From positions 1,691,001 through 1,755,000 of the forward strand of contig NZ_CP087999.1 of the NCBI RefSeq assembly GCF_021044625.1: 64,000 nucleotides of DNA, written 5' to 3'. Of this stretch, positions 1 through 64,000 are shown in pieces (the stretch's first letter is position 1; each line of letters begins with the position of its first letter). Made by a program: the position numbers and the translations under genes. The stretch is from Geomonas sp. RF6 (GTDB lineage Bacteria > Desulfobacterota > Desulfuromonadia > Geobacterales > Geobacteraceae). Under the pieces are notes generated by a model, which did no database searches, was not told the origin of the DNA, and saw only the letters and a list, made by a program, of their open reading frames with translations.

Positions 1-1412
1 AGGGTCACCGCACAGTTGGGGCAGCGCAGGACCTGGCCGCATTCCTGGCATACGAGATAGGTCGCGAAGCCTCGCCTGTTCAGAAAGAGAAGGGTCTGCC
101 CCCCCGCCGCCAGGTTCTCTTCCATGGCGGTCTTCAGCGGCGCGAGGAGCGTCTCCCCCTTCTGCCCGCGTGCGTCAAGAAGGGTCGTCTCGGGCATCGG
201 GAGCTCCCGCACCCGGCTGGGCAGCTGGAGGTAGCGAAGCCTCCCCTCCATCGCTGCGTGGTACGTGGTGATGAGAGGGGTGGCGGAACCGAGGACGACG
301 GCAGCGTTGGCGAGCTTCCCGCGCACCAGCGCGAGGTCACGGCTGTTGTAGCGCACACCTTCCGACTGCTTGTAGGAGGTCTCGTGCTCCTCGTCGACCA
401 CGATCATCCCGAGCCGCTCCAGCGGCGCGAAGAGCGCGGAACGGGCACCTATCACGATCTGCGCCTCGCCGCGCCTGATGCGCCGCCACTCGTCGTAGCG
501 CTCCCCGTCGGAAAGGCCGCTGTGCAAAACGGCGATGCCGCACTCAAAGCGCCTCTTGAAGCGCCCGACGAGTTGCGGCGTGAGCGCTATCTCCGGCACG
601 AGAACGAGCGCGGTGCGTCCCGCCTCGAGGCAGACGGCAATGCTCTGCAGGTACACCTCTGTCTTGCCGCTCCCGGTCACCCCGTGAAGGAGGAAAGGGG
701 TGAACGCCTCGGAGCGGAGCGCGGAGCAAATCGCGTCGTGGGCTGCAGTCTGGTCAGGATTGAGGGGGAGCGGCGTGTCCTTCTGGTACACCTCTGCATG
801 AAAGGGGTCTCGGTAAACTTCCCGCTCCTCGCACTCGGCAAGCTGCAGTTCCACGAGTCGGTGCAGTTGAGGGGTGCACGATCCGAAGCGCTCCCGCAGG
901 AGCGAGGCTGAAGCCTCCCCCTGCTCCTCCAGAAAAGAGAGGATCTCCACCCCTTTCCCTTTCAGCTTCGGCGGGGCGAGAAGTGGAAGGGCGCGGTAAA
1001 ACTTCTCCATCCGCACGCTCCTGCCGCCATGGAGAACCTCGGTGCGGACAAGGGAGCCATCCTCTGCCGTCTCGCACATGAAGCGGCTCTCCAGGTTGAT
1101 ACCGGCAGGGAGGGCACCCTTGATGACCTCGCCGAGCGGGTGCAAGTAGTAGCTCGCTATCCAGCGGTAGAAGGTCAATTCGGAGGGGGTGAAAAGGGGG
1201 GCGTCGTCCAGGACCTCCAGCACTTCCTTCAGCTCGGCGCTCCCCGCCTCGGCGGGAGCAAGGAGGTAGCCGGTAATCTTCCTCTTGCCAAAGGGGACGA
1301 GCACACGCTTCCCCGGGGTCGCCAGCGGTACGAGGTGGGCCGGCACACGATAATGAAAGTGGCCGTGCAAAGGGAGTGGGATGGCTACTTCAACGACTTG
1401 CGATGTGGGCAT
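1..1412 (-). CDS. priA: Primosomal protein N' (PriA), C-terminus cut off by window edge
   Basis: PriA is a 3'-to-5' DNA helicase that reloads the replisome at stalled forks. Translating the minus strand from the ATG at 1412 gives an uninterrupted frame to base 1, about 470 residues. It begins MPTSQVVEVAIPLPLHGHF, carries a Walker A GVTGSGKTEVY and a DEEH Walker B, and reaches the start of the Cys-rich zinc region (CQECGQVLRCPNC) at the edge. These are the family's N-terminal, helicase and zinc-binding landmarks in order. The remaining helicase C-lobe lies outside the window. A weak AAGG ribosome site precedes the ATG. There is no direct operon partner; the flavodiiron gene on the same strand lies upstream beyond a repeat-filled gap. 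Confidence 0.95.
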   Translation of the reverse strand, partial: MPTSQVVEVAIPLPLHGHFHYRVPAHLVPLATPGKRVLVPFGKRKITGYLLAPAEAGSAELKEVLEVLDDAPLFTPSELTFYRWIASYYLHPLGEVIKGALPAGINLESRFMCETAEDGSLVRTEVLHGGRSVRMEKFYRALPLLAPPKLKGKGVEILSFLEEQGEASASLLRERFGSCTPQLHRLVELQLAECEEREVYRDPFHAEVYQKDTPLPLNPDQTAAHDAICSALRSEAFTPFLLHGVTGSGKTEVYLQSIAVCLEAGRTALVLVPEIALTPQLVGRFKRRFECGIAVLHSGLSDGERYDEWRRIRRGEAQIVIGARSALFAPLERLGMIVVDEEHETSYKQSEGVRYNSRDLALVRGKLANAAVVLGSATPLITTYHAAMEGRLRYLQLPSRVRELPMPETTLLDARGQKGETLLAPLKTAMEENLAAGGQTLLFLNRRGFATYLVCQECGQVLRCPNCAVT

Positions 1413-1578
1413 AAAAACCTTGCTGCCGGAAGAACGGAAAAGTAAGGAAGAGGAAAACGATAAATACGGATGGCGCGTAGAGAGCAGCGCATTGTACAGC
1501 AAGATAGCCGCCGCGTCTCCTCCCTTTGAAGGATAGGACAGGGCGGGGATGGGGTTCAGCCGCCTGCAGCGGCCAAAA

Positions 1579-1613
1579 ATGCCGGAAACGCTGCGCTTAT
1601 TCCGGCCTACATT
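1579..1613. repeat. REP-like palindromic repeat, single copy
   Basis: An imperfect palindrome running from GCCGGAAACGC to CTTATTCCGGCCTAC. Closely related copies occur at 19257-19330, 46632-46729 and 50158-50190. It lies downstream of the flavodiiron gene and upstream of priA, both on the minus strand. Extragenic location and sequence fit REP elements. Confidence 0.8.
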
Positions 1614-1628
1614 TCACATCGAAAGGCT

Positions 1629-1702
1629 ACTTCGGCATGCCGAAGTGGCCGGCTCAGCAGAAAGTTCGGCATGCCGAAGTCGGTGTCGGCCACGCCGTGG
1701 CC
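1629..1702. repeat. Cluster of three palindromes after the flavodiiron gene
   Basis: A perfect 18-bp palindrome, ACTTCGGCATGCCGAAGT, lies at 1629-1646. Its 14-bp core TTCGGCATGCCGAA recurs at 1665-1678, 34 bp away. A third dyad, GGCCACG-C-CGTGGCC, lies at 1688-1702 and runs into the stop codon of the flavodiiron gene. Each could form a hairpin in that transcript. None is followed by a T-run, so an mRNA-stabilising or protein-binding role is at least as likely as termination. Confidence 0.6.
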
Positions 1703-2904
1703 TACGCCTTCACTTCCTTCTTCATGATCTCCTGCGCCACGGTGCGTCCCAGCGACTCGCACTCGGCAATCCCGTCTTCCTTCGGCTTGAAGGGGAAGCG
1801 CAGGTACGGCACCGGGATCTTGAAGCCCATCGCCTTCAGACGCTCTTCGGCCATCTTGCACGCCTCGCCGCTCCAGCCGTAGGAGCCAAAGACTCCCGCG
1901 ATCTCCGCCTTCAGGCTCACGGCTGAAAGATCCGCCAGGACCTCCCACATCGGCTTCGGAATGTCCCGGTTGATGGTGGGGACCCCGAAAAGGAGGGCGT
2001 CGTTCTCCTCCAGGAGATCCCGGAGCTCCCTCTGCGAAGTCTCGGTTATGCGGCAGAGGGTGGCAGTGACCCCCTCGACCCCGGACGCGCCGCGGTGGAC
2101 CGCTTCCGCCATTTTCTCCGTGTTGCCATGGGGAGAGATGTAGAAGACGGCGACCCTCTTCCCGGCACGCGGCTTCGGCTCCGCCCACTTCCTGTACAGA
2201 TCGATCGGCGCCATCGCGTCATTGCGGTGAACCGGCCCGTGGCTGGGGCAGAGCATCCGCACCTCCACCCCCTCTATCTTCGCGAGGGCGCTGCGGATCT
2301 TCTCCTTGAAGGGGCGCATGAGGGAGTCGAAGTAGAAACGGATCTCGGTGGTGAAGTCGGGGTTCTCGTCGGCGAAGATCTTCCCGGTGGTGAAGTGGGC
2401 CCCGAAGGCGTCACAGGGGAAGAGAACCCCGTCCTCCCGAAGGAGGGTGAACATCGTGTCGGGCCAGTGCAGGAAAGGTGCGGCGAAGAAATGAAGGGAG
2501 CGCCCGCCGAGATCGACGGAGTCACCGTCCTTCACCACTCTGGAGGCGAAGGGGGTGTGGATCTGGTTGCCGAGGAAGGTGCGGGCGGACTGGGTGCTGA
2601 GGACGGTGGCGTTCGGGCAGATCTCGAGGAGGAAAGGGAGCGATCCGGCATGGTCGGGCTCCGAGTGGTTTACCACGATGTAATCCACCCGGGCCGGATC
2701 GTGTATTTCACGCAGATTGTCCAGGAACTCCTGGTGGCGCTTCCCCTTGACGGTGTCGATGATGGCGCAGCGCTCGTTCCCCTTCACCAGGTACGCATTG
2801 TAGCTGGTGCCGAATTCAGTGGGGTAGAGTTCGTCGAAAAGCCTGAGGTCGGGGTCGTACACCCCGATCCAGTACAAACCTTCAGCAATCTCGATAGCCG
2901 CCAT
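1702..2904 (-). CDS. Flavodiiron protein (A-type flavoprotein, O2/NO reductase)
   Basis: A soluble 400-residue protein of normal family length. The metallo-beta-lactamase-like half (about 1-250) carries the diiron ligands: H80-x-E82-x-D84-H85 in VNHSEPDHAGSL, His146 in FLHWPDT and Asp165 in CDAFGAHF. A flavodoxin domain follows from about residue 251 (VAVFYISPHGNTEKMAEAV, the FMN phosphate loop). Family members reduce O2 to water or NO to N2O and protect anaerobes. The ATG at 2904 has AAAGGGGG five bases upstream. There is no rubredoxin domain or rubredoxin gene beside it, so the electron donor is not shown. Which gas it prefers cannot be told from sequence. Confidence 0.93.
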   Translation of the reverse strand: MAAIEIAEGLYWIGVYDPDLRLFDELYPTEFGTSYNAYLVKGNERCAIIDTVKGKRHQEFLDNLREIHDPARVDYIVVNHSEPDHAGSLPFLLEICPNATVLSTQSARTFLGNQIHTPFASRVVKDGDSVDLGGRSLHFFAAPFLHWPDTMFTLLREDGVLFPCDAFGAHFTTGKIFADENPDFTTEIRFYFDSLMRPFKEKIRSALAKIEGVEVRMLCPSHGPVHRNDAMAPIDLYRKWAEPKPRAGKRVAVFYISPHGNTEKMAEAVHRGASGVEGVTATLCRITETSQRELRDLLEENDALLFGVPTINRDIPKPMWEVLADLSAVSLKAEIAGVFGSYGWSGEACKMAEERLKAMGFKIPVPYLRFPFKPKEDGIAECESLGRTVAQEIMKKEVKA

Positions 2905-2917
2905 TGGTACCCCCTTT

Positions 2918-2934
2918 GCCGGCTAAAAGCCGGC
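2918..2934 (-). promoter_or_regulatory. Leader hairpin just before the flavodiiron ribosome site
   Basis: GCCGGC-TAAAA-GCCGGC is a perfect 6-bp stem with a 5-base loop in the 5' leader. It ends directly beside the AAAGGGGG ribosome site of the minus-strand gene starting at 2904. It could affect translation or mRNA stability; no T-run follows. Confidence 0.4.
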
Positions 2935-3032
2935 ACCTTCTGGATGGAACCGCGCGGTCCGCCTCGCATTAGCGCGGACCGGACGATTGACCTTACCAAA
3001 AAGGTGGGAGGGGCGCAACCCGCAAAGGGGTA

Positions 3033-4325
3033 CTAGTTCCCCCTGCCGTGCCGGTATTCCACGACCGGCTCCCTTCTCCCCGAACCCGCCTGCTTCGGGC
3101 GTCCCTTGGCAAAGGGTGCGCCCTTCTTGCGGGGATCGCCAAAGGGGCGCCCCTTGCGGGGGGCGTTGCCGGAGGTGCGGCGCAACTGCCGGGTCGGCTC
3201 GAGCCCCGGGATGACGTGGTGCGGCAACGACTCCCCGGTGTACTTCTCGATCCTGTCCAGATACGCCACCTCGTTGAAGGAGCAGAAGGAGATGGCCACG
3301 CCGGAGGCGCCGGCACGGCCGGTCCTGCCGATGCGGTGCACGTAGTCCTCGGCGAACTTCGGCAGGTCGAAGTTGATGACGTGGCTGATCCCGGAGACGT
3401 CGAGGCCGCGGGCGGCTACGTCGGTGGCGACAAGGAGGCGCACCTTGCCGCGGCGCATATTGACGATCGTCCTGTTGCGCGCGCCCTGGCTCATGTCGCC
3501 GTGCAGCGCCGCTGCGGCGTGCCCCTGGGAGTAGAGCTCCATCGCCAGCTGGTCAGCGCCCGTCTTCGTGGCGGAGAAGATAATCGCCTTCGTCAGGTTG
3601 ATGTCGGAGATCAGGTGCTGCAGGAGGCGGTTCTTGTGCCTGATGTCGTCGGTCACGTGGAGGCGCTGCTCGATCTGCGGCTTCGTGATCTGCTGCGGGG
3701 CCACGTCGATGCGCTCCGGCTCGGTCAGGAGCCGCTTGGCGAGCTTCGCCATGGCGTCGTCCATCGTCGCGGTGAAAAGCATCGTCTGGCGCGCCTCCGG
3801 GGCGGCGGCGGCGATCTTGTCCACGTCCTCGGAGAAGCCCATGTCGAGCATGCGGTCCGCCTCGTCCAGGACGAGGAGCTCCAGGCGGGAGAGGTTCATC
3901 CTGCCGCGCTCGAGGTGGTCGATAAGGCGCCCGGGGGTGGCCACGATCAGGTCGACCGGCGCCGACAGCAGGGCGAGCTGCTCACGGTACGGCATGCCGC
4001 CGAGGATGGCGCCGCTTCTCACCCGCATGAACTTCCCGTAGGCGCGCACCGCGTCGGTGACCTGGTTTGCGAGCTCGCGGGTCGGGGTCAAGACGAGGAT
4101 GCGGGGACCTTTGCCGCGCGCAGTGGACGGGACGAGGAGGCGCTGCAGCGCGGGGAGTACGAAGGCGGCGGTTTTGCCGGTGCCGGTCTGCGCCGTGCCG
4201 ATCAGGTCCTTCCCGGCCAGCGCCAGCGGTATCGCCTGCTCCTGGATCGGGGTGGGGTCGGTGTAGCCGCGGGCGGCGATGGCTTTGAGGATCGGCTGGG
4301 CAAGGTTCAACGTTTCAAAAGACAT
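3033..4325 (-). CDS. rhlE: DEAD-box ATP-dependent RNA helicase, RhlE type
   Basis: Unwinds structured RNA in ribosome assembly or mRNA decay. I chose the ATG at 4325 (MSFETLNL), which has AGGAG upstream; a longer frame adds 28 unconvincing residues. From that start (430 residues) the protein shows the Q-motif, Walker A AQTGTGKT at 45-52, PTREL at 81-85, DEAD at 154-157, TAT in place of SAT at 185-187, and HRIGRTGRAG near 333. The C-terminal 60 residues are a basic, Gly/Pro/Lys-rich tail typical of RhlE proteins and likely bind RNA. A dyad at 2956-2980 (GGTCCGC/GCGGACC) follows the gene but has no T-run. Confidence 0.93.
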   Translation of the reverse strand: MSFETLNLAQPILKAIAARGYTDPTPIQEQAIPLALAGKDLIGTAQTGTGKTAAFVLPALQRLLVPSTARGKGPRILVLTPTRELANQVTDAVRAYGKFMRVRSGAILGGMPYREQLALLSAPVDLIVATPGRLIDHLERGRMNLSRLELLVLDEADRMLDMGFSEDVDKIAAAAPEARQTMLFTATMDDAMAKLAKRLLTEPERIDVAPQQITKPQIEQRLHVTDDIRHKNRLLQHLISDINLTKAIIFSATKTGADQLAMELYSQGHAAAALHGDMSQGARNRTIVNMRRGKVRLLVATDVAARGLDVSGISHVINFDLPKFAEDYVHRIGRTGRAGASGVAISFCSFNEVAYLDRIEKYTGESLPHHVIPGLEPTRQLRRTSGNAPRKGRPFGDPRKKGAPFAKGRPKQAGSGRREPVVEYRHGRGN

Positions 4326-4679
4326 GGAATTCCTTTTCTCCTGGGGGAAAAACGGCGCATCCTCCTCGCGGAATTGGGAGGAGCACGACGGCCGAAATGA
4401 ATGAGGCAAAAAAAATAAGAAGCCGGTCGCACGAGGGCGTCTGCGCCACTGCGGTGATCGGGGGCAAAGAATCTATGACCGGCAAGGTACATCGTTGCCA
4501 ACCATAGCTATGCCGCATTTCTCTTGGGGATTTCTTGAATGCGAGGGGTTGGATCGATGGGGGGGAGCACCGGCTCCCGTATGGGGTCTGTCAGTCAGCC
4601 GCACATTATTACAACAGCGCCAGGTGAAATGCAAGAGAAAAAGAGCTTTCTCCACTCCACCCCCAAAAGCCCCTTTTTC
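4326..4679. other. Intergenic stretch upstream of the RNA helicase gene
   Basis: This 354-bp gap lies between the 5' end of the minus-strand helicase gene and the 3' end of pyruvate kinase. I find no coding frame with a convincing start. There is a short perfect hairpin, GGGAGC-ACCG-GCTCCC, at 4563-4578. The helicase promoter and a long leader presumably lie here, but I could not fix a -35/-10 pair with confidence. Confidence 0.4.
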
Positions 4680-6122
4680 TCAGAAGACCTCGTAGTACCA
4701 CCCGGTGCCGAGCTTGTACACCCGCATCATGTTCGTGGAGCCGCGCGCCTCCATCGGGATCCCCATGATGATGACGATGAGGTCCCCCTTGCGGAAGCCG
4801 TTTTTGAGGAGGGTTTCCTCCACCATGGGGATCAGGTCGTCCGCCCCCCCCAGCGCACCGAGAGGCTGGCTGCGCACCCCCCACCAGAGGGCGAGCCTGC
4901 GCTGCACCTCGGTGCTGGCGGTGAAGGCGATGATCGGGAGCTGCGGCCGGAACTTCGACAGGAGGCAGGCGGAGCTCCCAGACTGGGTCATGACCACGAT
5001 GGCGCTTGCCTTCAAGGTAGCTGCCGCCTGGCACGCCGCGCCGGCGACCGCGGAGGCGACGTTGTTGCTGTAGGAGAGGGGGCGCGGAGACTCCCTCCAC
5101 AGCTCGGCGTGCTCCACGTCCACCGCCACGTTCACCATCGTCTGCACCGCCTGCAGCGGGTAGGCGCCGGCGGCGGTTTCACCGGAGAGCATGACGGCGT
5201 CGGTGCCGTCCAGTATGGCGTTCGCCACATCGGAGGTTTCCGCCCTCGTCGGGCGCGCGTGGCTGATCATCGACTCCAGCATCTGGGTCGCAGTAATGAC
5301 CGGCTTCCCTGCCTCGTTGCACTCCCGGATGATCCTCTTTTGCACCAGCGGCACCCGCTCCGGGTGGAGCTCCACCCCCAGGTCGCCGCGCGCCACCATG
5401 ATGGCATCGGACACCGCGAGAATCTCCCTGAAGTTCTTCAGCCCCTCCGGCTTCTCGATCTTCGCCACCACCGGAAGGTTGGAGCCCTGCTCGTACATGA
5501 TCCGCTTCAGCCGCTCCACATCGCTTCCCCGGCGCACGAAGGAGAGGGCAACGTAGTCGAAGCCGGACTGCAGGATGAAGGAGAGATCCCCCAGGTCCTT
5601 CTCCGAGAGGGAGGGGGCGGAGACGTCGACGCCGGGAAGGTTGATCCCCTTGTTGTTCTTGAGGATCCCCCCCTCCACGACGCGGCAGCGCACGTTCTCG
5701 CCGGAGACCTCCAGCACCTTCAGCTCCATGAGGCCGTCATCGAGGAGTATGCGCGCCCCCGGCTTCACGTCCCTCGGAAGCCCTGCATAGACGGTGGAAA
5801 AGAGGTTGTCCCGCCCGAGAATTTCGCGGGTGGTGATCTGCACCGTCTCCCCTTTCACCAGGGGCATCTGCCCCCCTTCCATATGCCCCGTCCTGATCTT
5901 TGGCCCCTGCAGGTCGGCAAGGACTGCCACCGCCCGACCGAGCCGCTGCGAGACCATGCGCACCCGCTGCAGGAGCTCCCCCTTCTCGGCGTGCACCCCG
6001 TGGGAGAAGTTCATCCGGAAAACGTCCACCCCCGCCTCGATGAGGGCCGCGATCATGCTCTCGGAGGAGCTGGCGGGGCCGAGGGTGGCGATGATCTTCG
6101 TCTTTCTCTTCGTGGTTATCAT
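4680..6122 (-). CDS. pyk: Pyruvate kinase
   Basis: Cytosolic glycolytic enzyme converting phosphoenolpyruvate and ADP to pyruvate and ATP. The 480-residue product has the usual bacterial length. It opens KTKIIATLGPASS, has the substrate-contact segment MNFSHG, DLQGPKIR, the AVSDAIMVARGDLGVE active-site loop and the signature ITATQMLESMI. The C-terminal allosteric domain (about 350-480) is intact. The HU gene lies upstream on the same strand, separated by a strong terminator, so pyk likely has its own promoter in 6123-6249. Confidence 0.96.
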   Translation of the reverse strand: MITTKRKTKIIATLGPASSSESMIAALIEAGVDVFRMNFSHGVHAEKGELLQRVRMVSQRLGRAVAVLADLQGPKIRTGHMEGGQMPLVKGETVQITTREILGRDNLFSTVYAGLPRDVKPGARILLDDGLMELKVLEVSGENVRCRVVEGGILKNNKGINLPGVDVSAPSLSEKDLGDLSFILQSGFDYVALSFVRRGSDVERLKRIMYEQGSNLPVVAKIEKPEGLKNFREILAVSDAIMVARGDLGVELHPERVPLVQKRIIRECNEAGKPVITATQMLESMISHARPTRAETSDVANAILDGTDAVMLSGETAAGAYPLQAVQTMVNVAVDVEHAELWRESPRPLSYSNNVASAVAGAACQAAATLKASAIVVMTQSGSSACLLSKFRPQLPIIAFTASTEVQRRLALWWGVRSQPLGALGGADDLIPMVEETLLKNGFRKGDLIVIIMGIPMEARGSTNMMRVYKLGTGWYYEVF

Positions 6123-6249
6123 GTCCGCCTCACGGGTGCTCCCCCGGCGGCACTGTCCGGGGATCGGCGTCTGTTTCTCATGAGTTTCTCGGAACTACAA
6201 GTATCGTAGCAGAGGGGGGTGGCAAACTCAAGGGGGGCGCAATAACGAA

Positions 6250-6273
6250 AAAACCCCGCAGCTGCGGGGTTTT
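6250..6273. terminator. Bidirectional Rho-independent terminator
   Basis: A perfect palindrome AAAACCCCGCAG-CTGCGGGGTTTT with A-run and T-run flanks. It sits just downstream of the minus-strand HU gene and upstream of pyk, and should end HU transcription. Confidence 0.9.
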
Positions 6274-6299
6274 TCTGTTTGTCTATATGTGGGGAGGGA

Positions 6300-6581
6300 T
6301 TACTTGCCGGAAGCGATGGAGTCCTTCAGCGCCTTGCCCGGACGGAACTTCGGCACCTTGGCGGCTGCGATATTGATCTCGCTACCGGTCTGCGGGTTTC
6401 TGCCGGTGCGGGCCTGGCGGTCGGAGACCTCGAAGCTTCCGAACCCGACGAGGGTAACCCGGTCGCCGTTTTTCAGCGCCTCGCTGACACTGTTGATGAA
6501 AGCGCCGACGGCCTTCTCGGCCGCGCCCTTAGATAGATTAGCCGATTTCGCTACTGCATCGACGAGTTCTGCTTTTGTCAT
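6300..6581 (-). CDS. hup: Histone-like DNA-binding protein HU
   Basis: Small dimeric nucleoid protein that bends DNA without sequence specificity. From the ATG at 6581 ([14 protein letters not shown]) it is 93 residues, standard HU length. A strong GGAGG lies eight bases upstream and fixes this start over an upstream in-frame ATG at 6608. The DNA-binding arm signature [21 protein letters not shown] is present at about 46-66. It has its own sigma-70-like promoter and a strong terminator, so it is monocistronic. Confidence 0.97.
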
Positions 6582-6619
6582 GTCTAACCCTCCTTTTCTT
6601 ATGTGCAAAAATTTAAGTC

Positions 6620-6647
6620 ACTATAACCATAAATTTTTCCTTTGCAA
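6620..6647 (-). promoter_or_regulatory. Sigma-70-like promoter of the HU gene
   Basis: On the minus strand, TTGCAA (6647-6642) and TATAGT (6625-6620) are 16 bp apart, about 40 bp before the HU start codon. Confidence 0.7.
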
Positions 6648-6804
6648 GGCTTTATTTGCACCGGAAATGATTTTATCCCGCGCCAGGAGCGGTTCTAGCG
6701 CCCATCCCCCCCTCCGCGAAGCCCCTTCCGGCGTTTCCGGAAAGCTTCCTCCACTGCGGACCCGCTCGCCTCTCTTTTCGCCGGAAAGACGCAAAAACAG
6801 ACGG

Positions 6805-9318
6805 TTAGAGAACCGGCTCCTGAAGGGGCGCCTGAGCGGGGACCGGGACCGGTTCCGGGTCGTAGGTGGACGGTTCGGTGCCGCTTATGAAACACTCCTG
6901 CACAGCACCCGGAGTCCCCTCCCGCGCCAGCCGACCGGTGCGCGGGTCGATGAGGGCGAAGGTGACGTCGTTAGGGGGCTCGAAGCGCTTCGAGGGGATC
7001 GCCGCCAGCGCCCGCTGCATGAACTCGGTCCAGATCGGCGCAGCCGCCTGCCCCCCTGACCCGCCGGCACCGAGGCTGCGCTCCTGGTCGTAACCGACCC
7101 AGACGCCGGCCACCAGTTGCGGAACGAACCCGACGAACCAGGCGTCCTTCATGTCGTTCGTGGTGCCGGTCTTTCCCGCGACGGGGCGGCCAAGGGCCCG
7201 GGCCCGCCCGCCGGTACCGCTGGTGACGACGCTCTCCATGAGGTTCGTCATGATGTAGGCGACGTCGGGGGAGATGACCTGGTTCGGAGCCGCTGCACCG
7301 CGTCTCGCGGGTGCCGTGCCGGGGGCGGCGATACGGGCGGTGGCTGCCGCCCCCTCTCCGGTCAGGGATGCGTCCGCATCCTCGCTCGCCTCCGGGGGGG
7401 CGCCGGCGCTGGAGATATCGGTGAAGACCGGGATCTTCGGCGGGTTCATCTCCTCGAGCACCGCGCCGTCGCGATCGAGGACCTTCGTCACGAAGTACGG
7501 CGCCATCCGGTATCCTCCGGAGGCGAAGACCGCATAGGCGCTGGTGAGCTCAAGGGGAGTGACGCTGGAGGAGCCGAGCGCCAGAGTGAGGTTCCCGGCC
7601 AAGGGCGAGGTGATCCCCAGCCTCTTCGCACACTCGATGGCAGTCCTCACGCCGATGCTCTCCAGGATTTTCACGCTCACCACGTTTATGGAGTTGGTGA
7701 GCGCCGTGCGCATGGTGACCGGCCCGCGGTAGATGTTGTCGTAGTTGCGCGGCTTCCACGTCTTCTCCTGCCCGCTGTCGTACTCCACCTGGGAGTCCTG
7801 GATCACGGTGGCAGGGGTCATCCCCTTTTCCAGCGCCGCGGCGTAGATGACCGGCTTGAAGGCCGAGCCGGGGTTCCTGCGCGCCTGGGTAGCCCTGTTG
7901 AACTGGCTCTTCCTGAAGTCATATCCGCCGACAAGGGCGCGCACCCCGCCGCTTTGCGGGTCGATCGCCACGAGGGCCGCCTGGGTCTCCGGCGTCTGGT
8001 CCAGGGTAAAGACCGCTCCAACCCTGTTCTGGTCCGTCTGCTGCGCCACCACCTCGAGGACTGCACCGAGGGCGATGGCACGCTTCCCTTCCGGCTTGCC
8101 GTAGCTGTTCACGAGCTCGAGGCGCCCGGCCCAGTCCATCCCCTTCCTGTCGAGGATCCCGGTGCGGTCGCCGACCCGCACGGTGAGCTCCCCCTTCGCC
8201 GGGTCGGCCTTGATGACCACCCCCTGGTAGCCCCCACCCTGCTTCAGCGTCACGGTGTCGATCTGGTCCTCCACCTTCTTGCAGAAGGGATCGACCTCCT
8301 CTTCCGTGAGGTAGCGCGCGGCGCCGCGGAACCCCTGCCTCTTGTCCAGCGCCTTCAGCCCGTTCACCACGCCGTCGTAGGCCGCCTTCTGCATCTCCGC
8401 GTTCATGGTGGTGTAGATTCTCAGGCCGTCCTTGTAGAGACGCTCCTCGCCGTACTTCTCCTCCAGTTGCTGGCGGACCTGCTCCAGGAAGTAGGCGCTC
8501 TGCTCGGGATTCACCTTCTTCAGGCTGTGGATCGCCACCGGGAAGGCCTTCGCGTGGTCGGCTTCGGCCTGGGTGATGTACCCTTCCTTCACCATCCTCT
8601 CGAGGACGTAACCCTGGCGCTCCTTCGCGCGGTCCAGGTGCTTGATCGGGGAGTAGGCGTTCGGTGCCTTCGGGAGCCCGGCCATCATCGCCATCTCCGC
8701 CAGGTTGAGCTGGTCCACCTCTTTCCCGAAGTACGTTTCCGCGGCAAGCTGCACCCCGTAGGCACCGGCGCCGAGGTAGATCTGGTTCAGGTAGATGTAC
8801 AGGATCTCGTCCTTGGAGAGGCGCTCCTCCATCCTCTTCGCCAGTATCGCTTCCTTCAGCTTCCGGGAGAACTTCTTCTCGGGGGTAAGGAGCATCGACT
8901 TCGCCACCTGCTGGGTGATGGTGGAAGCCCCTTCCTTCTTTCTAAGGGACATGGTGTTCTTGAAGATGGCGCGGACGATCCCCAGGTAGTCGATCCCCTT
9001 GTGCTGGTAGAAGTTGCTGTCTTCGGCAGCGACAAAGGCCTGGATCAGACGCCTCGGGATCTTGTCCACCGGCACGACCGTGCGGCGCTCCAGGTAGAAT
9101 TCGCCGACGAGGCTGCCGTCCTCGCCGAAGACCTGCGACACGATCGGCGGGCGGTAGTCGGCCAGGCGGTCCACCTTCGGGAGCGCTCCGAGCAGGTAGA
9201 AGAAATATCCGAAGAAGGCGAGCACCAGGAGGGCGCCCCCGCCGAGCGTTATGCCAGCGAGAAGCTTCTTGCCGGACCCTTCTTTTTTCCTGCGCGGCCG
9301 AGCCTTGTACGTCTCCAT
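6805..9318 (-). CDS. Penicillin-binding protein 1A family, bifunctional peptidoglycan synthase
   Basis: Class A PBP, anchored in the inner membrane, polymerising glycan strands and cross-linking peptides in the periplasm. I start at ATG 9318 (METYKARPRRKK), since the longer frame lacks a ribosome site. The 837 residues contain one N-terminal membrane segment (about 20-45), a glycosyltransferase domain (EDSNFYQHKGID, then TITQQVAKSMLL) and a transpeptidase domain with SAFK (in RRNPGSAFKPVIYAAAL), SSV and KTGTTND. A Pro/Ala-rich low-complexity insert follows the SSV region. The C-terminus ends in a PVPVPAQAPLQEP tail. Confidence 0.94.
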   Translation of the reverse strand: METYKARPRRKKEGSGKKLLAGITLGGGALLVLAFFGYFFYLLGALPKVDRLADYRPPIVSQVFGEDGSLVGEFYLERRTVVPVDKIPRRLIQAFVAAEDSNFYQHKGIDYLGIVRAIFKNTMSLRKKEGASTITQQVAKSMLLTPEKKFSRKLKEAILAKRMEERLSKDEILYIYLNQIYLGAGAYGVQLAAETYFGKEVDQLNLAEMAMMAGLPKAPNAYSPIKHLDRAKERQGYVLERMVKEGYITQAEADHAKAFPVAIHSLKKVNPEQSAYFLEQVRQQLEEKYGEERLYKDGLRIYTTMNAEMQKAAYDGVVNGLKALDKRQGFRGAARYLTEEEVDPFCKKVEDQIDTVTLKQGGGYQGVVIKADPAKGELTVRVGDRTGILDRKGMDWAGRLELVNSYGKPEGKRAIALGAVLEVVAQQTDQNRVGAVFTLDQTPETQAALVAIDPQSGGVRALVGGYDFRKSQFNRATQARRNPGSAFKPVIYAAALEKGMTPATVIQDSQVEYDSGQEKTWKPRNYDNIYRGPVTMRTALTNSINVVSVKILESIGVRTAIECAKRLGITSPLAGNLTLALGSSSVTPLELTSAYAVFASGGYRMAPYFVTKVLDRDGAVLEEMNPPKIPVFTDISSAGAPPEASEDADASLTGEGAAATARIAAPGTAPARRGAAAPNQVISPDVAYIMTNLMESVVTSGTGGRARALGRPVAGKTGTTNDMKDAWFVGFVPQLVAGVWVGYDQERSLGAGGSGGQAAAPIWTEFMQRALAAIPSKRFEPPNDVTFALIDPRTGRLAREGTPGAVQECFISGTEPSTYDPEPVPVPAQAPLQEPVL

Positions 9319-9361
9319 ATGGTAAAACTCCAGTCTATCTATGAGATTACGCAGACTGCAC

Positions 9362-9389
9362 ATTATCGCAGAACGCTGATTTAATTCAA
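9362..9389 (-). promoter_or_regulatory. Sigma-70-like promoter of the penicillin-binding protein gene
   Basis: On the minus strand TTGAAT (9389-9384) and GATAAT (9367-9362) are 16 bp apart and point at the start codon at 9318. Confidence 0.6.
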
Positions 9390-9675
9390 GGCTATTGTGT
9401 AAAGCCCCCTCAGACCACCCGGACCCTTAGGGAAGACTCACTTTTTTCACTCAGAATTAGGCTTTCGCAATTTTGGACATTGACGCAGGCGTCCTATCAA
9501 AGTACAAGGAGAAGCTGGCACACTATCCGGGAAAAGAAGTTACTCACTCCTCTCCTCAAACAACAGTAGAGGGAGGGATTCAACCTTCCTCTTCAGTCGA
9601 CTTGAAGGCGGTGTGGAGGGGTATACAGTGAGCGGCTGCCTTCTTTCCGTTTTCAATGAGTGGAGGGGATGACCG
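9390..9675. other. Non-coding stretch upstream of the DUF3187 gene
   Basis: No supported gene. The only structure I see is the dyad GACGC-AG-GCGTC at 9482-9493. It is presumably the promoter region for the plus-strand gene at 9676; short frames here are not convincing. Confidence 0.35.
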
Positions 9676-10689
9676 ATGAAGAGAAATTTTCGCCTGTTTC
9701 GCCTGTTGCTCCTTGTACCGTCACTCCTTCTCGCCGGCACCACCGCGGGTGCGGCGGAGCTCGGCCCCTTCAACACGCAGGACCAGAGCCCCCTGGTGCA
9801 GATATACGGCCTCCCGGCGCAGGAGAGCGCGACGGTCCTCGGCAAAGGGAGGTACCTCGCCCGGGTGGCGCTCGACGTCGCCAACAACAACGCCATCGAA
9901 AACACCCCTCGGGAATCGATCACCCTTGACGGCGAGTCGTGGCGCACGACGCTGACGCTGCGCCGCGGCTTCGAGGGGGGGCTGGAGGGGGGGATCGAGA
10001 TCCCCTTCGTCTACCAGGGGGGGGGCGTATTCGACGACTTCATCGAGAACTGGCACGACTTCTTCGGACTGCCGCAAGGGGGGCGCAAGGAGGAGCCGCA
10101 AGACCGCCTCAGCTACGTCTACACGAAGGACTCCCGCGAGCGCCTGCGCATGGACCGCTCCCGGGGAGGGATCGGCGACGTGCGGCTGACCGGCGGATAC
10201 CAGCTCTACCAGGACCTCCAGAACGGCCGCGCCGTCGCCGTGCGCGCCGCGCTGAAGCTCCCCACCGGGGAGAGCAGCAGGCTCCACGGGAGCGGCAGCA
10301 CCGATCTCTCCCTGTGGCTGAGCGCGCAGCAGGACCTCCCCCTCGAGCGCCTCGGCGCCGTCGCCTTCTTCGGATCGCTCGGGGGGCTCGCGAAGACGCG
10401 CGGGGACGTCATTCCGGACCAGGAGCGCTACCTCGTCGGATTCGGGTCGCTCGGGGCCGGGTGGACCCCGTGGCGCCCGGTCGCCTTCAAGGTGCAGCTC
10501 TCCGGGCACTCACCCTTTTACCACGGCAGCTCGCTCGACGAGCTCGATGCGTTCTCCCTCCTGCTCCTCACCGGGGGGACGATCTCCTTTTCCGAGAGCA
10601 CCTCGCTGGACATCGGAGTCTCCGAGGACATCATCGTAAACGCCTCTCCGGACGTCGCTTTTCACCTTTCACTTTCCACGAAGTTCTGA
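9676..10689 (+). CDS. DUF3187-type outer-membrane-associated protein
   Basis: 337 residues with a clear Sec signal peptide (basic start MKRNFRLFR, Leu-rich core, AxA-like cleavage near residue 27). The rest is rich in alternating hydrophobic and aromatic strands and ends LSLSTKF with a C-terminal Phe, as in outer-membrane beta-barrels. The pattern (LPAQESATVL...YLARVALDVANN, then GGLEGGIEIPFVYQGGG, LKLPTGESS) matches my memory of the DUF3187 family, which has no assigned biochemical role. It ends 48 bp before citC on the same strand; shared transcription is possible but no functional link is evident. Confidence 0.7.
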   Translation: MKRNFRLFRLLLLVPSLLLAGTTAGAAELGPFNTQDQSPLVQIYGLPAQESATVLGKGRYLARVALDVANNNAIENTPRESITLDGESWRTTLTLRRGFEGGLEGGIEIPFVYQGGGVFDDFIENWHDFFGLPQGGRKEEPQDRLSYVYTKDSRERLRMDRSRGGIGDVRLTGGYQLYQDLQNGRAVAVRAALKLPTGESSRLHGSGSTDLSLWLSAQQDLPLERLGAVAFFGSLGGLAKTRGDVIPDQERYLVGFGSLGAGWTPWRPVAFKVQLSGHSPFYHGSSLDELDAFSLLLLTGGTISFSESTSLDIGVSEDIIVNASPDVAFHLSLSTKF

Positions 10690-10737
10690 TGGTATACATG
10701 GTTTGGTTTACAATGGGAAAGTGTTAGAGTATCCGCC

Positions 10738-11733
10738 ATGGTAGTGCCGATCCTATCGAAGACCGATCTGGAGCAGGCCAAAGCCCTCATCACGGCCAGC
10801 GGCCTCTCTTTCGATCCCCCTTTCGACGACCTGGTGGGGATCTTCCACAGTGGTGCGCCTGAGGCGGTCGGTGCCCGCAGCGGACGCCTCCTGAAGATGC
10901 TCGCGGTGCGGCCGGAGAGCCAGGGGGGTTCCCTCCTCGCCCAGATCGTCACCGAGCTCGTGCGCCGCGGCTACGAGCACGGCGTCGATTCCTTTTTCAT
11001 CTTCACCTCCCCGGCCCACGCCCCCTCGTTCCAGTCGTTGAACTTCAACCTTCTCGTCACCCACAAGAAAAGCGCCCTCATGGAGTACGGCAACGGCCTC
11101 TCCCGCTACCTCGAGGAGCACCGGCACCTGGTGAATCCGGGGAACAATGGCGCGATAGTGGCCAACTGCAACCCCTTCACCCGCGGGCACCGCTACCTCG
11201 TGGAGGAGAACGCGAGAAGGGTGGACCACCTCTACCTCTTCGTCGTGCGGGAGGAGAAATCGCTCTTTCCCTTCGAGAGCAGGATCGAGATGGTGCGGCG
11301 GGGTGTGGCGGAGCTGGAAAACGTGACGGTGCTGGAGACCTCCTGGTACGCCATCTCGAGCGTCACCTTCCCGACCTATTTCCTGAAGGAAGGGGACCCG
11401 GGGCACCGGGAGCAGATGGAGCTCGACCTGCAGCTCTTTGCCAGCCGCATCGCCCCCTTTTTCGGAGTCGTGCGCCGCTTCGTCGGCACGGAACCTTTCT
11501 GCGCGACAACCGCCGCCTATAACGCCGCGATGCACCGGGTCCTCCCGGCGTGCGGCATAGAGGTCATCGAGGTGGAGCGGGAACGCGCGGGGGATCTCGC
11601 CATCAGCGCCTCCGCGGTGCGCAGCGCCCTCCTGGACGGCGAGCTCGACTCCCTTGAGAAGCTCGTTCCGGAGTCGACGCTGGGTTATCTCCTTTCCGAC
11701 GAGGGGAGAGAGGTGTGGGAGAGAAGGCGATGA
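10738..11733 (+). CDS. citC: [Citrate (pro-3S)-lyase] ligase
   Basis: Activates citrate lyase by acetylating the thiol of the prosthetic group on the acyl carrier subunit, using acetate and ATP. The 331 residues comprise an N-terminal GNAT-like domain (about 1-130) and a nucleotidyltransferase domain with the signature NPFTRGHRYLVE near 144, plus the late SASAVRSAL motif. Length is close to the usual ~340. It is the first gene of the cit operon; its TGA overlaps the citD ATG as ATGA. Confidence 0.93.
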   Translation: MVVPILSKTDLEQAKALITASGLSFDPPFDDLVGIFHSGAPEAVGARSGRLLKMLAVRPESQGGSLLAQIVTELVRRGYEHGVDSFFIFTSPAHAPSFQSLNFNLLVTHKKSALMEYGNGLSRYLEEHRHLVNPGNNGAIVANCNPFTRGHRYLVEENARRVDHLYLFVVREEKSLFPFESRIEMVRRGVAELENVTVLETSWYAISSVTFPTYFLKEGDPGHREQMELDLQLFASRIAPFFGVVRRFVGTEPFCATTAAYNAAMHRVLPACGIEVIEVERERAGDLAISASAVRSALLDGELDSLEKLVPESTLGYLLSDEGREVWERRR

Positions 11734-11993
11734 AGATAGCGAGAAAGGCGCAGGCCGGAACGATGCAGTCGAGCGATCTCATGGTCTTTCTCGAGCCGGC
11801 GGAGGAGCTTGCCGTGGAGATCGAGAGCACGGTGAAGAAGCAGTTCGAGCACCTGATAAGGGCGAAGGTCGCCGAGGTCCTCTCCCGTCACGGGGTCGAG
11901 GCGGGGCTCGTGCGCATCACCGACCGCGGTGCGCTGGACTACGCCATTGAGGCGCGTCTGGAGACGGCGCTCCAGCGGGGTGCGGAGGGGTAG
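11730..11993 (+). CDS. citD: Citrate lyase acyl carrier protein (gamma subunit)
   Basis: An 87-residue acyl carrier protein that holds the 2'-(5''-phosphoribosyl)-3'-dephospho-CoA arm. I start at MKIARKAQAGTMQSSD. In this frame Ser14 is at the position known to carry the prosthetic group in characterised CitD proteins, which supports the start over an in-frame ATG at 11715. The start codon overlaps the citC stop, implying coupled translation. The next gene begins directly after the stop codon. Confidence 0.93.
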   Translation: MKIARKAQAGTMQSSDLMVFLEPAEELAVEIESTVKKQFEHLIRAKVAEVLSRHGVEAGLVRITDRGALDYAIEARLETALQRGAEG

Positions 11994-12479
11994 ATGGAAG
12001 GTCTCTGGTACAAGGAGTGCAATCAGGGAAGGCGCTTCCTGATAAAGATCACCCCCGGGGAAAACCTCACCACCCGTCTCCTGCAGTTCGCCCATGTCGC
12101 CGACGTCCGCTACGCCGTCATCGTCTCCGCCCTCGGGAGCGTGAAAAACGTGAAGCTGCGCGGCATCAAGACCGGCGCGAAGCTCCCGATCACCACACCG
12201 CGGGTGCAGATCCACGAGATAGAGGGGCCTCTCGAGCTCCTGAGCCTCACCGGGAACATCATGCCCGGATCGGGGGAGACCGACCTTCTCGACTGCCACT
12301 TCCACATCATGCTCGGGAAGTCCTCCGGTGAGGTCGTGGGGGGGCACCTCTACGAGGCGCAGGTATTCGCCACCTGCGAGATCATGCTCTCGGAGCTCAC
12401 GGTGGAAGGGGTGGAGCGGCACGTATCGAAGATCGGCGGGATCCCCACCATCTACATCGACGAGGAGAGAGCGCAATGA
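11994..12479 (+). CDS. PPC-domain (DUF296) protein inside the citrate lyase operon
   Basis: 161 residues, a single PPC/DUF296 domain: a cupin-like trimeric fold seen in plant AT-hook proteins and in bacterial proteins of mostly unknown function. Typical features are VRYAVIVSALGSVKNVKLR, the IHEIEGPLELLSLTGNI strand pair and GGHLYEAQVFATCEIML with conserved His and Cys. There is no AT-hook and no signal peptide. It sits exactly between citD (adjacent stop and start) and citE (ATGA overlap), so it is co-translated with the lyase. That argues for a role in lyase assembly or control, or for binding a related metabolite. No function is proven. Confidence 0.8.
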   Translation: MEGLWYKECNQGRRFLIKITPGENLTTRLLQFAHVADVRYAVIVSALGSVKNVKLRGIKTGAKLPITTPRVQIHEIEGPLELLSLTGNIMPGSGETDLLDCHFHIMLGKSSGEVVGGHLYEAQVFATCEIMLSELTVEGVERHVSKIGGIPTIYIDEERAQ

Positions 12480-13396
12480 CAGACTCGAAGCTGCGCCGCT
12501 CCCTCCTGTACGTCCCGGGGAACATGCCCTCCATGCTGCAGAACATCCCTGTCTTTGAATGCGACGGGGTCATCGTCGACCTGGAGGACGCCGTCCCCCT
12601 GGCGGAGAAGGACGCAGCGCGGCAACTGGTGCGCCGCTTCCTGGAGAACTACACGGAGCGGAACAAGGAAATCCTCGTGCGCATCAACCCCCTCGACACC
12701 CGCTGGGGGTACGAGGACCTGAAGACGGTCCTCCCGGCGCTCCCGGACGGAATCCGCCTCCCGAAGGCGGACACCCCGGAGATCGTGGAGCGCCTCGACA
12801 CGCTCCTCACCGAGTTCGAGGAGGAGCTCGAGCTCCCGATCGGCCGCTTCGGCGTCCTCCCCTCCATAGAGAGCGCGCTCGGGGTCATCAACGCCACCGC
12901 CATCAGCCGCTCCTCGTCTCGCATATTCGCGCTCGCCTTCGGGGCGGAGGACTACACCGCGAGCATGGAGATCGAGCGGACGAAGGGGGGGGAGGAGCTC
13001 TTCAACGCCCGCACCCAGATCCTCTGGGCCGCGAAGGCGGCGGGAATCCAGGCGATAGACACCATCTTCGCAGACGTCTCCGACATGGAGGGGCTAAGAG
13101 CGGAGACCGAGCTCGCAAAGAGGCTCGGCTACACCGGGAAGTCACTGGTGAACCCCCGCCAGATCGAGGTCGTGCACGACGTCTTTGCCCCGAAGGAGGA
13201 AGAGGTCGCCTACGCCCTGGAGGTCATCGAGGCGATAAAGAGGGCCCGCCTCCTGGGGACCGGAGTGATCTCCTTAAAGGGGAAGATGATCGACGCCCCC
13301 GTGGTGAAGAGGGCGGCCCGGGTGCTGCGGACGGCCTACGCCCACGGCATGACCGATACCCCGGTGGACGAGGAGGTCATCCATGGCGCTCAATAG
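12476..13396 (+). CDS. citE: Citrate lyase beta subunit (citryl-ACP lyase)
   Basis: Cleaves citryl-ACP to oxaloacetate and acetyl-ACP. The 306 residues show the HpcH/HpaI-like TIM-barrel pattern: RRSLLYVPGN, VIVDLEDAVPLAEKD, ILVRINPLDTRWG, IRLPKADTPE, LPSIESALGV and FGAEDYTASM, with the acidic Mg2+ ligands in these segments. Its ATG overlaps the preceding stop. The last 14 bp overlap citF, whose ribosome site AGGAGG lies inside citE. Confidence 0.94.
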   Translation: MTDSKLRRSLLYVPGNMPSMLQNIPVFECDGVIVDLEDAVPLAEKDAARQLVRRFLENYTERNKEILVRINPLDTRWGYEDLKTVLPALPDGIRLPKADTPEIVERLDTLLTEFEEELELPIGRFGVLPSIESALGVINATAISRSSSRIFALAFGAEDYTASMEIERTKGGEELFNARTQILWAAKAAGIQAIDTIFADVSDMEGLRAETELAKRLGYTGKSLVNPRQIEVVHDVFAPKEEEVAYALEVIEAIKRARLLGTGVISLKGKMIDAPVVKRAARVLRTAYAHGMTDTPVDEEVIHGAQ

Positions 13397-14921
13397 CCTC
13401 GGCAGGGAGATCCCGGAGAGCTATGCCGGCAGGCGCCTCGTCCCCTACTCGGACCCGTGGTCGCTGAAGCCGGCGGGGCAGATCGCCGCGCGCGAATTGA
13501 GGCGCCGAAACCCGGGGGAAAAGAAGCTTCTCTCGTCGCTCAGGGAGGCGGTCGACGCGGCGGGGTTGCGGGACGGGATGACGATTTCCACCCACCACTC
13601 CCTGAGAAACGGCGATTTCCTCCTGAACATGGTGGTGAACACCCTGGCGGAAATGGGGCTGAAGGGGATCTGGATCGCCTCCTCGTCGGTCCATCCGGTG
13701 CATGCGGAGATCATCCCCCACATACGGAGCGGCGTCATCGCCGGCTTCGAGTGCGGCGTGAACGGCCTTATCGGCGAGCTCGCCAGCAAGGGGGAGATCT
13801 CCTGCCCGATCATCGTCCGCTCCCACGGGGGGAGGGCCCGCTCGGTCATCGAGGGATCGGTGGGGATTGACTGCGCCTTCATCGCCGCCCCCTGCTGCGA
13901 CGAGTACGGCAACCTGAACGGCATCTTCGGCCCTTCCGCCTGCGGGAGCCTCGGCTACGCGCAGGTGGACGCGCTGCACGCGCGGGTCGTCGTCGCGGTG
14001 ACGGACAACCTGGTCCCCTACCCCGCGATCCCGGTGAGCATCCCGCAGGCCCTGGTCGACCACGTCGTACTGGTGGAGCGGCTCGGGGACCCGGCGAAGA
14101 TCGTCTCCACCACGACGCGCATCACCACCGATCCGGTCGGTCTGCAGATCGCGAACTTCGCGGCGCAGGTCATCGACGCCTCCGGCTACCTCGCCGACGG
14201 CTTCTCCTTCCAGACCGGCAGCGGCGGCATATCGCTCGCGGTGGCGGACCGGGTGCGCCAGCTCATGCGCCGGCGCGGCATAAAGGGGAGCTTTGGCTGC
14301 GGCGGGATCACCGGGTACTTCGTGGAGATGCTGGAGGAGGGGCTCTTCTCGGCGCTTCTGGACGTGCAGTGCTTCGACCTCGACGCGGTGCGTTCCATGG
14401 GGAGAAACCGCACCCACCAGGAGATCAGCGCCGACATGTACGCGAGCCCCTTCAACGCCGGGGCGGTGGTGAACAGCCTCGACTGCGTCATCCTCGGCGC
14501 CACGGAGGTCGACAGCGACTTCAACGTGAACGTGAACACGGAGTCGAACGGCTACCTCCTGCACAATACCGGGGGGCACAGCGACACCGCGGCCGGAGCG
14601 AAACTCTCCATCATCGTCGCCCCCTCCATCCGGGGACGGCTCCCGATCGTGAAGGACAGGGTCACCACCGTCACGACCCCGGGGGAAACGATCGGTGTGG
14701 TGGTGACGGAGCGGGGAATCGCCGTGAACGATCGCCTCCCGGAGCTCAGGAAGGAGCTCGCGGCGAGGAAACTGCCGGTGAAAGAGATCGGCCAATTGCA
14801 GCAGGAAATTTACCGTGTCACCGGCACCCCGAGAGCTCTGGAGTTCGAGGATGACGTAGTGGCCCTCATCGAGTACCGGGACGGGAGCATCATCGATGTC
14901 GTTAGACGTGTTAGAGAGTAG
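13383..14921 (+). CDS. citF: Citrate lyase alpha subunit (citrate:acetyl-ACP transferase)
   Basis: Exchanges acetyl for citryl on the acyl carrier subunit. At 512 residues it matches the usual ~510. It has GMTISTHHSLRNGD near 60-75, GSVGIDCAFIAAPCCDEYGNLNG, FQTGSGGISLA and the late LHNTGGHSDTAAGAK, all characteristic of this coenzyme-A-transferase-like subunit. It follows citE with a 14-bp overlap and overlaps citX by 26 bp. Confidence 0.95.
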   Translation: MALNSLGREIPESYAGRRLVPYSDPWSLKPAGQIAARELRRRNPGEKKLLSSLREAVDAAGLRDGMTISTHHSLRNGDFLLNMVVNTLAEMGLKGIWIASSSVHPVHAEIIPHIRSGVIAGFECGVNGLIGELASKGEISCPIIVRSHGGRARSVIEGSVGIDCAFIAAPCCDEYGNLNGIFGPSACGSLGYAQVDALHARVVVAVTDNLVPYPAIPVSIPQALVDHVVLVERLGDPAKIVSTTTRITTDPVGLQIANFAAQVIDASGYLADGFSFQTGSGGISLAVADRVRQLMRRRGIKGSFGCGGITGYFVEMLEEGLFSALLDVQCFDLDAVRSMGRNRTHQEISADMYASPFNAGAVVNSLDCVILGATEVDSDFNVNVNTESNGYLLHNTGGHSDTAAGAKLSIIVAPSIRGRLPIVKDRVTTVTTPGETIGVVVTERGIAVNDRLPELRKELAARKLPVKEIGQLQQEIYRVTGTPRALEFEDDVVALIEYRDGSIIDVVRRVRE

Positions 14922-15387
14922 TATCCTGGCGGCCCGCGACAGGCGCCAGGCCCAGCTGGAGAGTTTTGCCCCGCACTCGCCGTGCCTCATCATGCTCTCC
15001 CTCAACATTCCGGGACCGGAAAAGAGCGGTGAGCGAGCCCAGCGCCTCTTCAACTGGGCGCTCACCAGGCTGGCGGACGAAGCCCCGGTGGAGCTCCTTT
15101 TCAGCGGGACGGACCCCCTCGGCCCGTACGCCCTGTACCAGACCCGCCTCACCCCGCGCGGCGCGAAGGAGAAGGCGGTCGCCATCGAAGGCTCGGAGCC
15201 TGCGGGGCGCCTCATAGACCTCGATGTCTACGATACGAGCGGAAGCGCCTTCGGCAGGAGCTTGCTGGGGCTGGCGCCGCGGCGCTGCCTCGTGTGCGGA
15301 GAGAGCGCGGCGGAGTGCATGCGCCTCAAACGGCACGAGACACGAATTTTACAGGAGGAGGTAGATGCCCTCATTGATGCACTGTGA
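14896..15387 (+). CDS. citX: Apo-citrate lyase phosphoribosyl-dephospho-CoA transferase
   Basis: Transfers the prosthetic group precursor to apo-CitD. 163 residues, close to the ~180 of other CitX proteins. It begins with ARDRRQAQLESF, contains LSLNIPGPEKSG and the hallmark GRLIDLDVYD, and ends RRCLVCGESAAECMRLKRH with the Cys-rich region expected in CitX. It overlaps citF by 26 bp upstream and citG by 23 bp downstream. Confidence 0.9.
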   Translation: MSLDVLESSILAARDRRQAQLESFAPHSPCLIMLSLNIPGPEKSGERAQRLFNWALTRLADEAPVELLFSGTDPLGPYALYQTRLTPRGAKEKAVAIEGSEPAGRLIDLDVYDTSGSAFGRSLLGLAPRRCLVCGESAAECMRLKRHETRILQEEVDALIDAL

Positions 15388-16252
15388 ATCGCAACGACTG
15401 GCCCAGAACCTGCTGCGCGGCGCCTTCCTGGAGCTCTACCTGACCCCGAAGCCCGGTCTCGTCGACCTCGCCGACAGCGGCTCCCACAAGGACCTCTCCG
15501 TCTCCCGCATGGAGGAGTCCCTCACCATCATCTCCGGCTATCTGACGGAGATGGAGCGTTCCCTCGACGCGGGGGAGGATCTGGAGGACCAGATAACGCT
15601 CGGGATCGCCACGGAGCACGCGGTCATGCAGCAGGTCGGCACGAACTGCCACCGCGGCTTCATCTTTCTGAGCGGCCTCCTCCTCAGTGCGAGCCGCCTC
15701 GCTCCCGGGCGCGACGAGCGCGCCCTCTCCGGCGCGGTCGCCTCCCTCGCGCTGCAGCTCTTTGCCAGGACCTCCGACCACAAGAGCAACGGCAGCCGCG
15801 CCCGCAAGCTCTACCAGGTCGGGGGGATCAAGGCTGAGGCGCTGCGGGGGCTCCCTTCCCTCTTCAACGAGGCGCTCCCGGCCTATCGCGCGGAGATCGC
15901 TGCAGAGGGAAACCGCGGCAGCGCGACCTTCGCCATGCTCGCCCGCCTCATGCAGACGGTGGAGGACACCACCGCGCTGCACCGCTGCGGCACCGTGGGG
16001 CTGGCGCGGCTGCGCGAGGACGGCAGGATGCTGGAGCGCCTGATCGCGGAGCGCGACGACTTCATGACCTTTCTCACCAACCTGAACCGTCGCTACATGC
16101 AGATGAACCTCACCATGGGAGGGGTCGCCGACCTCCTCGCTCTCGCCTTCGCCTGGCTGAGCCACACCGGCGAACTCGACCTCGCCACCCGCGGCGACTC
16201 CAAGGTCCACACCACCCCCATCTGGCCCACCCCCTGCACAGCGACCTTCTGA
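15365..16252 (+). CDS. citG: 2-(5''-triphosphoribosyl)-3'-dephospho-CoA synthase
   Basis: Makes the prosthetic-group precursor from ATP and dephospho-CoA. 295 residues, full length. TPKPGLVDLADSGSHKDLS near the N-terminus and the later TNCHRGFIFLSGLLL are family hallmarks. A strong CAGGAGG lies five bases before the ATG. It is the last cit gene and is followed by a hairpin terminator. Citrate uptake and oxaloacetate decarboxylation genes are absent from the surrounding sequence. Confidence 0.92.
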   Translation: MPSLMHCESQRLAQNLLRGAFLELYLTPKPGLVDLADSGSHKDLSVSRMEESLTIISGYLTEMERSLDAGEDLEDQITLGIATEHAVMQQVGTNCHRGFIFLSGLLLSASRLAPGRDERALSGAVASLALQLFARTSDHKSNGSRARKLYQVGGIKAEALRGLPSLFNEALPAYRAEIAAEGNRGSATFAMLARLMQTVEDTTALHRCGTVGLARLREDGRMLERLIAERDDFMTFLTNLNRRYMQMNLTMGGVADLLALAFAWLSHTGELDLATRGDSKVHTTPIWPTPCTATF

Positions 16253-16261
16253 AAGACCTGC

Positions 16262-16285
16262 AGCGGCTCCCCGGGCCGCTTTCTT
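16262..16285 (+). terminator. Probable terminator of the citrate lyase operon
   Basis: AGCGGC-TCCCCGG-GCCGCT followed by TTCTT, ten bases after the citG stop. Good stem, short T-tract. Confidence 0.6.
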
Positions 16286-16299
16286 CAACACCATGGCGG

Positions 16300-16329
16300 T
16301 TTACAATTGGGAAATGCGCATGCTAAGAT
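16300..16329 (+). promoter_or_regulatory. Candidate promoter of the DUF4388/GAF gene
   Basis: TTTACA (16300-16305) and TAAGAT (16324-16329) are 18 bp apart, between the cit terminator and the start at 16423. A related sequence, GGTTTACAATGGGAAA, lies just ahead of citC at about 10700. Confidence 0.4.
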
Positions 16330-16422
16330 GGCGGCCGCACCTACCTCCCCGGCAGTTGTGCGCTCGCAGTGCGGGAAAGTCGTTGCCGCGCCGCGGACGC
16401 CGTCTGCGCAAAGGTTTCCTCT

Positions 16423-18111
16423 ATGGCTTTTGACGGCGACCTGCAATCGCTGCCTATCACCGACCTCATCCAGCTGCTCCACGCCACGGGGAAGAGCGGG
16501 ACGCTCACCCTCACCGGACCTAAGGGGGGTAGCCAGCTCGTCTTCGACGGCGGGTACATCGTAAGCGCCAATCACGTAAACAACAGCATGCGCATCGGGC
16601 GCATACTGGTGGACATGGGGGCGCTCTCCCAGGAAGAGCTGGACAGGGCCCTGAAGTCGCAGGCTCATGCGGGACAAAAGCGCGCCCCGCTGGTGGCAGC
16701 GCTTGTGGAGGCGGGGACGATCCTCCCCCCCCAGGCGTACAAGGGGCTGGAGATCCTCATCGAACTCACCATCGTGGAGGTCCTCACCTGGAGCGAGGGA
16801 ACCTTCTCCTTCGATGTCACGAAAACCTTCGTCTCCGACGAGTACCGCTACTTTCCTGAAAAGCTCGAGCAGCAGATACACCTGAACACCCAGAGCGTGC
16901 TGATGGACGCCCTGCGCATCTACGACGAGCGGAAGCGCGACGGCACCCTCATGGACGCGACCTTCTTCTGTGGTGAGGAACCGGAGGCGGAGCTCAGCCC
17001 GGAGGACCTCGGCCTCGACGCACTGGACGAGCTGGAGACGACGCCGCCGGAGCCGTTCCACGGCCTCGTCGACCAGGAGGAACCGGGGGTGGTGCGTCAG
17101 AGGCTTCGGGCTCTCCTCCCGGGGGTGCCTCCCGAGGGGGTGGAGCGTCTGGTGGCCTATCTCGCCCGGTTGGCGCCGGAAAGTTCCGCCGCCGACCCCT
17201 GCGCCGTGCTCCTGACGGGGGACGCCCTGACCGGCGAGCTCGTACGCGCGGCGTGCGCCGATTCTCTGCGCGGCATCGCCGCAAAGGAAGAGGAGCTCCC
17301 CTCACTTCTGGAGGGTGGCAGGCGCCGTATCATCCTTCTCGGCGCCGAGACCGCTTCCCTCGGTGTCGCGGAGGTGCAGAAGCTCCTCTCCCGGCTCTGC
17401 GAGCGCTTCCCCTCCGTGGAGGTGTATCTCCTCCTGGCGCCCGGCAACCACCAGCTTTTCGCGAGCGCGGTGCAGGGGGGGATCTGCGGCGTCCTTCCGT
17501 GGCCGGAGACGGACGCCGTGGAGACGGTGGTGGAGGATCTCGTGGCGACGTGCGAGGCACTGCGCTACATCGTGCGGAGGGGGCACCCCCGGCAGGCCGA
17601 CCCCTTCCCGCCGCACTTCATGAAGCTCTATCGCGAGCTGGTGCAGCTCGGCACCCCTGCGGAGATCACCCTCTCCCTTCTGCGCTGCGTCGCCGGATTC
17701 TTCCCGAGAGCGGTGACCCTCGTACTCCTGCGCGGCGAGCTGGTGGCAGAGAAGGGGATAGGATTCCGCGCCCCCGGCGCCGTCTCGCCGCTGAAGCTGC
17801 GCATCCCGCTCCATGTGCCGTCCATATTGCGCGACGCCACGGAACAGGGGGAGATCTTCTACGGGAAGGGGGACGACCTGGTACGGGAAAGCCTCTCCCA
17901 CTTCGGCGCGCCCTCCAGCGACGTCCTCCTCCTTCCGGTGCAGAGCATGGGGAGGGTTGTCGCTCTTCTGTACGCAGACTGGGGTGACGGCCCCGCTGCG
18001 GACCCGCAGCTTTCCCTGCTGCAGATCATGGCGCAGCACGCGGGGCTCGTGCTCGACAACGCCCTGTACAGGAAGAGAGTCGCCCAGCACGCTGCACCGC
18101 GCGTCGCCTAG
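16423..18111 (+). CDS. DUF4388 and GAF domain protein, probable signalling protein
   Basis: 562 residues from MAFDGDLQSLPITDL, the typical opening of a DUF4388 domain (about 1-160). The middle (about 250-390) resembles a response-regulator receiver in layout but I see no convincing phospho-Asp. The last 150 residues look like a GAF domain (LSLLQIMAQHAGLVLDNALY is the typical closing helix). There is no DNA-binding or catalytic domain. DUF4388 proteins are common in Geobacteraceae and myxobacteria near motility and signalling genes. A PilT-like ATPase starts 47 bp downstream, suggesting a link to pilus or surface behaviour. The function is not established. Confidence 0.75.
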   Translation: MAFDGDLQSLPITDLIQLLHATGKSGTLTLTGPKGGSQLVFDGGYIVSANHVNNSMRIGRILVDMGALSQEELDRALKSQAHAGQKRAPLVAALVEAGTILPPQAYKGLEILIELTIVEVLTWSEGTFSFDVTKTFVSDEYRYFPEKLEQQIHLNTQSVLMDALRIYDERKRDGTLMDATFFCGEEPEAELSPEDLGLDALDELETTPPEPFHGLVDQEEPGVVRQRLRALLPGVPPEGVERLVAYLARLAPESSAADPCAVLLTGDALTGELVRAACADSLRGIAAKEEELPSLLEGGRRRIILLGAETASLGVAEVQKLLSRLCERFPSVEVYLLLAPGNHQLFASAVQGGICGVLPWPETDAVETVVEDLVATCEALRYIVRRGHPRQADPFPPHFMKLYRELVQLGTPAEITLSLLRCVAGFFPRAVTLVLLRGELVAEKGIGFRAPGAVSPLKLRIPLHVPSILRDATEQGEIFYGKGDDLVRESLSHFGAPSSDVLLLPVQSMGRVVALLYADWGDGPAADPQLSLLQIMAQHAGLVLDNALYRKRVAQHAAPRVA

Positions 18112-18158
18112 AGTTCGAAAGAGATCAAGTCCCGCAGACCACCAGAAAGGGGAAACGT

Positions 18159-19229
18159 ATGGATGCAAAGATGTTTGTGCAGATCCTGGAGATAGCCTTC
18201 TCCAAAAAGGTGTCCGACGTGCACTTCGAAACCGATAACCCGCCCTTTTTCCGCGGGAAGGGACAGATCATCCGCTCGAAGCTGCCGAAGCTCACCAGCG
18301 AGGACACGGAGTTCATCGTATCCCAGATCATGCTGCACAACGGCCGGCAGTGGAACAGCGAGCAGAAGGAGCTCGACACCGCCTACTCCCTCCCGAGCGG
18401 CGGCCGCTTCAGGGTCAGCATCTTCAGGCAGCGCGGCTCGTTCGGGATCATCATGCGCGTCATCCCCCCCGAGATCGGGAACTTCCAGGACCTGCACCTG
18501 CCGCCCGTCCTCGCCGACATCGTGAAGGCGCCGAACGGCCTCGTGCTGGTCACCGGGCCGACCGGCAACGGGAAGTCGACGACCCTCGCCTCGATGCTGC
18601 GCCACATCAACGAGAACTTCAGCTACAACTGCATCACCATCGAGGACCCGATCGAGTTCCTCTTCTCGTCGCAAAAGAGCTGCATCATCCAGAGGGAAGT
18701 GGGAATCGACACGGACAGCTTCGCCACGGCACTGCGCGCCGCGCTGAGAATGGACCCGGACCTGATCATGGTGGGGGAGATGCGCGACCTGGAGACGATC
18801 GACGCCTGCATAAAGGCCGCAGAGACGGGCCACCTCGTCCTTTCCACCCTGCACACGCAGGGGGCGGTCGCGACCATCAACCGCATAGTCGGTCACTTTC
18901 CGCCCGAGGCTCAGGAAATCGCCCGGCACCGCCTGTCGGCGATACTGGTGGCGATCGTCTCGATCAGGCTGGTGAAGGAGAAGTCGGGTGAGAACATCAT
19001 CCCGGTTGTGGAGATCATGCGCGCCACCACGACGATCCAGAGCTGCATCAGGGACGGCCGTCTCGACGAGATCGAGGCGCACATGGAAAACGGCAGGAAC
19101 CAGTACCAGATGCAGACCCTCGACCAGCATCTGCTGCAGCTGCACGAGCAGGACCTGATTACCATGGAGGACGCGAAGAGGCTGTCGCACTCCATGGACC
19201 TGGAGAGGAAGCTCATGTTCACCAACTGA
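18159..19229 (+). CDS. PilT/PilU-type pilus retraction ATPase
   Basis: Hexameric cytoplasmic ATPase that depolymerises type IV pili. 356 residues, usual PilT length. It has an N-terminal PAS-like half with VSDVHFETDNPP, Walker A GPTGNGKST at about 133-141, the Asp box TIEDPIEF, Walker B LIMVGEMRDLETI and the His box TGHLVLSTLHT. There is no PilB-type N-terminal extension. Species in this group usually carry several PilT paralogues, so this need not be the main retraction motor. It is preceded by a good ribosome site and by the DUF4388/GAF gene. Confidence 0.88.
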   Translation: MDAKMFVQILEIAFSKKVSDVHFETDNPPFFRGKGQIIRSKLPKLTSEDTEFIVSQIMLHNGRQWNSEQKELDTAYSLPSGGRFRVSIFRQRGSFGIIMRVIPPEIGNFQDLHLPPVLADIVKAPNGLVLVTGPTGNGKSTTLASMLRHINENFSYNCITIEDPIEFLFSSQKSCIIQREVGIDTDSFATALRAALRMDPDLIMVGEMRDLETIDACIKAAETGHLVLSTLHTQGAVATINRIVGHFPPEAQEIARHRLSAILVAIVSIRLVKEKSGENIIPVVEIMRATTTIQSCIRDGRLDEIEAHMENGRNQYQMQTLDQHLLQLHEQDLITMEDAKRLSHSMDLERKLMFTN

Positions 19230-19256
19230 CGTGGCGGAGTTAGATGTAGCTTCCGT

Positions 19257-19330
19257 GTAGGCCGGAATAAGCGAAGCGTTTCCGGCACAAAAAGGAAAGC
19301 CGGGAACGCCTCGCTGCGTACCCGGCCTGG
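19257..19330. repeat. REP doublet (inverted pair) between convergent genes
   Basis: The first arm, at 19257-19287, starts GTAGGCCGGAATAAGC. The second, at 19299-19329, is inverted, starting GCCGGGAACGCC and ending CCCGGCCTG. An A-rich spacer separates them. The pair could fold into one long hairpin, the layout called a REPIN. It sits between the 3' ends of the PilT-like gene and the DUF480 gene. Confidence 0.8.
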
Positions 19331-19343
19331 AATACAGACTGCC

Positions 19344-20039
19344 TTACTGGAAGAGAGCCACCAGCTCCTGCACCATCTGGCGCAGCTCCACGATTTCGGA
19401 GCGAATCTCGGTGACGTCCCGGGAAATCTTCTCAAGCCGCTCCTGTCGCTCCACCTTTTGCGGGGATGCCAGGGGCGCCCGCCGCACGACGGGGAACTCA
19501 GCCCCCTCGGCGAGGTCAGCGGCCTCAGGAACCTCGTCTACGTCGGCCATCTCCGGCATTCCGGAAAAAAGCTGGGCATACCGCTGCTCCTTGCGGCCGG
19601 CCTGGCGCGGCAGCAGGGTGATGAGGGGAGGACCGTGCTGCTGCAGGGTCGTCAGCACCCCCTCGATGTCAGTCAGAGGGGTCATCCGCTCGCCGCGGCT
19701 GCGCAGTTCCGCTGCCGTCTGGGGGCCGCGCAGCATGAGCTCGGCGAGCACCGCCCTCTCCGGCGACTCCAGCCTCAGCTTCTCGGCCACCGAGTGGCGA
19801 TAGCGGGCGACCCGCCCGCCGGTGGCGGTGAGACGCGCCAGACCCTTCGTCCCGAGGGTTTCGAGGGTGCGTTGGACGTCCCCCTCGCTGAGTGAGAGGA
19901 CCGGATCCCTGTTAGACTTCTGGTTGCAGGCGCTGGTCAGGGCGTTGATGCTCAGGGGGTAGCTTTCCGGCGTGGCGAGCTCTTTTTCCATGAGGCATCC
20001 GAGCACGCGAACCTCTTCTTCGGTAAGATTCATTCTCAT
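19344..20039 (-). CDS. DUF480/YceH family protein
   Basis: 231 residues from the ATG at 20039, chosen because GGAG lies about seven bases upstream. It shows the family opening NLTEEEVRVLGCLMEKE, then TPESYPLSINALTSACNQKSNRDPV and LRGPQTAAELRSRGERM, all classical for YceH (UPF0502), which folds as two winged-helix domains. The C-terminal 30 residues form a likely coiled coil with LEKISRDVTEIRSEIVELRQM. Function is unknown beyond possible DNA binding. Confidence 0.88.
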   Translation of the reverse strand: MRMNLTEEEVRVLGCLMEKELATPESYPLSINALTSACNQKSNRDPVLSLSEGDVQRTLETLGTKGLARLTATGGRVARYRHSVAEKLRLESPERAVLAELMLRGPQTAAELRSRGERMTPLTDIEGVLTTLQQHGPPLITLLPRQAGRKEQRYAQLFSGMPEMADVDEVPEAADLAEGAEFPVVRRAPLASPQKVERQERLEKISRDVTEIRSEIVELRQMVQELVALFQ

Positions 20040-20173
20040 GCGAAAGCTCCTTAATCCGCCGCCCAGTTGCCGCGGCGCTGACTGTCGATATAGCACAAAG
20101 CCGGAAAAAAAGCTCGTTCTGAGATGCCATGTGTAGCAGGGGGGAATTTCGTTTCAAAGAGGAGAAGGGAACG

Positions 20174-20950
20174 ATGGGTAACCTCAAGAAGGTGGCGGTG
20201 GCACTGGTGTTATCCCTGTGGCTCGCCGGCAATGCACACTCTTTCTGCTTCGACGAGGCAGGAGCCATGTACCAGATCAACCCGCAGATCCTGCGGGCGA
20301 TCGCGAAGGTGGAATCGAACTTCAACCCCACCGCGCTGAACAGGAACACCAACGGCACCTACGATGTCGGCCTGATGCAGATCAACTCCAGCTGGGCGCC
20401 TGCTCTCGGTGCGGCGCGCTGGAAGGAGCTCGGCGACGCATGCTACAACACGAAGACCGGCGCCTGGATCCTCGCGCAGTGCATCAACAAGTACGGCTAC
20501 AACTGGAAGGCGATCGGCTGCTACCACAGCCAGACCCCGGAGAAGCGCGACCACTACGCTCAGATGGTGTTCAGACAGCTGCAGAAGGTGGCCCCCGTCG
20601 CCCAGGAGGCGGCTTATGCTCCGCTGAAGAACCAGCTGGCGGCGCTGGTGAAGAAGGAAGTCGATGCGCTCGTTGCCGAAAATGTGAAGAAGAACATGGC
20701 ACAGCTCGACCAGCCGCCACCCGAGCCCCCGGTAACGGAGCAGCCGCAGGAACAGCCCCAGGAGCCGCAGGTGCAGGAGGAGCAGCCCCAGCAGCCGCAG
20801 GAGCAGGTCCAGCCCGAGGAGTCGCAGCCGCAACCGCAGGAGCAACCGCAGGAGCAACCGCAGGAGCAGCCGCAGGAAGCGGCACCCCAGGAAGATATCG
20901 GGACTCCGGCGCCTGTCGAAGTACCGCCTGAAACGGAGAACCCTCAGTAG
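20174..20950 (+). CDS. Periplasmic lytic transglycosylase (SLT/IagB type) with Pro/Gln/Glu tail
   Basis: 258 residues from ATG 20174, preceded by AGGAGAAGG. A signal peptide covers about 1-23. The SLT domain follows: catalytic Glu47 in AIAKVESNFNP, then GTYDVGLMQINSSW, ILAQCINKYGYNWKAIGCYHS. This arrangement matches IagB/PilT-associated transglycosylases that open peptidoglycan for envelope machines. Residues about 180-258 are a disordered Pro/Gln/Glu tail built partly from 12-bp DNA repeats. There is no secretion or pilus cluster directly attached, so the machine it serves is not shown. Confidence 0.85.
   Translation: MGNLKKVAVALVLSLWLAGNAHSFCFDEAGAMYQINPQILRAIAKVESNFNPTALNRNTNGTYDVGLMQINSSWAPALGAARWKELGDACYNTKTGAWILAQCINKYGYNWKAIGCYHSQTPEKRDHYAQMVFRQLQKVAPVAQEAAYAPLKNQLAALVKKEVDALVAENVKKNMAQLDQPPPEPPVTEQPQEQPQEPQVQEEQPQQPQEQVQPEESQPQPQEQPQEQPQEQPQEAAPQEDIGTPAPVEVPPETENPQ
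20829..20875 (+). repeat. 12-bp tandem repeat coding for the PQEQ tail
   Basis: Units close to CCGCAGGAGCAA repeat about four times in frame within the transglycosylase gene. Such a tract could expand or contract without breaking the reading frame. Confidence 0.8.
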
Positions 20951-21015
20951 GCAAGCCATAGCGATTCTTGCCACACGCGCGGTCGCAGCGCCGCCAAAGG
21001 AGCTGGTAGCTCAAG

Positions 21016-21807
21016 ATGCAACTTCTCGACAAGCTGGAAAGAAAACTCGGCCGGTACGCCCTCTCGAACGTCACTGTCTATCTCATTGCCGGCCAGTCCT
21101 TCTTCTACCTCATGTTCATGACCGGGCAGCTGGACCGGCGCATGACTTACTACTCCGCGGAGCTTCTCATGCAGGGGGAGTGGTGGCGCCTCCTCGCCCT
21201 CCCCTTCGATCCGCCCCGGCAGAGCCTCATCTTCACCCTCTTCGCCTGGTACTTCTTCTGGATGATGGGATCCTCCCTGGAGGCCCACTGGGGCGCGTTC
21301 CGCTACAACGCCTTTTTGCTCCTCGGGCTCCTCATCACGGTCGCGGTCTCTTTCATCGTGCCGTGGGAGCCGATGACGAACACCTTCATCGCCGGCTCCA
21401 TCTTCCTGGCCTTCGCCACCCTCTTCCCCGATTTCCAGATCCTCCTCTTCTTTATCCTGCCGATACAGATAAAATGGCTGGCGCTCATCACCTGGCTCGG
21501 GTACGCGTGGCAGCTGATCGTGGGGGACTGGTCCGCCCGACTGATGGTCCTTGCCGCCATCGCCAACTACCTGATCTTTTTCAGCCGCGACATCTACCTC
21601 ACCGTGCGGCAGGGGAAAAGGGTTGCCGCCCGGAAGGCGGAGCGCGCGGTCAGAAGGGACGGACCGGTGCACCGCTGCACCACCTGCGGCATCACGGATA
21701 AGACTCACCCCGAGATGGACTTCCGCTACTGCCCGAAGTGCGACGGACAGTACGGCTACTGCCAGGACCACATTTTCAGCCACAACCACATCACGAAGAA
21801 GAAATAG
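21016..21807 (+). CDS. Rhomboid-like membrane protein with C-terminal zinc ribbon, probably not a protease
   Basis: 263 residues. About six membrane segments span 20-195, with the rhomboid-like order WWRLLALPF, then GSSLEAHWGAFRYN. The usual catalytic GxSG is absent: the matching helix reads NTFIAGSIFLAFATLF. The His after the WR motif is also missing. After a basic linker (RVAARKAERAVRR) comes a zinc-ribbon-like segment, CTTC near 225 and CPKC near 243, plus a His-rich end. It therefore looks like an inactive rhomboid (pseudoprotease) carrying a cytoplasmic metal-binding knuckle. The partner is unknown. Confidence 0.65.
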   Translation: MQLLDKLERKLGRYALSNVTVYLIAGQSFFYLMFMTGQLDRRMTYYSAELLMQGEWWRLLALPFDPPRQSLIFTLFAWYFFWMMGSSLEAHWGAFRYNAFLLLGLLITVAVSFIVPWEPMTNTFIAGSIFLAFATLFPDFQILLFFILPIQIKWLALITWLGYAWQLIVGDWSARLMVLAAIANYLIFFSRDIYLTVRQGKRVAARKAERAVRRDGPVHRCTTCGITDKTHPEMDFRYCPKCDGQYGYCQDHIFSHNHITKKK

Positions 21808-21872
21808 TTCCCGCGCGCGGCCCCACCCCCTTTCGTGGAGGCGCCGCCATTACAGCCGATGGCAGCGTCACC

Positions 21873-21925
21873 CACCCCCTGTCCCCCTCCCGTCAAGGGA
21901 GGGGGGACCTCCTGGCGCCTTTCTC
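21873..21925. repeat. C/G-rich inverted-repeat fragment
   Basis: CCCTCCCGTCAAGGGAGGGGGG-type hairpin preceded by CACCCACCCCCTGTCC. It is a partial copy of the element found complete at 42572-42750 and 48415-48595. The rest of the 236-bp gap shows nothing I can name. Confidence 0.6.
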
Positions 21926-22052
21926 CTCGCCGCCCTCCCTTCCGCACATTTTCCTCAGCCTTTCCTCTTCCGACGGCGATGCCCCTGCCGCGACTGTGCC
22001 TGAGCCGGTACAATTATAGTGACATACACAGTAGCGAAAGGGGGTGAGGGGA

Positions 22053-22430
22053 ATGAGGGTGAAGCTTTTTGTGCTGATGTTCCCGATCCTGCTCCTCATT
22101 GTGCTGACGAGCCGAAGTGCCTGCGCAGAGGTCGCTCTGGTGCAATCGGATCCGGAAGATGGAGCGGTTGTGGCGCATGCTCCGAAAGCGATCACGCTGC
22201 GCTTCGACAGCGCTATCGACCCGGCAAAGACAAGGGTGAGTCTGTCGGAGGTCGGCGGGCGATTCACGCCGGCGTTGCCGAGGCAGCCGAAGGTGTCGGG
22301 CCCGACCGATCACCTGACGGTCGTGCTGCCGGTTCTCGGGATGGGTAGCTACGTGTTGCGCTACAAGGTGGTAGGAGCGGACGGCAGACCTTTCCATGGC
22401 AGGGTGAGCTTTACTGCGGGAGGGTACTAG
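22053..22430 (+). CDS. CopC-like secreted domain protein
   Basis: About 125 residues with a signal peptide (MRVKLFVLMFPILLLIV, cleavage after SACA). The mature part, VALVQSDPEDGAVVAHAPKAITLRF...VLRYKVVGADGRPFHG, follows the CopC/YobA beta-sandwich pattern. The canonical mature N-terminal His that binds Cu(II) is not present, since the mature chain would begin Glu-Val. Copper binding is therefore doubtful. A GTG at 22044 is an alternative start. The CAP-domain gene starts 3 bp after this stop, so the two are likely translated together. Confidence 0.7.
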   Translation: MRVKLFVLMFPILLLIVLTSRSACAEVALVQSDPEDGAVVAHAPKAITLRFDSAIDPAKTRVSLSEVGGRFTPALPRQPKVSGPTDHLTVVLPVLGMGSYVLRYKVVGADGRPFHGRVSFTAGGY

Positions 22431-22432
22431 CG

Positions 22433-23083
22433 ATGGAAGCGCGGCCTTTTTGGAGGAAGCTTGTGGCGACGCTTCCGCTTCTGCGGCGAGTCGCACTCCT
22501 TCTGGCTTTAGTAAGTGCGGCGCACGCTGCCGACGATCTGTCGCAGCAGGTCCTTGCCGAGATGAACCTGGCGCGGACCGCACCGGCGCGCTACGCCGAA
22601 TACCTGAAGGAGTTGCGACGCAACTACCAGGGAAAGATCCTGCGCATGCCGAACTCGTCGGTGATGATCATGACGACGGAGGGGGGTGCAGCGGTTGACG
22701 AGGCAATCCGCGAACTCGCCCATAAGAAGCCGGTGAAGCCGTTGAAATGGTCCGCGGGGCTTGCGGAGGCGGCAAACGACCTGCTCCGAGAGCAGGGCAG
22801 GAGTGGTGCGGTTGGCCATGACGGAGCCCGCAGCGGTGGTATGCAGGAAAGGATTGAACGCCACGGCACCTGGAACGGGCGGATTGCGGAGAACATCGGC
22901 TACGGTCCGAGGACGGCGCGGCTGATGGTGATGCAACTGATAATCGACGACGGGGTCAGGGACCGCGGACACCGCAAAAACATCTTCGACCCGGTCGTGA
23001 AGCTCGCCGGAGTCGCCTGCGGGGCGCACCCGGAATATGGGACGATGTGCGTGACGGACTTCGCCACGGAGTTCAGCAAATAA
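22433..23083 (+). CDS. Secreted CAP-domain (SCP/PR-1) protein
   Basis: 216 residues with a signal peptide ending near AHA. The CAP domain begins QQVLAEMNLARTAPARYAEYL, continues PLKWSAGLAEAANDLL and HDGARSGGMQERIERHG, and closes IAENIGYG and RGHRKNIFDPVVKLAG. Conserved His and Glu residues that line the CAP cavity are visible. Bacterial CAP proteins are periplasmic or extracellular with poorly known roles. Its start lies 3 bp after the CopC-like stop, with GGGAGG upstream. Confidence 0.85.
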   Translation: MEARPFWRKLVATLPLLRRVALLLALVSAAHAADDLSQQVLAEMNLARTAPARYAEYLKELRRNYQGKILRMPNSSVMIMTTEGGAAVDEAIRELAHKKPVKPLKWSAGLAEAANDLLREQGRSGAVGHDGARSGGMQERIERHGTWNGRIAENIGYGPRTARLMVMQLIIDDGVRDRGHRKNIFDPVVKLAGVACGAHPEYGTMCVTDFATEFSK

Positions 23084-23126
23084 GCTTCCCGATCAGGTGG
23101 CCGCGCGGGTAGGCGTCATCCTTTTC

Positions 23127-24113
23127 CTAATCGAGCTCCAGCGGCTCCTCTTCCAGCGCCGCCAGCTGCTCGCGCAACTGCAGAATGTGCTCCCCCCAGT
23201 AGCGCACCGTGTTGAACCACGGGAAGGTGCTGGGGAAGATCGGATCCTCCCACCGTTTGGCGAGCCACGCACTGTAGTGCAGCATGCGCAGGGCGCGCAG
23301 CGGCTCGATCAACACCAGCTCCCGTGGGTCGAAGTCGCGGAACTCCCGGTACCCCTTGATCAACGCCTCCAGCTGCGCACTCTTGCGTCCCCGATCGCCG
23401 GAAAGCATCATCCACAGATCCTGTACCGCCGATGCGCTCCGGGCGTCGTCGAAGTCCACAAAGTGCGGGGCGCCGTCCCGCCAGAGGATGTTCCCGGCGT
23501 GGCAATCCCCATGCGTCCGGATCTGGCGCGTCCCCCGCGCCTCCGCAAACCGCGCCTCGATCCCCTGCAGCAGCTGCTCCGTCACCGCTTCGTAGCTCGC
23601 CCGGTATTCCTCCGGGATGAACTTCTCCCTGATCAGAGCGACGCTCTCGTGACCGAAACTCTGGCTGTCCAGCTGCGGCCGGTGCCTGAACGGACGGACC
23701 GCGCCGACGGCGTGCAGTCGCCCGAGCATGCGGCCGAGGATCAGCAGGTTCTCCAGGTTGTCGAACTCCGGGGCGTGCCCTCCCTGTCGCGGATAGAGAG
23801 CGAAGCGGAACTCCTGGAAATGAAAGAGCGAATCCCCCGCGGCGTTCTGGATCGGTGCCACCACCGGCAACTCGTGCTCGGCCAGCTCGATGCACAGCTC
23901 ATGCTCCTCCACGATCTGCTCATCGCTCCAGCGACCCGGCCGGTAGAACTTGGCGATGAGCGGCGGCGCCTCCTCGATGCCGACCTGGTAAACCCGGTTC
24001 TCGTAGCTGTTGAGCGCAAAGGTGCGGCAGTCGCAGCGAAAGCCCTGGCTCTCGACGGCGTCCATGATGAAACTAGGGGTCAGGGTTTGAAACGGGTGTG
24101 CGCTGTCGCTCAT
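23127..24113 (-). CDS. srkA: SrkA/YihE-type stress response kinase
   Basis: 328-residue Ser/Thr kinase of the aminoglycoside-phosphotransferase fold, linked in E. coli to protection from stress-induced death. It matches YihE closely: opening HPFQTLTPSFIMDAVESQGF, NSYENRVYQVG, catalytic IRTHGDCHAGNILW near 205 and metal-binding FVDFDDAR. AGGAG precedes the ATG. It is transcribed alone, divergent from a small membrane protein gene. Confidence 0.93.
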   Translation of the reverse strand: MSDSAHPFQTLTPSFIMDAVESQGFRCDCRTFALNSYENRVYQVGIEEAPPLIAKFYRPGRWSDEQIVEEHELCIELAEHELPVVAPIQNAAGDSLFHFQEFRFALYPRQGGHAPEFDNLENLLILGRMLGRLHAVGAVRPFRHRPQLDSQSFGHESVALIREKFIPEEYRASYEAVTEQLLQGIEARFAEARGTRQIRTHGDCHAGNILWRDGAPHFVDFDDARSASAVQDLWMMLSGDRGRKSAQLEALIKGYREFRDFDPRELVLIEPLRALRMLHYSAWLAKRWEDPIFPSTFPWFNTVRYWGEHILQLREQLAALEEEPLELD

Positions 24114-24191
24114 GTTGCTCCTCTGTGCTCTGGAACTGCCGCGCTATACTTATAAAGATATTGGCCAATGCATACAAGCAGGAGTTTTCTT

Positions 24192-24539
24192 ATGGGAACA
24201 TCAGCCATTCTTTTCACCATAGCCGCCTTCGGTGGCGTCGCCATGCTGGCGATGCGCCGCGGGGGGCGCCCAATCCCGCCCCTCGCGCTTGCAGTCCCGC
24301 ACGGCCTGGTGGTGGTGGCCGGAGCGGTAGCTCTCGCCGACGCCCTCAAAGGGCGGACCATCCCCACCATCACGCTGGTTGCCCTGATCGGCTTCGTCAT
24401 TGCAGCGATAGCGGGCACTATCCTCTTCCTCTTCTTTCATCTGCGGCAGAAATCACTGCCACTGCCTCTCACCTATGTTCATGGCGCTGTCGCCGCCATA
24501 TCATTCATCATGTTCCTCGTCAGCGTCTTCGGGCCGTAG
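24192..24539 (+). CDS. Small integral membrane protein of unknown function
   Basis: 115 residues from ATG 24192, which has GGAG nine bases upstream; an ATG at 24168 lacks one. Four hydrophobic segments are visible (about 4-20, 31-50, 57-80 and 92-112), joined by short loops such as RRGGRPIPP and HLRQKSLPLP. There are no charged catalytic motifs. I do not recognise the family. Confidence 0.6.
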   Translation: MGTSAILFTIAAFGGVAMLAMRRGGRPIPPLALAVPHGLVVVAGAVALADALKGRTIPTITLVALIGFVIAAIAGTILFLFFHLRQKSLPLPLTYVHGAVAAISFIMFLVSVFGP

Positions 24540-24566
24540 GCGCGGTCCGGCTCGGCCTGATCGAGG

Positions 24567-24682
24567 CAATTCCCCCCTGTCACCCCTTCGCAAAGGGGGG
24601 AACGCGAGGCTCTCGTGCGGCGCTTCGTGGAACCCTTTTCACGTTCCCGGAATCTCCGATCTTCTTAACAGAGGGGGGAACG
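24567..24682. repeat. C/G-rich repeat pair
   Basis: TTCCCCCCTGTCACCCCTTCGCAAAGGGGGGAA-type hairpin at about 24569-24602, with a second GAGGGGGGAACG at 24671-24682 and TTCCCGGAATC between. It belongs to the same broad family as the copies at 28772-28810 and 45263-45530. Confidence 0.6.
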
Positions 24683-24690
24683 TATAGCCG

Positions 24691-24897
24691 TTATTGCCCG
24701 TCCGACGGCCGGGCCCGGCGGGCCTTCTGGCCGCACAGGGGGCAACGCTTCTCTGCCACGGGGCGGCGGCAGGACTCGCACCAGAAGAGGTCGAGGTCCA
24801 ACCCGCCGCAGCCGCCGCACGACGATTCATTCTGCCCGCTGCCGCACGACTCCTGGCTCTGTCCACCGCCGCAGCCGCATCCCTTCTTCTCCGCCAT
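24691..24897 (-). CDS. Small Cys-rich zinc-ribbon-like protein
   Basis: 68 residues. The N-terminal half is Gly/Cys/Ser-rich (GCGCGGG, SSCGGCGG). The C-terminal half has CESCRRPVAEKRCPLCGQKA, a typical four-Cys zinc ribbon. A good ribosome site (GGAGGTG) precedes the ATG. No catalytic domain; perhaps a metal-binding adaptor. Because of its size and the adjoining repeat I am only moderately sure it is expressed. Confidence 0.55.
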   Translation of the reverse strand: MAEKKGCGCGGGQSQESCGSGQNESSCGGCGGLDLDLFWCESCRRPVAEKRCPLCGQKARRARPSDGQ

Positions 24898-25006
24898 CTG
24901 TCACCTCCATACCGTGTCAGGAGGGGCCAGCGTACGCCGCAACGCCCCCTCCCGCCTCATTCCGATCTCCTGAATCCCTCCGCACCCCAAATGCCGATAG
25001 CAGACG

Positions 25007-27841
<2,835 letters not shown>

Positions 27842-28120
27842 GTCACTCCCAAACGCACTTCATCAGGCAGATGATAAAAGCTTCTCCTCCCGGGGGGTCG
27901 TCGGACGCGTCCCGGGATTTCCTGCCAGGAAAGTTCCAATCATTTCCAGTATTTTATCGCTACCGGGAGCACCCGGCGAACTTTTCATTAATATAGCACA
28001 GGAGCCCGGCGTTTTGCACGGCTCCTCGCGCCCCTCACCCCTTCAGTTTTCCCTGCCCCGGCCGATACGCTTTGAATCCGGCCCATCGACCTCATTAGCT
28101 TCCAAGAAAGGATGCATATC

Positions 28121-28738
28121 ATGTTGCACCGCAAGACCGTCATGATCACCCTCTTCCTTCTCCTCACAACCGCAGCAAGCCGCGCAGCCGAAGAGGCACC
28201 GGTGACGGTAAAGGACACCGAGGGGGTGCAGCTCCAGGCGCTGAAGGAAACCGAGACGAAGCTTGCCGCCCTGGCGAACCTTCCCGCTGCCGATGCAGCC
28301 GTTCCGAAAGCGGCCAGAAAGCCGCATTCCCGGAAGAAGCCGCACAAAAAGCCGCGCGGTCACGCTGCGGCGACGCCGCCACATGGCGAGACGAAGGTGG
28401 CAGGGAAGCACCTCACCATCGGCGAGGTCAACGCCATCCTCGCAGGGAGCAGGGACTTCTCCGGCGCCGACCTGAGCGGCCTCGACCTGGCCGGGCTCGA
28501 CCTGAGCGGCGCCAACTTCTCCCGCGCCGATCTGGAGCGGGCCAACCTGGAAAAGGCGGATCTTAGTGAAACGGACCTGCAGCTCGCGGATCTCACCCAC
28601 GCAAACCTCACCCGAGCGACCCTGCGGCTGGCCCGACTGAACGGCACCAGGCTCTGGGGTGCACGCTGCGACGGCGCTCTCTGGACCGACCGGACGGTCT
28701 GCCGCAGCGGATCTTTGGGGAGATGCCGGGAGAACTAG
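28121..28738 (+). CDS. Secreted pentapeptide-repeat protein
   Basis: 205 residues from ATG 28121, which fits the AAAGG site better than the ATG at 28112. A signal peptide ([22 protein letters not shown]) is followed by a Lys/His/Pro-rich linker ([13 protein letters not shown]). From about 110 come pentapeptide repeats, A(D/N)LSxxx, as in [20 protein letters not shown], giving a right-handed beta-helix of roughly three to four turns. The last 30 residues have two Cys. The role is unknown; the basic linker might contact lipopolysaccharide or peptidoglycan. Confidence 0.8.
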
Positions 28739-28771
28739 AGGTTTTCGATATCGCCCCTTCGGCCTGCCGGA

Positions 28772-28810
28772 GGCAAATCCCCCCTGTCCCCCTTCGCAAA
28801 GGGGGGAACG
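28772..28810. repeat. C/G-rich hairpin repeat
   Basis: AAATCCCCCCTGTCCCCCTTCGCAAAGGGGGGAACG-type unit between the pentapeptide and cold-shock genes. The CCCCCTTCG-CAAAGGGGGG dyad matches the copies at 24567-24605 and 45500-45530. Confidence 0.65.
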
Positions 28811-28882
28811 TAATGGGTTGCCGCTTCTTTAAGGGCACCAAAACTTGCGCCTCCGAATCCCCGAGGAAATCTTCCAGCCATA

Positions 28883-28914
28883 AAAAAAGCCCCGGATCGC
28901 TCCGGGGCTTTTTT
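28883..28914 (-). terminator. Rho-independent terminator of the cold-shock gene
   Basis: AAAAAAGCCCCGGA-TCGC-TCCGGGGCTTTTTT, a strong GC stem with A/T runs on both sides, 20 bp beyond the minus-strand stop. It could also end the convergent pentapeptide transcript. Confidence 0.9.
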
Positions 28915-28933
28915 CCATTTCTGGGGGTTGGTA

Positions 28934-29134
28934 CTAGATCTTCATGACGTTCGCGGCCTGCAGCCCTTTGGGGCCTTTCTGGACGTCGAAAGTCACCTGA
29001 TCTCCTTCTGCGAGGGATTTGAACCCTTCTCCCGAGATTGCGGAGAAGTGCACGAATACGTCCTCGCCATTATCCTGCTCGATGAAACCAAAACCTTTGC
29101 TGTCGTTGAACCACTTTACAACACCTTTTGCCAT
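28934..29134 (-). CDS. Cold-shock-domain protein
   Basis: 66-residue single-domain RNA/ssDNA-binding protein. It has [20 protein letters not shown] (RNP-1 KGFGFIEQ) and [10 protein letters not shown] (RNP-2), and ends QAANVMKI. It has its own strong promoter about 70 bp upstream and a strong terminator, typical of a highly expressed chaperone gene. The leader (29135 to about 29200) is C/T-rich on the plus strand and may hold regulatory RNA structure, but I see no defined riboswitch. Confidence 0.95.
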
Positions 29135-29205
29135 TACTTCTTTCTCCTAGCTTACTGCTTCTACCTTTTCAAATTCGGCCGGGCCATCCCCAACACTACA
29201 ATTTA

Positions 29206-29234
29206 ATAGTATGAAGATGGCCAGACCGAGTCAA
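29206..29234 (-). promoter_or_regulatory. Sigma-70 promoter of the cold-shock gene
   Basis: On the minus strand TTGACT (29234-29229) and TACTAT (29211-29206) are 17 bp apart. It sits directly against the stop codon of the oxidoreductase gene. Confidence 0.8.
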
Positions 29235-29238
29235 GGCT

Positions 29239-32200
29239 TTATTTTTCGTCGTAGTTCATCTCCGCCATCCGGCGGTAGAGGTCGTAACGACGGGAGTTTA
29301 TGACGGTCGCGCGATCCATGAGGGCCTTCGCCGCCTCCGGATTGTTCTTCTTGAGGACGCGGTAGCGGTTCTCGCCGTAGGCGTACTCTTCGAGGGACAT
29401 GGTCGGTTCCTTGCTGTCCAGCTGCAGCGGGTTCTTCCCCTGCTCCGCCAGCGCGGGGTTGTAGCGGATCAGCGGCCAGTGACCGCAGGCGACCGCCTTC
29501 TTCTGCTCATCGATGCCGCTGGTCATGTTGATGCCGTGGGCGATGCAGTGGGCGTAGCAGAGGATGAGGGAGGGGCCGTCGTACGCCTCCGCCTCGATGA
29601 ACGCCTTCACCACCTGCTGCGGGTTGGAGAGGGCGACCTTCGCCACATAGACGTTGCCGTAGGCCATGGCGATCATCGCCAGGTCCTTCTTCGCCTGCGG
29701 CTTGCCGCCGGCGGCAAACTGCGCGACCGCCCCCATCGGGGTGGACTTCGATGCCTGGCCGCCGGTGTTGGAGTACACCTCGGTGTCGAGGACCAGGAGG
29801 TTCACGTTCTGCCCGGAGGCGATGACGTGGTCGAGGCCGCCGTAGCCGATGTCGTATGCCCAGCCGTCGCCGCCGACGATCCACACCGACTTCTTCACCA
29901 GGTAGTCGGCGATGGAATGGAGGCGCTTCGCCAGGTCGGAGTCGCACCCGCCGAGGATCTCCTTGAGCTTCGCCACCCGGCCGCGCTGCTCCTCGATCCC
30001 CTCCTGGGTCGTCTGGTCAGCCGCCTTGATCGCCTGCAAAAGGGCGGTGAGCTCGTCGTTCTTCTTCTCGCAGGCGCAGGCGGAGATCTGGTCCACCAGC
30101 TCCAGTGCTGCCTGGGTGAACTTGTCGACCGCGAGGCGCATGCCGAAGCCGAACTCGGCGTTATCCTCGAAGAGGGAGTTGGACCATGCCGGTCCGCGCC
30201 CGTCGGCACGCTGCGCCCACGGAGTCGTCGGAAGGTTGCCGCCGTAGATGGAGGTGCAGCCGGTGGCGTTGGCGATGAGCGCGCGGTCGCCGAAGAGCTG
30301 CGACATGAGCTTCAGGTACGGTGTCTCGCCGCAGCCGGCGCAGGCGCCGGAGTACTCGAAGAGCGGCCTGATGAGCTGGCTCCCCTTCAGGGTGTCGCGC
30401 TTGTAGAGGGCCGGGTCGGTCTCCGGGATGCTCAGGAAGAAGTTGTAGCGCTCAGCCTCGGCAGCGCGCAGCGGCGGCTGGAACTGCATGTTGATCGCCT
30501 TGTGGTTCGGGTCTTCCTTCGACTTCGCCGGGCAGTTGTAGACGCAGGCGCCGCAACCGGTGCAGTCCTCGGGGGCGACCTGAACGGAGCACTTCATCCC
30601 CTTGAACTCGGCGCCGCGCGCGTCGGCGGAGAGGAACCCTTCCGGGGCCCCCTGAAGATCGGCCTCGCCGTACATCTTCATCCTGATGGTGGCGTGCGGG
30701 CAGACGAAGGAGCAGATGCCGCACTGGATGCACAGTGCCGGATCCCAGATCGGGATCTCGAGGGCGATGTTTCGCTTCTCGTACTGGGAGGTTGCGGTCG
30801 GGTAGGTACCGTCCGACGGCATCGCAGATACCGGGAGGTCGTCACCTTTCCCCGCGATGAGGGTCGCGGTGACCTGCTGCACGAATTCCGGAGCGTGAGC
30901 GCCGACTGCGGGGGGCCTTTTGGTGATCGCGGTGACGGACGGGGAGACCGGCATCTCGAAGATGTTCTCGAGCGCGGCATCGACCGCCTTGTTGTTCATC
31001 TCCACGACCTTCTCCCCTGCCTTGCCGTAGCTCTTCTTGATCGCCGTGCGGATGGAGTCCACAGCGGTCTCCAGCGGGATGATGTTGGAGATCTTGAAGA
31101 AGGCGGTCTGCATGATGACGTTGATGCGCGCCCCGAGGCCGAGCTCCTCGGCGAGCTTCGTGGCGTCGATGACGAAAACACGCAGCTTCTTCTCCACGAT
31201 CGACTGCTGCACCTCCACCGGCATCCTGTCCCACACCTCGTCCTTGCTGAAGGGGGAGCACAGGAGGAAGGTCGCCCCTTCCTTCGCCTTGGAGAGCATG
31301 TCGTACTTCTCCAGGAAGGAGAAGTTGTGGCAGGCGATGAAGTCGGCCTGGTCGATGAGATACGGGGAGCGGATCACCTGCTTCCCGAAGCGCAGGTGGC
31401 TTGTGGTGACGGAGCCCGCCTTCTTCGAGTCGTACACGAAGTACGCCTGGACGTTGTAGTCTGTCGTCTCGCCGATGATCTTGATGGAGTTCTTGTTGGC
31501 GCCGACGGTGCCGTCCGAGCCGAGCCCGAAGAACATGGCGGAGTAGGTCTGTCCCGCCGGATTAAGGAAAGAGTGGTCGTAGGGAAGGGAGGTGCCGCAG
31601 ACGTCCTCGGTGATCCCCACCACGAAGTGGTTCCTGGGGTGCGCCGCGGAGAGGTTGTCGAACACCGCCTTCACCATCCCCGGGGTGAACTCCTTCGAGC
31701 CGAGGCCGTAGCGCCCGCCGACGACGGTCGGGTAGGCGGAGAAGGAGGCTTTGCCGGCGGACATCATCTCGCCGAGCGCGGTGCGCACGTCGAGGTAGAG
31801 CGGCTCGCCGAGGGCCCCCGGCTCCTTCGTGCGGTCAAGTACCGCAATCGACTTCACCGTCGCCGGGAGGGCGGCCACGAAAGCCTCTGCCGGGAAGGGG
31901 CGGAACAGGCGGACCTTCAGCATGCCGACCTTTTCGCCGCGGGCCGCGAGCGTTTCGATCGTCTCCTCCACCGTCTCGGCGCCGGAGCCCATGATGACGA
32001 CCACGCGCTCCGCGTCGGGCGCGCCGACGTACTGCACGAGGGAGTACTGGCGACCGGTGAGCTTCGCGAAGCGGTCCATCTCCTCCTGGACGATCCCGGG
32101 GGTGGCGACGTAGTACGGGTTCACCGTCTCGCGCCCCTGGAAGTACACGTCCGGGTTCTGCGCCGTGCCGCGCAGCACCGGGTGGTCCGGGGAGAGGGCC

Positions 32201-32817
32201 CGAGCCCTGTGGGCGCGGACCAGGTCCTCGTCGATCATGGCGCGCATGTCGTCAAAGGAGAGCTCCTCGACCTTCTGCACTTCGTGGGAGGTGCGGAAGC
32301 CGTCGAAGAAGTGCAGGAAGGGGACGCGGGACTTCAGCGTCGCGGCCTGGGAGATCAGGGCGAAGTCCATGACCTCCTGCACGTTGTTGGAGCAGAGCAT
32401 CGCCCACCCGGTGGAGCGCACGCTCATGACATCGGAGTGGTCGCCGAAGATGGAGAGGGCCTGCGCCGCGATGGCGCGTGCGGAGACATGGAAGACGGTC
32501 GGGGTGAGCTCGCCGGCGATCTTGAACATGTTGGGGATCATCAGGAGGAGCCCCTGGCTCGCCGTGAAGGTGGTGGTCAGGGCACCGGCCTGCAGGGCGC
32601 CGTGTACGGTGCCGGCCGCGCCAGCCTCGGACTGCAGCTCGGACACCAGGGGTACCGTCCCCCAGATGTTCTTCTCCCCCCTGGCGCTCTTCACGTCGGA
32701 AATCTCGCCCATCACCGAGGAGGGGGTGATGGGGTAGATCGCGATCACCTCATTGGTGGCGTGTGCCACATGAGCCGCAGCGGTGTTACCGTCGATAGTT
32801 ACCATTCTTCGGGCCAT
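29239..32817 (-). CDS. nifJ: Pyruvate:ferredoxin (flavodoxin) oxidoreductase, single-chain
   Basis: Oxidises pyruvate with CoA to acetyl-CoA and CO2, reducing ferredoxin; reversible in anaerobes. I start at ATG 32817 (MARRMVTIDGNTAAAH), which has CAGGAGAG upstream. The 1192 residues are the usual length for the fused form. Domain order is correct: N-terminal pyrimidine-binding region (IYPITPSSVMGE), the CoA-binding middle, a two-cluster ferredoxin domain (CIQCGICSFVCPH and CTGCGACVYNCP), then the thiamine diphosphate domain with CAGCGETPYLKL and GDGWAYDIGYGG. No subunit is split off. It likely works in acetate assimilation or pyruvate oxidation. Confidence 0.96.
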   Translation of the reverse strand: MARRMVTIDGNTAAAHVAHATNEVIAIYPITPSSVMGEISDVKSARGEKNIWGTVPLVSELQSEAGAAGTVHGALQAGALTTTFTASQGLLLMIPNMFKIAGELTPTVFHVSARAIAAQALSIFGDHSDVMSVRSTGWAMLCSNNVQEVMDFALISQAATLKSRVPFLHFFDGFRTSHEVQKVEELSFDDMRAMIDEDLVRAHRARALSPDHPVLRGTAQNPDVYFQGRETVNPYYVATPGIVQEEMDRFAKLTGRQYSLVQYVGAPDAERVVVIMGSGAETVEETIETLAARGEKVGMLKVRLFRPFPAEAFVAALPATVKSIAVLDRTKEPGALGEPLYLDVRTALGEMMSAGKASFSAYPTVVGGRYGLGSKEFTPGMVKAVFDNLSAAHPRNHFVVGITEDVCGTSLPYDHSFLNPAGQTYSAMFFGLGSDGTVGANKNSIKIIGETTDYNVQAYFVYDSKKAGSVTTSHLRFGKQVIRSPYLIDQADFIACHNFSFLEKYDMLSKAKEGATFLLCSPFSKDEVWDRMPVEVQQSIVEKKLRVFVIDATKLAEELGLGARINVIMQTAFFKISNIIPLETAVDSIRTAIKKSYGKAGEKVVEMNNKAVDAALENIFEMPVSPSVTAITKRPPAVGAHAPEFVQQVTATLIAGKGDDLPVSAMPSDGTYPTATSQYEKRNIALEIPIWDPALCIQCGICSFVCPHATIRMKMYGEADLQGAPEGFLSADARGAEFKGMKCSVQVAPEDCTGCGACVYNCPAKSKEDPNHKAINMQFQPPLRAAEAERYNFFLSIPETDPALYKRDTLKGSQLIRPLFEYSGACAGCGETPYLKLMSQLFGDRALIANATGCTSIYGGNLPTTPWAQRADGRGPAWSNSLFEDNAEFGFGMRLAVDKFTQAALELVDQISACACEKKNDELTALLQAIKAADQTTQEGIEEQRGRVAKLKEILGGCDSDLAKRLHSIADYLVKKSVWIVGGDGWAYDIGYGGLDHVIASGQNVNLLVLDTEVYSNTGGQASKSTPMGAVAQFAAGGKPQAKKDLAMIAMAYGNVYVAKVALSNPQQVVKAFIEAEAYDGPSLILCYAHCIAHGINMTSGIDEQKKAVACGHWPLIRYNPALAEQGKNPLQLDSKEPTMSLEEYAYGENRYRVLKKNNPEAAKALMDRATVINSRRYDLYRRMAEMNYDEK

Positions 32818-33069
32818 TTTGGTTCTCTCCTGTTTTAACCTGATTATGTATATCAACCCCTGGAGGCAGTGTCGCACGCAATGCCGGACCTGATGCCGCC
32901 TGTTCAGGCAGCGCAGATGGTACCGCGAGCGTCGAAAAATGGAGCTGTCCCCGGGCTTTTCCGGGGGACTTCAGAAGCAAGGTCAAAGCGGGATTTGCCA
33001 GAGAGGGGTGCGGAAGGCGGGAAGGGGGTGGGATCTAAAATGTCCTACAGATAACAAACGCCCAGAGCT

Positions 33070-33663
33070 TCAAAGCTCCGAGCGCCCCTCCACAGCCCGC
33101 TGCACGGTGGCGGTGTCAACGTATTCCAGATCGCTGCCGATCGGTATGCCGTGAGCCAGCCGGGTCACCCTGATGCAAAGCGGCTTTATCAATTTCGTCA
33201 AGTAAAGAGCAGTTGCCTCTCCCTCTACGGTGAAGTTGGTGGCGATCAAAACCTCGCGCACCCGCTCGTCCCGCAGTCTTTCCATGAGCTCCGCTATGCG
33301 CAGGCTCGCCGGCGTGATGCCGTTCAGGGGGGAGAGGGCCCCTTGCAATACATGGTACCGCCCGCGGAAGGCGCGGCTGCGTTCCATGGCGAGGAGATCC
33401 TGCGGTTCCTCCACCACACAAAGCGTCGACTCCTCCCGCTCCCCTGTGCAGATCTGGCAGGGGTCCTCTTCGGTGATGGCGAAACAGACGGAGCAGAACC
33501 GCACCTTCGCCGCCACCTCGTTCAGGCTCTCCGCGAGAGCCTCTATATTCCCCGGGGACTTCAGGAGATGAAACGCCAGTCTAAGGGCGCTCTTCTCGCC
33601 GACCCCCGGAAGTTTCTTCAGCTCTCCCAGCAGTCTGGTGAGCGAGTTTGAGAAATGTAGCAT
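33070..33663 (-). CDS. recR: Recombination protein RecR
   Basis: Ring-forming DNA-binding protein that loads RecA with RecF/RecO. 197 residues, standard length. It has the helix-hairpin-helix LPGVGEKSALRLAFHLL, the zinc finger CSVCFAITEEDPCQIC and a Toprim domain with VVEEPQDLLAMERS. It is the last gene of the dnaX-ybaB-recR cluster, 156 bp after ybaB with a hairpin between. Confidence 0.96.
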   Translation of the reverse strand: MLHFSNSLTRLLGELKKLPGVGEKSALRLAFHLLKSPGNIEALAESLNEVAAKVRFCSVCFAITEEDPCQICTGEREESTLCVVEEPQDLLAMERSRAFRGRYHVLQGALSPLNGITPASLRIAELMERLRDERVREVLIATNFTVEGEATALYLTKLIKPLCIRVTRLAHGIPIGSDLEYVDTATVQRAVEGRSEL

Positions 33664-33763
33664 ATTCCTCTTGCCGATAAAACAATTTTTTACTATTTAT
33701 CTTTACCAAAATTTTTTTCGTGAGACGAGCCGGAAGGCCCTCCTCACGAAGGACAGGAAAGCC

Positions 33764-33810
33764 CGCCAGCCCTCCCGCTCGCACTCGTGCGACAGGGGGG
33801 CCGGCTGGCG
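33764..33810. other. Long interrupted hairpin between ybaB and recR
   Basis: Outer arms CGCCAGCC (33764-33771) and GGCTGGCG (33803-33810); inner arms TCGCAC and GTGCGA around 33779-33792. There is no good T-run on the minus strand. It may stabilise the upstream mRNA or partly terminate between the two genes. Confidence 0.5.
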
Positions 33811-33819
33811 CTGCCCGTC

Positions 33820-34134
33820 CTAGAAGAGACCGGGGATGTTCATCCCGCCGGTGATCTTGCTCATCTCCTCCGCCATGGCGGCGTGCACCTTCTTCAGTGC
33901 CTCGTTCACCGCGGTCATGACGAGATCCTGAAGCATTTCCACGTCTTCCGGGTCAACCGCTTCCTTCTTTATGGTGAGGGAGAGGACCTGATTCTTGCCG
34001 TTTACCACCACAGTCACGGCGCCCCCGCCGGTGGTCACCTCGGCGGTACGCTGCGCAGCCTCCTCCTGCAGTTTGCCCATCTTCTGCTGCATCATCTGCG
34101 CTTGCTTCATGATCTGCGCCAAACCTTTAGACAT
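33820..34134 (-). CDS. ybaB: YbaB/EbfC nucleoid-associated protein
   Basis: 104-residue dimeric DNA-binding protein. It has the family pattern LAQIMKQAQMMQQKMGKLQEEAAQ (long N-terminal helix), GGGAVTVVVNGKNQVLSLTIKKE and MTAVNEALKKV. GGAGGAGAAG directly precedes the ATG. Its place between dnaX and recR is conserved in many bacteria. Confidence 0.95.
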   Translation of the reverse strand: MSKGLAQIMKQAQMMQQKMGKLQEEAAQRTAEVTTGGGAVTVVVNGKNQVLSLTIKKEAVDPEDVEMLQDLVMTAVNEALKKVHAAMAEEMSKITGGMNIPGLF

Positions 34135-34184
34135 CTTCTCCTCCGCTTATGGTGTTTATCCTGGCCTTTGCCAGCCTAACGTCG

Positions 34185-35942
34185 TTATACTTTTTCCGCC
34201 GCAAGTTCCTGCACGTCGGCGATCTCGCCGTCGAAGAGGTGTACCGCCTGGGCGACCAGGGGGTGCTCTTCGGCCTCTTTCCTCAGTGTCTCCCTGCGGC
34301 GGGCATCTTCAAGGCTTTTTTTTTCCGCGAGCGTGGCGGGGGTATCGCTACCGGCGGCGGTGAGGGGGACGACGCGCACGTTCGTGTCGACACCGAAATA
34401 CCCCTTCGCCATCGCCTTCAGGTCGGCGATCTTTTCCGGGTCCTGCAGGCTCTTCAGGTGGTAGGAGCCGACCGGCCCCCCGATCTCCAGGAGCTCGCGG
34501 GTCACCGTGATAGGGTGCACCTCCTCGAGGAAGGTGGCAAGGAAAGGTTTCTTCCCCTTCACGTAGCGCACCAGTCCCGCCCAGAGCTCGTCCCGGTCGG
34601 CACCCGCGGGGGCGAGGGGCGCGGCGGCAACCGGCGCCTCACGGGGGGGAGCCGGGGCAGCACTCGCCGGAGCCGGCGGAGGCGCAAAAGCCGGTGCCTT
34701 CGCGGGAGCGGCCTCGCGCACAGGGGGCGCAGGCGCGGCCGGCGCCGCAGCGGGACGGGGTGCACCTTGCGGTGCAGGGCGCGGGGCGGCTGCCACGGAA
34801 ACCCCGCCCTCCAGCGCCTTCAGCCTGCGCAGGAGCTCGTCCACCGGGATGGCGGGGGCGAGCGAGGTCATCTTTAAAAGCGCCATCTCCAGGATCAGGC
34901 GTGGAAAACTTCCCTGCGCCATCTCCCCTTCGGCCTTCAGCAGTATCTGCAGGCGGCGCTGCACCTCCTGCCCGGTCGTGCCGCGCGCCAGCGCTCCCAT
35001 CTCTTCCACTTCCGCCTCGGAAAGATCGAGAAGGTCCGCCCCGTCCGGCACCGCGTTCAGCACCGCGACCGCCCGCAAGCGCTCGATGAGTTCCTGGCAG
35101 AAGTGGCGCATGCTGTAGCCGAAGGAGTCTACCCGGGCCACCAGCTGCAGCACCCCCCGGGAGTCCCCGGAAAAGACGGCGCGGCAGGCGTCGGAGAGGA
35201 GAGTGCGGTCGACGACCCCGAGGAGCGCCGCGGCGTCCGCATCGGAAACGGTCGCACCGCAGAAGGCGAGGACCTGGTCGAGGGTGGAGAGCGCGTCGCG
35301 CATGCTCCCGTCACCCTTGCGGGCCACGAGGTTCAGCGCCTCGTCACTGATCGCCACCCCTTCCTGGTCCACGATGAAGCGCAGGCGTGCCGCGATGCGC
35401 GGGAGCGCGATCCTCTTGAAGTCGAAGCGCTGGCAGCGGGAGAGGATGGTGATCGGGACCTTGTGCGGCTCGGTGGTGGCGAAGATGAACTTTACGTGGG
35501 GGGGAGGCTCTTCGAGCGTCTTCAGAAGCGCGTTGAACGCGCTCGTGGAGAGCATGTGGACTTCGTCGATGATGAATATCTTGTAGCGGGAGCGCGAGGG
35601 GAGGTACTTGATGTTTTCGCGCAGCTCGCGCACATCGTCGACACTGGTATTGGAGGCGCCGTCGATCTCGAAGACGTCGACCGAGGTTCCCTGGGTGATC
35701 TCCTGGCAGGCCGGGCACTCGTTGCACGGCTCCGTCGTCGTCCCCGTCTCGCAGTTCAGCGCCTTCGCGAGGATGCGGGCGGAACTCGTCTTCCCCACCC
35801 CGCGCGCGCCGGTAAAGAGAAAGGCATGCGCCACGCGGCCGCCGTCGATGGCGTTTTTCAGCGTCTGGCTGACGTGCTCCTGCCCTACCAGATCAGTAAA
35901 GGTCTGGGGACGCCACTTTCTGGCTAAAACGAGATAGGACAA
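34185..35942 (-). CDS. dnaX: DNA polymerase III subunits gamma/tau
   Basis: Clamp-loader ATPase. 585 residues. Walker [14 protein letters not shown] near 45-57, zinc site CETGTTTEPCNECPACQ, DEVHMLS Walker B and the SRCQRF sensor region are all present. An Ala/Pro-rich linker (about 375-450) leads to a tau-like C-terminal domain. The start at 35942 is TTG (SYLVLARKWRPQTF matches the normal DnaX opening). I saw no A-rich slippage site such as in E. coli, so a short gamma form is not supported. It follows 4.5S RNA on the same strand. Confidence 0.95.
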   Translation of the reverse strand: MSYLVLARKWRPQTFTDLVGQEHVSQTLKNAIDGGRVAHAFLFTGARGVGKTSSARILAKALNCETGTTTEPCNECPACQEITQGTSVDVFEIDGASNTSVDDVRELRENIKYLPSRSRYKIFIIDEVHMLSTSAFNALLKTLEEPPPHVKFIFATTEPHKVPITILSRCQRFDFKRIALPRIAARLRFIVDQEGVAISDEALNLVARKGDGSMRDALSTLDQVLAFCGATVSDADAAALLGVVDRTLLSDACRAVFSGDSRGVLQLVARVDSFGYSMRHFCQELIERLRAVAVLNAVPDGADLLDLSEAEVEEMGALARGTTGQEVQRRLQILLKAEGEMAQGSFPRLILEMALLKMTSLAPAIPVDELLRRLKALEGGVSVAAAPRPAPQGAPRPAAAPAAPAPPVREAAPAKAPAFAPPPAPASAAPAPPREAPVAAAPLAPAGADRDELWAGLVRYVKGKKPFLATFLEEVHPITVTRELLEIGGPVGSYHLKSLQDPEKIADLKAMAKGYFGVDTNVRVVPLTAAGSDTPATLAEKKSLEDARRRETLRKEAEEHPLVAQAVHLFDGEIADVQELAAEKV

Positions 35943-36007
35943 GGGAGCTTACCTCTTGGCAGCAATCCGGAAGGGGGGGAATCTGGAGAACGGCGGGTTG
36001 CGGAGAG

Positions 36008-36118
36008 AGCTGATAGCTGGGCTACCCCGCGGCACACGGTGGCGGTTACTGCCGCTGCTTCCTTCCGGACCTGACGGGGTTCATAACCTTCCGTTGCGCG
36101 GGACCCAGCTATCAGGTC
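36008..36118 (-). ncRNA. ffs: 4.5S RNA, signal recognition particle RNA (bacterial small type)
   Basis: Reading the minus strand, the conserved apical segment GAACCCCGTCAGGTCCGGAA is followed by GGAAGCAGCGG, the SRP RNA domain IV signature bound by Ffh. The outer arms CTGATAGCTGGG and CCCAGCTATCAG pair to close a rod of about 110 nt. Exact ends are estimated from that pairing. It lies between the tRNA-Ser gene and dnaX, the scr-dnaX-recR order known from other bacteria. Confidence 0.95.
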
Positions 36119-36135
36119 TATCCGCAAGGAAATTA

Positions 36136-36226
36136 TGGCGGAGAGAGAGGGATTCGAACCCTCGGTACGCTATTAACGTACACACGCTTTCCAGGCGTGC
36201 TCCTTCAACCACTCGGACATCTCTCC
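36136..36226 (-). tRNA. tRNA-Ser (anticodon GGA)
   Basis: The minus strand starts GGAGAGAUGUCCGAGUGG, has an anticodon loop CUGGAAA with GGA at 36192-36190, a long class II variable arm, and the T-arm GGTTCGAATCC. The acceptor stem GGAGAGA/TCTCTCC closes perfectly. The discriminator G is at 36139 and an encoded CCA at 36138-36136. A serine tRNA reading UCC/UCU. Confidence 0.96.
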
Positions 36227-36238
36227 ACGAGAAGTAGG

Positions 36239-36267
36239 TTTATAATATGTGCCGCGGATTTTGTAAA
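36239..36267 (-). promoter_or_regulatory. Sigma-70 promoter for tRNA-Ser, 4.5S RNA and probably dnaX
   Basis: On the minus strand TTTACA (36267-36262) and TATAAA (36244-36239) are 17 bp apart, about a dozen bases ahead of the tRNA 5' end. No terminator is visible between tRNA, 4.5S RNA and dnaX. Confidence 0.7.
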
Positions 36268-36319
36268 GCGTTTTTTGCGGGAGGCGTCACCCGCCGCGCG
36301 GGAGCCCCCGCAGGGGGAG

Positions 36320-36718
36320 CTACGCCTCGAGGTCGGAGGCAGTTGGAGAGGGTGCGGTATCATCCTTCCCGCTCTGCGTCGCACGCGGCAGAAGGCCGTT
36401 GCGCTCCATGAGCGCCTGCAACAGGGAAGGATGCTCCTTGTGCTTCATGATCTGCTTGACGATGATTTCGCGCACGGAAAGAAGTTCCTGCTTCAGCGCC
36501 TCGGCATGGCGCACCAGGCGGCGCGCCCGGGCATCGCTGCGCACGTACGGGGCGAGGAGATGCACGGCCTCTCCTATCTTCTGGCTCACCAGAACCCTCT
36601 CCCGGTAGTCTTCCAGCATCCCCCCCCTCAGGCGCTCCTCCAGCGCGTCGAACTCCGCTGTGAAGTAATTGAGGACGTCCGCATGGACCGTGTCGTTTTC
36701 TCTCATCAAATTCACCAT
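36320..36718 (-). CDS. Hypothetical protein, helical
   Basis: 132 residues from ATG 36718, with AAAAGGTG upstream; the frame extends to 36766 without a better site. It appears entirely alpha-helical and charged, for example FDALEERLRGGMLEDYRERVLVSQKIGEAVHLL. There is no signal peptide or membrane segment, and a low-complexity acidic end. It lies between the tRNA promoter and mfd on the opposite strand from mfd. I do not recognise the family. Confidence 0.6.
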   Translation of the reverse strand: MVNLMRENDTVHADVLNYFTAEFDALEERLRGGMLEDYRERVLVSQKIGEAVHLLAPYVRSDARARRLVRHAEALKQELLSVREIIVKQIMKHKEHPSLLQALMERNGLLPRATQSGKDDTAPSPTASDLEA

Positions 36719-36990
36719 CACCTTTTTGCAATTCTTGCAGACAGAGTTGGCACTTCCCTGCCACAAAATTTCTATTCGGCACCACCTTCGTTTTCTTTAT
36801 CCCTTATTTCCGATTTGAGCACATTAATTTAAGGAGAAAGAAGCCGCCTTCCAATACCTTCCGTGTCCCCTCCCCCGCATCGGCGACGGAAAGGGTGCGA
36901 AGCTGCGCCAGAACCGCCTCTGGCTAAAGTGCAGCAATTTTGCTATGCTGCTCCAGATACATCCCACTCCCACGGAAACCCGAAGAGTAC

Positions 36991-39900
36991 ATGACCACTA
37001 CCCCCGATTACCTTCAGGAAATCTCCGCCCTCCTCACACCGGAAAACGCGACGGCAAGCGTCGCCGGTCTGAAAGGCTCGGCCCCCGCCTACCTTCTCTC
37101 CCGCCTCCTGGCGGCTGCCTCCGCACCGCTGCTGATCGTGACGCCGGACCAGGACAGCGCCGACGAGATGGTGCGGGAATTGCGCTTTTTCTCCGCGACG
37201 CCGGAGGAGATTGTCCCCTTCCCCGCCTGGGACATAGCGCCGATGGAGGCCGCCCCGGTGCACGCCGACGTGATCGGGGAGCGGCTGAACGCGCTCTTCC
37301 GGCTCCTGGACGGGCGCGCCCGCGCGGTGGTGGTTCCGGCCCAGGCCGCGCTCCAGCGGGTCATGCCGCGCGCCACCCTCGGCGAGGTCTCGCAGTACCT
37401 GGTGACCGGCGAGGAGCTCGAGCGGGAGACCCTCCTGCACAAGCTGGTGCAGCTCGGCTACAGCCAGACGCCGGTGGTGGAGGACCGCAGCACCTTCTCC
37501 GTGCGCGGCGGGATCCTGGACGTCTTCCCCCCCGACCTGGAAAAACCGGTGCGCATCGAGTTCTTCGGCGACCAGGTGGAGACGATGCGCGCCTTCGATC
37601 CGCTGACCCAGCGCTCGCTGGAGCCGGTGGAGGAGCTCGTGCTCCTTCCGGGGCGCGAATTCATCCTCTCCGAGGAGGTGCTGAAGCGCTTCGCCCCCCT
37701 CCTGAAGAGGCGCTGCGACGAGATGGGGATCGGCGCCGACCGGCGCCGGGAACTCCTGGACCAGCTGCAGCACGGCATGTACCCCCCCGGCGTCGACTTC
37801 CTGCAGCCCCTCTTCCACCCCGGGCTGGAGACGATCCTCGACTACGGCGGGGGGGGGGCGATCCGCGTCCTCGTCGACCCGGCGGCATTCGAGGACGCCG
37901 CAGCGAAATTCTCCGAGCAGGTAAGCCAGGGGGTGGCGCGCGCCTCCCTGCGCGACGCCGTCTTTTGCGAGCCGCAGCAGCTCTACCTTTCCCCCGGGGA
38001 GTTCCAGAGGCTCCTGGAGAAGGGGAAACTCCTTCTCCTCCCCCAGCTGGAGATCGGAACAGAGGAGAGCACGCTGAGGGTCGTCACGGAGGGGAACGCC
38101 GACCTGAAGCTGGAGATCGCCCCGGAAGGGGAACGAGCCCTTTCCGGCCTCACCGATCGCCTCTCCGCTTTCCTGGCGGCGGACTACCGCGTTCTCATCC
38201 CCTGCCACCAGCCGGGGCAGGCGCGCAGGCTCTTCGAGCTCCTGAGCCGCTACCAGCTACCGCTGGACGTCCTGGAAGGGGGATTCAACGAGGCCCTGCA
38301 GCGCCCCGGTGCCGGGGTGGAGATTCTCATCGGCGACATCGCCCGCGGCTTCAGGTTCCCCCGCGAGCGGCTGGCGATCATCGCGGAAGAGGAGATCTTC
38401 GGCAAGCGCGTGAAGAGGCGCGCCCTCTCCGAGACGCGCAAGAAGCAGCTCCTCTCCTCCCTCGCCGAGCTGAAGCCCGGCGACCACATCGTCCACGTGG
38501 ACTTCGGCGTCGCCCTCTACCGCGGGCTGAAGCACCTGAGCCTCTCCGGCATGGAGGGGGACTTCCTTCTCCTCGAGTACGCGGGGGAGGACAAGCTCTA
38601 CCTCCCGGTCGACCGCATAAACCTCGTGCAGCGCTACGTTGGGGTGGAGGGGAGCGAGCCGCGCCTGGACCGCCTCGGCGGACCGGGATGGGAAAAGGCG
38701 AAGGCGAAGGCGAAGGCCGAGGTACAGGAGATGGCCTCCGAGCTCCTGAAGATCCACGCCGCCCGGGAGATCCAGCAGGGGTACCAGTTCTCCCCCCGCG
38801 ACGAGATGTACCGCGAGTTCGAGGCGACCTTCCCTTTCGAGGAGACGCCGGACCAGGCAAACGCCATCGAGGACGTCATCACCGACATGGAGAGCATCCG
38901 CCCCATGGACCGGCTGGTGTGCGGCGACGTCGGCTACGGGAAGACGGAGGTCGCCCTGCGCGCCGCCTTTAAGGCGGTCATGGACGGGAAGCAGGTCGCC
39001 GTTCTCGTCCCCACCACCGTCCTCGCCCAGCAGCACAGCGAGAGCTTCGCGGGACGCTTCAAGGACTACCCGGTGAGGGTGGAGATGCTGTCGCGCTTTC
39101 GCACCGCAAAGGAGCAGAAGGAGATCCTCGAGGGGGTGAAGGCGGGAAGGGTCGACGTCATCATCGGCACCCACCGCCTCCTGCAGAAGGACGTGGAGTT
39201 CAAGGACCTCGGGCTCATAGTGGTGGACGAGGAGCAGCGCTTCGGGGTGGCCCACAAGGAGAGGCTGAAGAAGTACCGCGCCGTCGTGGACATCCTCACC
39301 CTCACCGCCACACCCATCCCGCGCACCCTGTACATGTCCCTCATGGGGATTCGCGACCTCTCCATCATCGACACCCCCCCTGTCGACCGCCTCGCCATAA
39401 AGACCTTCGTGTCGCGCAGCTCCGACGAACTGATCCGGGAAGCGGTGATGCGGGAGCTGAAGCGCGGCGGGCAGGTCTTCTTCGTGCACAACAGGGTGCA
39501 GACGATCGATGCCATGGCGGCGGAGCTCCAGCGCATCGTGCCGGAGGCGAAGATAGGGGTCGGGCACGGCCAGATGGCGGAAAAGGAGCTGGAGCGGGTC
39601 ATGCTCTCCTTCATGCACGGCGAGAGCAACCTTCTTTTGTGCACCACCATCATCGAGAGCGGGCTGGACATCCCCTCCGCAAACACCCTCATCGTGAACC
39701 GCGCCGACACCTTCGGCCTCTCCCAGCTCTACCAGCTGCGCGGCCGGGTCGGGCGCTCCAAGCAGCGCGCCTACGCCTACTTCCTCATACCGGGTGAGGG
39801 GGCGATCTCCCCCGACGCGCGGGAGCGGCTGAAGATCATCCAGGACATCACCGAGCTCGGCGCCGGGTTCCGCATCGCCACCCACGACCTGGAGATCCGC

Positions 39901-40458
39901 GGCGCCGGCGACCTCCTCGGCGCGCGCCAGTCCGGCGACATACTCGCCGTCGGCTACGAGCTGTACGTGGAGCTCCTGGACGAGGCGGTGCGCACCCTGA
40001 AGGGGGAGGAACTCCCGGAGCGGGTCGAGCCGGAGATAAAGCTGCGGGTCCCCGCCTTTATCCCGGAGGATTACGTCCCCGACCCGAACCAGCGCCTCAT
40101 CCTCTACAAGAAGCTCGCGCAGCCCGCGGACGAGGCGCAGATCGACGACATCAGCGGCGAGCTGGTCGACCGCTTCGGCGCCCTCCCCCAGGCGGTGGTC
40201 TACCTCCTGGAGGTCATGCGCATCAGGACGCTCCTCAAGTCCCTGCTCGTGAAGGAGATCGAGGCCGCCGGAGGGGAACTGGTCCTCTCCTTCCACGAGA
40301 GGACTCCGGTATCACCCGATGCCATCACCGCGCTCTTGAAGAAGGAGAAGGGGCGATACCGCTTCACGCCACAGTTCAAACTGCACGCGAAACTCGGCGA
40401 CAGCTCGTTCGACGGGGTACTGGCAGAGGCCAGAAATCTCTTGAAAACGCTGTACTGA
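36991..40458 (+). CDS. mfd: Transcription-repair coupling factor Mfd
   Basis: ATP-dependent translocase that removes stalled RNA polymerase and recruits UvrA. I start at ATG 36991 (MTTTPDYLQEISALL), giving 1155 residues, typical. An N-terminal UvrB-homology region with LPGREFILSEE, the RNA-polymerase-interacting module (DHIVHVDFGVALYRGL), Walker A GDVGYGKTEVAL near 650, DEEQRFGV and the helicase C-lobe with QLRGRVGRSKQRAYAYF are all present. The C-terminal TRCF domain is complete. Two parvulin-type foldase genes follow on the same strand. Confidence 0.97.
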   Translation: MTTTPDYLQEISALLTPENATASVAGLKGSAPAYLLSRLLAAASAPLLIVTPDQDSADEMVRELRFFSATPEEIVPFPAWDIAPMEAAPVHADVIGERLNALFRLLDGRARAVVVPAQAALQRVMPRATLGEVSQYLVTGEELERETLLHKLVQLGYSQTPVVEDRSTFSVRGGILDVFPPDLEKPVRIEFFGDQVETMRAFDPLTQRSLEPVEELVLLPGREFILSEEVLKRFAPLLKRRCDEMGIGADRRRELLDQLQHGMYPPGVDFLQPLFHPGLETILDYGGGGAIRVLVDPAAFEDAAAKFSEQVSQGVARASLRDAVFCEPQQLYLSPGEFQRLLEKGKLLLLPQLEIGTEESTLRVVTEGNADLKLEIAPEGERALSGLTDRLSAFLAADYRVLIPCHQPGQARRLFELLSRYQLPLDVLEGGFNEALQRPGAGVEILIGDIARGFRFPRERLAIIAEEEIFGKRVKRRALSETRKKQLLSSLAELKPGDHIVHVDFGVALYRGLKHLSLSGMEGDFLLLEYAGEDKLYLPVDRINLVQRYVGVEGSEPRLDRLGGPGWEKAKAKAKAEVQEMASELLKIHAAREIQQGYQFSPRDEMYREFEATFPFEETPDQANAIEDVITDMESIRPMDRLVCGDVGYGKTEVALRAAFKAVMDGKQVAVLVPTTVLAQQHSESFAGRFKDYPVRVEMLSRFRTAKEQKEILEGVKAGRVDVIIGTHRLLQKDVEFKDLGLIVVDEEQRFGVAHKERLKKYRAVVDILTLTATPIPRTLYMSLMGIRDLSIIDTPPVDRLAIKTFVSRSSDELIREAVMRELKRGGQVFFVHNRVQTIDAMAAELQRIVPEAKIGVGHGQMAEKELERVMLSFMHGESNLLLCTTIIESGLDIPSANTLIVNRADTFGLSQLYQLRGRVGRSKQRAYAYFLIPGEGAISPDARERLKIIQDITELGAGFRIATHDLEIRGAGDLLGARQSGDILAVGYELYVELLDEAVRTLKGEELPERVEPEIKLRVPAFIPEDYVPDPNQRLILYKKLAQPADEAQIDDISGELVDRFGALPQAVVYLLEVMRIRTLLKSLLVKEIEAAGGELVLSFHERTPVSPDAITALLKKEKGRYRFTPQFKLHAKLGDSSFDGVLAEARNLLKTLY

Positions 40459-40514
40459 TATGCTAGCGTGCGCCCGGATTGGAAGTTACTAAAAAGACTG
40501 GAAAAGGAGCTATC

Positions 40515-41438
40515 GTGCGCGCTAAGAGAACCGTGGCATGCCTGGCACTGGCCCTTGTGGTGGCCGCCGGTGCAGGGTGCAAGAAAGAGGAAGGCGGGGC
40601 AAAGAAGGAAGAGGCCAAGGGGACGGTAGTGCTTGCCGAGGTGAACGGCACCAAGATCACCGACGCGGATTTCCGCCATGAGACGGAGAACCTCCCCCCC
40701 TACCTGAAGCCGATGACGGAAACCCCGGAGGGGAAGAAGGAGATGCTCGATACCATGGTGGTGCGCGAGCTCATCATGCAGCAGGCCAATAAGGACGGCA
40801 TCGACAAGTCCCCGGAGGTCGCGCAGAAGCTGGAAGAGCTCAAGAAGCGCCTCGTGGTTGAGGCGTACCTGAAGAAGAAGGTGGAGCAGTCGGCGACCCC
40901 CACGGACGCCGAGATGAAGGCCTTTTACGAGAAGAACAAGGACAAGTTCAACAGCGGCGAGCAGATCAAGGCGAGCCACATTCTCGTGAAGAGCGAGGAC
41001 GAGGCGAAGCAGATCGAAAAGGAGCTGAAAGGGGGAGCGAGCTTCGAGGATCTGGCGAAGAAGCACTCCATGGATGCCGCGGCACAGAAGGGGGGCGATC
41101 TCGGCTGGTTCGGCAGGGGGTCCATGCTGCCGGAGTTCGAGAATGCCGCCTTCAGCCTGAAGGAAGGGCAGATCTCCCCGATCGTGAAGACGAAGTTCGG
41201 CTACCACATCATAAAGCTCACCGGGAAGCGCCCGGCGGGGCAGCGCTCTTACGAAGAGGTGAAGGACCAGATCAAGCAGGCGCTGATCCCCGAGAAGCAG
41301 CAGGAAGTCTTCAAGAAGCTGAAGGAAGACCTGAAGAAGGACGCGAAGATAACGGTGAACCAGGACGCGCTGAAGGGGACCGCCCCGAAGGGCGCCGAAG
41401 AAGCAAAGCCGGCGCAGAGTGCGCCCGCGAAGCCCTAG
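40515..41438 (+). CDS. Parvulin-type peptidyl-prolyl isomerase, predicted lipoprotein
   Basis: Folding catalyst or chaperone of the cell envelope. I choose the GTG at 40515 because AAAAGGAG lies just upstream and the product then begins VRAKRTVACLALALVVAAGAGCKK, a lipoprotein signal with a Cys near residue 22. The 307 residues comprise a SurA-N-like helical part (about 40-140) and a PpiC domain from about 160 (IKASHILVKSEDEA, GGDLGWFGRGSMLPEFENAAF, GYHIIKLTG), then a Lys/Ala-rich tail. It is 56 bp after mfd. Confidence 0.88.
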   Translation: MRAKRTVACLALALVVAAGAGCKKEEGGAKKEEAKGTVVLAEVNGTKITDADFRHETENLPPYLKPMTETPEGKKEMLDTMVVRELIMQQANKDGIDKSPEVAQKLEELKKRLVVEAYLKKKVEQSATPTDAEMKAFYEKNKDKFNSGEQIKASHILVKSEDEAKQIEKELKGGASFEDLAKKHSMDAAAQKGGDLGWFGRGSMLPEFENAAFSLKEGQISPIVKTKFGYHIIKLTGKRPAGQRSYEEVKDQIKQALIPEKQQEVFKKLKEDLKKDAKITVNQDALKGTAPKGAEEAKPAQSAPAKP

Positions 41439-41461
41439 GAAGCAACAAAGAGGGGAATGCG

Positions 41462-41490
41462 GCGGCCGGGCTCATGTCCGGCCGCTTTGT
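41462..41490 (+). terminator. Terminator after the lipoprotein isomerase gene
   Basis: GCGGCCGG (41462-41469), loop, CCGGCCGC (41478-41485), then TTTGTTT. It separates the two isomerase genes, possibly allowing partial read-through. Confidence 0.75.
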
Positions 41491-41520
41491 TTCTCGTGAC
41501 AGCGGTTATAGAGAGAACTT

Positions 41521-42462
41521 ATGGGAAAGATCATTACCTGCATCGCGCTGCTCCTGATTTGCGCGATCCCCGCATTTGCGGCACCGAAGGTCATCGACAG
41601 CATTGCCGCCATCGTCAACGACGAGGTCATCACCGCACATGAGGTGGACCGCGAGTACGCCCAGATACTGAAGGAAAAGAACCCCGGCAGCGACCTCATC
41701 GGCCTGCGCGGCGTGGCGCTGAACCGCCTGGTGGACAAAAAGCTCATCGACCAGAAGATCCGTGAGGCGGGGATCAAGGTGTCGGACGAAGAACTGAAGC
41801 AGTCGATCGAGGACGTAAAGAAGCAGAACAACCTCTCCCAGGAGGCGCTCGTCGCCGCACTCGCCTCGCAGGGGATGAGCTACGAGGAGTACCGCAATCA
41901 GCTGCGTGAGCAGCTGGAGAGGGTGCGCCTGATGAGCCAGGAGGTCCGGGCAAAGATCCAGGTCGGCGAGAAGGAGATGCGCACCTACTACGACGAGAAC
42001 CCCGAGCGCTTCGGCGGCGAGGAGGTCTTCCGCGCCCGCCACATATTCTTCCGGCTCGACCCGAAGGCGAGCGAGGCGGAGAAGGGGAAGGTGGAGGCGC
42101 TGGCAGCCCAGGCTCTGAAGGAAGCAAAGGAAGGAAAGGACTTCAAGGAGCTGGTGAAGAGCTACAGTGATCCGGTCGCCGCAAAGGACGGCGGAGATCT
42201 CGGCACCTTCAGAAAGAGCGACATGATCCCCGAGATCGGCAACACCGTTTCGCACATGAAGGCAGGGGACGTCAGCCCGATCGTGCAGGGGCCTGCGGGA
42301 CTGCACATCATCAAGCTGGAGGAGCGGACCGTAGCGAAGGCGAAGCCGTTTGACGAGGTGAAGGGGGAGATCGAGGACATCCTCTACAAGAAGAAATCGG
42401 ACGAGCGCTTCGCCCAGTGGGTGAAGGACCTGCGCAACAACGCCGCCATAGAGATCAGGTAG
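41521..42462 (+). CDS. SurA-like periplasmic peptidyl-prolyl isomerase
   Basis: 313 residues with a signal peptide (MGKIITCIALLLICAIPAFA). The SurA N-terminal domain reads KVIDSIAAIVNDEVITAHEVDR, followed by LVDKKLIDQKIREAGI. One parvulin domain follows (RARHIFFRLDP, GGDLGTFRKSDMIPEI, GLHIIKLEE). E. coli SurA has two parvulin domains; this one has one, so it is nearer to single-domain SurA-like foldases. It likely assists outer-membrane protein biogenesis. It has a strong terminator. Confidence 0.87.
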   Translation: MGKIITCIALLLICAIPAFAAPKVIDSIAAIVNDEVITAHEVDREYAQILKEKNPGSDLIGLRGVALNRLVDKKLIDQKIREAGIKVSDEELKQSIEDVKKQNNLSQEALVAALASQGMSYEEYRNQLREQLERVRLMSQEVRAKIQVGEKEMRTYYDENPERFGGEEVFRARHIFFRLDPKASEAEKGKVEALAAQALKEAKEGKDFKELVKSYSDPVAAKDGGDLGTFRKSDMIPEIGNTVSHMKAGDVSPIVQGPAGLHIIKLEERTVAKAKPFDEVKGEIEDILYKKKSDERFAQWVKDLRNNAAIEIR

Positions 42463-42488
42463 CGCAGACGCTGAAGCAAAAAGTAACG

Positions 42489-42523
42489 AAAAAGGGAGAT
42501 CCTCCGCGGGATCTCCCTTTTTT
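42489..42523 (+). terminator. Rho-independent terminator
   Basis: AAAAAGGGAGATC, loop, GATCTCCCTTTTTT, 27 bp after the SurA-like gene. Confidence 0.9.
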
Positions 42524-42571
42524 GCGCTATGCTGGCGGAATTGCCGGAACCTGCCCTGGTTAAAGGTTATC

Positions 42572-42750
42572 CGGGAATAGCGGGGAACCAGCGTCAGGAA
42601 GATCCCACCTCCCTTGACGGGAGGGGGACAGGGGGTGGGTGAAGCTGCTATGTGGCTGAAATGGTGGCACCTTCCCCCCCACCCTGTCCCTCCCCCGCAA
42701 GGGGGGAGGGGAGGTCCGACCCACTCTCCCCGGAATTCCCGGATGAGACT
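42572..42750. repeat. Family A C/G-rich element, copy 1
   Basis: About 180 bp bounded by TCCGGGAAT-like sequences (ATCCGGGAATAGC at the left, CCCCGGAATTCCCGGAT at the right). Two internal hairpins (CCTCCC/GGGAGGGGG and CCCTCCCCC/GGGGGGAGGGG) flank a conserved centre GGTGAAGCTGCTATGTGGC. The reverse complement of 48415-48595 matches it nearly throughout. It has no coding capacity. Confidence 0.8.
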
Positions 42751-42773
42751 GGTTAAGGCACACCCGCCGGAGT

Positions 42774-42883
42774 ACGTCCCTCCCCTTTCAAGGGGGAGGA
42801 CAGGAGGGGGATGGGGTTCGATGCGGGCACCAATGTCTACCCATCCCCACCCTGTCCCTCCCCTTGAAAGGGAGGGGACGTGT
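42774..42883. repeat. Family B C/G-rich inverted-repeat element, copy 1
   Basis: Left arm GTCCCTCCCCTTTCAAGGGG through GGGGGATGGGG and right arm CCATCCCCACCCTGTCCC through GGGAGGGGACG are inverted copies of about 40 bp around a variable centre. The same arms, in the same orientation, occur at 49997-50104. It lies directly after family A copy 1, so most of the 42463-42917 gap is repeat DNA. Confidence 0.8.
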
Positions 42884-42917
42884 GAGCTCCTGCTCCTCTA
42901 TCCCAACCTCATCGCAT

Positions 42918-43811
42918 TTACATCCCTTCCGCGGCGAGCTGCTCCAGAAGCTTGATCTGGTCGGCGGTCAGCGTCTCCGGCTCCGGAACGCGCACGCCGA
43001 TCTTCACAAAAAGGTCGCCGCGCGCCTGCTTTCCGGCGTGGTGGAAGCCGAGACCTTTCAGCCGGATCTTCGTCCCCGGCTGGATCCCAGTCGGCAGCTT
43101 GATCCTCTTCGTCCCCTCCATCGTCGGTACTTCGAGGCTCCCCCCCAAGACCGCCTCGCTGAAGCGGACGTCGCGGTTCACGATGATGTCGGCGCCCTCA
43201 CGCTGGAACTGCGGATCGTTCCCCACCTGCACGTTGAGGTAGAGGTCTCCGGCCGGTCCACCGTGGTGGCCGTTCCCCCCCTTCCCGGCGACCCGCAGGC
43301 GCGCGCCGCTCTCGATCCCCGCAGGGATCCGCACCGAGATCTCCTCCCTTTGACCTCCGCGCAGAAAGGCGACGCGCTTCTCGCACCCGTCGTACGCTTC
43401 GCGGAAGGTGACCTGTACCTCCATGGAGAGGTCCTCCCCGCGGGCCACACGCATCCCCCCTCCCCGACCGCGACGCACCGCGTCGCCGAAGATGCGGGAA
43501 AAGATGTCGTCGGTGCCGAAACCCTGGTCACGGAAGAGGTCCCCCACATCGAACCCCCTGAAAATGTCCTCCTGCGAGAAACGCTGATGGAATCCGGTGG
43601 TGCCGAAGCGGTCGTACTGCTCCTTCTTTTTCGGATCGGAGAGGACCGCGTATGCCTCGTTGATCTCCTTGAAGCGCTCCTCGGCCTCCTTGTTCCCCTG
43701 GTTCTTGTCCGGATGGTACTTCACCGCCAGCTTCCGGTATGCCTTCTTCAGCTCGTCGATCGAGGCGCCCTTCTTGACTCCGAGCACCTCGTAATAATCT
43801 CTTTGCGCCAT
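42918..43811 (-). CDS. cbpA: DnaJ-family co-chaperone without zinc fingers (CbpA type)
   Basis: Stimulates DnaK ATPase. 297 residues from ATG 43811 ([17 protein letters not shown]). The J domain (1-70) has HPDKNQG with the essential HPD. A Gly/Arg-rich stretch ([11 protein letters not shown]) then leads straight to the peptide-binding C-terminal domains ([33 protein letters not shown]), with no CxxCxGxG repeats. This distinguishes CbpA from DnaJ. GAAAGG lies upstream. Confidence 0.9.
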
Positions 43812-43967
43812 GTGTAAGACCCTTTCATTCTTGTCGGAATTCCCCAAGGAATGTAGTCTGTGACAAATCGAATGTCAACCACTGCGAACTTGACAAGCCA
43901 GAGCGTGCGGGCTTATATATCACCACCCATTGATGAGGCACCACACATTGACAAGGAGCGAAGTCAG

Positions 43968-45167
43968 ATGACCCACTATGACACCATTATCCTCGGCGGC
44001 GGCATCAGCGGGCTCAGCCTGGCAAGCTACAGCGCGGGGGCGGGGCGCAGCACCCTGGTTCTCGAGCGGGCACAGCGCCCGGGCGGGTGCTTCCACTCAC
44101 ACCGCTTCGAGGGGAGCGCCCAGGGGTTCTGGCTCGAACTCGGAGCACATACCTGCTACAACTCCTACACAGGCCTCATCGGCATCATGGAAAAGCACGG
44201 GCTGATGCCGGAGATCCTGCCGCGCGAGAAGGTCTCCTTTAAAATGCTGGTCGATTCACGCATCGCCTCCATAACCTCGCAGCTCTCCTTCCCGGAGCTC
44301 CTGACTTCCGCATGGCGACTCTTCACGCTGAAGAAGGATGGAGAAAGCGTCTCCTCCTATTACGGGAGCATAGTGGGAAAGAAGAACTACCAGAAAGTTT
44401 TCGGCCCCGCCTTCAACGCAGTCATCTCCCAGAGAGCGGACGACTTCCCCGCCAACATGCTCTTCAACAAGCGTCCCAGAAGAAAGGACGTCATAAAGAG
44501 CTATACCATGAAGGGGGGGTTGCAGACGATTACCGATACGCTGGCGACAGCACCGGGGGTCACCCTCCTTACCGGTGCAGAAGTTGCGTCCCTGAAGAAG
44601 GTCGGGGCCGGGTACCAGGTGGAGCTTTCCGACGGCAGGAGCTTTGAGACTGCGGCCCTTGTCCTGGCCACCCCTCCGGCAGAAGGGAGCGTTCTGCTGC
44701 GCCATATTGCACCTGAGGTGGCCGGCATCCTGTCACGGATCAACGTGGAGACGATAGAGACCGTCGGGGTGGCTGTCGAAAAGGAACGCCTGAAGCTGGA
44801 GCCGGTTGCCGGCATCATCGCCGCAAATGACATCTTCTACTCGGCAGTCTCCAGAGACACCGTGTCGCACGAAGGGTACCGCGGCTTCAGTTTCCACTTC
44901 AAGGCGGGAAAGGCGACAAGCGATGAGAAGTTGAAAAGGATCGCGCAGGTGCTGGGAGTAGGGGTGGGGGACCTGCAGCAGGTTGTGCAGAGGGAGAGCC
45001 GGCTACCCTCCCCCGTCGTCGGGAACGCCTCCCTGACCGCCGAGATAGACCGGCTCATCGCCGGGAGCGGGCTGTACGTCACGGGGAACTACTTCGCCGG
45101 GATGGCGATCGAGGATTGCATAGTGCGCTCCAAAGCAGAGTTCGCCAGGATGAGCGGCGCACGGTAG
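43968..45167 (+). CDS. FAD-dependent amine oxidase/protoporphyrinogen oxidase-like flavoprotein
   Basis: 399 residues from ATG 43968, which has AAGGAG about nine bases upstream; an upstream frame to 43860 is unlikely. The N-terminal dinucleotide fold is YDTIILGGGISGLSLAS with E at the end of the second strand (LVLERA), then RPGGCFHSHR, as in the HemY/phytoene-desaturase/amine-oxidase superfamily. The C-terminal FAD contact is LYVTGNYFAGMAIEDCI. The substrate cannot be assigned; porphyrinogen oxidation is one candidate. Strong terminator downstream. Confidence 0.78.
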   Translation: MTHYDTIILGGGISGLSLASYSAGAGRSTLVLERAQRPGGCFHSHRFEGSAQGFWLELGAHTCYNSYTGLIGIMEKHGLMPEILPREKVSFKMLVDSRIASITSQLSFPELLTSAWRLFTLKKDGESVSSYYGSIVGKKNYQKVFGPAFNAVISQRADDFPANMLFNKRPRRKDVIKSYTMKGGLQTITDTLATAPGVTLLTGAEVASLKKVGAGYQVELSDGRSFETAALVLATPPAEGSVLLRHIAPEVAGILSRINVETIETVGVAVEKERLKLEPVAGIIAANDIFYSAVSRDTVSHEGYRGFSFHFKAGKATSDEKLKRIAQVLGVGVGDLQQVVQRESRLPSPVVGNASLTAEIDRLIAGSGLYVTGNYFAGMAIEDCIVRSKAEFARMSGAR

Positions 45168-45178
45168 AGGCTAAGCGG

Positions 45179-45206
45179 GGGGACCGGAAAACGGTCCCCT
45201 TTTTTC
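45179..45206 (+). terminator. Rho-independent terminator
   Basis: GGGGACCG-GAAAA-CGGTCCCC followed by seven T residues, right after the flavoprotein gene. Confidence 0.9.
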
Positions 45207-45262
45207 TTTCAACGGTGCCGGGGAAGCAGGTTAGCTGTGTCGCTCAAAGGAGCAAGCGACCC

Positions 45263-45530
45263 TACGTTCCCCCCCTTTGCGAAGGTTCATCGGAATTCCG
45301 GGAATTCAGCCCGGTCGCTTCCGTTGACATGAGGGGACACTAGTGGCGCCGCTCTGGAGCACAGGCTTCCCAGCCTGTACCGCGGCGCCAGCCGCGCGGT
45401 CTGTGGCGGCTGCGCCGCCATCGCAGGCAAGATGCCTACGCTCCAGCGTGGGGGCACCCGGATTCTTTGTAGCGCGTTCCCCAGAATTCCCGGAAGACCC
45501 TTTGCGAAGGGGGGACAGGGGGATTTGCCT
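45263..45530. repeat. Nested repeat: C/G-rich element interrupted by a second element
   Basis: Outer pieces TTCCCCCCCTTTGCGAAGG (about 45267-45285) and CCCTTTGCGAAGGGGGGACA (45498-45517) belong to the same family as 24567 and 28772; each is next to GGAATTCCGGGAATT or AGAATTCCCGGAAG. Between them, at about 45345-45452, is another repeat with arms CTGGAGCACAGGCTTCCCAG and CAGGCAAGATGCCTACGCTC. The layout looks like one element inserted into another. Nothing coding is seen in 45207-45544. Confidence 0.6.
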
Positions 45531-45544
45531 TGAAAATCAGTGGG

Positions 45545-46081
45545 TTACTGGCGCAACAACACCCACGCTCCGCACCCGATGCAGAAGTAAATAGCGACCC
45601 CTGCAGGTCTTGAGAGCGCGATCTTCACATCCTGATCGGACGGAATGGCACTGTAAGAAAAAACGTACACCGTGGCGTACTGAAGCAGCGTGTGCGGCAG
45701 GTCAGCCGGAAACCAGGTGACCCATCCGATGAAGAGGTAATAGGCAACCATCACAAGCCCCAGCGGGGCGAGCGCACTCGGGAGCGCGGAGAGAATTCCC
45801 GGATTCCGGATGGTGACGGAACCGAGGATCCAGCGAGCGGGACCGTCGCGCCGCGGCAGGATGCTGAATCCAGCCGGCTTGGCACCGGTGACGAAGGCCA
45901 CAAGGAGATGAGCGGTCTCGTGCAGGACCGTTCCCGGCAGCGCCCAGCATATCTGCCAGAAAGCGCCGGCCCTGCCGACGCGACCTTGCAAGGTAGCCAG
46001 CACGATGACCAGCAGGACCCCGGCAAAATGGTGCCATCGGCCGTCCAGCGGCGATGAGAGTTGTAAAAGTAGCGAGTCCAT
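45545..46081 (-). CDS. Predicted membrane metallopeptidase-like protein (HExxH)
   Basis: 178 residues from ATG 46081; an ATG at 46114 is a possible alternative. Four or so hydrophobic segments are seen. The first contains LHETAHLLVAF, an HExxH zinc-site motif inside a membrane segment, as in M50 site-2 proteases. A later SAIPSDQDVKIAL segment recalls the M50 NPxxDG region, but the match is imperfect. It may be an intramembrane peptidase or a degenerate relative. It is divergent from the peroxiredoxin gene. Confidence 0.6.
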   Translation of the reverse strand: MDSLLLQLSSPLDGRWHHFAGVLLVIVLATLQGRVGRAGAFWQICWALPGTVLHETAHLLVAFVTGAKPAGFSILPRRDGPARWILGSVTIRNPGILSALPSALAPLGLVMVAYYLFIGWVTWFPADLPHTLLQYATVYVFSYSAIPSDQDVKIALSRPAGVAIYFCIGCGAWVLLRQ

Positions 46082-46156
46082 ATCCCCCCGAAAGTGGTGC
46101 AGAGGATACTTCATTTACCCGCAACAGACAATGAGAAGCAGAAGAAGGAGGAACGG

Positions 46157-46630
46157 ATGGCAGAGTCACTCGAAGGGAAGCAAGCGCCGGCGTTTCAGCT
46201 GGAAGGGAGCGATGGCAAGGTCCACGGGCTTGAGGAATATGCCGGGAAGAAGGTAGTTATCTTTTTCTATCCGAAGGACAATACCTCCGGCTGCACCAGC
46301 GAGAATATCGGATTCCGCGATCTATACCCACAGTTCCAGGAACTGGGAGTGGAGGTTCTCGGGGTGAGCCGGGATTCCATGAAGTCCCACGCGAAGTTCA
46401 TCGCGGACCACAATCTCCCGTTCACGCTCCTCTCCGACCCGGAGACGAAGGTGATGGCTACCTATGGAGCCTTCGGTGAAAAGGTGCAGTACGGGAAGGC
46501 GGCGATGGGGACGATTCGATCTACCGTAGTCATCGCCCCTGATGGAACCGTACTGAAGCACTGGACGAAGGTCCCGAAGGCGGCAGATCATCCTGCAAAG
46601 GTGCTGGAGTTTCTGAAAGGCAGCAAGTAA
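46157..46630 (+). CDS. bcp: Bcp-type thiol peroxidase (peroxiredoxin), single-cysteine form
   Basis: Reduces H2O2 and organic peroxides. 157 residues from ATG 46157, with AAGGAGGA upstream. The peroxidatic Cys is in YPKDNTSGCTSENIGFRD. The resolving Cys of E. coli Bcp, five residues later, is Ile here, and the protein has no other Cys, so it must work as a 1-Cys peroxiredoxin or use an outside thiol. A REP doublet follows the gene. Confidence 0.92.
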   Translation: MAESLEGKQAPAFQLEGSDGKVHGLEEYAGKKVVIFFYPKDNTSGCTSENIGFRDLYPQFQELGVEVLGVSRDSMKSHAKFIADHNLPFTLLSDPETKVMATYGAFGEKVQYGKAAMGTIRSTVVIAPDGTVLKHWTKVPKAADHPAKVLEFLKGSK

Positions 46631-46631
46631 T

Positions 46632-46729
46632 GTAGGCCGGGATAAGCCGTCCGGCGTTCCCGGCAGTCCACCACAGAGGCAGCGCGCAGTAGCGAATGCC
46701 GGAAACGCTACCGCTTATTCCGGCCTACA
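46632..46729. repeat. REP doublet (inverted pair) between convergent genes
   Basis: GTAGGCCGGGATAAGC at 46632 and its inverted partner GCCGGAAACGCT...TTCCGGCCTAC ending 46728 surround a 32-bp spacer. The second arm contains the stop codon of the AraC-type gene. The palindromic whole could fold into one hairpin of almost 100 nt. Confidence 0.85.
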
Positions 46730-47549
46730 ATGTACCGGGTGGGGATGGGGTGCTTCCCCTCTGCCGGGCATACTGCGCGGGGGGCGCACCCATCTCCTGC
46801 CGGAACATTTCGATGAACGCGCTGAGGCTCTGGTACCCGAGATCAAATGCCACCTGAGTCACCGTCGCGCCACTGCCGAGGCGGTCGACCGCCTCCTGCA
46901 GGAGCAGCCTCCTGCGCCACCCCGCGAAGGTGAGACCAGTGTCCCGCAGGAAAAGCCGCGCCAGGGTTCGGGGGCTCGCCCCCGCCACCTTTGCCCACCC
47001 CTGGAGATCCCGGCGATCCCCCGGTTCCTTCAGAAGTGCGTCGATCACCCTCGCCAGGCGCTCGTCCCGCGCCATCGGCAGCGAGAGTTTCGTCTCTTCC
47101 GCCCGCCGAAGTTCGTCCACCAATACCTGCATAAGCCGCCAAGCTGCCGTCTCGGGCCGATACTCCTCCCCCACCTCGACGGCCCGGAGAATGAGCTCCC
47201 GCAGGAGGGGGGAGACCTTCAGCACGGCGCACGCAGGGGGCAGCACCGGTGTCACGGAGGGATCGATGAAAAGGTTACGTAGTGCCACCTCCCCGGGGAA
47301 GTAGACTTCATGGTCCACCTCGGGCGGGACCCATACCCCCTGTGACGGCGGGACAACCCAGATCGCCTCGCGTGAGACGACGCGCATGACGCCGCTGCTG
47401 GCATATATGAATTGCCCCCGCGGGTGCGCGTGGGGCGCCGCGCATCCTGCCCTGTTGACCTCCATGGCGAACGGGATCACCGGGAGTGACGCATCTATAC
47501 GGTAGCCGATCTCGATCGGCGTCAATTTTGGCAGCTTTTCGACATTCAT
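46725..47549 (-). CDS. AraC-family transcriptional regulator
   Basis: 274 residues from ATG 47549 (MNVEKLPKLTPIEIGYR). The N-terminal cupin-like domain has HAHPRGQFIYASSGVMRV and VWVPPEVDHEVYF, a likely ligand pocket. The C-terminal half carries two helix-turn-helix motifs; the second is VTQVAFDLGYQSLSAFIEMFRQEMG, the AraC signature. It is divergent from the methyltransferase gene at 47615, with 65 bp between the starts, so it may regulate that gene. The effector is unknown. Its stop codon lies inside a REP arm. Confidence 0.9.
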   Translation of the reverse strand: MNVEKLPKLTPIEIGYRIDASLPVIPFAMEVNRAGCAAPHAHPRGQFIYASSGVMRVVSREAIWVVPPSQGVWVPPEVDHEVYFPGEVALRNLFIDPSVTPVLPPACAVLKVSPLLRELILRAVEVGEEYRPETAAWRLMQVLVDELRRAEETKLSLPMARDERLARVIDALLKEPGDRRDLQGWAKVAGASPRTLARLFLRDTGLTFAGWRRRLLLQEAVDRLGSGATVTQVAFDLGYQSLSAFIEMFRQEMGAPPAQYARQRGSTPSPPGTL

Positions 47550-47614
47550 TGGCTTCTTATAGCAAGGCAGCCACGACGGAGCAAGGTATATTCGGAGCAT
47601 CAAAGGAGGGTGCC

Positions 47615-48394
47615 ATGAAGATGCAGACTGAAGAACACCGCGCGACGATAGTGGAGCAATTCTCACGGCAGGCGGTTCCTTTCGCGCAGGTACCGGGTCA
47701 TCTCGACTCCATCGGGCTCCTCATGGAGTTGGCGGAGGTTGGCGGATCGGATACGGTCCTCGATGTGGCGTGTGGCCCCGGGATCGTGGCGTGCGCCTTT
47801 GCGAAAGTCGCGGCGCACGTCACCGGTATCGACATCACACCGGCCATGATCGAGGAGGCAGAGAAGCGGCAGCGACAGGAAAGATTGAACAACATGTCGT
47901 GGGAAGTCGGCGAGGCGGTCCCTCTCCCCTTCCCCGACAATTCATTCTCCCTCGTAGTGACGAGGTACAGTTTTCACCACCTGCTTCATCCGGAACGGGC
48001 GCTGGCGGAGATGATCAGGGTATGCAGGCCGGGTGGACGGGTGCTGGTGGCCGATGTCTCTCTTGAGGCGCGCCACTCTGCACCGTACGACCGGCTGGAG
48101 GTCATGCGCGACCCGTCGCACACCCATGCCCTCACCCACGAGGAGTTTGACGCGCTCTTCCGGAGGTCGACGCTCAGGGACTGCCGCCGCAGCGCGTACG
48201 GGGTCGATATTGCGCTGGAGACGCAGCTCGCGGCCTCCTTCCCGAATCCGGGTGACAAGGAGAAGCTGCGCGAGATGGTGACGCAGGACATCGGAGTCGA
48301 CTCCTTCGGCATCAACGCCCGCTACCGCGACGGCGCCGTCTGGTACACCTGTCCCATCAGTGTCTACGTCGGACGAAAAGTACCGATCGGGTAA
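47615..48394 (+). CDS. SAM-dependent methyltransferase, UbiE/class I type
   Basis: 259 residues from ATG 47615, preceded by AAAGGAGGG. Motif I is VLDVACGPGIVACAFAKVA, motif II TGIDITPAMIEEAEKR, followed by GEAVPLPFPDNSFSLVVTRYSFHHL, characteristic of UbiE-like small-molecule methyltransferases. The substrate is unknown. It is divergent from the AraC-type regulator, and family A repeat DNA follows. Confidence 0.88.
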   Translation: MKMQTEEHRATIVEQFSRQAVPFAQVPGHLDSIGLLMELAEVGGSDTVLDVACGPGIVACAFAKVAAHVTGIDITPAMIEEAEKRQRQERLNNMSWEVGEAVPLPFPDNSFSLVVTRYSFHHLLHPERALAEMIRVCRPGGRVLVADVSLEARHSAPYDRLEVMRDPSHTHALTHEEFDALFRRSTLRDCRRSAYGVDIALETQLAASFPNPGDKEKLREMVTQDIGVDSFGINARYRDGAVWYTCPISVYVGRKVPIG

Positions 48395-48414
48395 AGTAAT
48401 AGACGCCGGAATTA

Positions 48415-48595
48415 GGGGCATCCCGGAATTCCGGGGACAGCCGGTCGGACGTCCCCTCCGCCCTTGCGGGGGAGGGACAGGGTGGGGGGAAGGTGCCACC
48501 ATTTCAGCCAGATAGCAGCTTCACCCACCCCCTGGCCCCCTCCCGTCAAGGGAGGGGGGATCTTCCTGACGCTGGCTCCCCGGCATTCCCGGAAG
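48415..48595. repeat. Family A C/G-rich element, copy 2 (inverted)
   Basis: Reverse-complement copy of 42572-42750, about 180 bp, bounded by GGCATCCCGGAATTCCGGGG at the left and GGCATTCCCGGAAGAG at the right. It includes the same conserved centre (CAGATAGCAGCTTCACCC). It fills most of the gap between the methyltransferase and glycerate kinase genes. Confidence 0.8.
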
Positions 48596-48623
48596 AGCCA
48601 AGATTTACGGGGGAACGAGAATA

Positions 48624-49937
48624 ATGGACGGTGCGCCAGACCGGGAAGTGTTAAAAAGAGTCTTCGCCGCGGCCCTCGCGGCAGTCGACCCGCGTTGCGC
48701 CCTCGGGCCGCACCTGAACGAGGTGCGGAAACTCTACCGCGGGGGGAGCTTTGATCGCCTGTTGGTGGTGGGATTCGGCAAGGGAGCGCTCCCGATGGCA
48801 CACGCCGCCGAGGAAGCTCTTCTAGACGATATCGCTGCCGGCGCAGTCATAGTGCCGCGCGGCTCCGCAGCCGGACGACTGCCGGAGAGAGTTCGGGTCC
48901 TGGAAGGGAGCCATCCCCATCCCGACGAGCATAGCGTGACGGCGAGCCGGGAGGTTGTGCAACTGCTCCAGGGAGTGGACGCGAGGACGCTCCTTCTTGT
49001 CCTTGTCTCCGGGGGAGGGTCTGCCCTATTCACCATGCCGGCTCCGGAAATCACACTGGAAGAAAAGGCAGTCACGTCGCGGCTTCTTATGGAAGCCTCT
49101 GCCGACATATTCCAGCTAAATACGGTGCGCAAGCATCTCTCCGCGGTAAAGGGAGGACAGCTGGCGGCGCTGGCACATCCGGCGCGTACTGTCGTCCTTG
49201 CTGTTTCCGACGTTCCCGGCGATCGCCCCGAGATCATAGCCTCCGGTCCGGCGTATCCCGATCCTTCCACCTTCGCCGATGCCGTCGACATCCTCGATCA
49301 TTTCGATCTGCTGGAAAAAGTGCCACCCGCTGTGAGGGATCGGCTGGTACGGGGAGCGCAGGGGCAGGTTCCCGAGACGCCGAAGCCGGAGGATCCGATC
49401 TTTGCCGCGGTGCAGACCACCATTGTGTCCACCAACCGCGACGCGAAGGATGCCGCAGCGAGTGAGGCGGCGCGCCTCGGGTTGAAGGTCCGCCTCATGG
49501 AGGAGCCGGTATGCGGCGAGGCAAGAGTGGCTGGAGAGCGACTCGCGCAACTCGCGCTGGGGGAACGGTCGCGACTGAGGCAAGGGGAACGGCTTTGCCT
49601 GGTGAGTGGCGGCGAGACTACGGTCAAGGTAACGGGGAGTGGGAAAGGTGGCCGAAATCAGGAACTCGCGCTCTCTTTTGCCATGGCTGTCGCGGGAGAG
49701 CCGGGAGTCGCGCTTCTTTCCGCCGGGACCGACGGGATAGACGGACCTACTGATGCTGCAGGGGCGATAGTAGACGGCGAGACGGTGCCGCGGGCGCGGG
49801 AGGCGGGGATGGAGCCGGAGCTATACCTGCAGAATAACGACGCCTACTCTTTTTTCGATCCGCTTGGTGCGCTTGTCAGAACGGGCCCCACCGGGACGAA
49901 TGTGATGGACCTGCAGATCGCGGTGATCTCGGGGTAA
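48624..49937 (+). CDS. Glycerate 2-kinase (MOFRL/DUF4147 family)
   Basis: Phosphorylates D-glycerate to 2-phosphoglycerate, feeding lower glycolysis. 437 residues. The N-terminal DUF4147 domain has LLVVGFGKGALPMAHAAEE and LLVLVSGGGSALFTMP. The C-terminal MOFRL domain has SGGETTVKVTGSGKGGRNQE and SAGTDGIDGPTDAAGA, both hallmarks. The start is preceded by GGGGGAACGAGAATA, an acceptable site. No neighbouring glyoxylate or tartronate genes are seen. Confidence 0.93.
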   Translation: MDGAPDREVLKRVFAAALAAVDPRCALGPHLNEVRKLYRGGSFDRLLVVGFGKGALPMAHAAEEALLDDIAAGAVIVPRGSAAGRLPERVRVLEGSHPHPDEHSVTASREVVQLLQGVDARTLLLVLVSGGGSALFTMPAPEITLEEKAVTSRLLMEASADIFQLNTVRKHLSAVKGGQLAALAHPARTVVLAVSDVPGDRPEIIASGPAYPDPSTFADAVDILDHFDLLEKVPPAVRDRLVRGAQGQVPETPKPEDPIFAAVQTTIVSTNRDAKDAAASEAARLGLKVRLMEEPVCGEARVAGERLAQLALGERSRLRQGERLCLVSGGETTVKVTGSGKGGRNQELALSFAMAVAGEPGVALLSAGTDGIDGPTDAAGAIVDGETVPRAREAGMEPELYLQNNDAYSFFDPLGALVRTGPTGTNVMDLQIAVISG

Positions 49938-49996
49938 GGCCTCCTGCATAAGGAGAATCGGCGACGGTCCAGGACATCTCAACTCCGTCGGCATTG

Positions 49997-50104
49997 CGTC
50001 CCTCCCCTTTCAAGGGGGAGGACAGGAGGGGGATGGGGTTCAGCTCACTCACCGACTTCTACCCCATCCCCACCCTGTCCCTCCCCTTGAAAGGGAGGGG
50101 ACGC
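49997..50104. repeat. Family B C/G-rich inverted-repeat element, copy 2
   Basis: Same arms and orientation as 42774-42883 but with a different centre (CAGCTCACTCACCGACTTCT). It is located downstream of the glycerate kinase gene. Confidence 0.8.
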
Positions 50105-50157
50105 TTGGGCGCCTGATGTTCATAGGTGAACCAATTACGAGCGTTGTCGCGAGAACC

Positions 50158-50190
50158 TGCCGGAAACGCTGCGCTTATTCCGGCCTACAA
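50158..50190. repeat. REP-like palindrome, single copy
   Basis: TGCCGGAAACGCTGCGC followed by TTATTCCGGCCTACAA, nearly identical to 1579-1613. It lies between the convergent glycerate kinase and quinone reductase genes. Confidence 0.85.
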
Positions 50191-50216
50191 CTGCTCCCCC
50201 TTTCCTCTCGCGCGCA

Positions 50217-51176
50217 TCACGGCACCAGCACGATCTTCCCGAAGGTGCTCTTCTCCATCACCAGATGATGCGCCTGCGCCGCTTCGGAGAGCGGCAACTC
50301 CTTGCTTACCACGGGGCGCAACGTCCCGCTTTCCAGCCCCGCCCGAAAAGCCGCATGCATCTCCTGGTGCTCCCGCTCGGTGGCATTGAAGAGGGTGATC
50401 CCCATGACCGCGCTTTCCCGCTTCATCAGGTCTCGCGGGTCGATCTCCACGCGGCCCCGGCTCCCGACCACGACCACCCTCCCCCCCTGGGCGAGCGCGC
50501 CCAGGTCCTCTCCGAGATTGACGTTGGCGAGCATCTCCAGTATCACGTCGAGGCCCCTGCCGCACGTCTTCTCCGCAAGCTGCCGGAGGTGGCCGGGGGC
50601 ATGGTGGTCGATGACCTCGTGAGCCCCCTGCTCCAGTACGAGGCGCCTCCCCTCCTCGCTCCCCGCAGTGGCGAGGACCCAAAGGCCCGCCCCCCTCGCC
50701 AGCTGTACTGCGGCTATGCCTACCCCGCCGCTGGCGCCATGAACGAGAACCGTCTCTCCACCCTTTGCCTGTGCTTTCTGAAAAAGGGCGCGGTACGCAG
50801 CACCGTACGGCACTCCGATTGCCGCCCCTTGGGCAAAGCTGATCCGGTCCGGAAGAGGATGGGTCTGGAACTCGTTGCAGAGCACCTTTTCGGCATACGT
50901 TCCGCTGATGCAGAACGCGACGTACACCCGCTCTCCCACCTTGCGGTGACGCACCCCTTCACCGACTGCTTCGATTATCCCTGCGCCGTCTATCCCGGGG
51001 GTAAAGGGGAAAGGAACCTCGCCGTAAATTCCGCTCCGGATGTAGGTATCGACCGGATTTACCCCCGCCGCCGCAACCTTCACCACCACCTGCCCCGGTC
51101 CGGGGTGGGGATCCGGAAGGTCCGCCAGCTTCATGATCTCCGGCTCTCCGAAGCTTCCAATCGCTATCCCTTTCAT
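50217..51176 (-). CDS. NADPH:quinone reductase-like zinc-free MDR oxidoreductase
   Basis: 319 residues from ATG 51176, with GGAGG upstream. The medium-chain dehydrogenase/reductase layout is clear: GQVVVKVAAAGVNPVDTYIRSG, then the NAD(P) loop LVHGASGGVGIAAVQLA near 140. The catalytic-zinc Cys/His set is absent, matching the quinone oxidoreductase (Qor) group. Cytosolic. The true substrate is not evident. No operon partner. Confidence 0.88.
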   Translation of the reverse strand: MKGIAIGSFGEPEIMKLADLPDPHPGPGQVVVKVAAAGVNPVDTYIRSGIYGEVPFPFTPGIDGAGIIEAVGEGVRHRKVGERVYVAFCISGTYAEKVLCNEFQTHPLPDRISFAQGAAIGVPYGAAYRALFQKAQAKGGETVLVHGASGGVGIAAVQLARGAGLWVLATAGSEEGRRLVLEQGAHEVIDHHAPGHLRQLAEKTCGRGLDVILEMLANVNLGEDLGALAQGGRVVVVGSRGRVEIDPRDLMKRESAVMGITLFNATEREHQEMHAAFRAGLESGTLRPVVSKELPLSEAAQAHHLVMEKSTFGKIVLVP

Positions 51177-51468
51177 ACGCCCTCCTTGCGTTCCGCCTTT
51201 TCTGCTCGCGTTCGAGGCCAACTTCAGTATACCAGCCGCTCCTCCCCCCTCAATTAATGTGTAAACAGGCCTTTCGGAAGATTTTTCACATGCGGCGATT
51301 GCAGTCCCACGCCAGTGTGTAAAGATTCAGGTACTGCGAAGCCCCGCCCCATGCGGCACCACGAGGGAAAGGACTGCAGAGGGAACCGCTCCCCCGGATC
51401 CCCCTCCGGACTTTCCGGATGCAAAGGGGACGCTGACACTTCAATGCAATGATAAAGGACGGGACCTG

Positions 51469-52011
51469 ATGCGGATCTCCTCAATCCTCGCCTTCTCGGC
51501 GCTTATCGCCGCATTTCCTCTCGCTCTCTCCGCACATGCCGATCCCGGCTGGAAGATGGCCGGTGTCAGGGCAGGGCTGTCCGCGACGTCGCACTACACC
51601 TACTACCACGAGTACGAGGCCTTCACCGTCTTCGAGACCCCTCTCAGCTGGCGCTCCGCTGGCGGCTGGGGACTCACCACGCGGGTGGAGGGCTCGGCGG
51701 GCGCCCTGCACAGCCAAGGTGTGGATGCCTTCATCGGGATGGTGGGGCCGGACTTTGCCGTGGACAAGAAGGGGATACCGCTGGAGCTGAATGCCGGGCT
51801 CAACTTAGCCTTCCTCAGCACGGCGCATTTCGGCAGGGACAACTTCGAAGGTAACCTGCAGTTCGCATCCCACATCGGCGTGAACTTTCGCTTCACCGAC
51901 CTGCTGGGAATCGGGTACCGCTTCCAGCACATGTCCAACGGCAACCTCTACGGCGGGAACAACCAAGGGCTGAACCTGCACATGGCCAGCCTGATCTTCT
52001 ATCTGGACTAA
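51469..52011 (+). CDS. PagL-like outer-membrane lipid A deacylase candidate
   Basis: 180 residues with a signal peptide (MRISSILAFSALIAAFPLALSAHA). The mature part has alternating beta strands and near the end GIGYRFQHMSNGNLYGGNNQGLNLHM. This holds the PagL His-x-Ser pair (His154, Ser156) and the usual NxGxN pattern, then an ending FYLD. PagL removes the 3-O acyl chain of lipid A. I could not place the third catalytic (Glu) residue with certainty. Transcribed alone. Confidence 0.7.
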   Translation: MRISSILAFSALIAAFPLALSAHADPGWKMAGVRAGLSATSHYTYYHEYEAFTVFETPLSWRSAGGWGLTTRVEGSAGALHSQGVDAFIGMVGPDFAVDKKGIPLELNAGLNLAFLSTAHFGRDNFEGNLQFASHIGVNFRFTDLLGIGYRFQHMSNGNLYGGNNQGLNLHMASLIFYLD

Positions 52012-52096
52012 TACCGGTGGCGGCGGCCGTCACCACTTCCTATTTCATGGCGAGCTTCTCGCCCATCAAACGCGGCAGTCCCGCATGGAGGTGCCT

Positions 52097-53098
52097 ATGG
52101 AATCGCAAACCTTTCGAGCCCTGGTGGCAGAAGAGAGCGCGCCGGGGCAGTTCACCCGCCACCTGCGCAGCAGGCGGACAGATGAGCTCCCGGAAGGGGC
52201 CCTCCTGGTCAGGGTGCAATTCTCCTCCCTCAACTACAAGGATGCCCTTTCCGCCATGGGACGCCCCGGCGTCACGAAGCGCTACCCCCACACCCCGGGG
52301 ATCGACGCCGCGGGGGAAGTCGTCTCCTGCGCCGACGGGGCCTTCAACCCCGGCGACCAGGTCATCGTCACCGGCTACGATCTGGGGATGAACACTCCCG
52401 GCGGTTTCGGACAGTTCATCAGGGTCCCTTCCTCCTGGGGAGTGAAGCTTCCGAAAGGGCTCACGGCAAAGCAGAGCATGATTCTTGGCACCGCAGGGCT
52501 CACGGCGGGTCTCTCCCTGCACCGGCTCCTCGCCTCCGGGATGACACCGCGCCGTGGGGAGATGGTGGTGACGGGCGCCACCGGCGGCGTCGGGAGTATA
52601 GCCGTCGAGCTCCTTTCCCGGGCGGGGTTCGAGGTCGTCGCGGTCACCGGGAAGCAGTCGGAGACGGGCTTTCTGCGCCACCTCGGTGCGAAGGAGGTGG
52701 TTGGCCGCACCGAGATCCTCGAGGGCGCCCAGAGACCCCTTATGACGGAACGGTGGGGTGGCGCGGTCGATGTCGTCGGCGGCGAGATCCTGTCGGCGGT
52801 GATCAGGTCGACCCGCTACGGCGGGGTGGTGACCTGCTGCGGCCTCGCCGGGTCGGCCGAGCTTCCCCTGAACGTCTACCCCTTCATCCTGCGGGGGATC
52901 ACCCTCGCCGGCATCGACTCGGCACAGTGCCCGGCGAAACTGCGGGAAGAGGTCTGGCAGAAGCTCGCCGGGCCGTGGAAGCCGCACGAGATCCTGGAGA
53001 GTGCCTCTTCCTGCACGCTCGAGTCCCTCGAGGAGAAGTTCCCCGCCATCCTCGACGGGAAGCTGCGCGGCAGGACCGTCGTGCAGCTGCCGGGGTAA
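52097..53098 (+). CDS. YhdH/AcuI-type quinone oxidoreductase (acrylyl-CoA reductase family)
   Basis: 333 residues from ATG 52097, with AGG upstream; an ATG at 52085 is an alternative. It matches the YhdH/AcuI subgroup of zinc-free MDR enzymes: FRALVAEE, VQFSSLNYKDALSAMG, PHTPGIDAAG, GTAGLTAGLSLHRLL and VTGATGGVGSIAVELLSRAGF. Characterised members reduce acryloyl-CoA to propionyl-CoA with NADPH. Whether that is the role here is inference. Confidence 0.88.
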   Translation: MESQTFRALVAEESAPGQFTRHLRSRRTDELPEGALLVRVQFSSLNYKDALSAMGRPGVTKRYPHTPGIDAAGEVVSCADGAFNPGDQVIVTGYDLGMNTPGGFGQFIRVPSSWGVKLPKGLTAKQSMILGTAGLTAGLSLHRLLASGMTPRRGEMVVTGATGGVGSIAVELLSRAGFEVVAVTGKQSETGFLRHLGAKEVVGRTEILEGAQRPLMTERWGGAVDVVGGEILSAVIRSTRYGGVVTCCGLAGSAELPLNVYPFILRGITLAGIDSAQCPAKLREEVWQKLAGPWKPHEILESASSCTLESLEEKFPAILDGKLRGRTVVQLPG

Positions 53099-53287
53099 AA
53101 AGGGCGCCATCCTTCTTTGCTGTTGACATTGCCGCTCCGTGAATCTAGATTACCGCCTGAAAATTGGCGGGGTTGCACCGGTGAGATCTCCCGCTTGCTC
53201 ATTAAAGAAGGCGCCGCCCCTGCGATCAAGGCAGCGGCGGCGCCTCCTCTTGTGGCTCACCGCACCTGGATTCCGGAGGAACGGAAG

Positions 53288-54472
53288 ATGAAGCTTGGCG
53301 AGTTGCTGGTACGGGCGGGGAAGATATCCCCGGCCCAGCTTGAGGAGACCCTGAAAGGGCAGGTCATTTTCGGAGGGAAACTCGGTACCAACCTGGTGGA
53401 GATGGGGTATCTGGAAGAGAAGGATCTTGCGGATTTTCTGAGCCAGAAGACCGGCGTCCCCCCCGCCCACCCCGAACAGATCATGAATATCTCCGCGGAG
53501 GTGAAGAAGATCCTCCCCGCCGAGACGGTGAAGAAGCACCGGGTCGTCCCGGTAGAGCTGCAAAATCGCAAGCTTCTTCTCGCCATGGGGAACCCCTCCG
53601 ACTTCGCCACCATCGACGAGATATCCTTTCTCACCGGCTACATCGTGAAGCCCCTCGTCACCCCCGAACTGCGCCTTTTGAGCGCCATGGAGAAGCATTA
53701 CGACATCCGGCGGGAAATGCGCTACATAAGCGTCTCCGGAGGTGGCAGGGCTTCCCGGCGTGCGGGTGCTCCCCCCTCCTTCCAGGAAGAGCAGATCAAG
53801 CAAAAGGTCGCACCGCCGAAGCCGAAGGAGGCACACCTCGCAGAGGAAGAGATCCTCGATCTCCCTCCCCTCTCCGAGTACCTCGGCGATGACGATGACG
53901 CGGCGCTGGAGCTCACCCCTCTCGATCTCGCGCCCTTTGATGCGGCTCCTCCCCCGCCGGCGCCCGTCCCGGTCGAGAAGACGCAGGGGTACACCGTCGA
54001 GGAGGTGCTCACAGGGCTCTCGGAGGCACGCGACCGGGACGACATAGCGAGGCTCCTGGTGCACCACACCGCGCAGCGCTTCGAGGCGAGCGCGCTCTTC
54101 CTGATAAAGGGGGAAAAGGGGTCGGGGTGGCTGGCGCGGCGACGCACCGAAGAAGTCGCCGGTTTCGACGCGCTGGAGATCAGGATGGACGAGCCGTCCG
54201 TCCTGAAGACGGTGGTGGAGCAGCGCTCCTTCCACCTGGGGCCGCTCCCGATATCACCGGCAAACGGGAGGATCGCAACCACCCTCGGCGCCCAGCGCGC
54301 CCACACACTCCTCATCCCGCTCATGCTGATGGGACGTGTCGTCGCCGTCCTCTATGTGCAGGGTGAGCCGGTGCAACTGGGGAAGGAGTTGCCCCCCCTG
54401 CAGAAACTGGTGGCAAAAGCTTCACTGGCATTCGAGATCCTCATACTCAAAGCAAAGATCCTCGCGCCGTAG
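53288..54472 (+). CDS. MshEN and GAF domain protein
   Basis: 394 residues from MKLGELLVRAGKISPAQL; the ATG at 53288 has CGGAGGA upstream. The first ~150 residues are an MshEN/GspE-N domain (LGTNLVEMGYLEEKDLADFLSQ), known in other proteins to bind cyclic di-GMP or ATPase partners. A Pro/acidic linker (about 170-260) leads to a GAF domain (TAQRFEASALFLIKGEKGSGW, LLIPLMLMGRVVAVLYVQG). There is no ATPase or output domain, so it is probably a sensor or adaptor. It lies directly upstream of the complex I promoter. Confidence 0.75.
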   Translation: MKLGELLVRAGKISPAQLEETLKGQVIFGGKLGTNLVEMGYLEEKDLADFLSQKTGVPPAHPEQIMNISAEVKKILPAETVKKHRVVPVELQNRKLLLAMGNPSDFATIDEISFLTGYIVKPLVTPELRLLSAMEKHYDIRREMRYISVSGGGRASRRAGAPPSFQEEQIKQKVAPPKPKEAHLAEEEILDLPPLSEYLGDDDDAALELTPLDLAPFDAAPPPPAPVPVEKTQGYTVEEVLTGLSEARDRDDIARLLVHHTAQRFEASALFLIKGEKGSGWLARRRTEEVAGFDALEIRMDEPSVLKTVVEQRSFHLGPLPISPANGRIATTLGAQRAHTLLIPLMLMGRVVAVLYVQGEPVQLGKELPPLQKLVAKASLAFEILILKAKILAP

Positions 54473-54528
54473 AAACTCGAGCTTTTCTCTCACTGCAAAA
54501 AAAATTAACGATACCCTCTTACTTTTTA

Positions 54529-54556
54529 TTGACAGAAAACGCTGCTACGCTACATT
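54529..54556 (+). promoter_or_regulatory. Sigma-70-like promoter of the nuo operon
   Basis: TTGACA (54529-54534) and TACATT (54551-54556) are 16 bp apart, about 40 bp ahead of the nuoA start. Confidence 0.7.
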
Positions 54557-54597
54557 AGACAACGTGTTTAAGACCTTCACCCAGATGAAAGGTTCTT

Positions 54598-55041
54598 ATG
54601 CCGGTAAGCGCACAGCAAACAGATCTTATCTCTCTGGCCGTCTATACCTTTCTGGCGGTCGTCATCATTAGCGCGCTTCTTTCCGCTGCCTATTTTCTCG
54701 GCTCCGGGAAAAGCGCCCCCAGCAAGACCGCGCCGTATGAATCGGGCATAGCGCCGACCGGCAGCGCCAACCAGGCCTCGCAAGTCCCCTTCTATCTCGT
54801 TGCCATATTTTTCATAGTCTTCGACGTCGAGGGCGCCTTCATCTTCACCTGGGGAACCGCGTGGGACCTCCTGGGGATCCCCGGGCTGGTCCACATGACC
54901 GTTTTCATCGCAGTCCTCCTTCTCGGTCTCGCCTGGCTCTGGATCAAGGGGGGGCTGGACTGGGGCCCCTCCGCCGGCCGCGCCGTGGGGACTCCTGGCG
55001 CAAGCCTGAAACACCGTGAAATGCCGCTGAAGGAAGGGTAG
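54598..55041 (+). CDS. nuoA: NADH-quinone oxidoreductase subunit A
   Basis: Membrane subunit near the quinone site of complex I. 147 residues. Three membrane helices: about 14-36, 66-88 and 98-118. The conserved loop reads APYESGIAPTGSANQ, then FYLVAIFFIVFDVEGAF. The C-terminus is extended by about 25 hydrophilic residues compared with E. coli. First gene of the operon. Confidence 0.94.
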   Translation: MPVSAQQTDLISLAVYTFLAVVIISALLSAAYFLGSGKSAPSKTAPYESGIAPTGSANQASQVPFYLVAIFFIVFDVEGAFIFTWGTAWDLLGIPGLVHMTVFIAVLLLGLAWLWIKGGLDWGPSAGRAVGTPGASLKHREMPLKEG

Positions 55042-55133
55042 CCGCCTTGTAGACATACCATCTTCCCAATCGAGCACCTGCGTGCTCTTCGTCATCAGTC
55101 TCCAAGCTTCACTTCAGTTTCACTGGAGTCGCC

Positions 55134-57515
55134 TTGAAAGAGCCTGGTACCGATATACCGGACAATGTCCTCCTCACCTCCCTCGATGACCTCATCAACT
55201 GGGGGAGGGCCAACTCCTTGTGGCCGATGTTCTTCGGCCTCTCCTGCTGCTTCGTCGAAATGATGACCTCCTTCACCTCCCGCTACGACATCTCCCGCTT
55301 CGGCGCGGAGGTGCTGCGCGGCACCCCCCGGGAGGCGGACCTCATGGTTATCGCCGGTACCGTCTTCAAGAAGATGGCGCCGAGCATCCTGAAGCTCTAC
55401 GACCAGATGGCCGAGCCGAAGTGGGTCATCTCCATGGGGAGCTGCGCCAACTCCGGCGGGATGTACGACGTGTACAGCGTCGTGCAGGGGGCGAACCAGA
55501 TCCTGCCGGTGGACGTCTACGTACCGGGGTGCCCCCCCACGCCGGAGGCCTTCCTGGAAGGGCTCATGCTCTTGCAGAAGAAGATCAGGGCGGAGGAGCA
55601 CCCGGCCCGGCCGGTGCTGGGACTTTCCGGCGGGAGCCAGGGGACCAGCGCCCCGGTTCTGCTCGACGGTGTGACTAAATCTCGCGACACCAGGGGCCCC
55701 GGTATGGAATCTATCGCCATCCGGGGTTCTTCTATGCAGCCCCCCCGTTTTTACGCCCCGCGCTCCGACGACTTGTGGCGTCCCCCCCCTCCGAAACTCC
55801 CCTTTACCGACTTCGGCCTCGACGGAGAGCTCGAGGCGCTCTTCGGAGGGGAGGTCCGCCTCGACCCGGACGCCACAGATCTCCCCACCTACCGCGTCTC
55901 GCCAAAGGCAGTGCCGGATGTGCTGAAGCATCTGAAGACCCGCTCCGGCGGCGCCTTCAGGAGGCTCGAGGACATAGCCTGCGTCGACGAGTCCGCGCGG
56001 CGGGAGCGCGGCTCTTTCAAGGACTTCACCATCAACTATCACCTCCTCTCTTTCGAAAAGCCGGGGCGGCTGCGGATCAAGACGGAGCTGGAGGGGGAGT
56101 ACCCGGAGATGCCGTCGGTGACGGAGGTATTTCCGGTCGCCAACTGGTACGAGCGGGAGGCGTTCGACATGTTCGGGATCCGCTTCCCCGGGCACCCGAA
56201 GCTGCACCGTATCCTCATGCCGGACGACTGGCCCGGGCACCCGCTGCGCAAGGAGCACCCCGCCCGCGCGACGGAGATGCCCCCCTATACCGTCACGGAG
56301 GGGATGAAGCGGCAGGCGGCGCCTGCGACGGAATTCTTCGACAGGGTGGACGAGGAGACGCTCATCCTTAACCTCGGACCCCAGCACCCCGGGACCCACG
56401 GAGTCATCCGCTTCATCCTGAAGCTTTCGGGGGAGGAGATCGTCGATATCCACACCGACATCGGATTCCACCACCGCGCCGCGGAAAAGACGGGGGAGCG
56501 CCAGAACTGGCACCAGTACATGCCGTACACGGACCGGGTCGACTACCTCGCCGGCGTGCAGAACAACCTGGCATACGTGAACTCGGTGGAAAAGCTGTGC
56601 GGCATCGACATCCCGGACCGGGCGATCCACATCAGGGTCATGCTCGCGGAGCTTTTCCGGCTGGCAAGCCACCTGGTGTGGCTCGGCACCTTCGCGGCCG
56701 ACCTCGGCGCCATGACCCCGGTCTTTTACACCTTCACCGACCGGGAGAAGATCTTCTCCATCATAGAGGCGGTCACCGGGGCGCGGATGCACCCCGCCTA
56801 CTTCAGGATCGGCGGTGTCGCCGACGACCTGCCGGACGGCTGGCAGGATCTCGTGAAGGAAGTGCTGGAATGGCTCCCCCCGCGCATCGCGGAGTACGAA
56901 AAGCTACTCACCGGCAACCCCATATTCACCGCGCGGCTGAAGGGGGTTTCGGCAATCACCCTCGACCAGGCGATGGAGTGGGGGATCAGCGGCCCCAATC
57001 TGAGGGCGTGCGGCATCGACTGGGACTTGAGGAAGAAGATGCCGTACTGCGGCTACGACCGCTTCAACTTCGAGGTGCCGACCGCCGACACCGGCGACTG
57101 CATGGGGAGATATCTCGTGCGCATGGAGGAGATGAGGCAGTCGATCTCCATCGTGCGGCAGGCGGCCGAGGGGATGCCGGGGGGGCGCTGGGTGTCGAAG
57201 GATTACCGCTACGTCCTGCCGCAAAAGCACGACACGCTGCACGACATCGAGTCGTTGATCCATCACTTCGTGAACGCGACCCGGGGGATGTCCCCGCCGG
57301 TGGGGGAGTGCTACGCCCCGATCGAGGGCCCCAAGGGGGAGTACGGCTACTTCGTGGTCTCCGACGGCCTGCACACCGCCTATCGGATGCGCCTCAGGAC
57401 GCCGAGCTTCCCGCACATCCAGGCGCTCCCGGTCCTCAGCAAGGGGTGGCTCGTCGGCGACTTCCTGGCCATTATCGGCTCCATCGACTTCGTGCTGGGG
57501 GACCTCGACCGGTAA
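55134..57515 (+). CDS. nuoBCD: NADH-quinone oxidoreductase fused subunits B, C and D
   Basis: Single 793-residue chain joining three peripheral-arm subunits. The NuoB part (about 1-165) has the N2 cluster ligands: C38-C39 in [18 protein letters not shown] and [10 protein letters not shown]. The NuoC part (about 205-395) has [17 protein letters not shown] and [13 protein letters not shown]. The NuoD part (about 405-793) starts [16 protein letters not shown] and holds [23 protein letters not shown] and the closing [14 protein letters not shown]. The start codon is TTG at 55134 with TGGAG ahead. I recall the same fusion in Geobacter genomes. No internal stop or frameshift. Confidence 0.95.
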
Positions 57516-57517
57516 AT

Positions 57518-57574
57518 CAGTCAGACAGGTCTGACCGGTCTGACAAGTCTGACCAGTCTGACCTGTCGGACTGT
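57518..57574 (+). repeat. 10-bp degenerate tandem repeat between nuoBCD and nuoE
   Basis: GTCTGACC/A units at about 10-bp spacing: CAGGTCTGAC, CGGTCTGACA, AGTCTGACCA, GTCTGACCTG, plus a diverged first copy. The run starts just after the nuoBCD stop and ends about 20 bp before the nuoE start. Confidence 0.85.
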
Positions 57575-57592
57575 GAGAGCAGAAGGGGCACC

Positions 57593-58081
57593 ATGATCCC
57601 AGAGAAACTGAAAAATGCCCTGCAGCAGCGTGTGGCAGCCGCGGTGACAGCGCGTGAGGCGGCGGTCGACGTCATGAAGGCGCTGCAGGGGCACTACGGC
57701 TGGCTGACCGACGAGGCGGTGGAGGAGGCGGCAGCGCTTCTCGGCCTCTCGACGCTGCAGGTGGAGGAGCTCGCCACATTTTACGAAAAGATCTACCGCC
57801 GCCCGGTGGGAAAGAAGGTGATCCACGTCTGCGACTCCATCTCCTGCTGGTGCGCCGGGAGCGGCGAGGTCCTTGAGCGCCTGAAGGAGAGGCTCGATGT
57901 GGAAATCGGCGGCACCACCTCTGACGGAGCCTTCACACTCATCCCCTGTTGCTGTCTCGGCATGTGCGGCGACGGCCCGGCCCTTTCGGTGGGCGAGACG
58001 CAGTACGGCCATGTGACAGCGAAGCGGGTCGACGAGATTCTGGAACTGGAGCGCCAGGCGCTGGCGCGCTACGGGAAATAA
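57593..58081 (+). CDS. nuoE: NADH-quinone oxidoreductase subunit E
   Basis: Thioredoxin-like 2Fe-2S subunit of the NADH-oxidising module. 162 residues from ATG 57593, with AGAAGGGG upstream. The cluster ligands are in CDSISCWCAG and PCCCLGMCGDGP (C-x4-C, then C-x3-C). The helical N-terminal half (YGWLTDEAVEEAAALLGLST) is normal. Confidence 0.94.
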   Translation: MIPEKLKNALQQRVAAAVTAREAAVDVMKALQGHYGWLTDEAVEEAAALLGLSTLQVEELATFYEKIYRRPVGKKVIHVCDSISCWCAGSGEVLERLKERLDVEIGGTTSDGAFTLIPCCCLGMCGDGPALSVGETQYGHVTAKRVDEILELERQALARYGK

Positions 58082-58096
58082 CCGCAAGGGTAAGGC

Positions 58097-59365
58097 ATGG
58101 AACTTCTCCTCTTCAGACATAACCGCTCCGGGCGCAGCGTCACCTTCGAGGAGTACCGCGCGGAGGGCGGCTTTGAGGGGCTGAAGCAGGCGCTGGGCAT
58201 CTCCCCCGCCGAGGTGCAACAGGCGGTGATGGACTCCGGGCTGCGCGGCCGCGGCGGGGCCGGCTTCCCTACCGGCCGGAAGTGGTCCTTTGTTCCGAAG
58301 GACGCACCGGGGGCGCGCTGGCTCATCTGCAACTGCGACGAGATGGAGCCCGGAACGTACAAGGACCGGGTCCTCCTTGAAGCGAACCCCTACTCCCTCG
58401 TGGAGGGGATGGCTATCGCCTGCTACGCCCTCGGAGTCCGGCACGCCTTCGTCTTCATCAGGCGCGACTATGAGAAGGCGGCGCAGAATGTGGAAAAGGC
58501 GATCGCCGAGGCGCACCGGGCGGGGTTCCTCGGGGAGAAGCTTCTGGGGAGCGACTTCTCCGTCGACATCGACGTGCACCTCTCCGCCGGCCGCTACATC
58601 TGCGGCGAGGAGACGGCGCTGATGAACGCGCTCGAGGGGAAGAGGCCGAACCCGCGGTCGAAGCCCCCCTTCCCGGCGGTGAAGGGGCTCTGGGGGGGAC
58701 CTACGGTGGTGAACAACGTGGAGACACTTGCCAATGTCCCGGCGATCATCGCCCGCGGCGCGGCGTGGTTTAAGGGGCTTGCCGCCACACCGGAGGGGGC
58801 CGGCACGAAGCTCTTTTGCACCAGCGGCTCGGTGAACAACCGCTGCTGCATCGAGCTCCCCATCGGTACGACGCTCGGCGAGATTATCGAGGGACCGTGC
58901 GGCGGGATGCTCCCGGGAAAGAGGTTCAAGGCGTGCATCCCCGGGGGTGCGTCGACCCAGTTTCTGACCCCGGACCACCTGAACCTCCCGATGGACTTCG
59001 ACACCGTCGCGAAGGCGGGCTCGCGCCTCGGCACCGGCGCCGTCATCGTCTTTGACGAGGATACCTGCCTCGTCGGCGCCACCCTGAACCTCATCACCTT
59101 CTTCGCCCGCGAGTCGTGTGGCTGGTGCACGCCGTGCCGGGAGGGGCTCCCCTACGTGAAGGAGATCCTGACGCGGATCGAGACGGGGCGCGGCGAGGAG
59201 GAGGACCTCGGGCTCCTGCGGGAGCATATGAAATACCTCTACTTCACCTTCTGCGCCCTCGCGCCGGGGGCGATGGGTCCGCTGGAGGGGCTCTTCAACC
59301 ACTTTGAGGACGAGATCAGGGAGCACATAACGAAGAGACGCTGCCCCTTCAGAAGACACGTCTGA
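58097..59365 (+). CDS. nuoF: NADH-quinone oxidoreductase subunit F (NADH/FMN-binding)
   Basis: Takes electrons from NADH via FMN and a 4Fe-4S cluster. 422 residues. The NADH loop is GLRGRGGAGFPTGRKWSF, the FMN region reads NCDEMEPGTYKDR and GRYICGEETALMNALEG, and the cluster motif is SCGWCTPCREG plus a distal Cys near the C-terminus (FTFCALAPGA). It starts 15 bp after nuoE. Confidence 0.96.
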   Translation: MELLLFRHNRSGRSVTFEEYRAEGGFEGLKQALGISPAEVQQAVMDSGLRGRGGAGFPTGRKWSFVPKDAPGARWLICNCDEMEPGTYKDRVLLEANPYSLVEGMAIACYALGVRHAFVFIRRDYEKAAQNVEKAIAEAHRAGFLGEKLLGSDFSVDIDVHLSAGRYICGEETALMNALEGKRPNPRSKPPFPAVKGLWGGPTVVNNVETLANVPAIIARGAAWFKGLAATPEGAGTKLFCTSGSVNNRCCIELPIGTTLGEIIEGPCGGMLPGKRFKACIPGGASTQFLTPDHLNLPMDFDTVAKAGSRLGTGAVIVFDEDTCLVGATLNLITFFARESCGWCTPCREGLPYVKEILTRIETGRGEEEDLGLLREHMKYLYFTFCALAPGAMGPLEGLFNHFEDEIREHITKRRCPFRRHV

Positions 59366-59384
59366 GGCAGGAACAGAGAGGGTC

Positions 59385-61346
59385 ATGCCGAAGCTCATCA
59401 TAGACGACATAGAGGTGGAGGTAGCGCCAGGGACGAGCGTGCTCGAGGCGGCGCGCAGCGTCGGGATCGTCATTCCCCACTTCTGCTACCACCCCGCCCT
59501 CGCCATCGCCGCGGCCTGCCGCCTGTGCGCCGTCAAGGTTCTCGAGGGGCCGGTGAAGGGGATCCAGATGTCGTGCGCACTGGCATCCGCTGACGGGATG
59601 GTCGTGTCCACGAGGGACCCCGAGGCGCTGAAGATGCGCAGCCTGGTGATAGAGTGGCTCATGCTGAACCACCCCCACGACTGCCCCGTGTGCGACGAGG
59701 GGGGGGAGTGTCTCCTGCAGGATTACACCATCGCCGGCGGCCACGGCCTGCGCCGATACCAGGGAAAGAAGCGCACCTTCCAGAACCAGTACCTCGGCGA
59801 ATACATCTACCACGAGATGAACCGCTGCATCGAGTGCTACCGCTGCACCCGCTTCTACCAGGAGTTCGCCGGCGGCACCGACTTCGGCCCGACCGGGATT
59901 GCCGGAAGGGTCTACTTCGGTCGCGCCGCAGACGGCCCGCTGGAATCCCCCTTCTCCGGAAACCTTCTCGACATCTGCCCCACCGGCGTCTTCACCGACA
60001 AGACCGCCCGCTTTCGCGCCCGCTACTGGGATTACGAGATGGCCTCCTCCGTCTGCCCCGGATGCTCCATGGGGTGCAACCTGACCCCTCAGTGCTACCA
60101 GCGCGAGCTCATCAAGATCTCGGCGCGCCGAAACGACGAGGTGAATGGCTGGTTCATCTGCGACAGGGGGCGCTTCGAGACGAAACCGGCGGTGAACGCT
60201 CCGGAGAGGCCGCGCTTTGCGCTGGTGGATGGGGGCAGGGTGACACCGGACGAGGCGATCGAGGCGCTTGCTGCGAGGCTGAAAAAGTTCGTCGAGGTGC
60301 ACGGAGCGGAAAGGCTCGCCATCGCAGGCTCCCCCCGCCTCTCCCTGGAGGGGGGGATCCTACTCTCCCGCCTTGCCGCACTCTTTCCCGGCGCGTCCCT
60401 GTGCTACTTCGCGGAGAGTTCAGATGGGGATGCTAGCGGAGCAGCCGTGAAGGGGATGACAGGTGAGAGATGTGCCTCCCCGGTGGAGGTCGCGGGGGCG
60501 GACTGCATCGCCGTCACCTGCAGCGATCTCATGGAGCAGGCCCCGGTCCTCTCCCTCTTTGTGCGGCAGGCATGGCTGAAGGGTGCAAAGATCTTCCTGG
60601 TAGCGCGGGAGCCGGACCGCAAAAAGCTCGCGCGCCTCCCCTTTGAGTGCAGTGTGGTCCCATCTCTCCATGAGGTGCCGCTCTCCGAGGCGAAAAAGGG
60701 AGTTATCGTAGGGTACGGGCCTGAGATGGAAACGGCCGCTATCGAGGGGGGTGAAGGGACCCAGATGGCGATCCTCCTCCCCGGGCCGAATGCCTTCGGG
60801 GCCGCCCTCCTTGCCAGTGAGCACGGTGCGGTGACTCTTTCGGAGGCGGTCTCCCGCGGGGTGCAGGGGGTAGTGGCGGTGGAGGCGGACCTGCCGGAGG
60901 ATCTTCTTTCATCCGTCACTATGATCGGCGCTGTCGATTGGCGCGCCACTCCCGCCGCGAGCGGTGCCGGGGTCTTTCTCCCGTCATCCGCCTGGCCGGA
61001 GTCGGACGGCATCTACATCAACTACGCAGGGAGGGCGCAGCGCTTCAGGCGGGCGATGCGCCCCGGTTTGCCGCTGCGCGGCCTCGATCCCCTCTACTAC
61101 CGCGATACCGGCCGGGTCAGGGAAGAGACGCCGCCGGAGGGGACAATAGCGCTGCACCCGCCGAGGATCTTCCGCACTGCCCCGCCGGGAGGTGAGGCGT
61201 GCGAGGCGTGGCGCATCGTGGCCACCCTCGTGGAGAAGCTCTCCGGAGAAACGGTGCAGGAGCCGCTGACGGGAAAATGGAGTGCCTTGAGCGATCTCAG
61301 CTCCGAAGGGAAGGGTCGCACGGTGTGGGAAGCGATGCAGCTCTGA
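59385..61346 (+). CDS. nuoG: NADH-quinone oxidoreductase subunit G
   Basis: Iron-sulfur electron wire from NuoF toward NuoB. 653 residues, shorter than E. coli NuoG (about 900). A 2Fe-2S ferredoxin domain (PHFCYHPALAIAAACRLC), the His/Cys cluster HDCPVCDEGGECLLQD, and the next set CIECYRCTRFYQ are present, then CPGCSMGCNLTPQC. The molybdopterin-like C-terminal half is present but truncated compared with long forms. Confidence 0.95.
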   Translation: MPKLIIDDIEVEVAPGTSVLEAARSVGIVIPHFCYHPALAIAAACRLCAVKVLEGPVKGIQMSCALASADGMVVSTRDPEALKMRSLVIEWLMLNHPHDCPVCDEGGECLLQDYTIAGGHGLRRYQGKKRTFQNQYLGEYIYHEMNRCIECYRCTRFYQEFAGGTDFGPTGIAGRVYFGRAADGPLESPFSGNLLDICPTGVFTDKTARFRARYWDYEMASSVCPGCSMGCNLTPQCYQRELIKISARRNDEVNGWFICDRGRFETKPAVNAPERPRFALVDGGRVTPDEAIEALAARLKKFVEVHGAERLAIAGSPRLSLEGGILLSRLAALFPGASLCYFAESSDGDASGAAVKGMTGERCASPVEVAGADCIAVTCSDLMEQAPVLSLFVRQAWLKGAKIFLVAREPDRKKLARLPFECSVVPSLHEVPLSEAKKGVIVGYGPEMETAAIEGGEGTQMAILLPGPNAFGAALLASEHGAVTLSEAVSRGVQGVVAVEADLPEDLLSSVTMIGAVDWRATPAASGAGVFLPSSAWPESDGIYINYAGRAQRFRRAMRPGLPLRGLDPLYYRDTGRVREETPPEGTIALHPPRIFRTAPPGGEACEAWRIVATLVEKLSGETVQEPLTGKWSALSDLSSEGKGRTVWEAMQL

Positions 61347-61371
61347 CTCGAAGAACCTTTTGCGGGGACAC

Positions 61372-62361
61372 ATGAGTCTGGACACGATCGACATACTGTT
61401 CATGCTGGGAAAGATCCTGGCGCTCTACTTCGTGGTCCTCACCCTGGCGGCGTACCTCGTCTACGCGGAGCGCCGCCTCCTGGCCCGCATCCAGGACCGC
61501 ATCGGCCCGAACCGCGTCGGTCCCATGGGACTCCTTCAGCCTCTCGCCGACCTCATCAAGATGCTCACAAAGGAAGACATGATCCCCGCAGGTGCCGATC
61601 GCCGGCTCTTCGCCATGGCCCCCGCCATGGCCGCCATCCCCGCCATCCTCACCTTCTCGGTCATCCCGGTCGCCGCCCCCCTCACCATCGCCGGGCACCA
61701 GGTAAACATGCAGATCGCCGACCTCGACGTGGGGCTCCTCTTCTTCCTCGCCCTCTCCTCCATCGCCGTCTACGGCATCGCGCTCGGGGGGTGGGCCTCC
61801 AACTCCAAGTACGCCCTCCTCGGCGGGATACGCGGGCTCTCCCAGCTTATCTCCTACGAGCTCTCCATGGGGCTCTCCCTCGTCCCGGTGGTCATGCTCG
61901 CCCGATCGATGCGCCTCTCCGACATCGTGAACGCCCAGGCGCAGATGCCCTTCATCGTGTACCAGCCGGTGGCCTTTCTGATCTTCCTGGTCAGCATCGT
62001 CGCCGAGTGCCGCCGCATCCCCTTCGATCTTCCGGAGGCGGAGGGGGAGCTCGTCGCCGGCTTCCACACCGAGTACTCCGGAATGCGCTTCGGCCTCTTC
62101 TTCGTCGGGGAGTATATCAACATCATCGCGCTCGGCGCTCTCGCCTCCGTCTTCTTCCTCGGGGGGTGGCGCGGGCCCCTTCTCCCCCCCATCGTATGGT
62201 TCTTCGTGAAGGTCTTTTTCTTCTGCTTTCTCTTCATCTGGCTCAGGGGAACCTTGCCGCGCCTGAGATACGACCAGCTGATGCACTTCGGGTGGAAGTT
62301 CCTCACCCCCCTTGCCGTCGTTAACATCCTGGCCACCGGGTGGTGGCTGGCTCTTCGGTAG
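61372..62361 (+). CDS. nuoH: NADH-quinone oxidoreductase subunit H
   Basis: Membrane subunit forming much of the quinone channel. 329 residues from ATG 61372. It has about eight membrane helices, with RIQDRIGPNRVGPMGLLQPLADLIK and RIPFDLPEAEGELVAGFHTEY, the signature loop facing the peripheral arm. The ankyrin-repeat gene follows 34 bp downstream. Confidence 0.96.
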   Translation: MSLDTIDILFMLGKILALYFVVLTLAAYLVYAERRLLARIQDRIGPNRVGPMGLLQPLADLIKMLTKEDMIPAGADRRLFAMAPAMAAIPAILTFSVIPVAAPLTIAGHQVNMQIADLDVGLLFFLALSSIAVYGIALGGWASNSKYALLGGIRGLSQLISYELSMGLSLVPVVMLARSMRLSDIVNAQAQMPFIVYQPVAFLIFLVSIVAECRRIPFDLPEAEGELVAGFHTEYSGMRFGLFFVGEYINIIALGALASVFFLGGWRGPLLPPIVWFFVKVFFFCFLFIWLRGTLPRLRYDQLMHFGWKFLTPLAVVNILATGWWLALR

Positions 62362-62395
62362 CTGTTGTTGCCATGCAATCGCAAAAGGAGGAACT

Positions 62396-62845
62396 ATGAA
62401 CACGACAGTTGTAACGGAATCGGGAGAGGCATTCGTGCAAACGGTGGATGAAGTGGATCGCTACGGGCACACCCAGCTCATGCTGGCGGCCCGCGACGGC
62501 GATCTCCCCCTCACCAGGGACCTTCTGCAGAGCGGCGCGAACCTCGCGGCCCGCAGCGACAAGGGGAAGACTGCCCTGCACTATGCAGCCGCCAACGGCA
62601 GGGCGGAAGTGGTGCAACTCCTTCTCGCCAACGGGGCCGATATCGACGCGCGCGACTGGCAGGGGCACACCCCGCTGATGCTCGCCGCCAACTACGGCTG
62701 CACCCAGACCGTCGACGTCCTTATCAGTAATGGCGCCGATATCCTCGCGACGACTCCGGCCGGAAACACCGCCATGGTCTACGCCGAATGCAACCGCCAC
62801 TCCCAGAGTCTCAGCCTCCTGATGCGGTCACTGCGCCCAAGCTAG
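62396..62845 (+). CDS. Ankyrin-repeat protein inserted in the complex I operon
   Basis: 149 residues from ATG 62396, preceded by the strong ribosome site AAAAGGAGGA. After a 20-residue lead come four ankyrin repeats: YGHTQLMLAARDGDLPLTRD, KGKTALHYAAANGRAEVV, QGHTPLMLAANYGCTQTV and AGNTAMVYAECNRHSQSL, about 33 residues each. There is no signal peptide and no membrane segment. It is a pure protein-interaction scaffold. It sits 34 bp after nuoH and 16 bp before nuoI in the same direction, so it is co-transcribed. The partner is unknown; an assembly or regulatory role for complex I is inferred from position only. Confidence 0.9.
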   Translation: MNTTVVTESGEAFVQTVDEVDRYGHTQLMLAARDGDLPLTRDLLQSGANLAARSDKGKTALHYAAANGRAEVVQLLLANGADIDARDWQGHTPLMLAANYGCTQTVDVLISNGADILATTPAGNTAMVYAECNRHSQSLSLLMRSLRPS

Positions 62846-62861
62846 CGGCACCGGAGGAGCC

Positions 62862-63392
62862 ATGTCGGTCATCAAGGACATCCAGGAAATCCTTACTGGG
62901 CTCTCCATCACCCTCGGGCACATGCTCAAGAAGCCTGTCACCGTCCAGTACCCGGAAGTGAAGCGTCCTCTCCCGGAGCGCTTCCGGGGGGGGATCGTGC
63001 TGACCCGGGACCCCGACGGGGGGGAGCGTTGCGTCGCGTGCTATTTGTGCTCCGGCGCATGTCCGGTAGACTGCATTTCAATGGCGGCGGCCGAAGGGGA
63101 AAACGGCCGCCGCTACGCAGCCTGGTTTCGCATCAACTTCGCCCGGTGCATCCTCTGCGGCATGTGCGCGGAGGCGTGCCCCACCCTCGCGATCCAGATG
63201 ACCCCGGGGCAGGTCCCGGTGCTGCGCGACGTCCTTGGGCTGGTGGCCGAGAAGGAAGATCTCCTCATCGACGGCACCGGGAAGGATCCGAACTACAATT
63301 TTTACGAGCACGCGGGGATAGGAGTGGTGAAGCCCCGCGGCGGCAACCCCGGCGAGATGCCGCCGGCCGATCCGCGCACCCTCCTCCCGTAA
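62862..63392 (+). CDS. nuoI: NADH-quinone oxidoreductase subunit I
   Basis: Two-cluster ferredoxin subunit linking NuoG to NuoB. 176 residues. The two 4Fe-4S motifs are CVACYLCSGACPVDC and CILCGMCAEACPTLA. The helical lead MSVIKDIQEILTGLSITLGHM binds the membrane arm. GGAGGAGCC precedes the ATG. Confidence 0.96.
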   Translation: MSVIKDIQEILTGLSITLGHMLKKPVTVQYPEVKRPLPERFRGGIVLTRDPDGGERCVACYLCSGACPVDCISMAAAEGENGRRYAAWFRINFARCILCGMCAEACPTLAIQMTPGQVPVLRDVLGLVAEKEDLLIDGTGKDPNYNFYEHAGIGVVKPRGGNPGEMPPADPRTLLP

Positions 63393-63410
63393 CGGAATAT
63401 CAGGAGCACC

Positions 63411-63896
63411 ATGGAAGCGGTCATCTTCTACATACTCGCCGCAATGACGCTGCTCGGCACCTTCTGCGCCATCACGGAGAAGCACGCGGTGCACGCCATC
63501 ATCTACCTGGTGACCTCCTTCTTCGCACTGGCGATCATCTTCTACCTCCTCGGCGCGCCGACCGTCGCCGCCTTCGAGGTCATCATCTATGCCGGCGCCA
63601 TCATGGTCCTCTTCCTCTTTGTCATCATGATGCTCGACCTGAGCCACCCGGAGCGGATGAATATCCCCCGCCCGAGGGACTGCTGGCCGGCGCTCGTCAT
63701 CTTCGCCGTCATCTGCGGCTCGGTGCTCGTCCTTGCCGCCAGCCATACCCCCGCCATCGCCCCCCCCTTTCGCGGCGTGACGGTGCGGGAGTTCTCGCTG
63801 GGGCTCTTCCGCCGCTACGGCGTCGCGGTCGAGCTCATCTCCATGCAGCTTCTCTTCGCCCTGGTCGGGGCGCTCTACCTCGGGAGGCGGCGATGA
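63411..63896 (+). CDS. nuoJ: NADH-quinone oxidoreductase subunit J
   Basis: Membrane subunit of complex I. 161 residues with five helices. The conserved second and third helices read HAVHAIIYLVTSFFALAIIF and FEVIIYAGAIMVLFLFVIMM. Its stop overlaps the nuoK start as ATGA. Confidence 0.95.
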   Translation: MEAVIFYILAAMTLLGTFCAITEKHAVHAIIYLVTSFFALAIIFYLLGAPTVAAFEVIIYAGAIMVLFLFVIMMLDLSHPERMNIPRPRDCWPALVIFAVICGSVLVLAASHTPAIAPPFRGVTVREFSLGLFRRYGVAVELISMQLLFALVGALYLGRRR

Positions 63897-64000
63897 GCAT
63901 ACCCCTTTATCACGTCCTCGTTCTCGCCACCCTCATCTTCGCCATGGGACTCGGCTGCGTCGTCGTGTGGCGCGCCAACGTCATCATGATGCTCATCGGG
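63893..64000 (+). CDS. nuoK: NADH-quinone oxidoreductase subunit K, cut by window edge
   Basis: First 36 residues only: starts MSIPLYHVLVLATLIFAMGL and continues into the conserved helix with RANVIMMLIG. The frame is open to the last base. The ATG overlaps the nuoJ stop. The rest of the operon (nuoL, M, N expected) lies outside. Confidence 0.9.
   Translation, partial: MSIPLYHVLVLATLIFAMGLGCVVVWRANVIMMLIG

Follow-up and report, generated by a model that had tools for sequence, protein, structure and literature searches.

Citrate lyase operons and PPC proteins

Citrate lyase, the PPC/PCC proteins (PF03479, DUF296), and the relation of the PPC fold to that of acetolactate decarboxylase are already known. 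The product of citrate lyase, oxaloacetate, is a β-keto acid. Classic citrate lyase operons, such as those of Enterococcus, Escherichia coli, Streptococcus, Melissococcus, and Desulfobacterota g145, contain the same types of lyase and cofactor genes as the operon described here, and the gene order is mostly the same. In contrast to this operon, they have no PPC gene, citE is located right behind citD, and the encoded CitF proteins are about 46-53% identical.

PPC proteins form trimers, and the plant-type AHL DNA-binding proteins carry an AT-hook next to the PPC domain. AF0104 (2H6L) and PH0802 (2DT4) are PPC proteins with the same fold as predicted for the protein of this operon (Z 18.4 and 19.1, respectively) and with the same HxH...GGH residues. 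Acetolactate decarboxylase (PF03306) is related in fold, and its HLH and GGH motifs align, but it is larger, constitutes a separate Pfam family, and is 11-15% identical in structural alignments. The human protein PTD012/C11orf54, a 313-residue chain, is a weak structural match. In a 2025 commentary (PMC12435205), PTD012 is described as a 3-dehydro-L-gulonate decarboxylase that decarboxylates a β-keto acid, has a three-His zinc site, is related in structure to acetolactate decarboxylase, and also hydrolyses p-nitrophenyl acetate. Two decarboxylases of β-keto-type acids therefore share the fold, and hydrolysis is also within its scope.

A literature search for a connection of PPC/DUF296 with citrate lyase found none in the library searched, which excludes most subscription journals; the papers listed included work on plant AHL proteins.

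The cit operon of Geomonas sp. RF6

The window, i.e. the whole analyzed stretch of 64,000 nucleotides from Geomonas sp. RF6, contains an operon with the gene order citC, citD, PPC, citE, citF, citX, and citG, which spans positions 10738-16252 (Table 1). The original prediction placed a PPC gene between the genes for the acyl carrier and the beta subunit, with no gap on one side and an overlap on the other, and this arrangement was confirmed: the TAG of citD ends at 11993, leaving a gap of 0 bp, and the TGA of the PPC gene and the ATG of citE share the ATGA at 12476-12479. The likelier start of citD is the ATG at 11730, which overlaps the citC stop, rather than the GTG at 11715. For the cit neighbors, NCBIfam agrees with Pfam, with citE and citG remaining under the equivalog cut-offs.

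Table 1. Features of the citrate lyase operon of Geomonas sp. RF6 (positions in the window)
Feature	Position	Strand	Evidence and remarks
citC, citrate lyase ligase	10738..11733	+	Pfam Citrate_ly_lig 221.7 bits; NCBIfam TIGR00124 266 bits
citD, acyl carrier subunit	11715..11993 (listed from GTG 11715)	+	PF06857 97.6 bits; TIGR01608 83 bits
PPC (PF03479) protein, 161 aa, ATG start	11994..12479	+	PF03479 92.9 bits; HxH...GGH = H102, H104, H118; citrate-type loop at about residues 56-74
citE, beta subunit	12476..13396	+	PF03328 197.8 bits; TIGR01588 337 bits, below cut-off 443
citF, alpha subunit	13383..14921	+	PF04223 571 bits; TIGR01584 626 bits
citX, holo-ACP synthase	14896..15387	+	PF03802 126.8 bits; TIGR03124 108 bits
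citG, triphosphoribosyl-dephospho-CoA synthase	15365..16252	+	PF01874 160.7 bits; NCBIfam MdcB and CitG models below cut-offs

The PF03479 match of the PPC protein lies well above the cut-off of 25 bits and covers positions 1-116 of the 117 profile positions; a Pfam scan of all 161 residues revealed no second family at E ≤0.001. Comparison of the gene with five relatives resulted in dN/dS values of 0.08-0.19, which identifies the frame as a real gene under purifying selection. No further hit of the protein was found at E ≤0.001 in the genome of Geomonas sp. RF6, which consists of one contig of 5.26 Mb. With citD, citE, citF, the cofactor genes, and a PPC gene before citE, the locus is a citrate lyase operon of the PPC type. 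In the CitF tree, it is placed closest to Citrifermentans bremense and Geomonas species.

Linkage of the PPC gene to citrate lyase

Within the class, PF04223 (CitF) and PF03479 (PPC) were searched in the same 277 genomes, of which 102 contain at least one PF03479 match anywhere. The search for CitF resulted in 56 match rows. Each of the 46 CitF matches with at least 500 bits is preceded, on the same strand, by a PPC match; including one fragment near a contig end, this applies to 47 of the 56 rows, with a spacing of 1109-1135 bp between the two domain matches. The nine rows without PPC, which were compared by eye with the rest of the match table, comprise seven CitF-like proteins (362-463 bits), one of which is represented by an additional piece, and a match of 21 bits. 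Of the seven weak loci, three (L058-L060, with L058 being a 3.5-kb contig) encode CitE- and CitF-like proteins of 35-43% identity. In the fetched sequences of these loci, matches for citC, citD, citX, and citG are absent, suggesting that they are probably not citrate lyases. Seventeen PPC loci were fetched from the class; in each of them, the PPC gene is located immediately before citE, and in 16 it follows citD; the exception, L055, has the order citD-citC-PPC-citE.

A profile search of titled genome records, which share some genomes with the loci fetched from the class, resulted in 68 PPC loci. The 35 relatives with at least 50% identity (L070-L104) are all situated among cit genes, which distinguishes this citrate type from other PPC proteins; citD is on the same piece in 34 cases, and for the 35th locus (L100), citC and citD are found on another contig of that genome. 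Among the 33 relatives with at most 45% identity, none has a cit match nearby. Thus, the proposed search for an enrichment of PPC genes beside cit genes was strongly positive, and the PPC gene is therefore tied to citrate lyase. Chance or a local insertion is ruled out by a linkage that extends over 277 genomes and several phyla.

The neighborhoods of PPC genes that are not of the citrate type are mixed, and one neighbor in L105 has no Pfam match. In two Marinimicrobia loci (L109 and L129, about 3400-6817), the PPC gene lies, as judged by eye, between alaS-like and RidA-like genes. In four cit loci from Pseudomonadota (L101, 3393-5618; L102, 1402-3627; L103, 3399-5618; L184, 9006-6781), a gene for a monomeric isocitrate dehydrogenase is located just upstream of citD, the usual place of citC; the genomes of L101-L103 have one citC match elsewhere in each. 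In Malonomonas rubra (L097, 1051-4563), genes for a methylmalonyl-CoA-decarboxylase-type alpha subunit, a biotin carrier, and OAD_beta directly precede citC.

For a count that starts from CitF outside the class, 141 genomes of the Propionivibrio family (around G655), 120 of an Acidobacteria-MAG order (G659), 117 of a Myxococcales-MAG order (G661), and 47 of an Eisenbacteria-MAG phylum (G660) were sampled. CitF of at least 69% identity is encoded in 12 of these genomes, and a PPC gene adjoins in ten (G655, G1159, G659, G1226, G1215, G1245, G661, G1375, G1373, and G660), corresponding to an unbiased count of six out of eight because the four sampling centers had been chosen for having the PPC gene. 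The first of the two remaining genomes, G1108, has the order citD-citE-citF-citX-citG without PPC, and no PPC match is present in the whole genome. The second, G1370, has a broken locus (L191), which lacks citD, PPC, and citE and in which a truncated citF directly adjoins a cut citC; this genome has no PPC match either, and the break is perhaps a misassembly.

Classic cit operons without a PPC gene

The original prediction further stated that known cit operons run without a PPC gene. This holds for the classic type, represented by 11 genomic and five plasmid loci, but not in general, because a whole clade carries the gene. At the 11 genomic loci of the classic type (L148-L157 and L185; CitF 48-53% identical), no PPC match was found; citD, citE, and citF are present together in nine of them, and citF is the sole cit gene shown for L148 and L155. 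Two CitF-like loci at 44% identity (L192 and L193) have no PPC match, and four further loci (L222-L225; CitF 42-46%) lay outside the PPC search.

CitF is encoded in 91 plasmid records in PLSDB, all below 60% identity, and the best plasmid relative of the PPC protein is 32% identical. Six plasmid loci were hand-picked from 25 of the 91 records. In the five annotated plasmid cit operons viewed, no PPC gene is listed in the PLSDB gene tables, which are incomplete; in these five operons, citE starts at most 5 bp from the citD end or overlaps citD. The E. coli control genome has matches for both PF04223 and PF03479, and the E. coli plasmid cit operon viewed is without PPC.

The classic operon of a member of the Propionivibrio order (L149, 1558-3929) runs on into genes for an acetolactate decarboxylase and an acetolactate-synthase-type TPP enzyme. 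In this case, a relative of the PPC fold is encoded beside a PPC-less operon.

History of the gene in the CitF tree

The midpoint-rooted CitF tree was calculated from 61 of 66 gathered rows; L080, L188, and L193 were left out as too short, and L090 and L155 were removed by the in-frame-stop filter. All PPC-bearing operons are found in one CitF clade with a support of 100/100. Gain and loss of the PPC gene require three changes on this tree. As G1108 is placed deep inside the PPC clade, its lack of PPC is most simply explained by loss. The simplest history comprises one gain, spread of the gene together with the operon, one clear loss, and one broken copy.

According to record titles, many of which belong to MAGs, the clade includes members of five phyla: Thermodesulfobacteriota, Myxococcota, Acidobacteriota, Eiseniibacteriota, and Pseudomonadota. 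A MAG labeled 'Neptunomonas' (L089) is placed among Desulfuromonadales and may be misbinned. Within the citrate lyase operon, the PPC gene is a component specific to this clade and is inherited together with the operon. Mere hitchhiking is unlikely, since the gene has been kept during extensive transfer, apart from one clear loss and one broken locus.

Fold, conserved residues, and the citrate-type loop

The predicted model of the PPC protein has a mean pLDDT of 88.7, with the lowest values within the domain at residues 61-70 (mean 62). It matches seven PPC entries with Z 16.2-19.1, including 2H6L, which is titled 'Metal-containing Protein AF0104'. The next matches are acetolactate decarboxylases (Z 7.4-9.7; Foldseek E from 4.6e-4), followed by a weak row for the zinc protein PTD012 (Z 5.3), whereby values below 8 possibly reflect a mere common arrangement according to a warning of the structure-comparison tool. 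Foldseek rows for thioesterases (E ≥0.3, TM about 0.2) were set aside as noise.

The relation to acetolactate decarboxylase is one of fold only, with no match of the PF03306 profile at E ≤0.001. The PPC protein has the HxH...GGH residues of acetolactate-decarboxylase-like metalloenzymes. In an hhalign comparison with a profile of 11 acetolactate decarboxylases of the class, the HLH and GGH motifs are aligned, and the basic loop of the PPC protein, starting with R56, is opposite the RSVPxQ stretch of acetolactate decarboxylase. This alignment is support rather than proof, because its E value of 0.0019 refers to a single comparison and its probability is only 14%.

Residues were compared in 54 aligned PPC proteins, consisting of 30 of the citrate type (29 of the 35 cit-operon loci and Geomonas sp. 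RF6) and 24 of the 33 others. H102 and H104 are conserved in all 54 proteins and H118 in 51, with Q in the remaining three (L101-L103). In contrast to these general residues, R13, I58, R70, C128, and S145 are fixed in all 30 citrate-type proteins and occur in only 1, 0, 1, 1, and 2 of the 24 others, respectively. K59 is present in 28 of 30 citrate-type proteins versus 1 of 24, and R56 is variable, with 23 of 30 carrying it. Furthermore, the citrate type has a longer loop with IKxGAKxPITxxR; 23 of the 24 other PPC proteins have a gap in place of the loop around P65-I66. The lone exception is a PPC protein from SAR202 (L105, 5938-6444; 34% identity), which is encoded without cit genes nearby.

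Possible functions of the PPC protein

The PPC protein probably performs or controls a step right after citrate cleavage. Operon context had led to the suggestion that it stabilizes or senses the prosthetic group or the lyase complex; from the fold, the conserved metal-type residues, and the operon comparison, a small-molecule enzyme is at least as well indicated, with oxaloacetate as the most likely substrate. Based on the operon comparison and on the decarboxylase precedent of PTD012, we tentatively favor a metal-dependent oxaloacetate decarboxylase specific to this lyase clade. With slightly more reserve, the citrate-type PPC proteins in general may be regarded as a candidate new family, namely small oxaloacetate decarboxylases that depend on a metal, need no biotin, and serve one lyase clade.

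In such a reaction, a protein with an acetolactate-decarboxylase-like fold would act on the lyase product. A divalent metal on H102, H104, and H118 (Q in a few proteins) would chelate the 2-keto acid oxaloacetate, and the basic loop with K59, R70, and often R56 and K63 would grip a carboxylate. A bound metal is documented for relatives, namely for 2H6L by its title and for PTD012 in the commentary. Decarboxylation would convert oxaloacetate into pyruvate, and citrate cleavage would be pulled forward.

The PPC protein would then replace the products of the genes for malic enzyme, OadA, or FAH-type proteins that accompany numerous classic cit operons; relatives of malic enzyme and of FAH are capable of decarboxylating oxaloacetate. 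At least one of these genes is found near 9 of 17 classic loci, or near 4 of 12 without the five classic loci that supplied the search queries, with the OadA match of L230 being only 32% identical. None of them is found near 41 PPC-type loci, some of which share genomes (the CitF proteins of L190 and L084 are identical). The flanks covered by this comparison vary in length, and many of the PPC-type loci stop at contig ends. Several observations count against an oxaloacetate decarboxylase. An OAD_beta gene is located near 2 of the 41 PPC-type loci, one of them being L097, G1108 lacks PPC and has none of the searched decarboxylases alongside, and the same decarboxylases are likewise missing at 8 of the 17 classic loci. 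The replacement of H118 by Q in three loci, the variable R56, and the low hhalign probability also belong here. In addition, an oxaloacetate decarboxylase would be replaceable or movable, so the almost invariable place before citE is explained at least equally well by a lyase-bound role.

One lyase-bound role would be that of citrate lyase deacetylase (EC 3.1.2.16), for which we know of no assigned gene. A paper from 1981 reportedly describes this activity in Rhodopseudomonas gelatinosa and R. palustris, which supports the less probable but real alternative that the PPC protein is a thioesterase removing the acetyl residue from the CitD prosthetic group and switching the lyase off when citrate is depleted. 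Where citrate synthase and the TCA cycle operate in the same bacterium, such an off switch would halt a futile cycle, and organisms with a complete TCA cycle would require one. The place next to citE and the restriction to one lyase clade suit a protein acting on the lyase, and the fixed C128 and the basic loop could serve thioester and phosphate binding. The hydrolysis of p-nitrophenyl acetate by PTD012, a protein of PPC-like fold, points in the same direction, but the two physiological activities of the fold known to us are decarboxylations, for PTD012 according to the commentary (PMC12435205) and for acetolactate decarboxylase by its family name. In 399 genomes of the Propionivibrio order, there are three long CitF matches, of which only one, that of Propionivibrio itself, is of the PPC type.

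A non-catalytic assembly or regulatory subunit, which would bind CitD or CitE or sense citrate, glutamate, or the prosthetic group, appears slightly less probable again. It would agree with the almost invariable association with citE within a single lyase clade, and both the residues fixed only in the citrate type and the low pLDDT of residues 61-70 despite their conserved sequence suggest a binding surface. However, the His residues common to the enzymes of this fold are kept in nearly all aligned PPC proteins, and a scaffold would not need them.

A DNA-binding regulator of the cit operon, as implied by the name 'PPC domain-containing DNA-binding protein' on 6 of the 15 plasmid relatives listed, is very improbable considering the single PPC domain, the mid-operon place of the gene, and closest folds that are PPC proteins and then decarboxylases; unlike in AHL proteins, no AT-hook-like sequence was seen by eye in the 161 residues.

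Significance

The operon of citrate lyase, a textbook enzyme, was regarded as complete, and one branch of the bacterial citrate lyases carries a conserved additional component. The nearly exceptionless retention of the PPC gene in a clade that extends, by record labels, over five phyla implies that this clade needs something that classic lyases obtain elsewhere. Bacterial PPC proteins thereby gain a concrete pathway and, with oxaloacetate and acetyl-CitD, candidate substrates. If the PPC protein is indeed an oxaloacetate decarboxylase, it would provide, to our knowledge, the first enzymatic activity of a bacterial PPC/DUF296 protein, and the decarboxylation of β-keto acids would be the shared chemistry of the fold.
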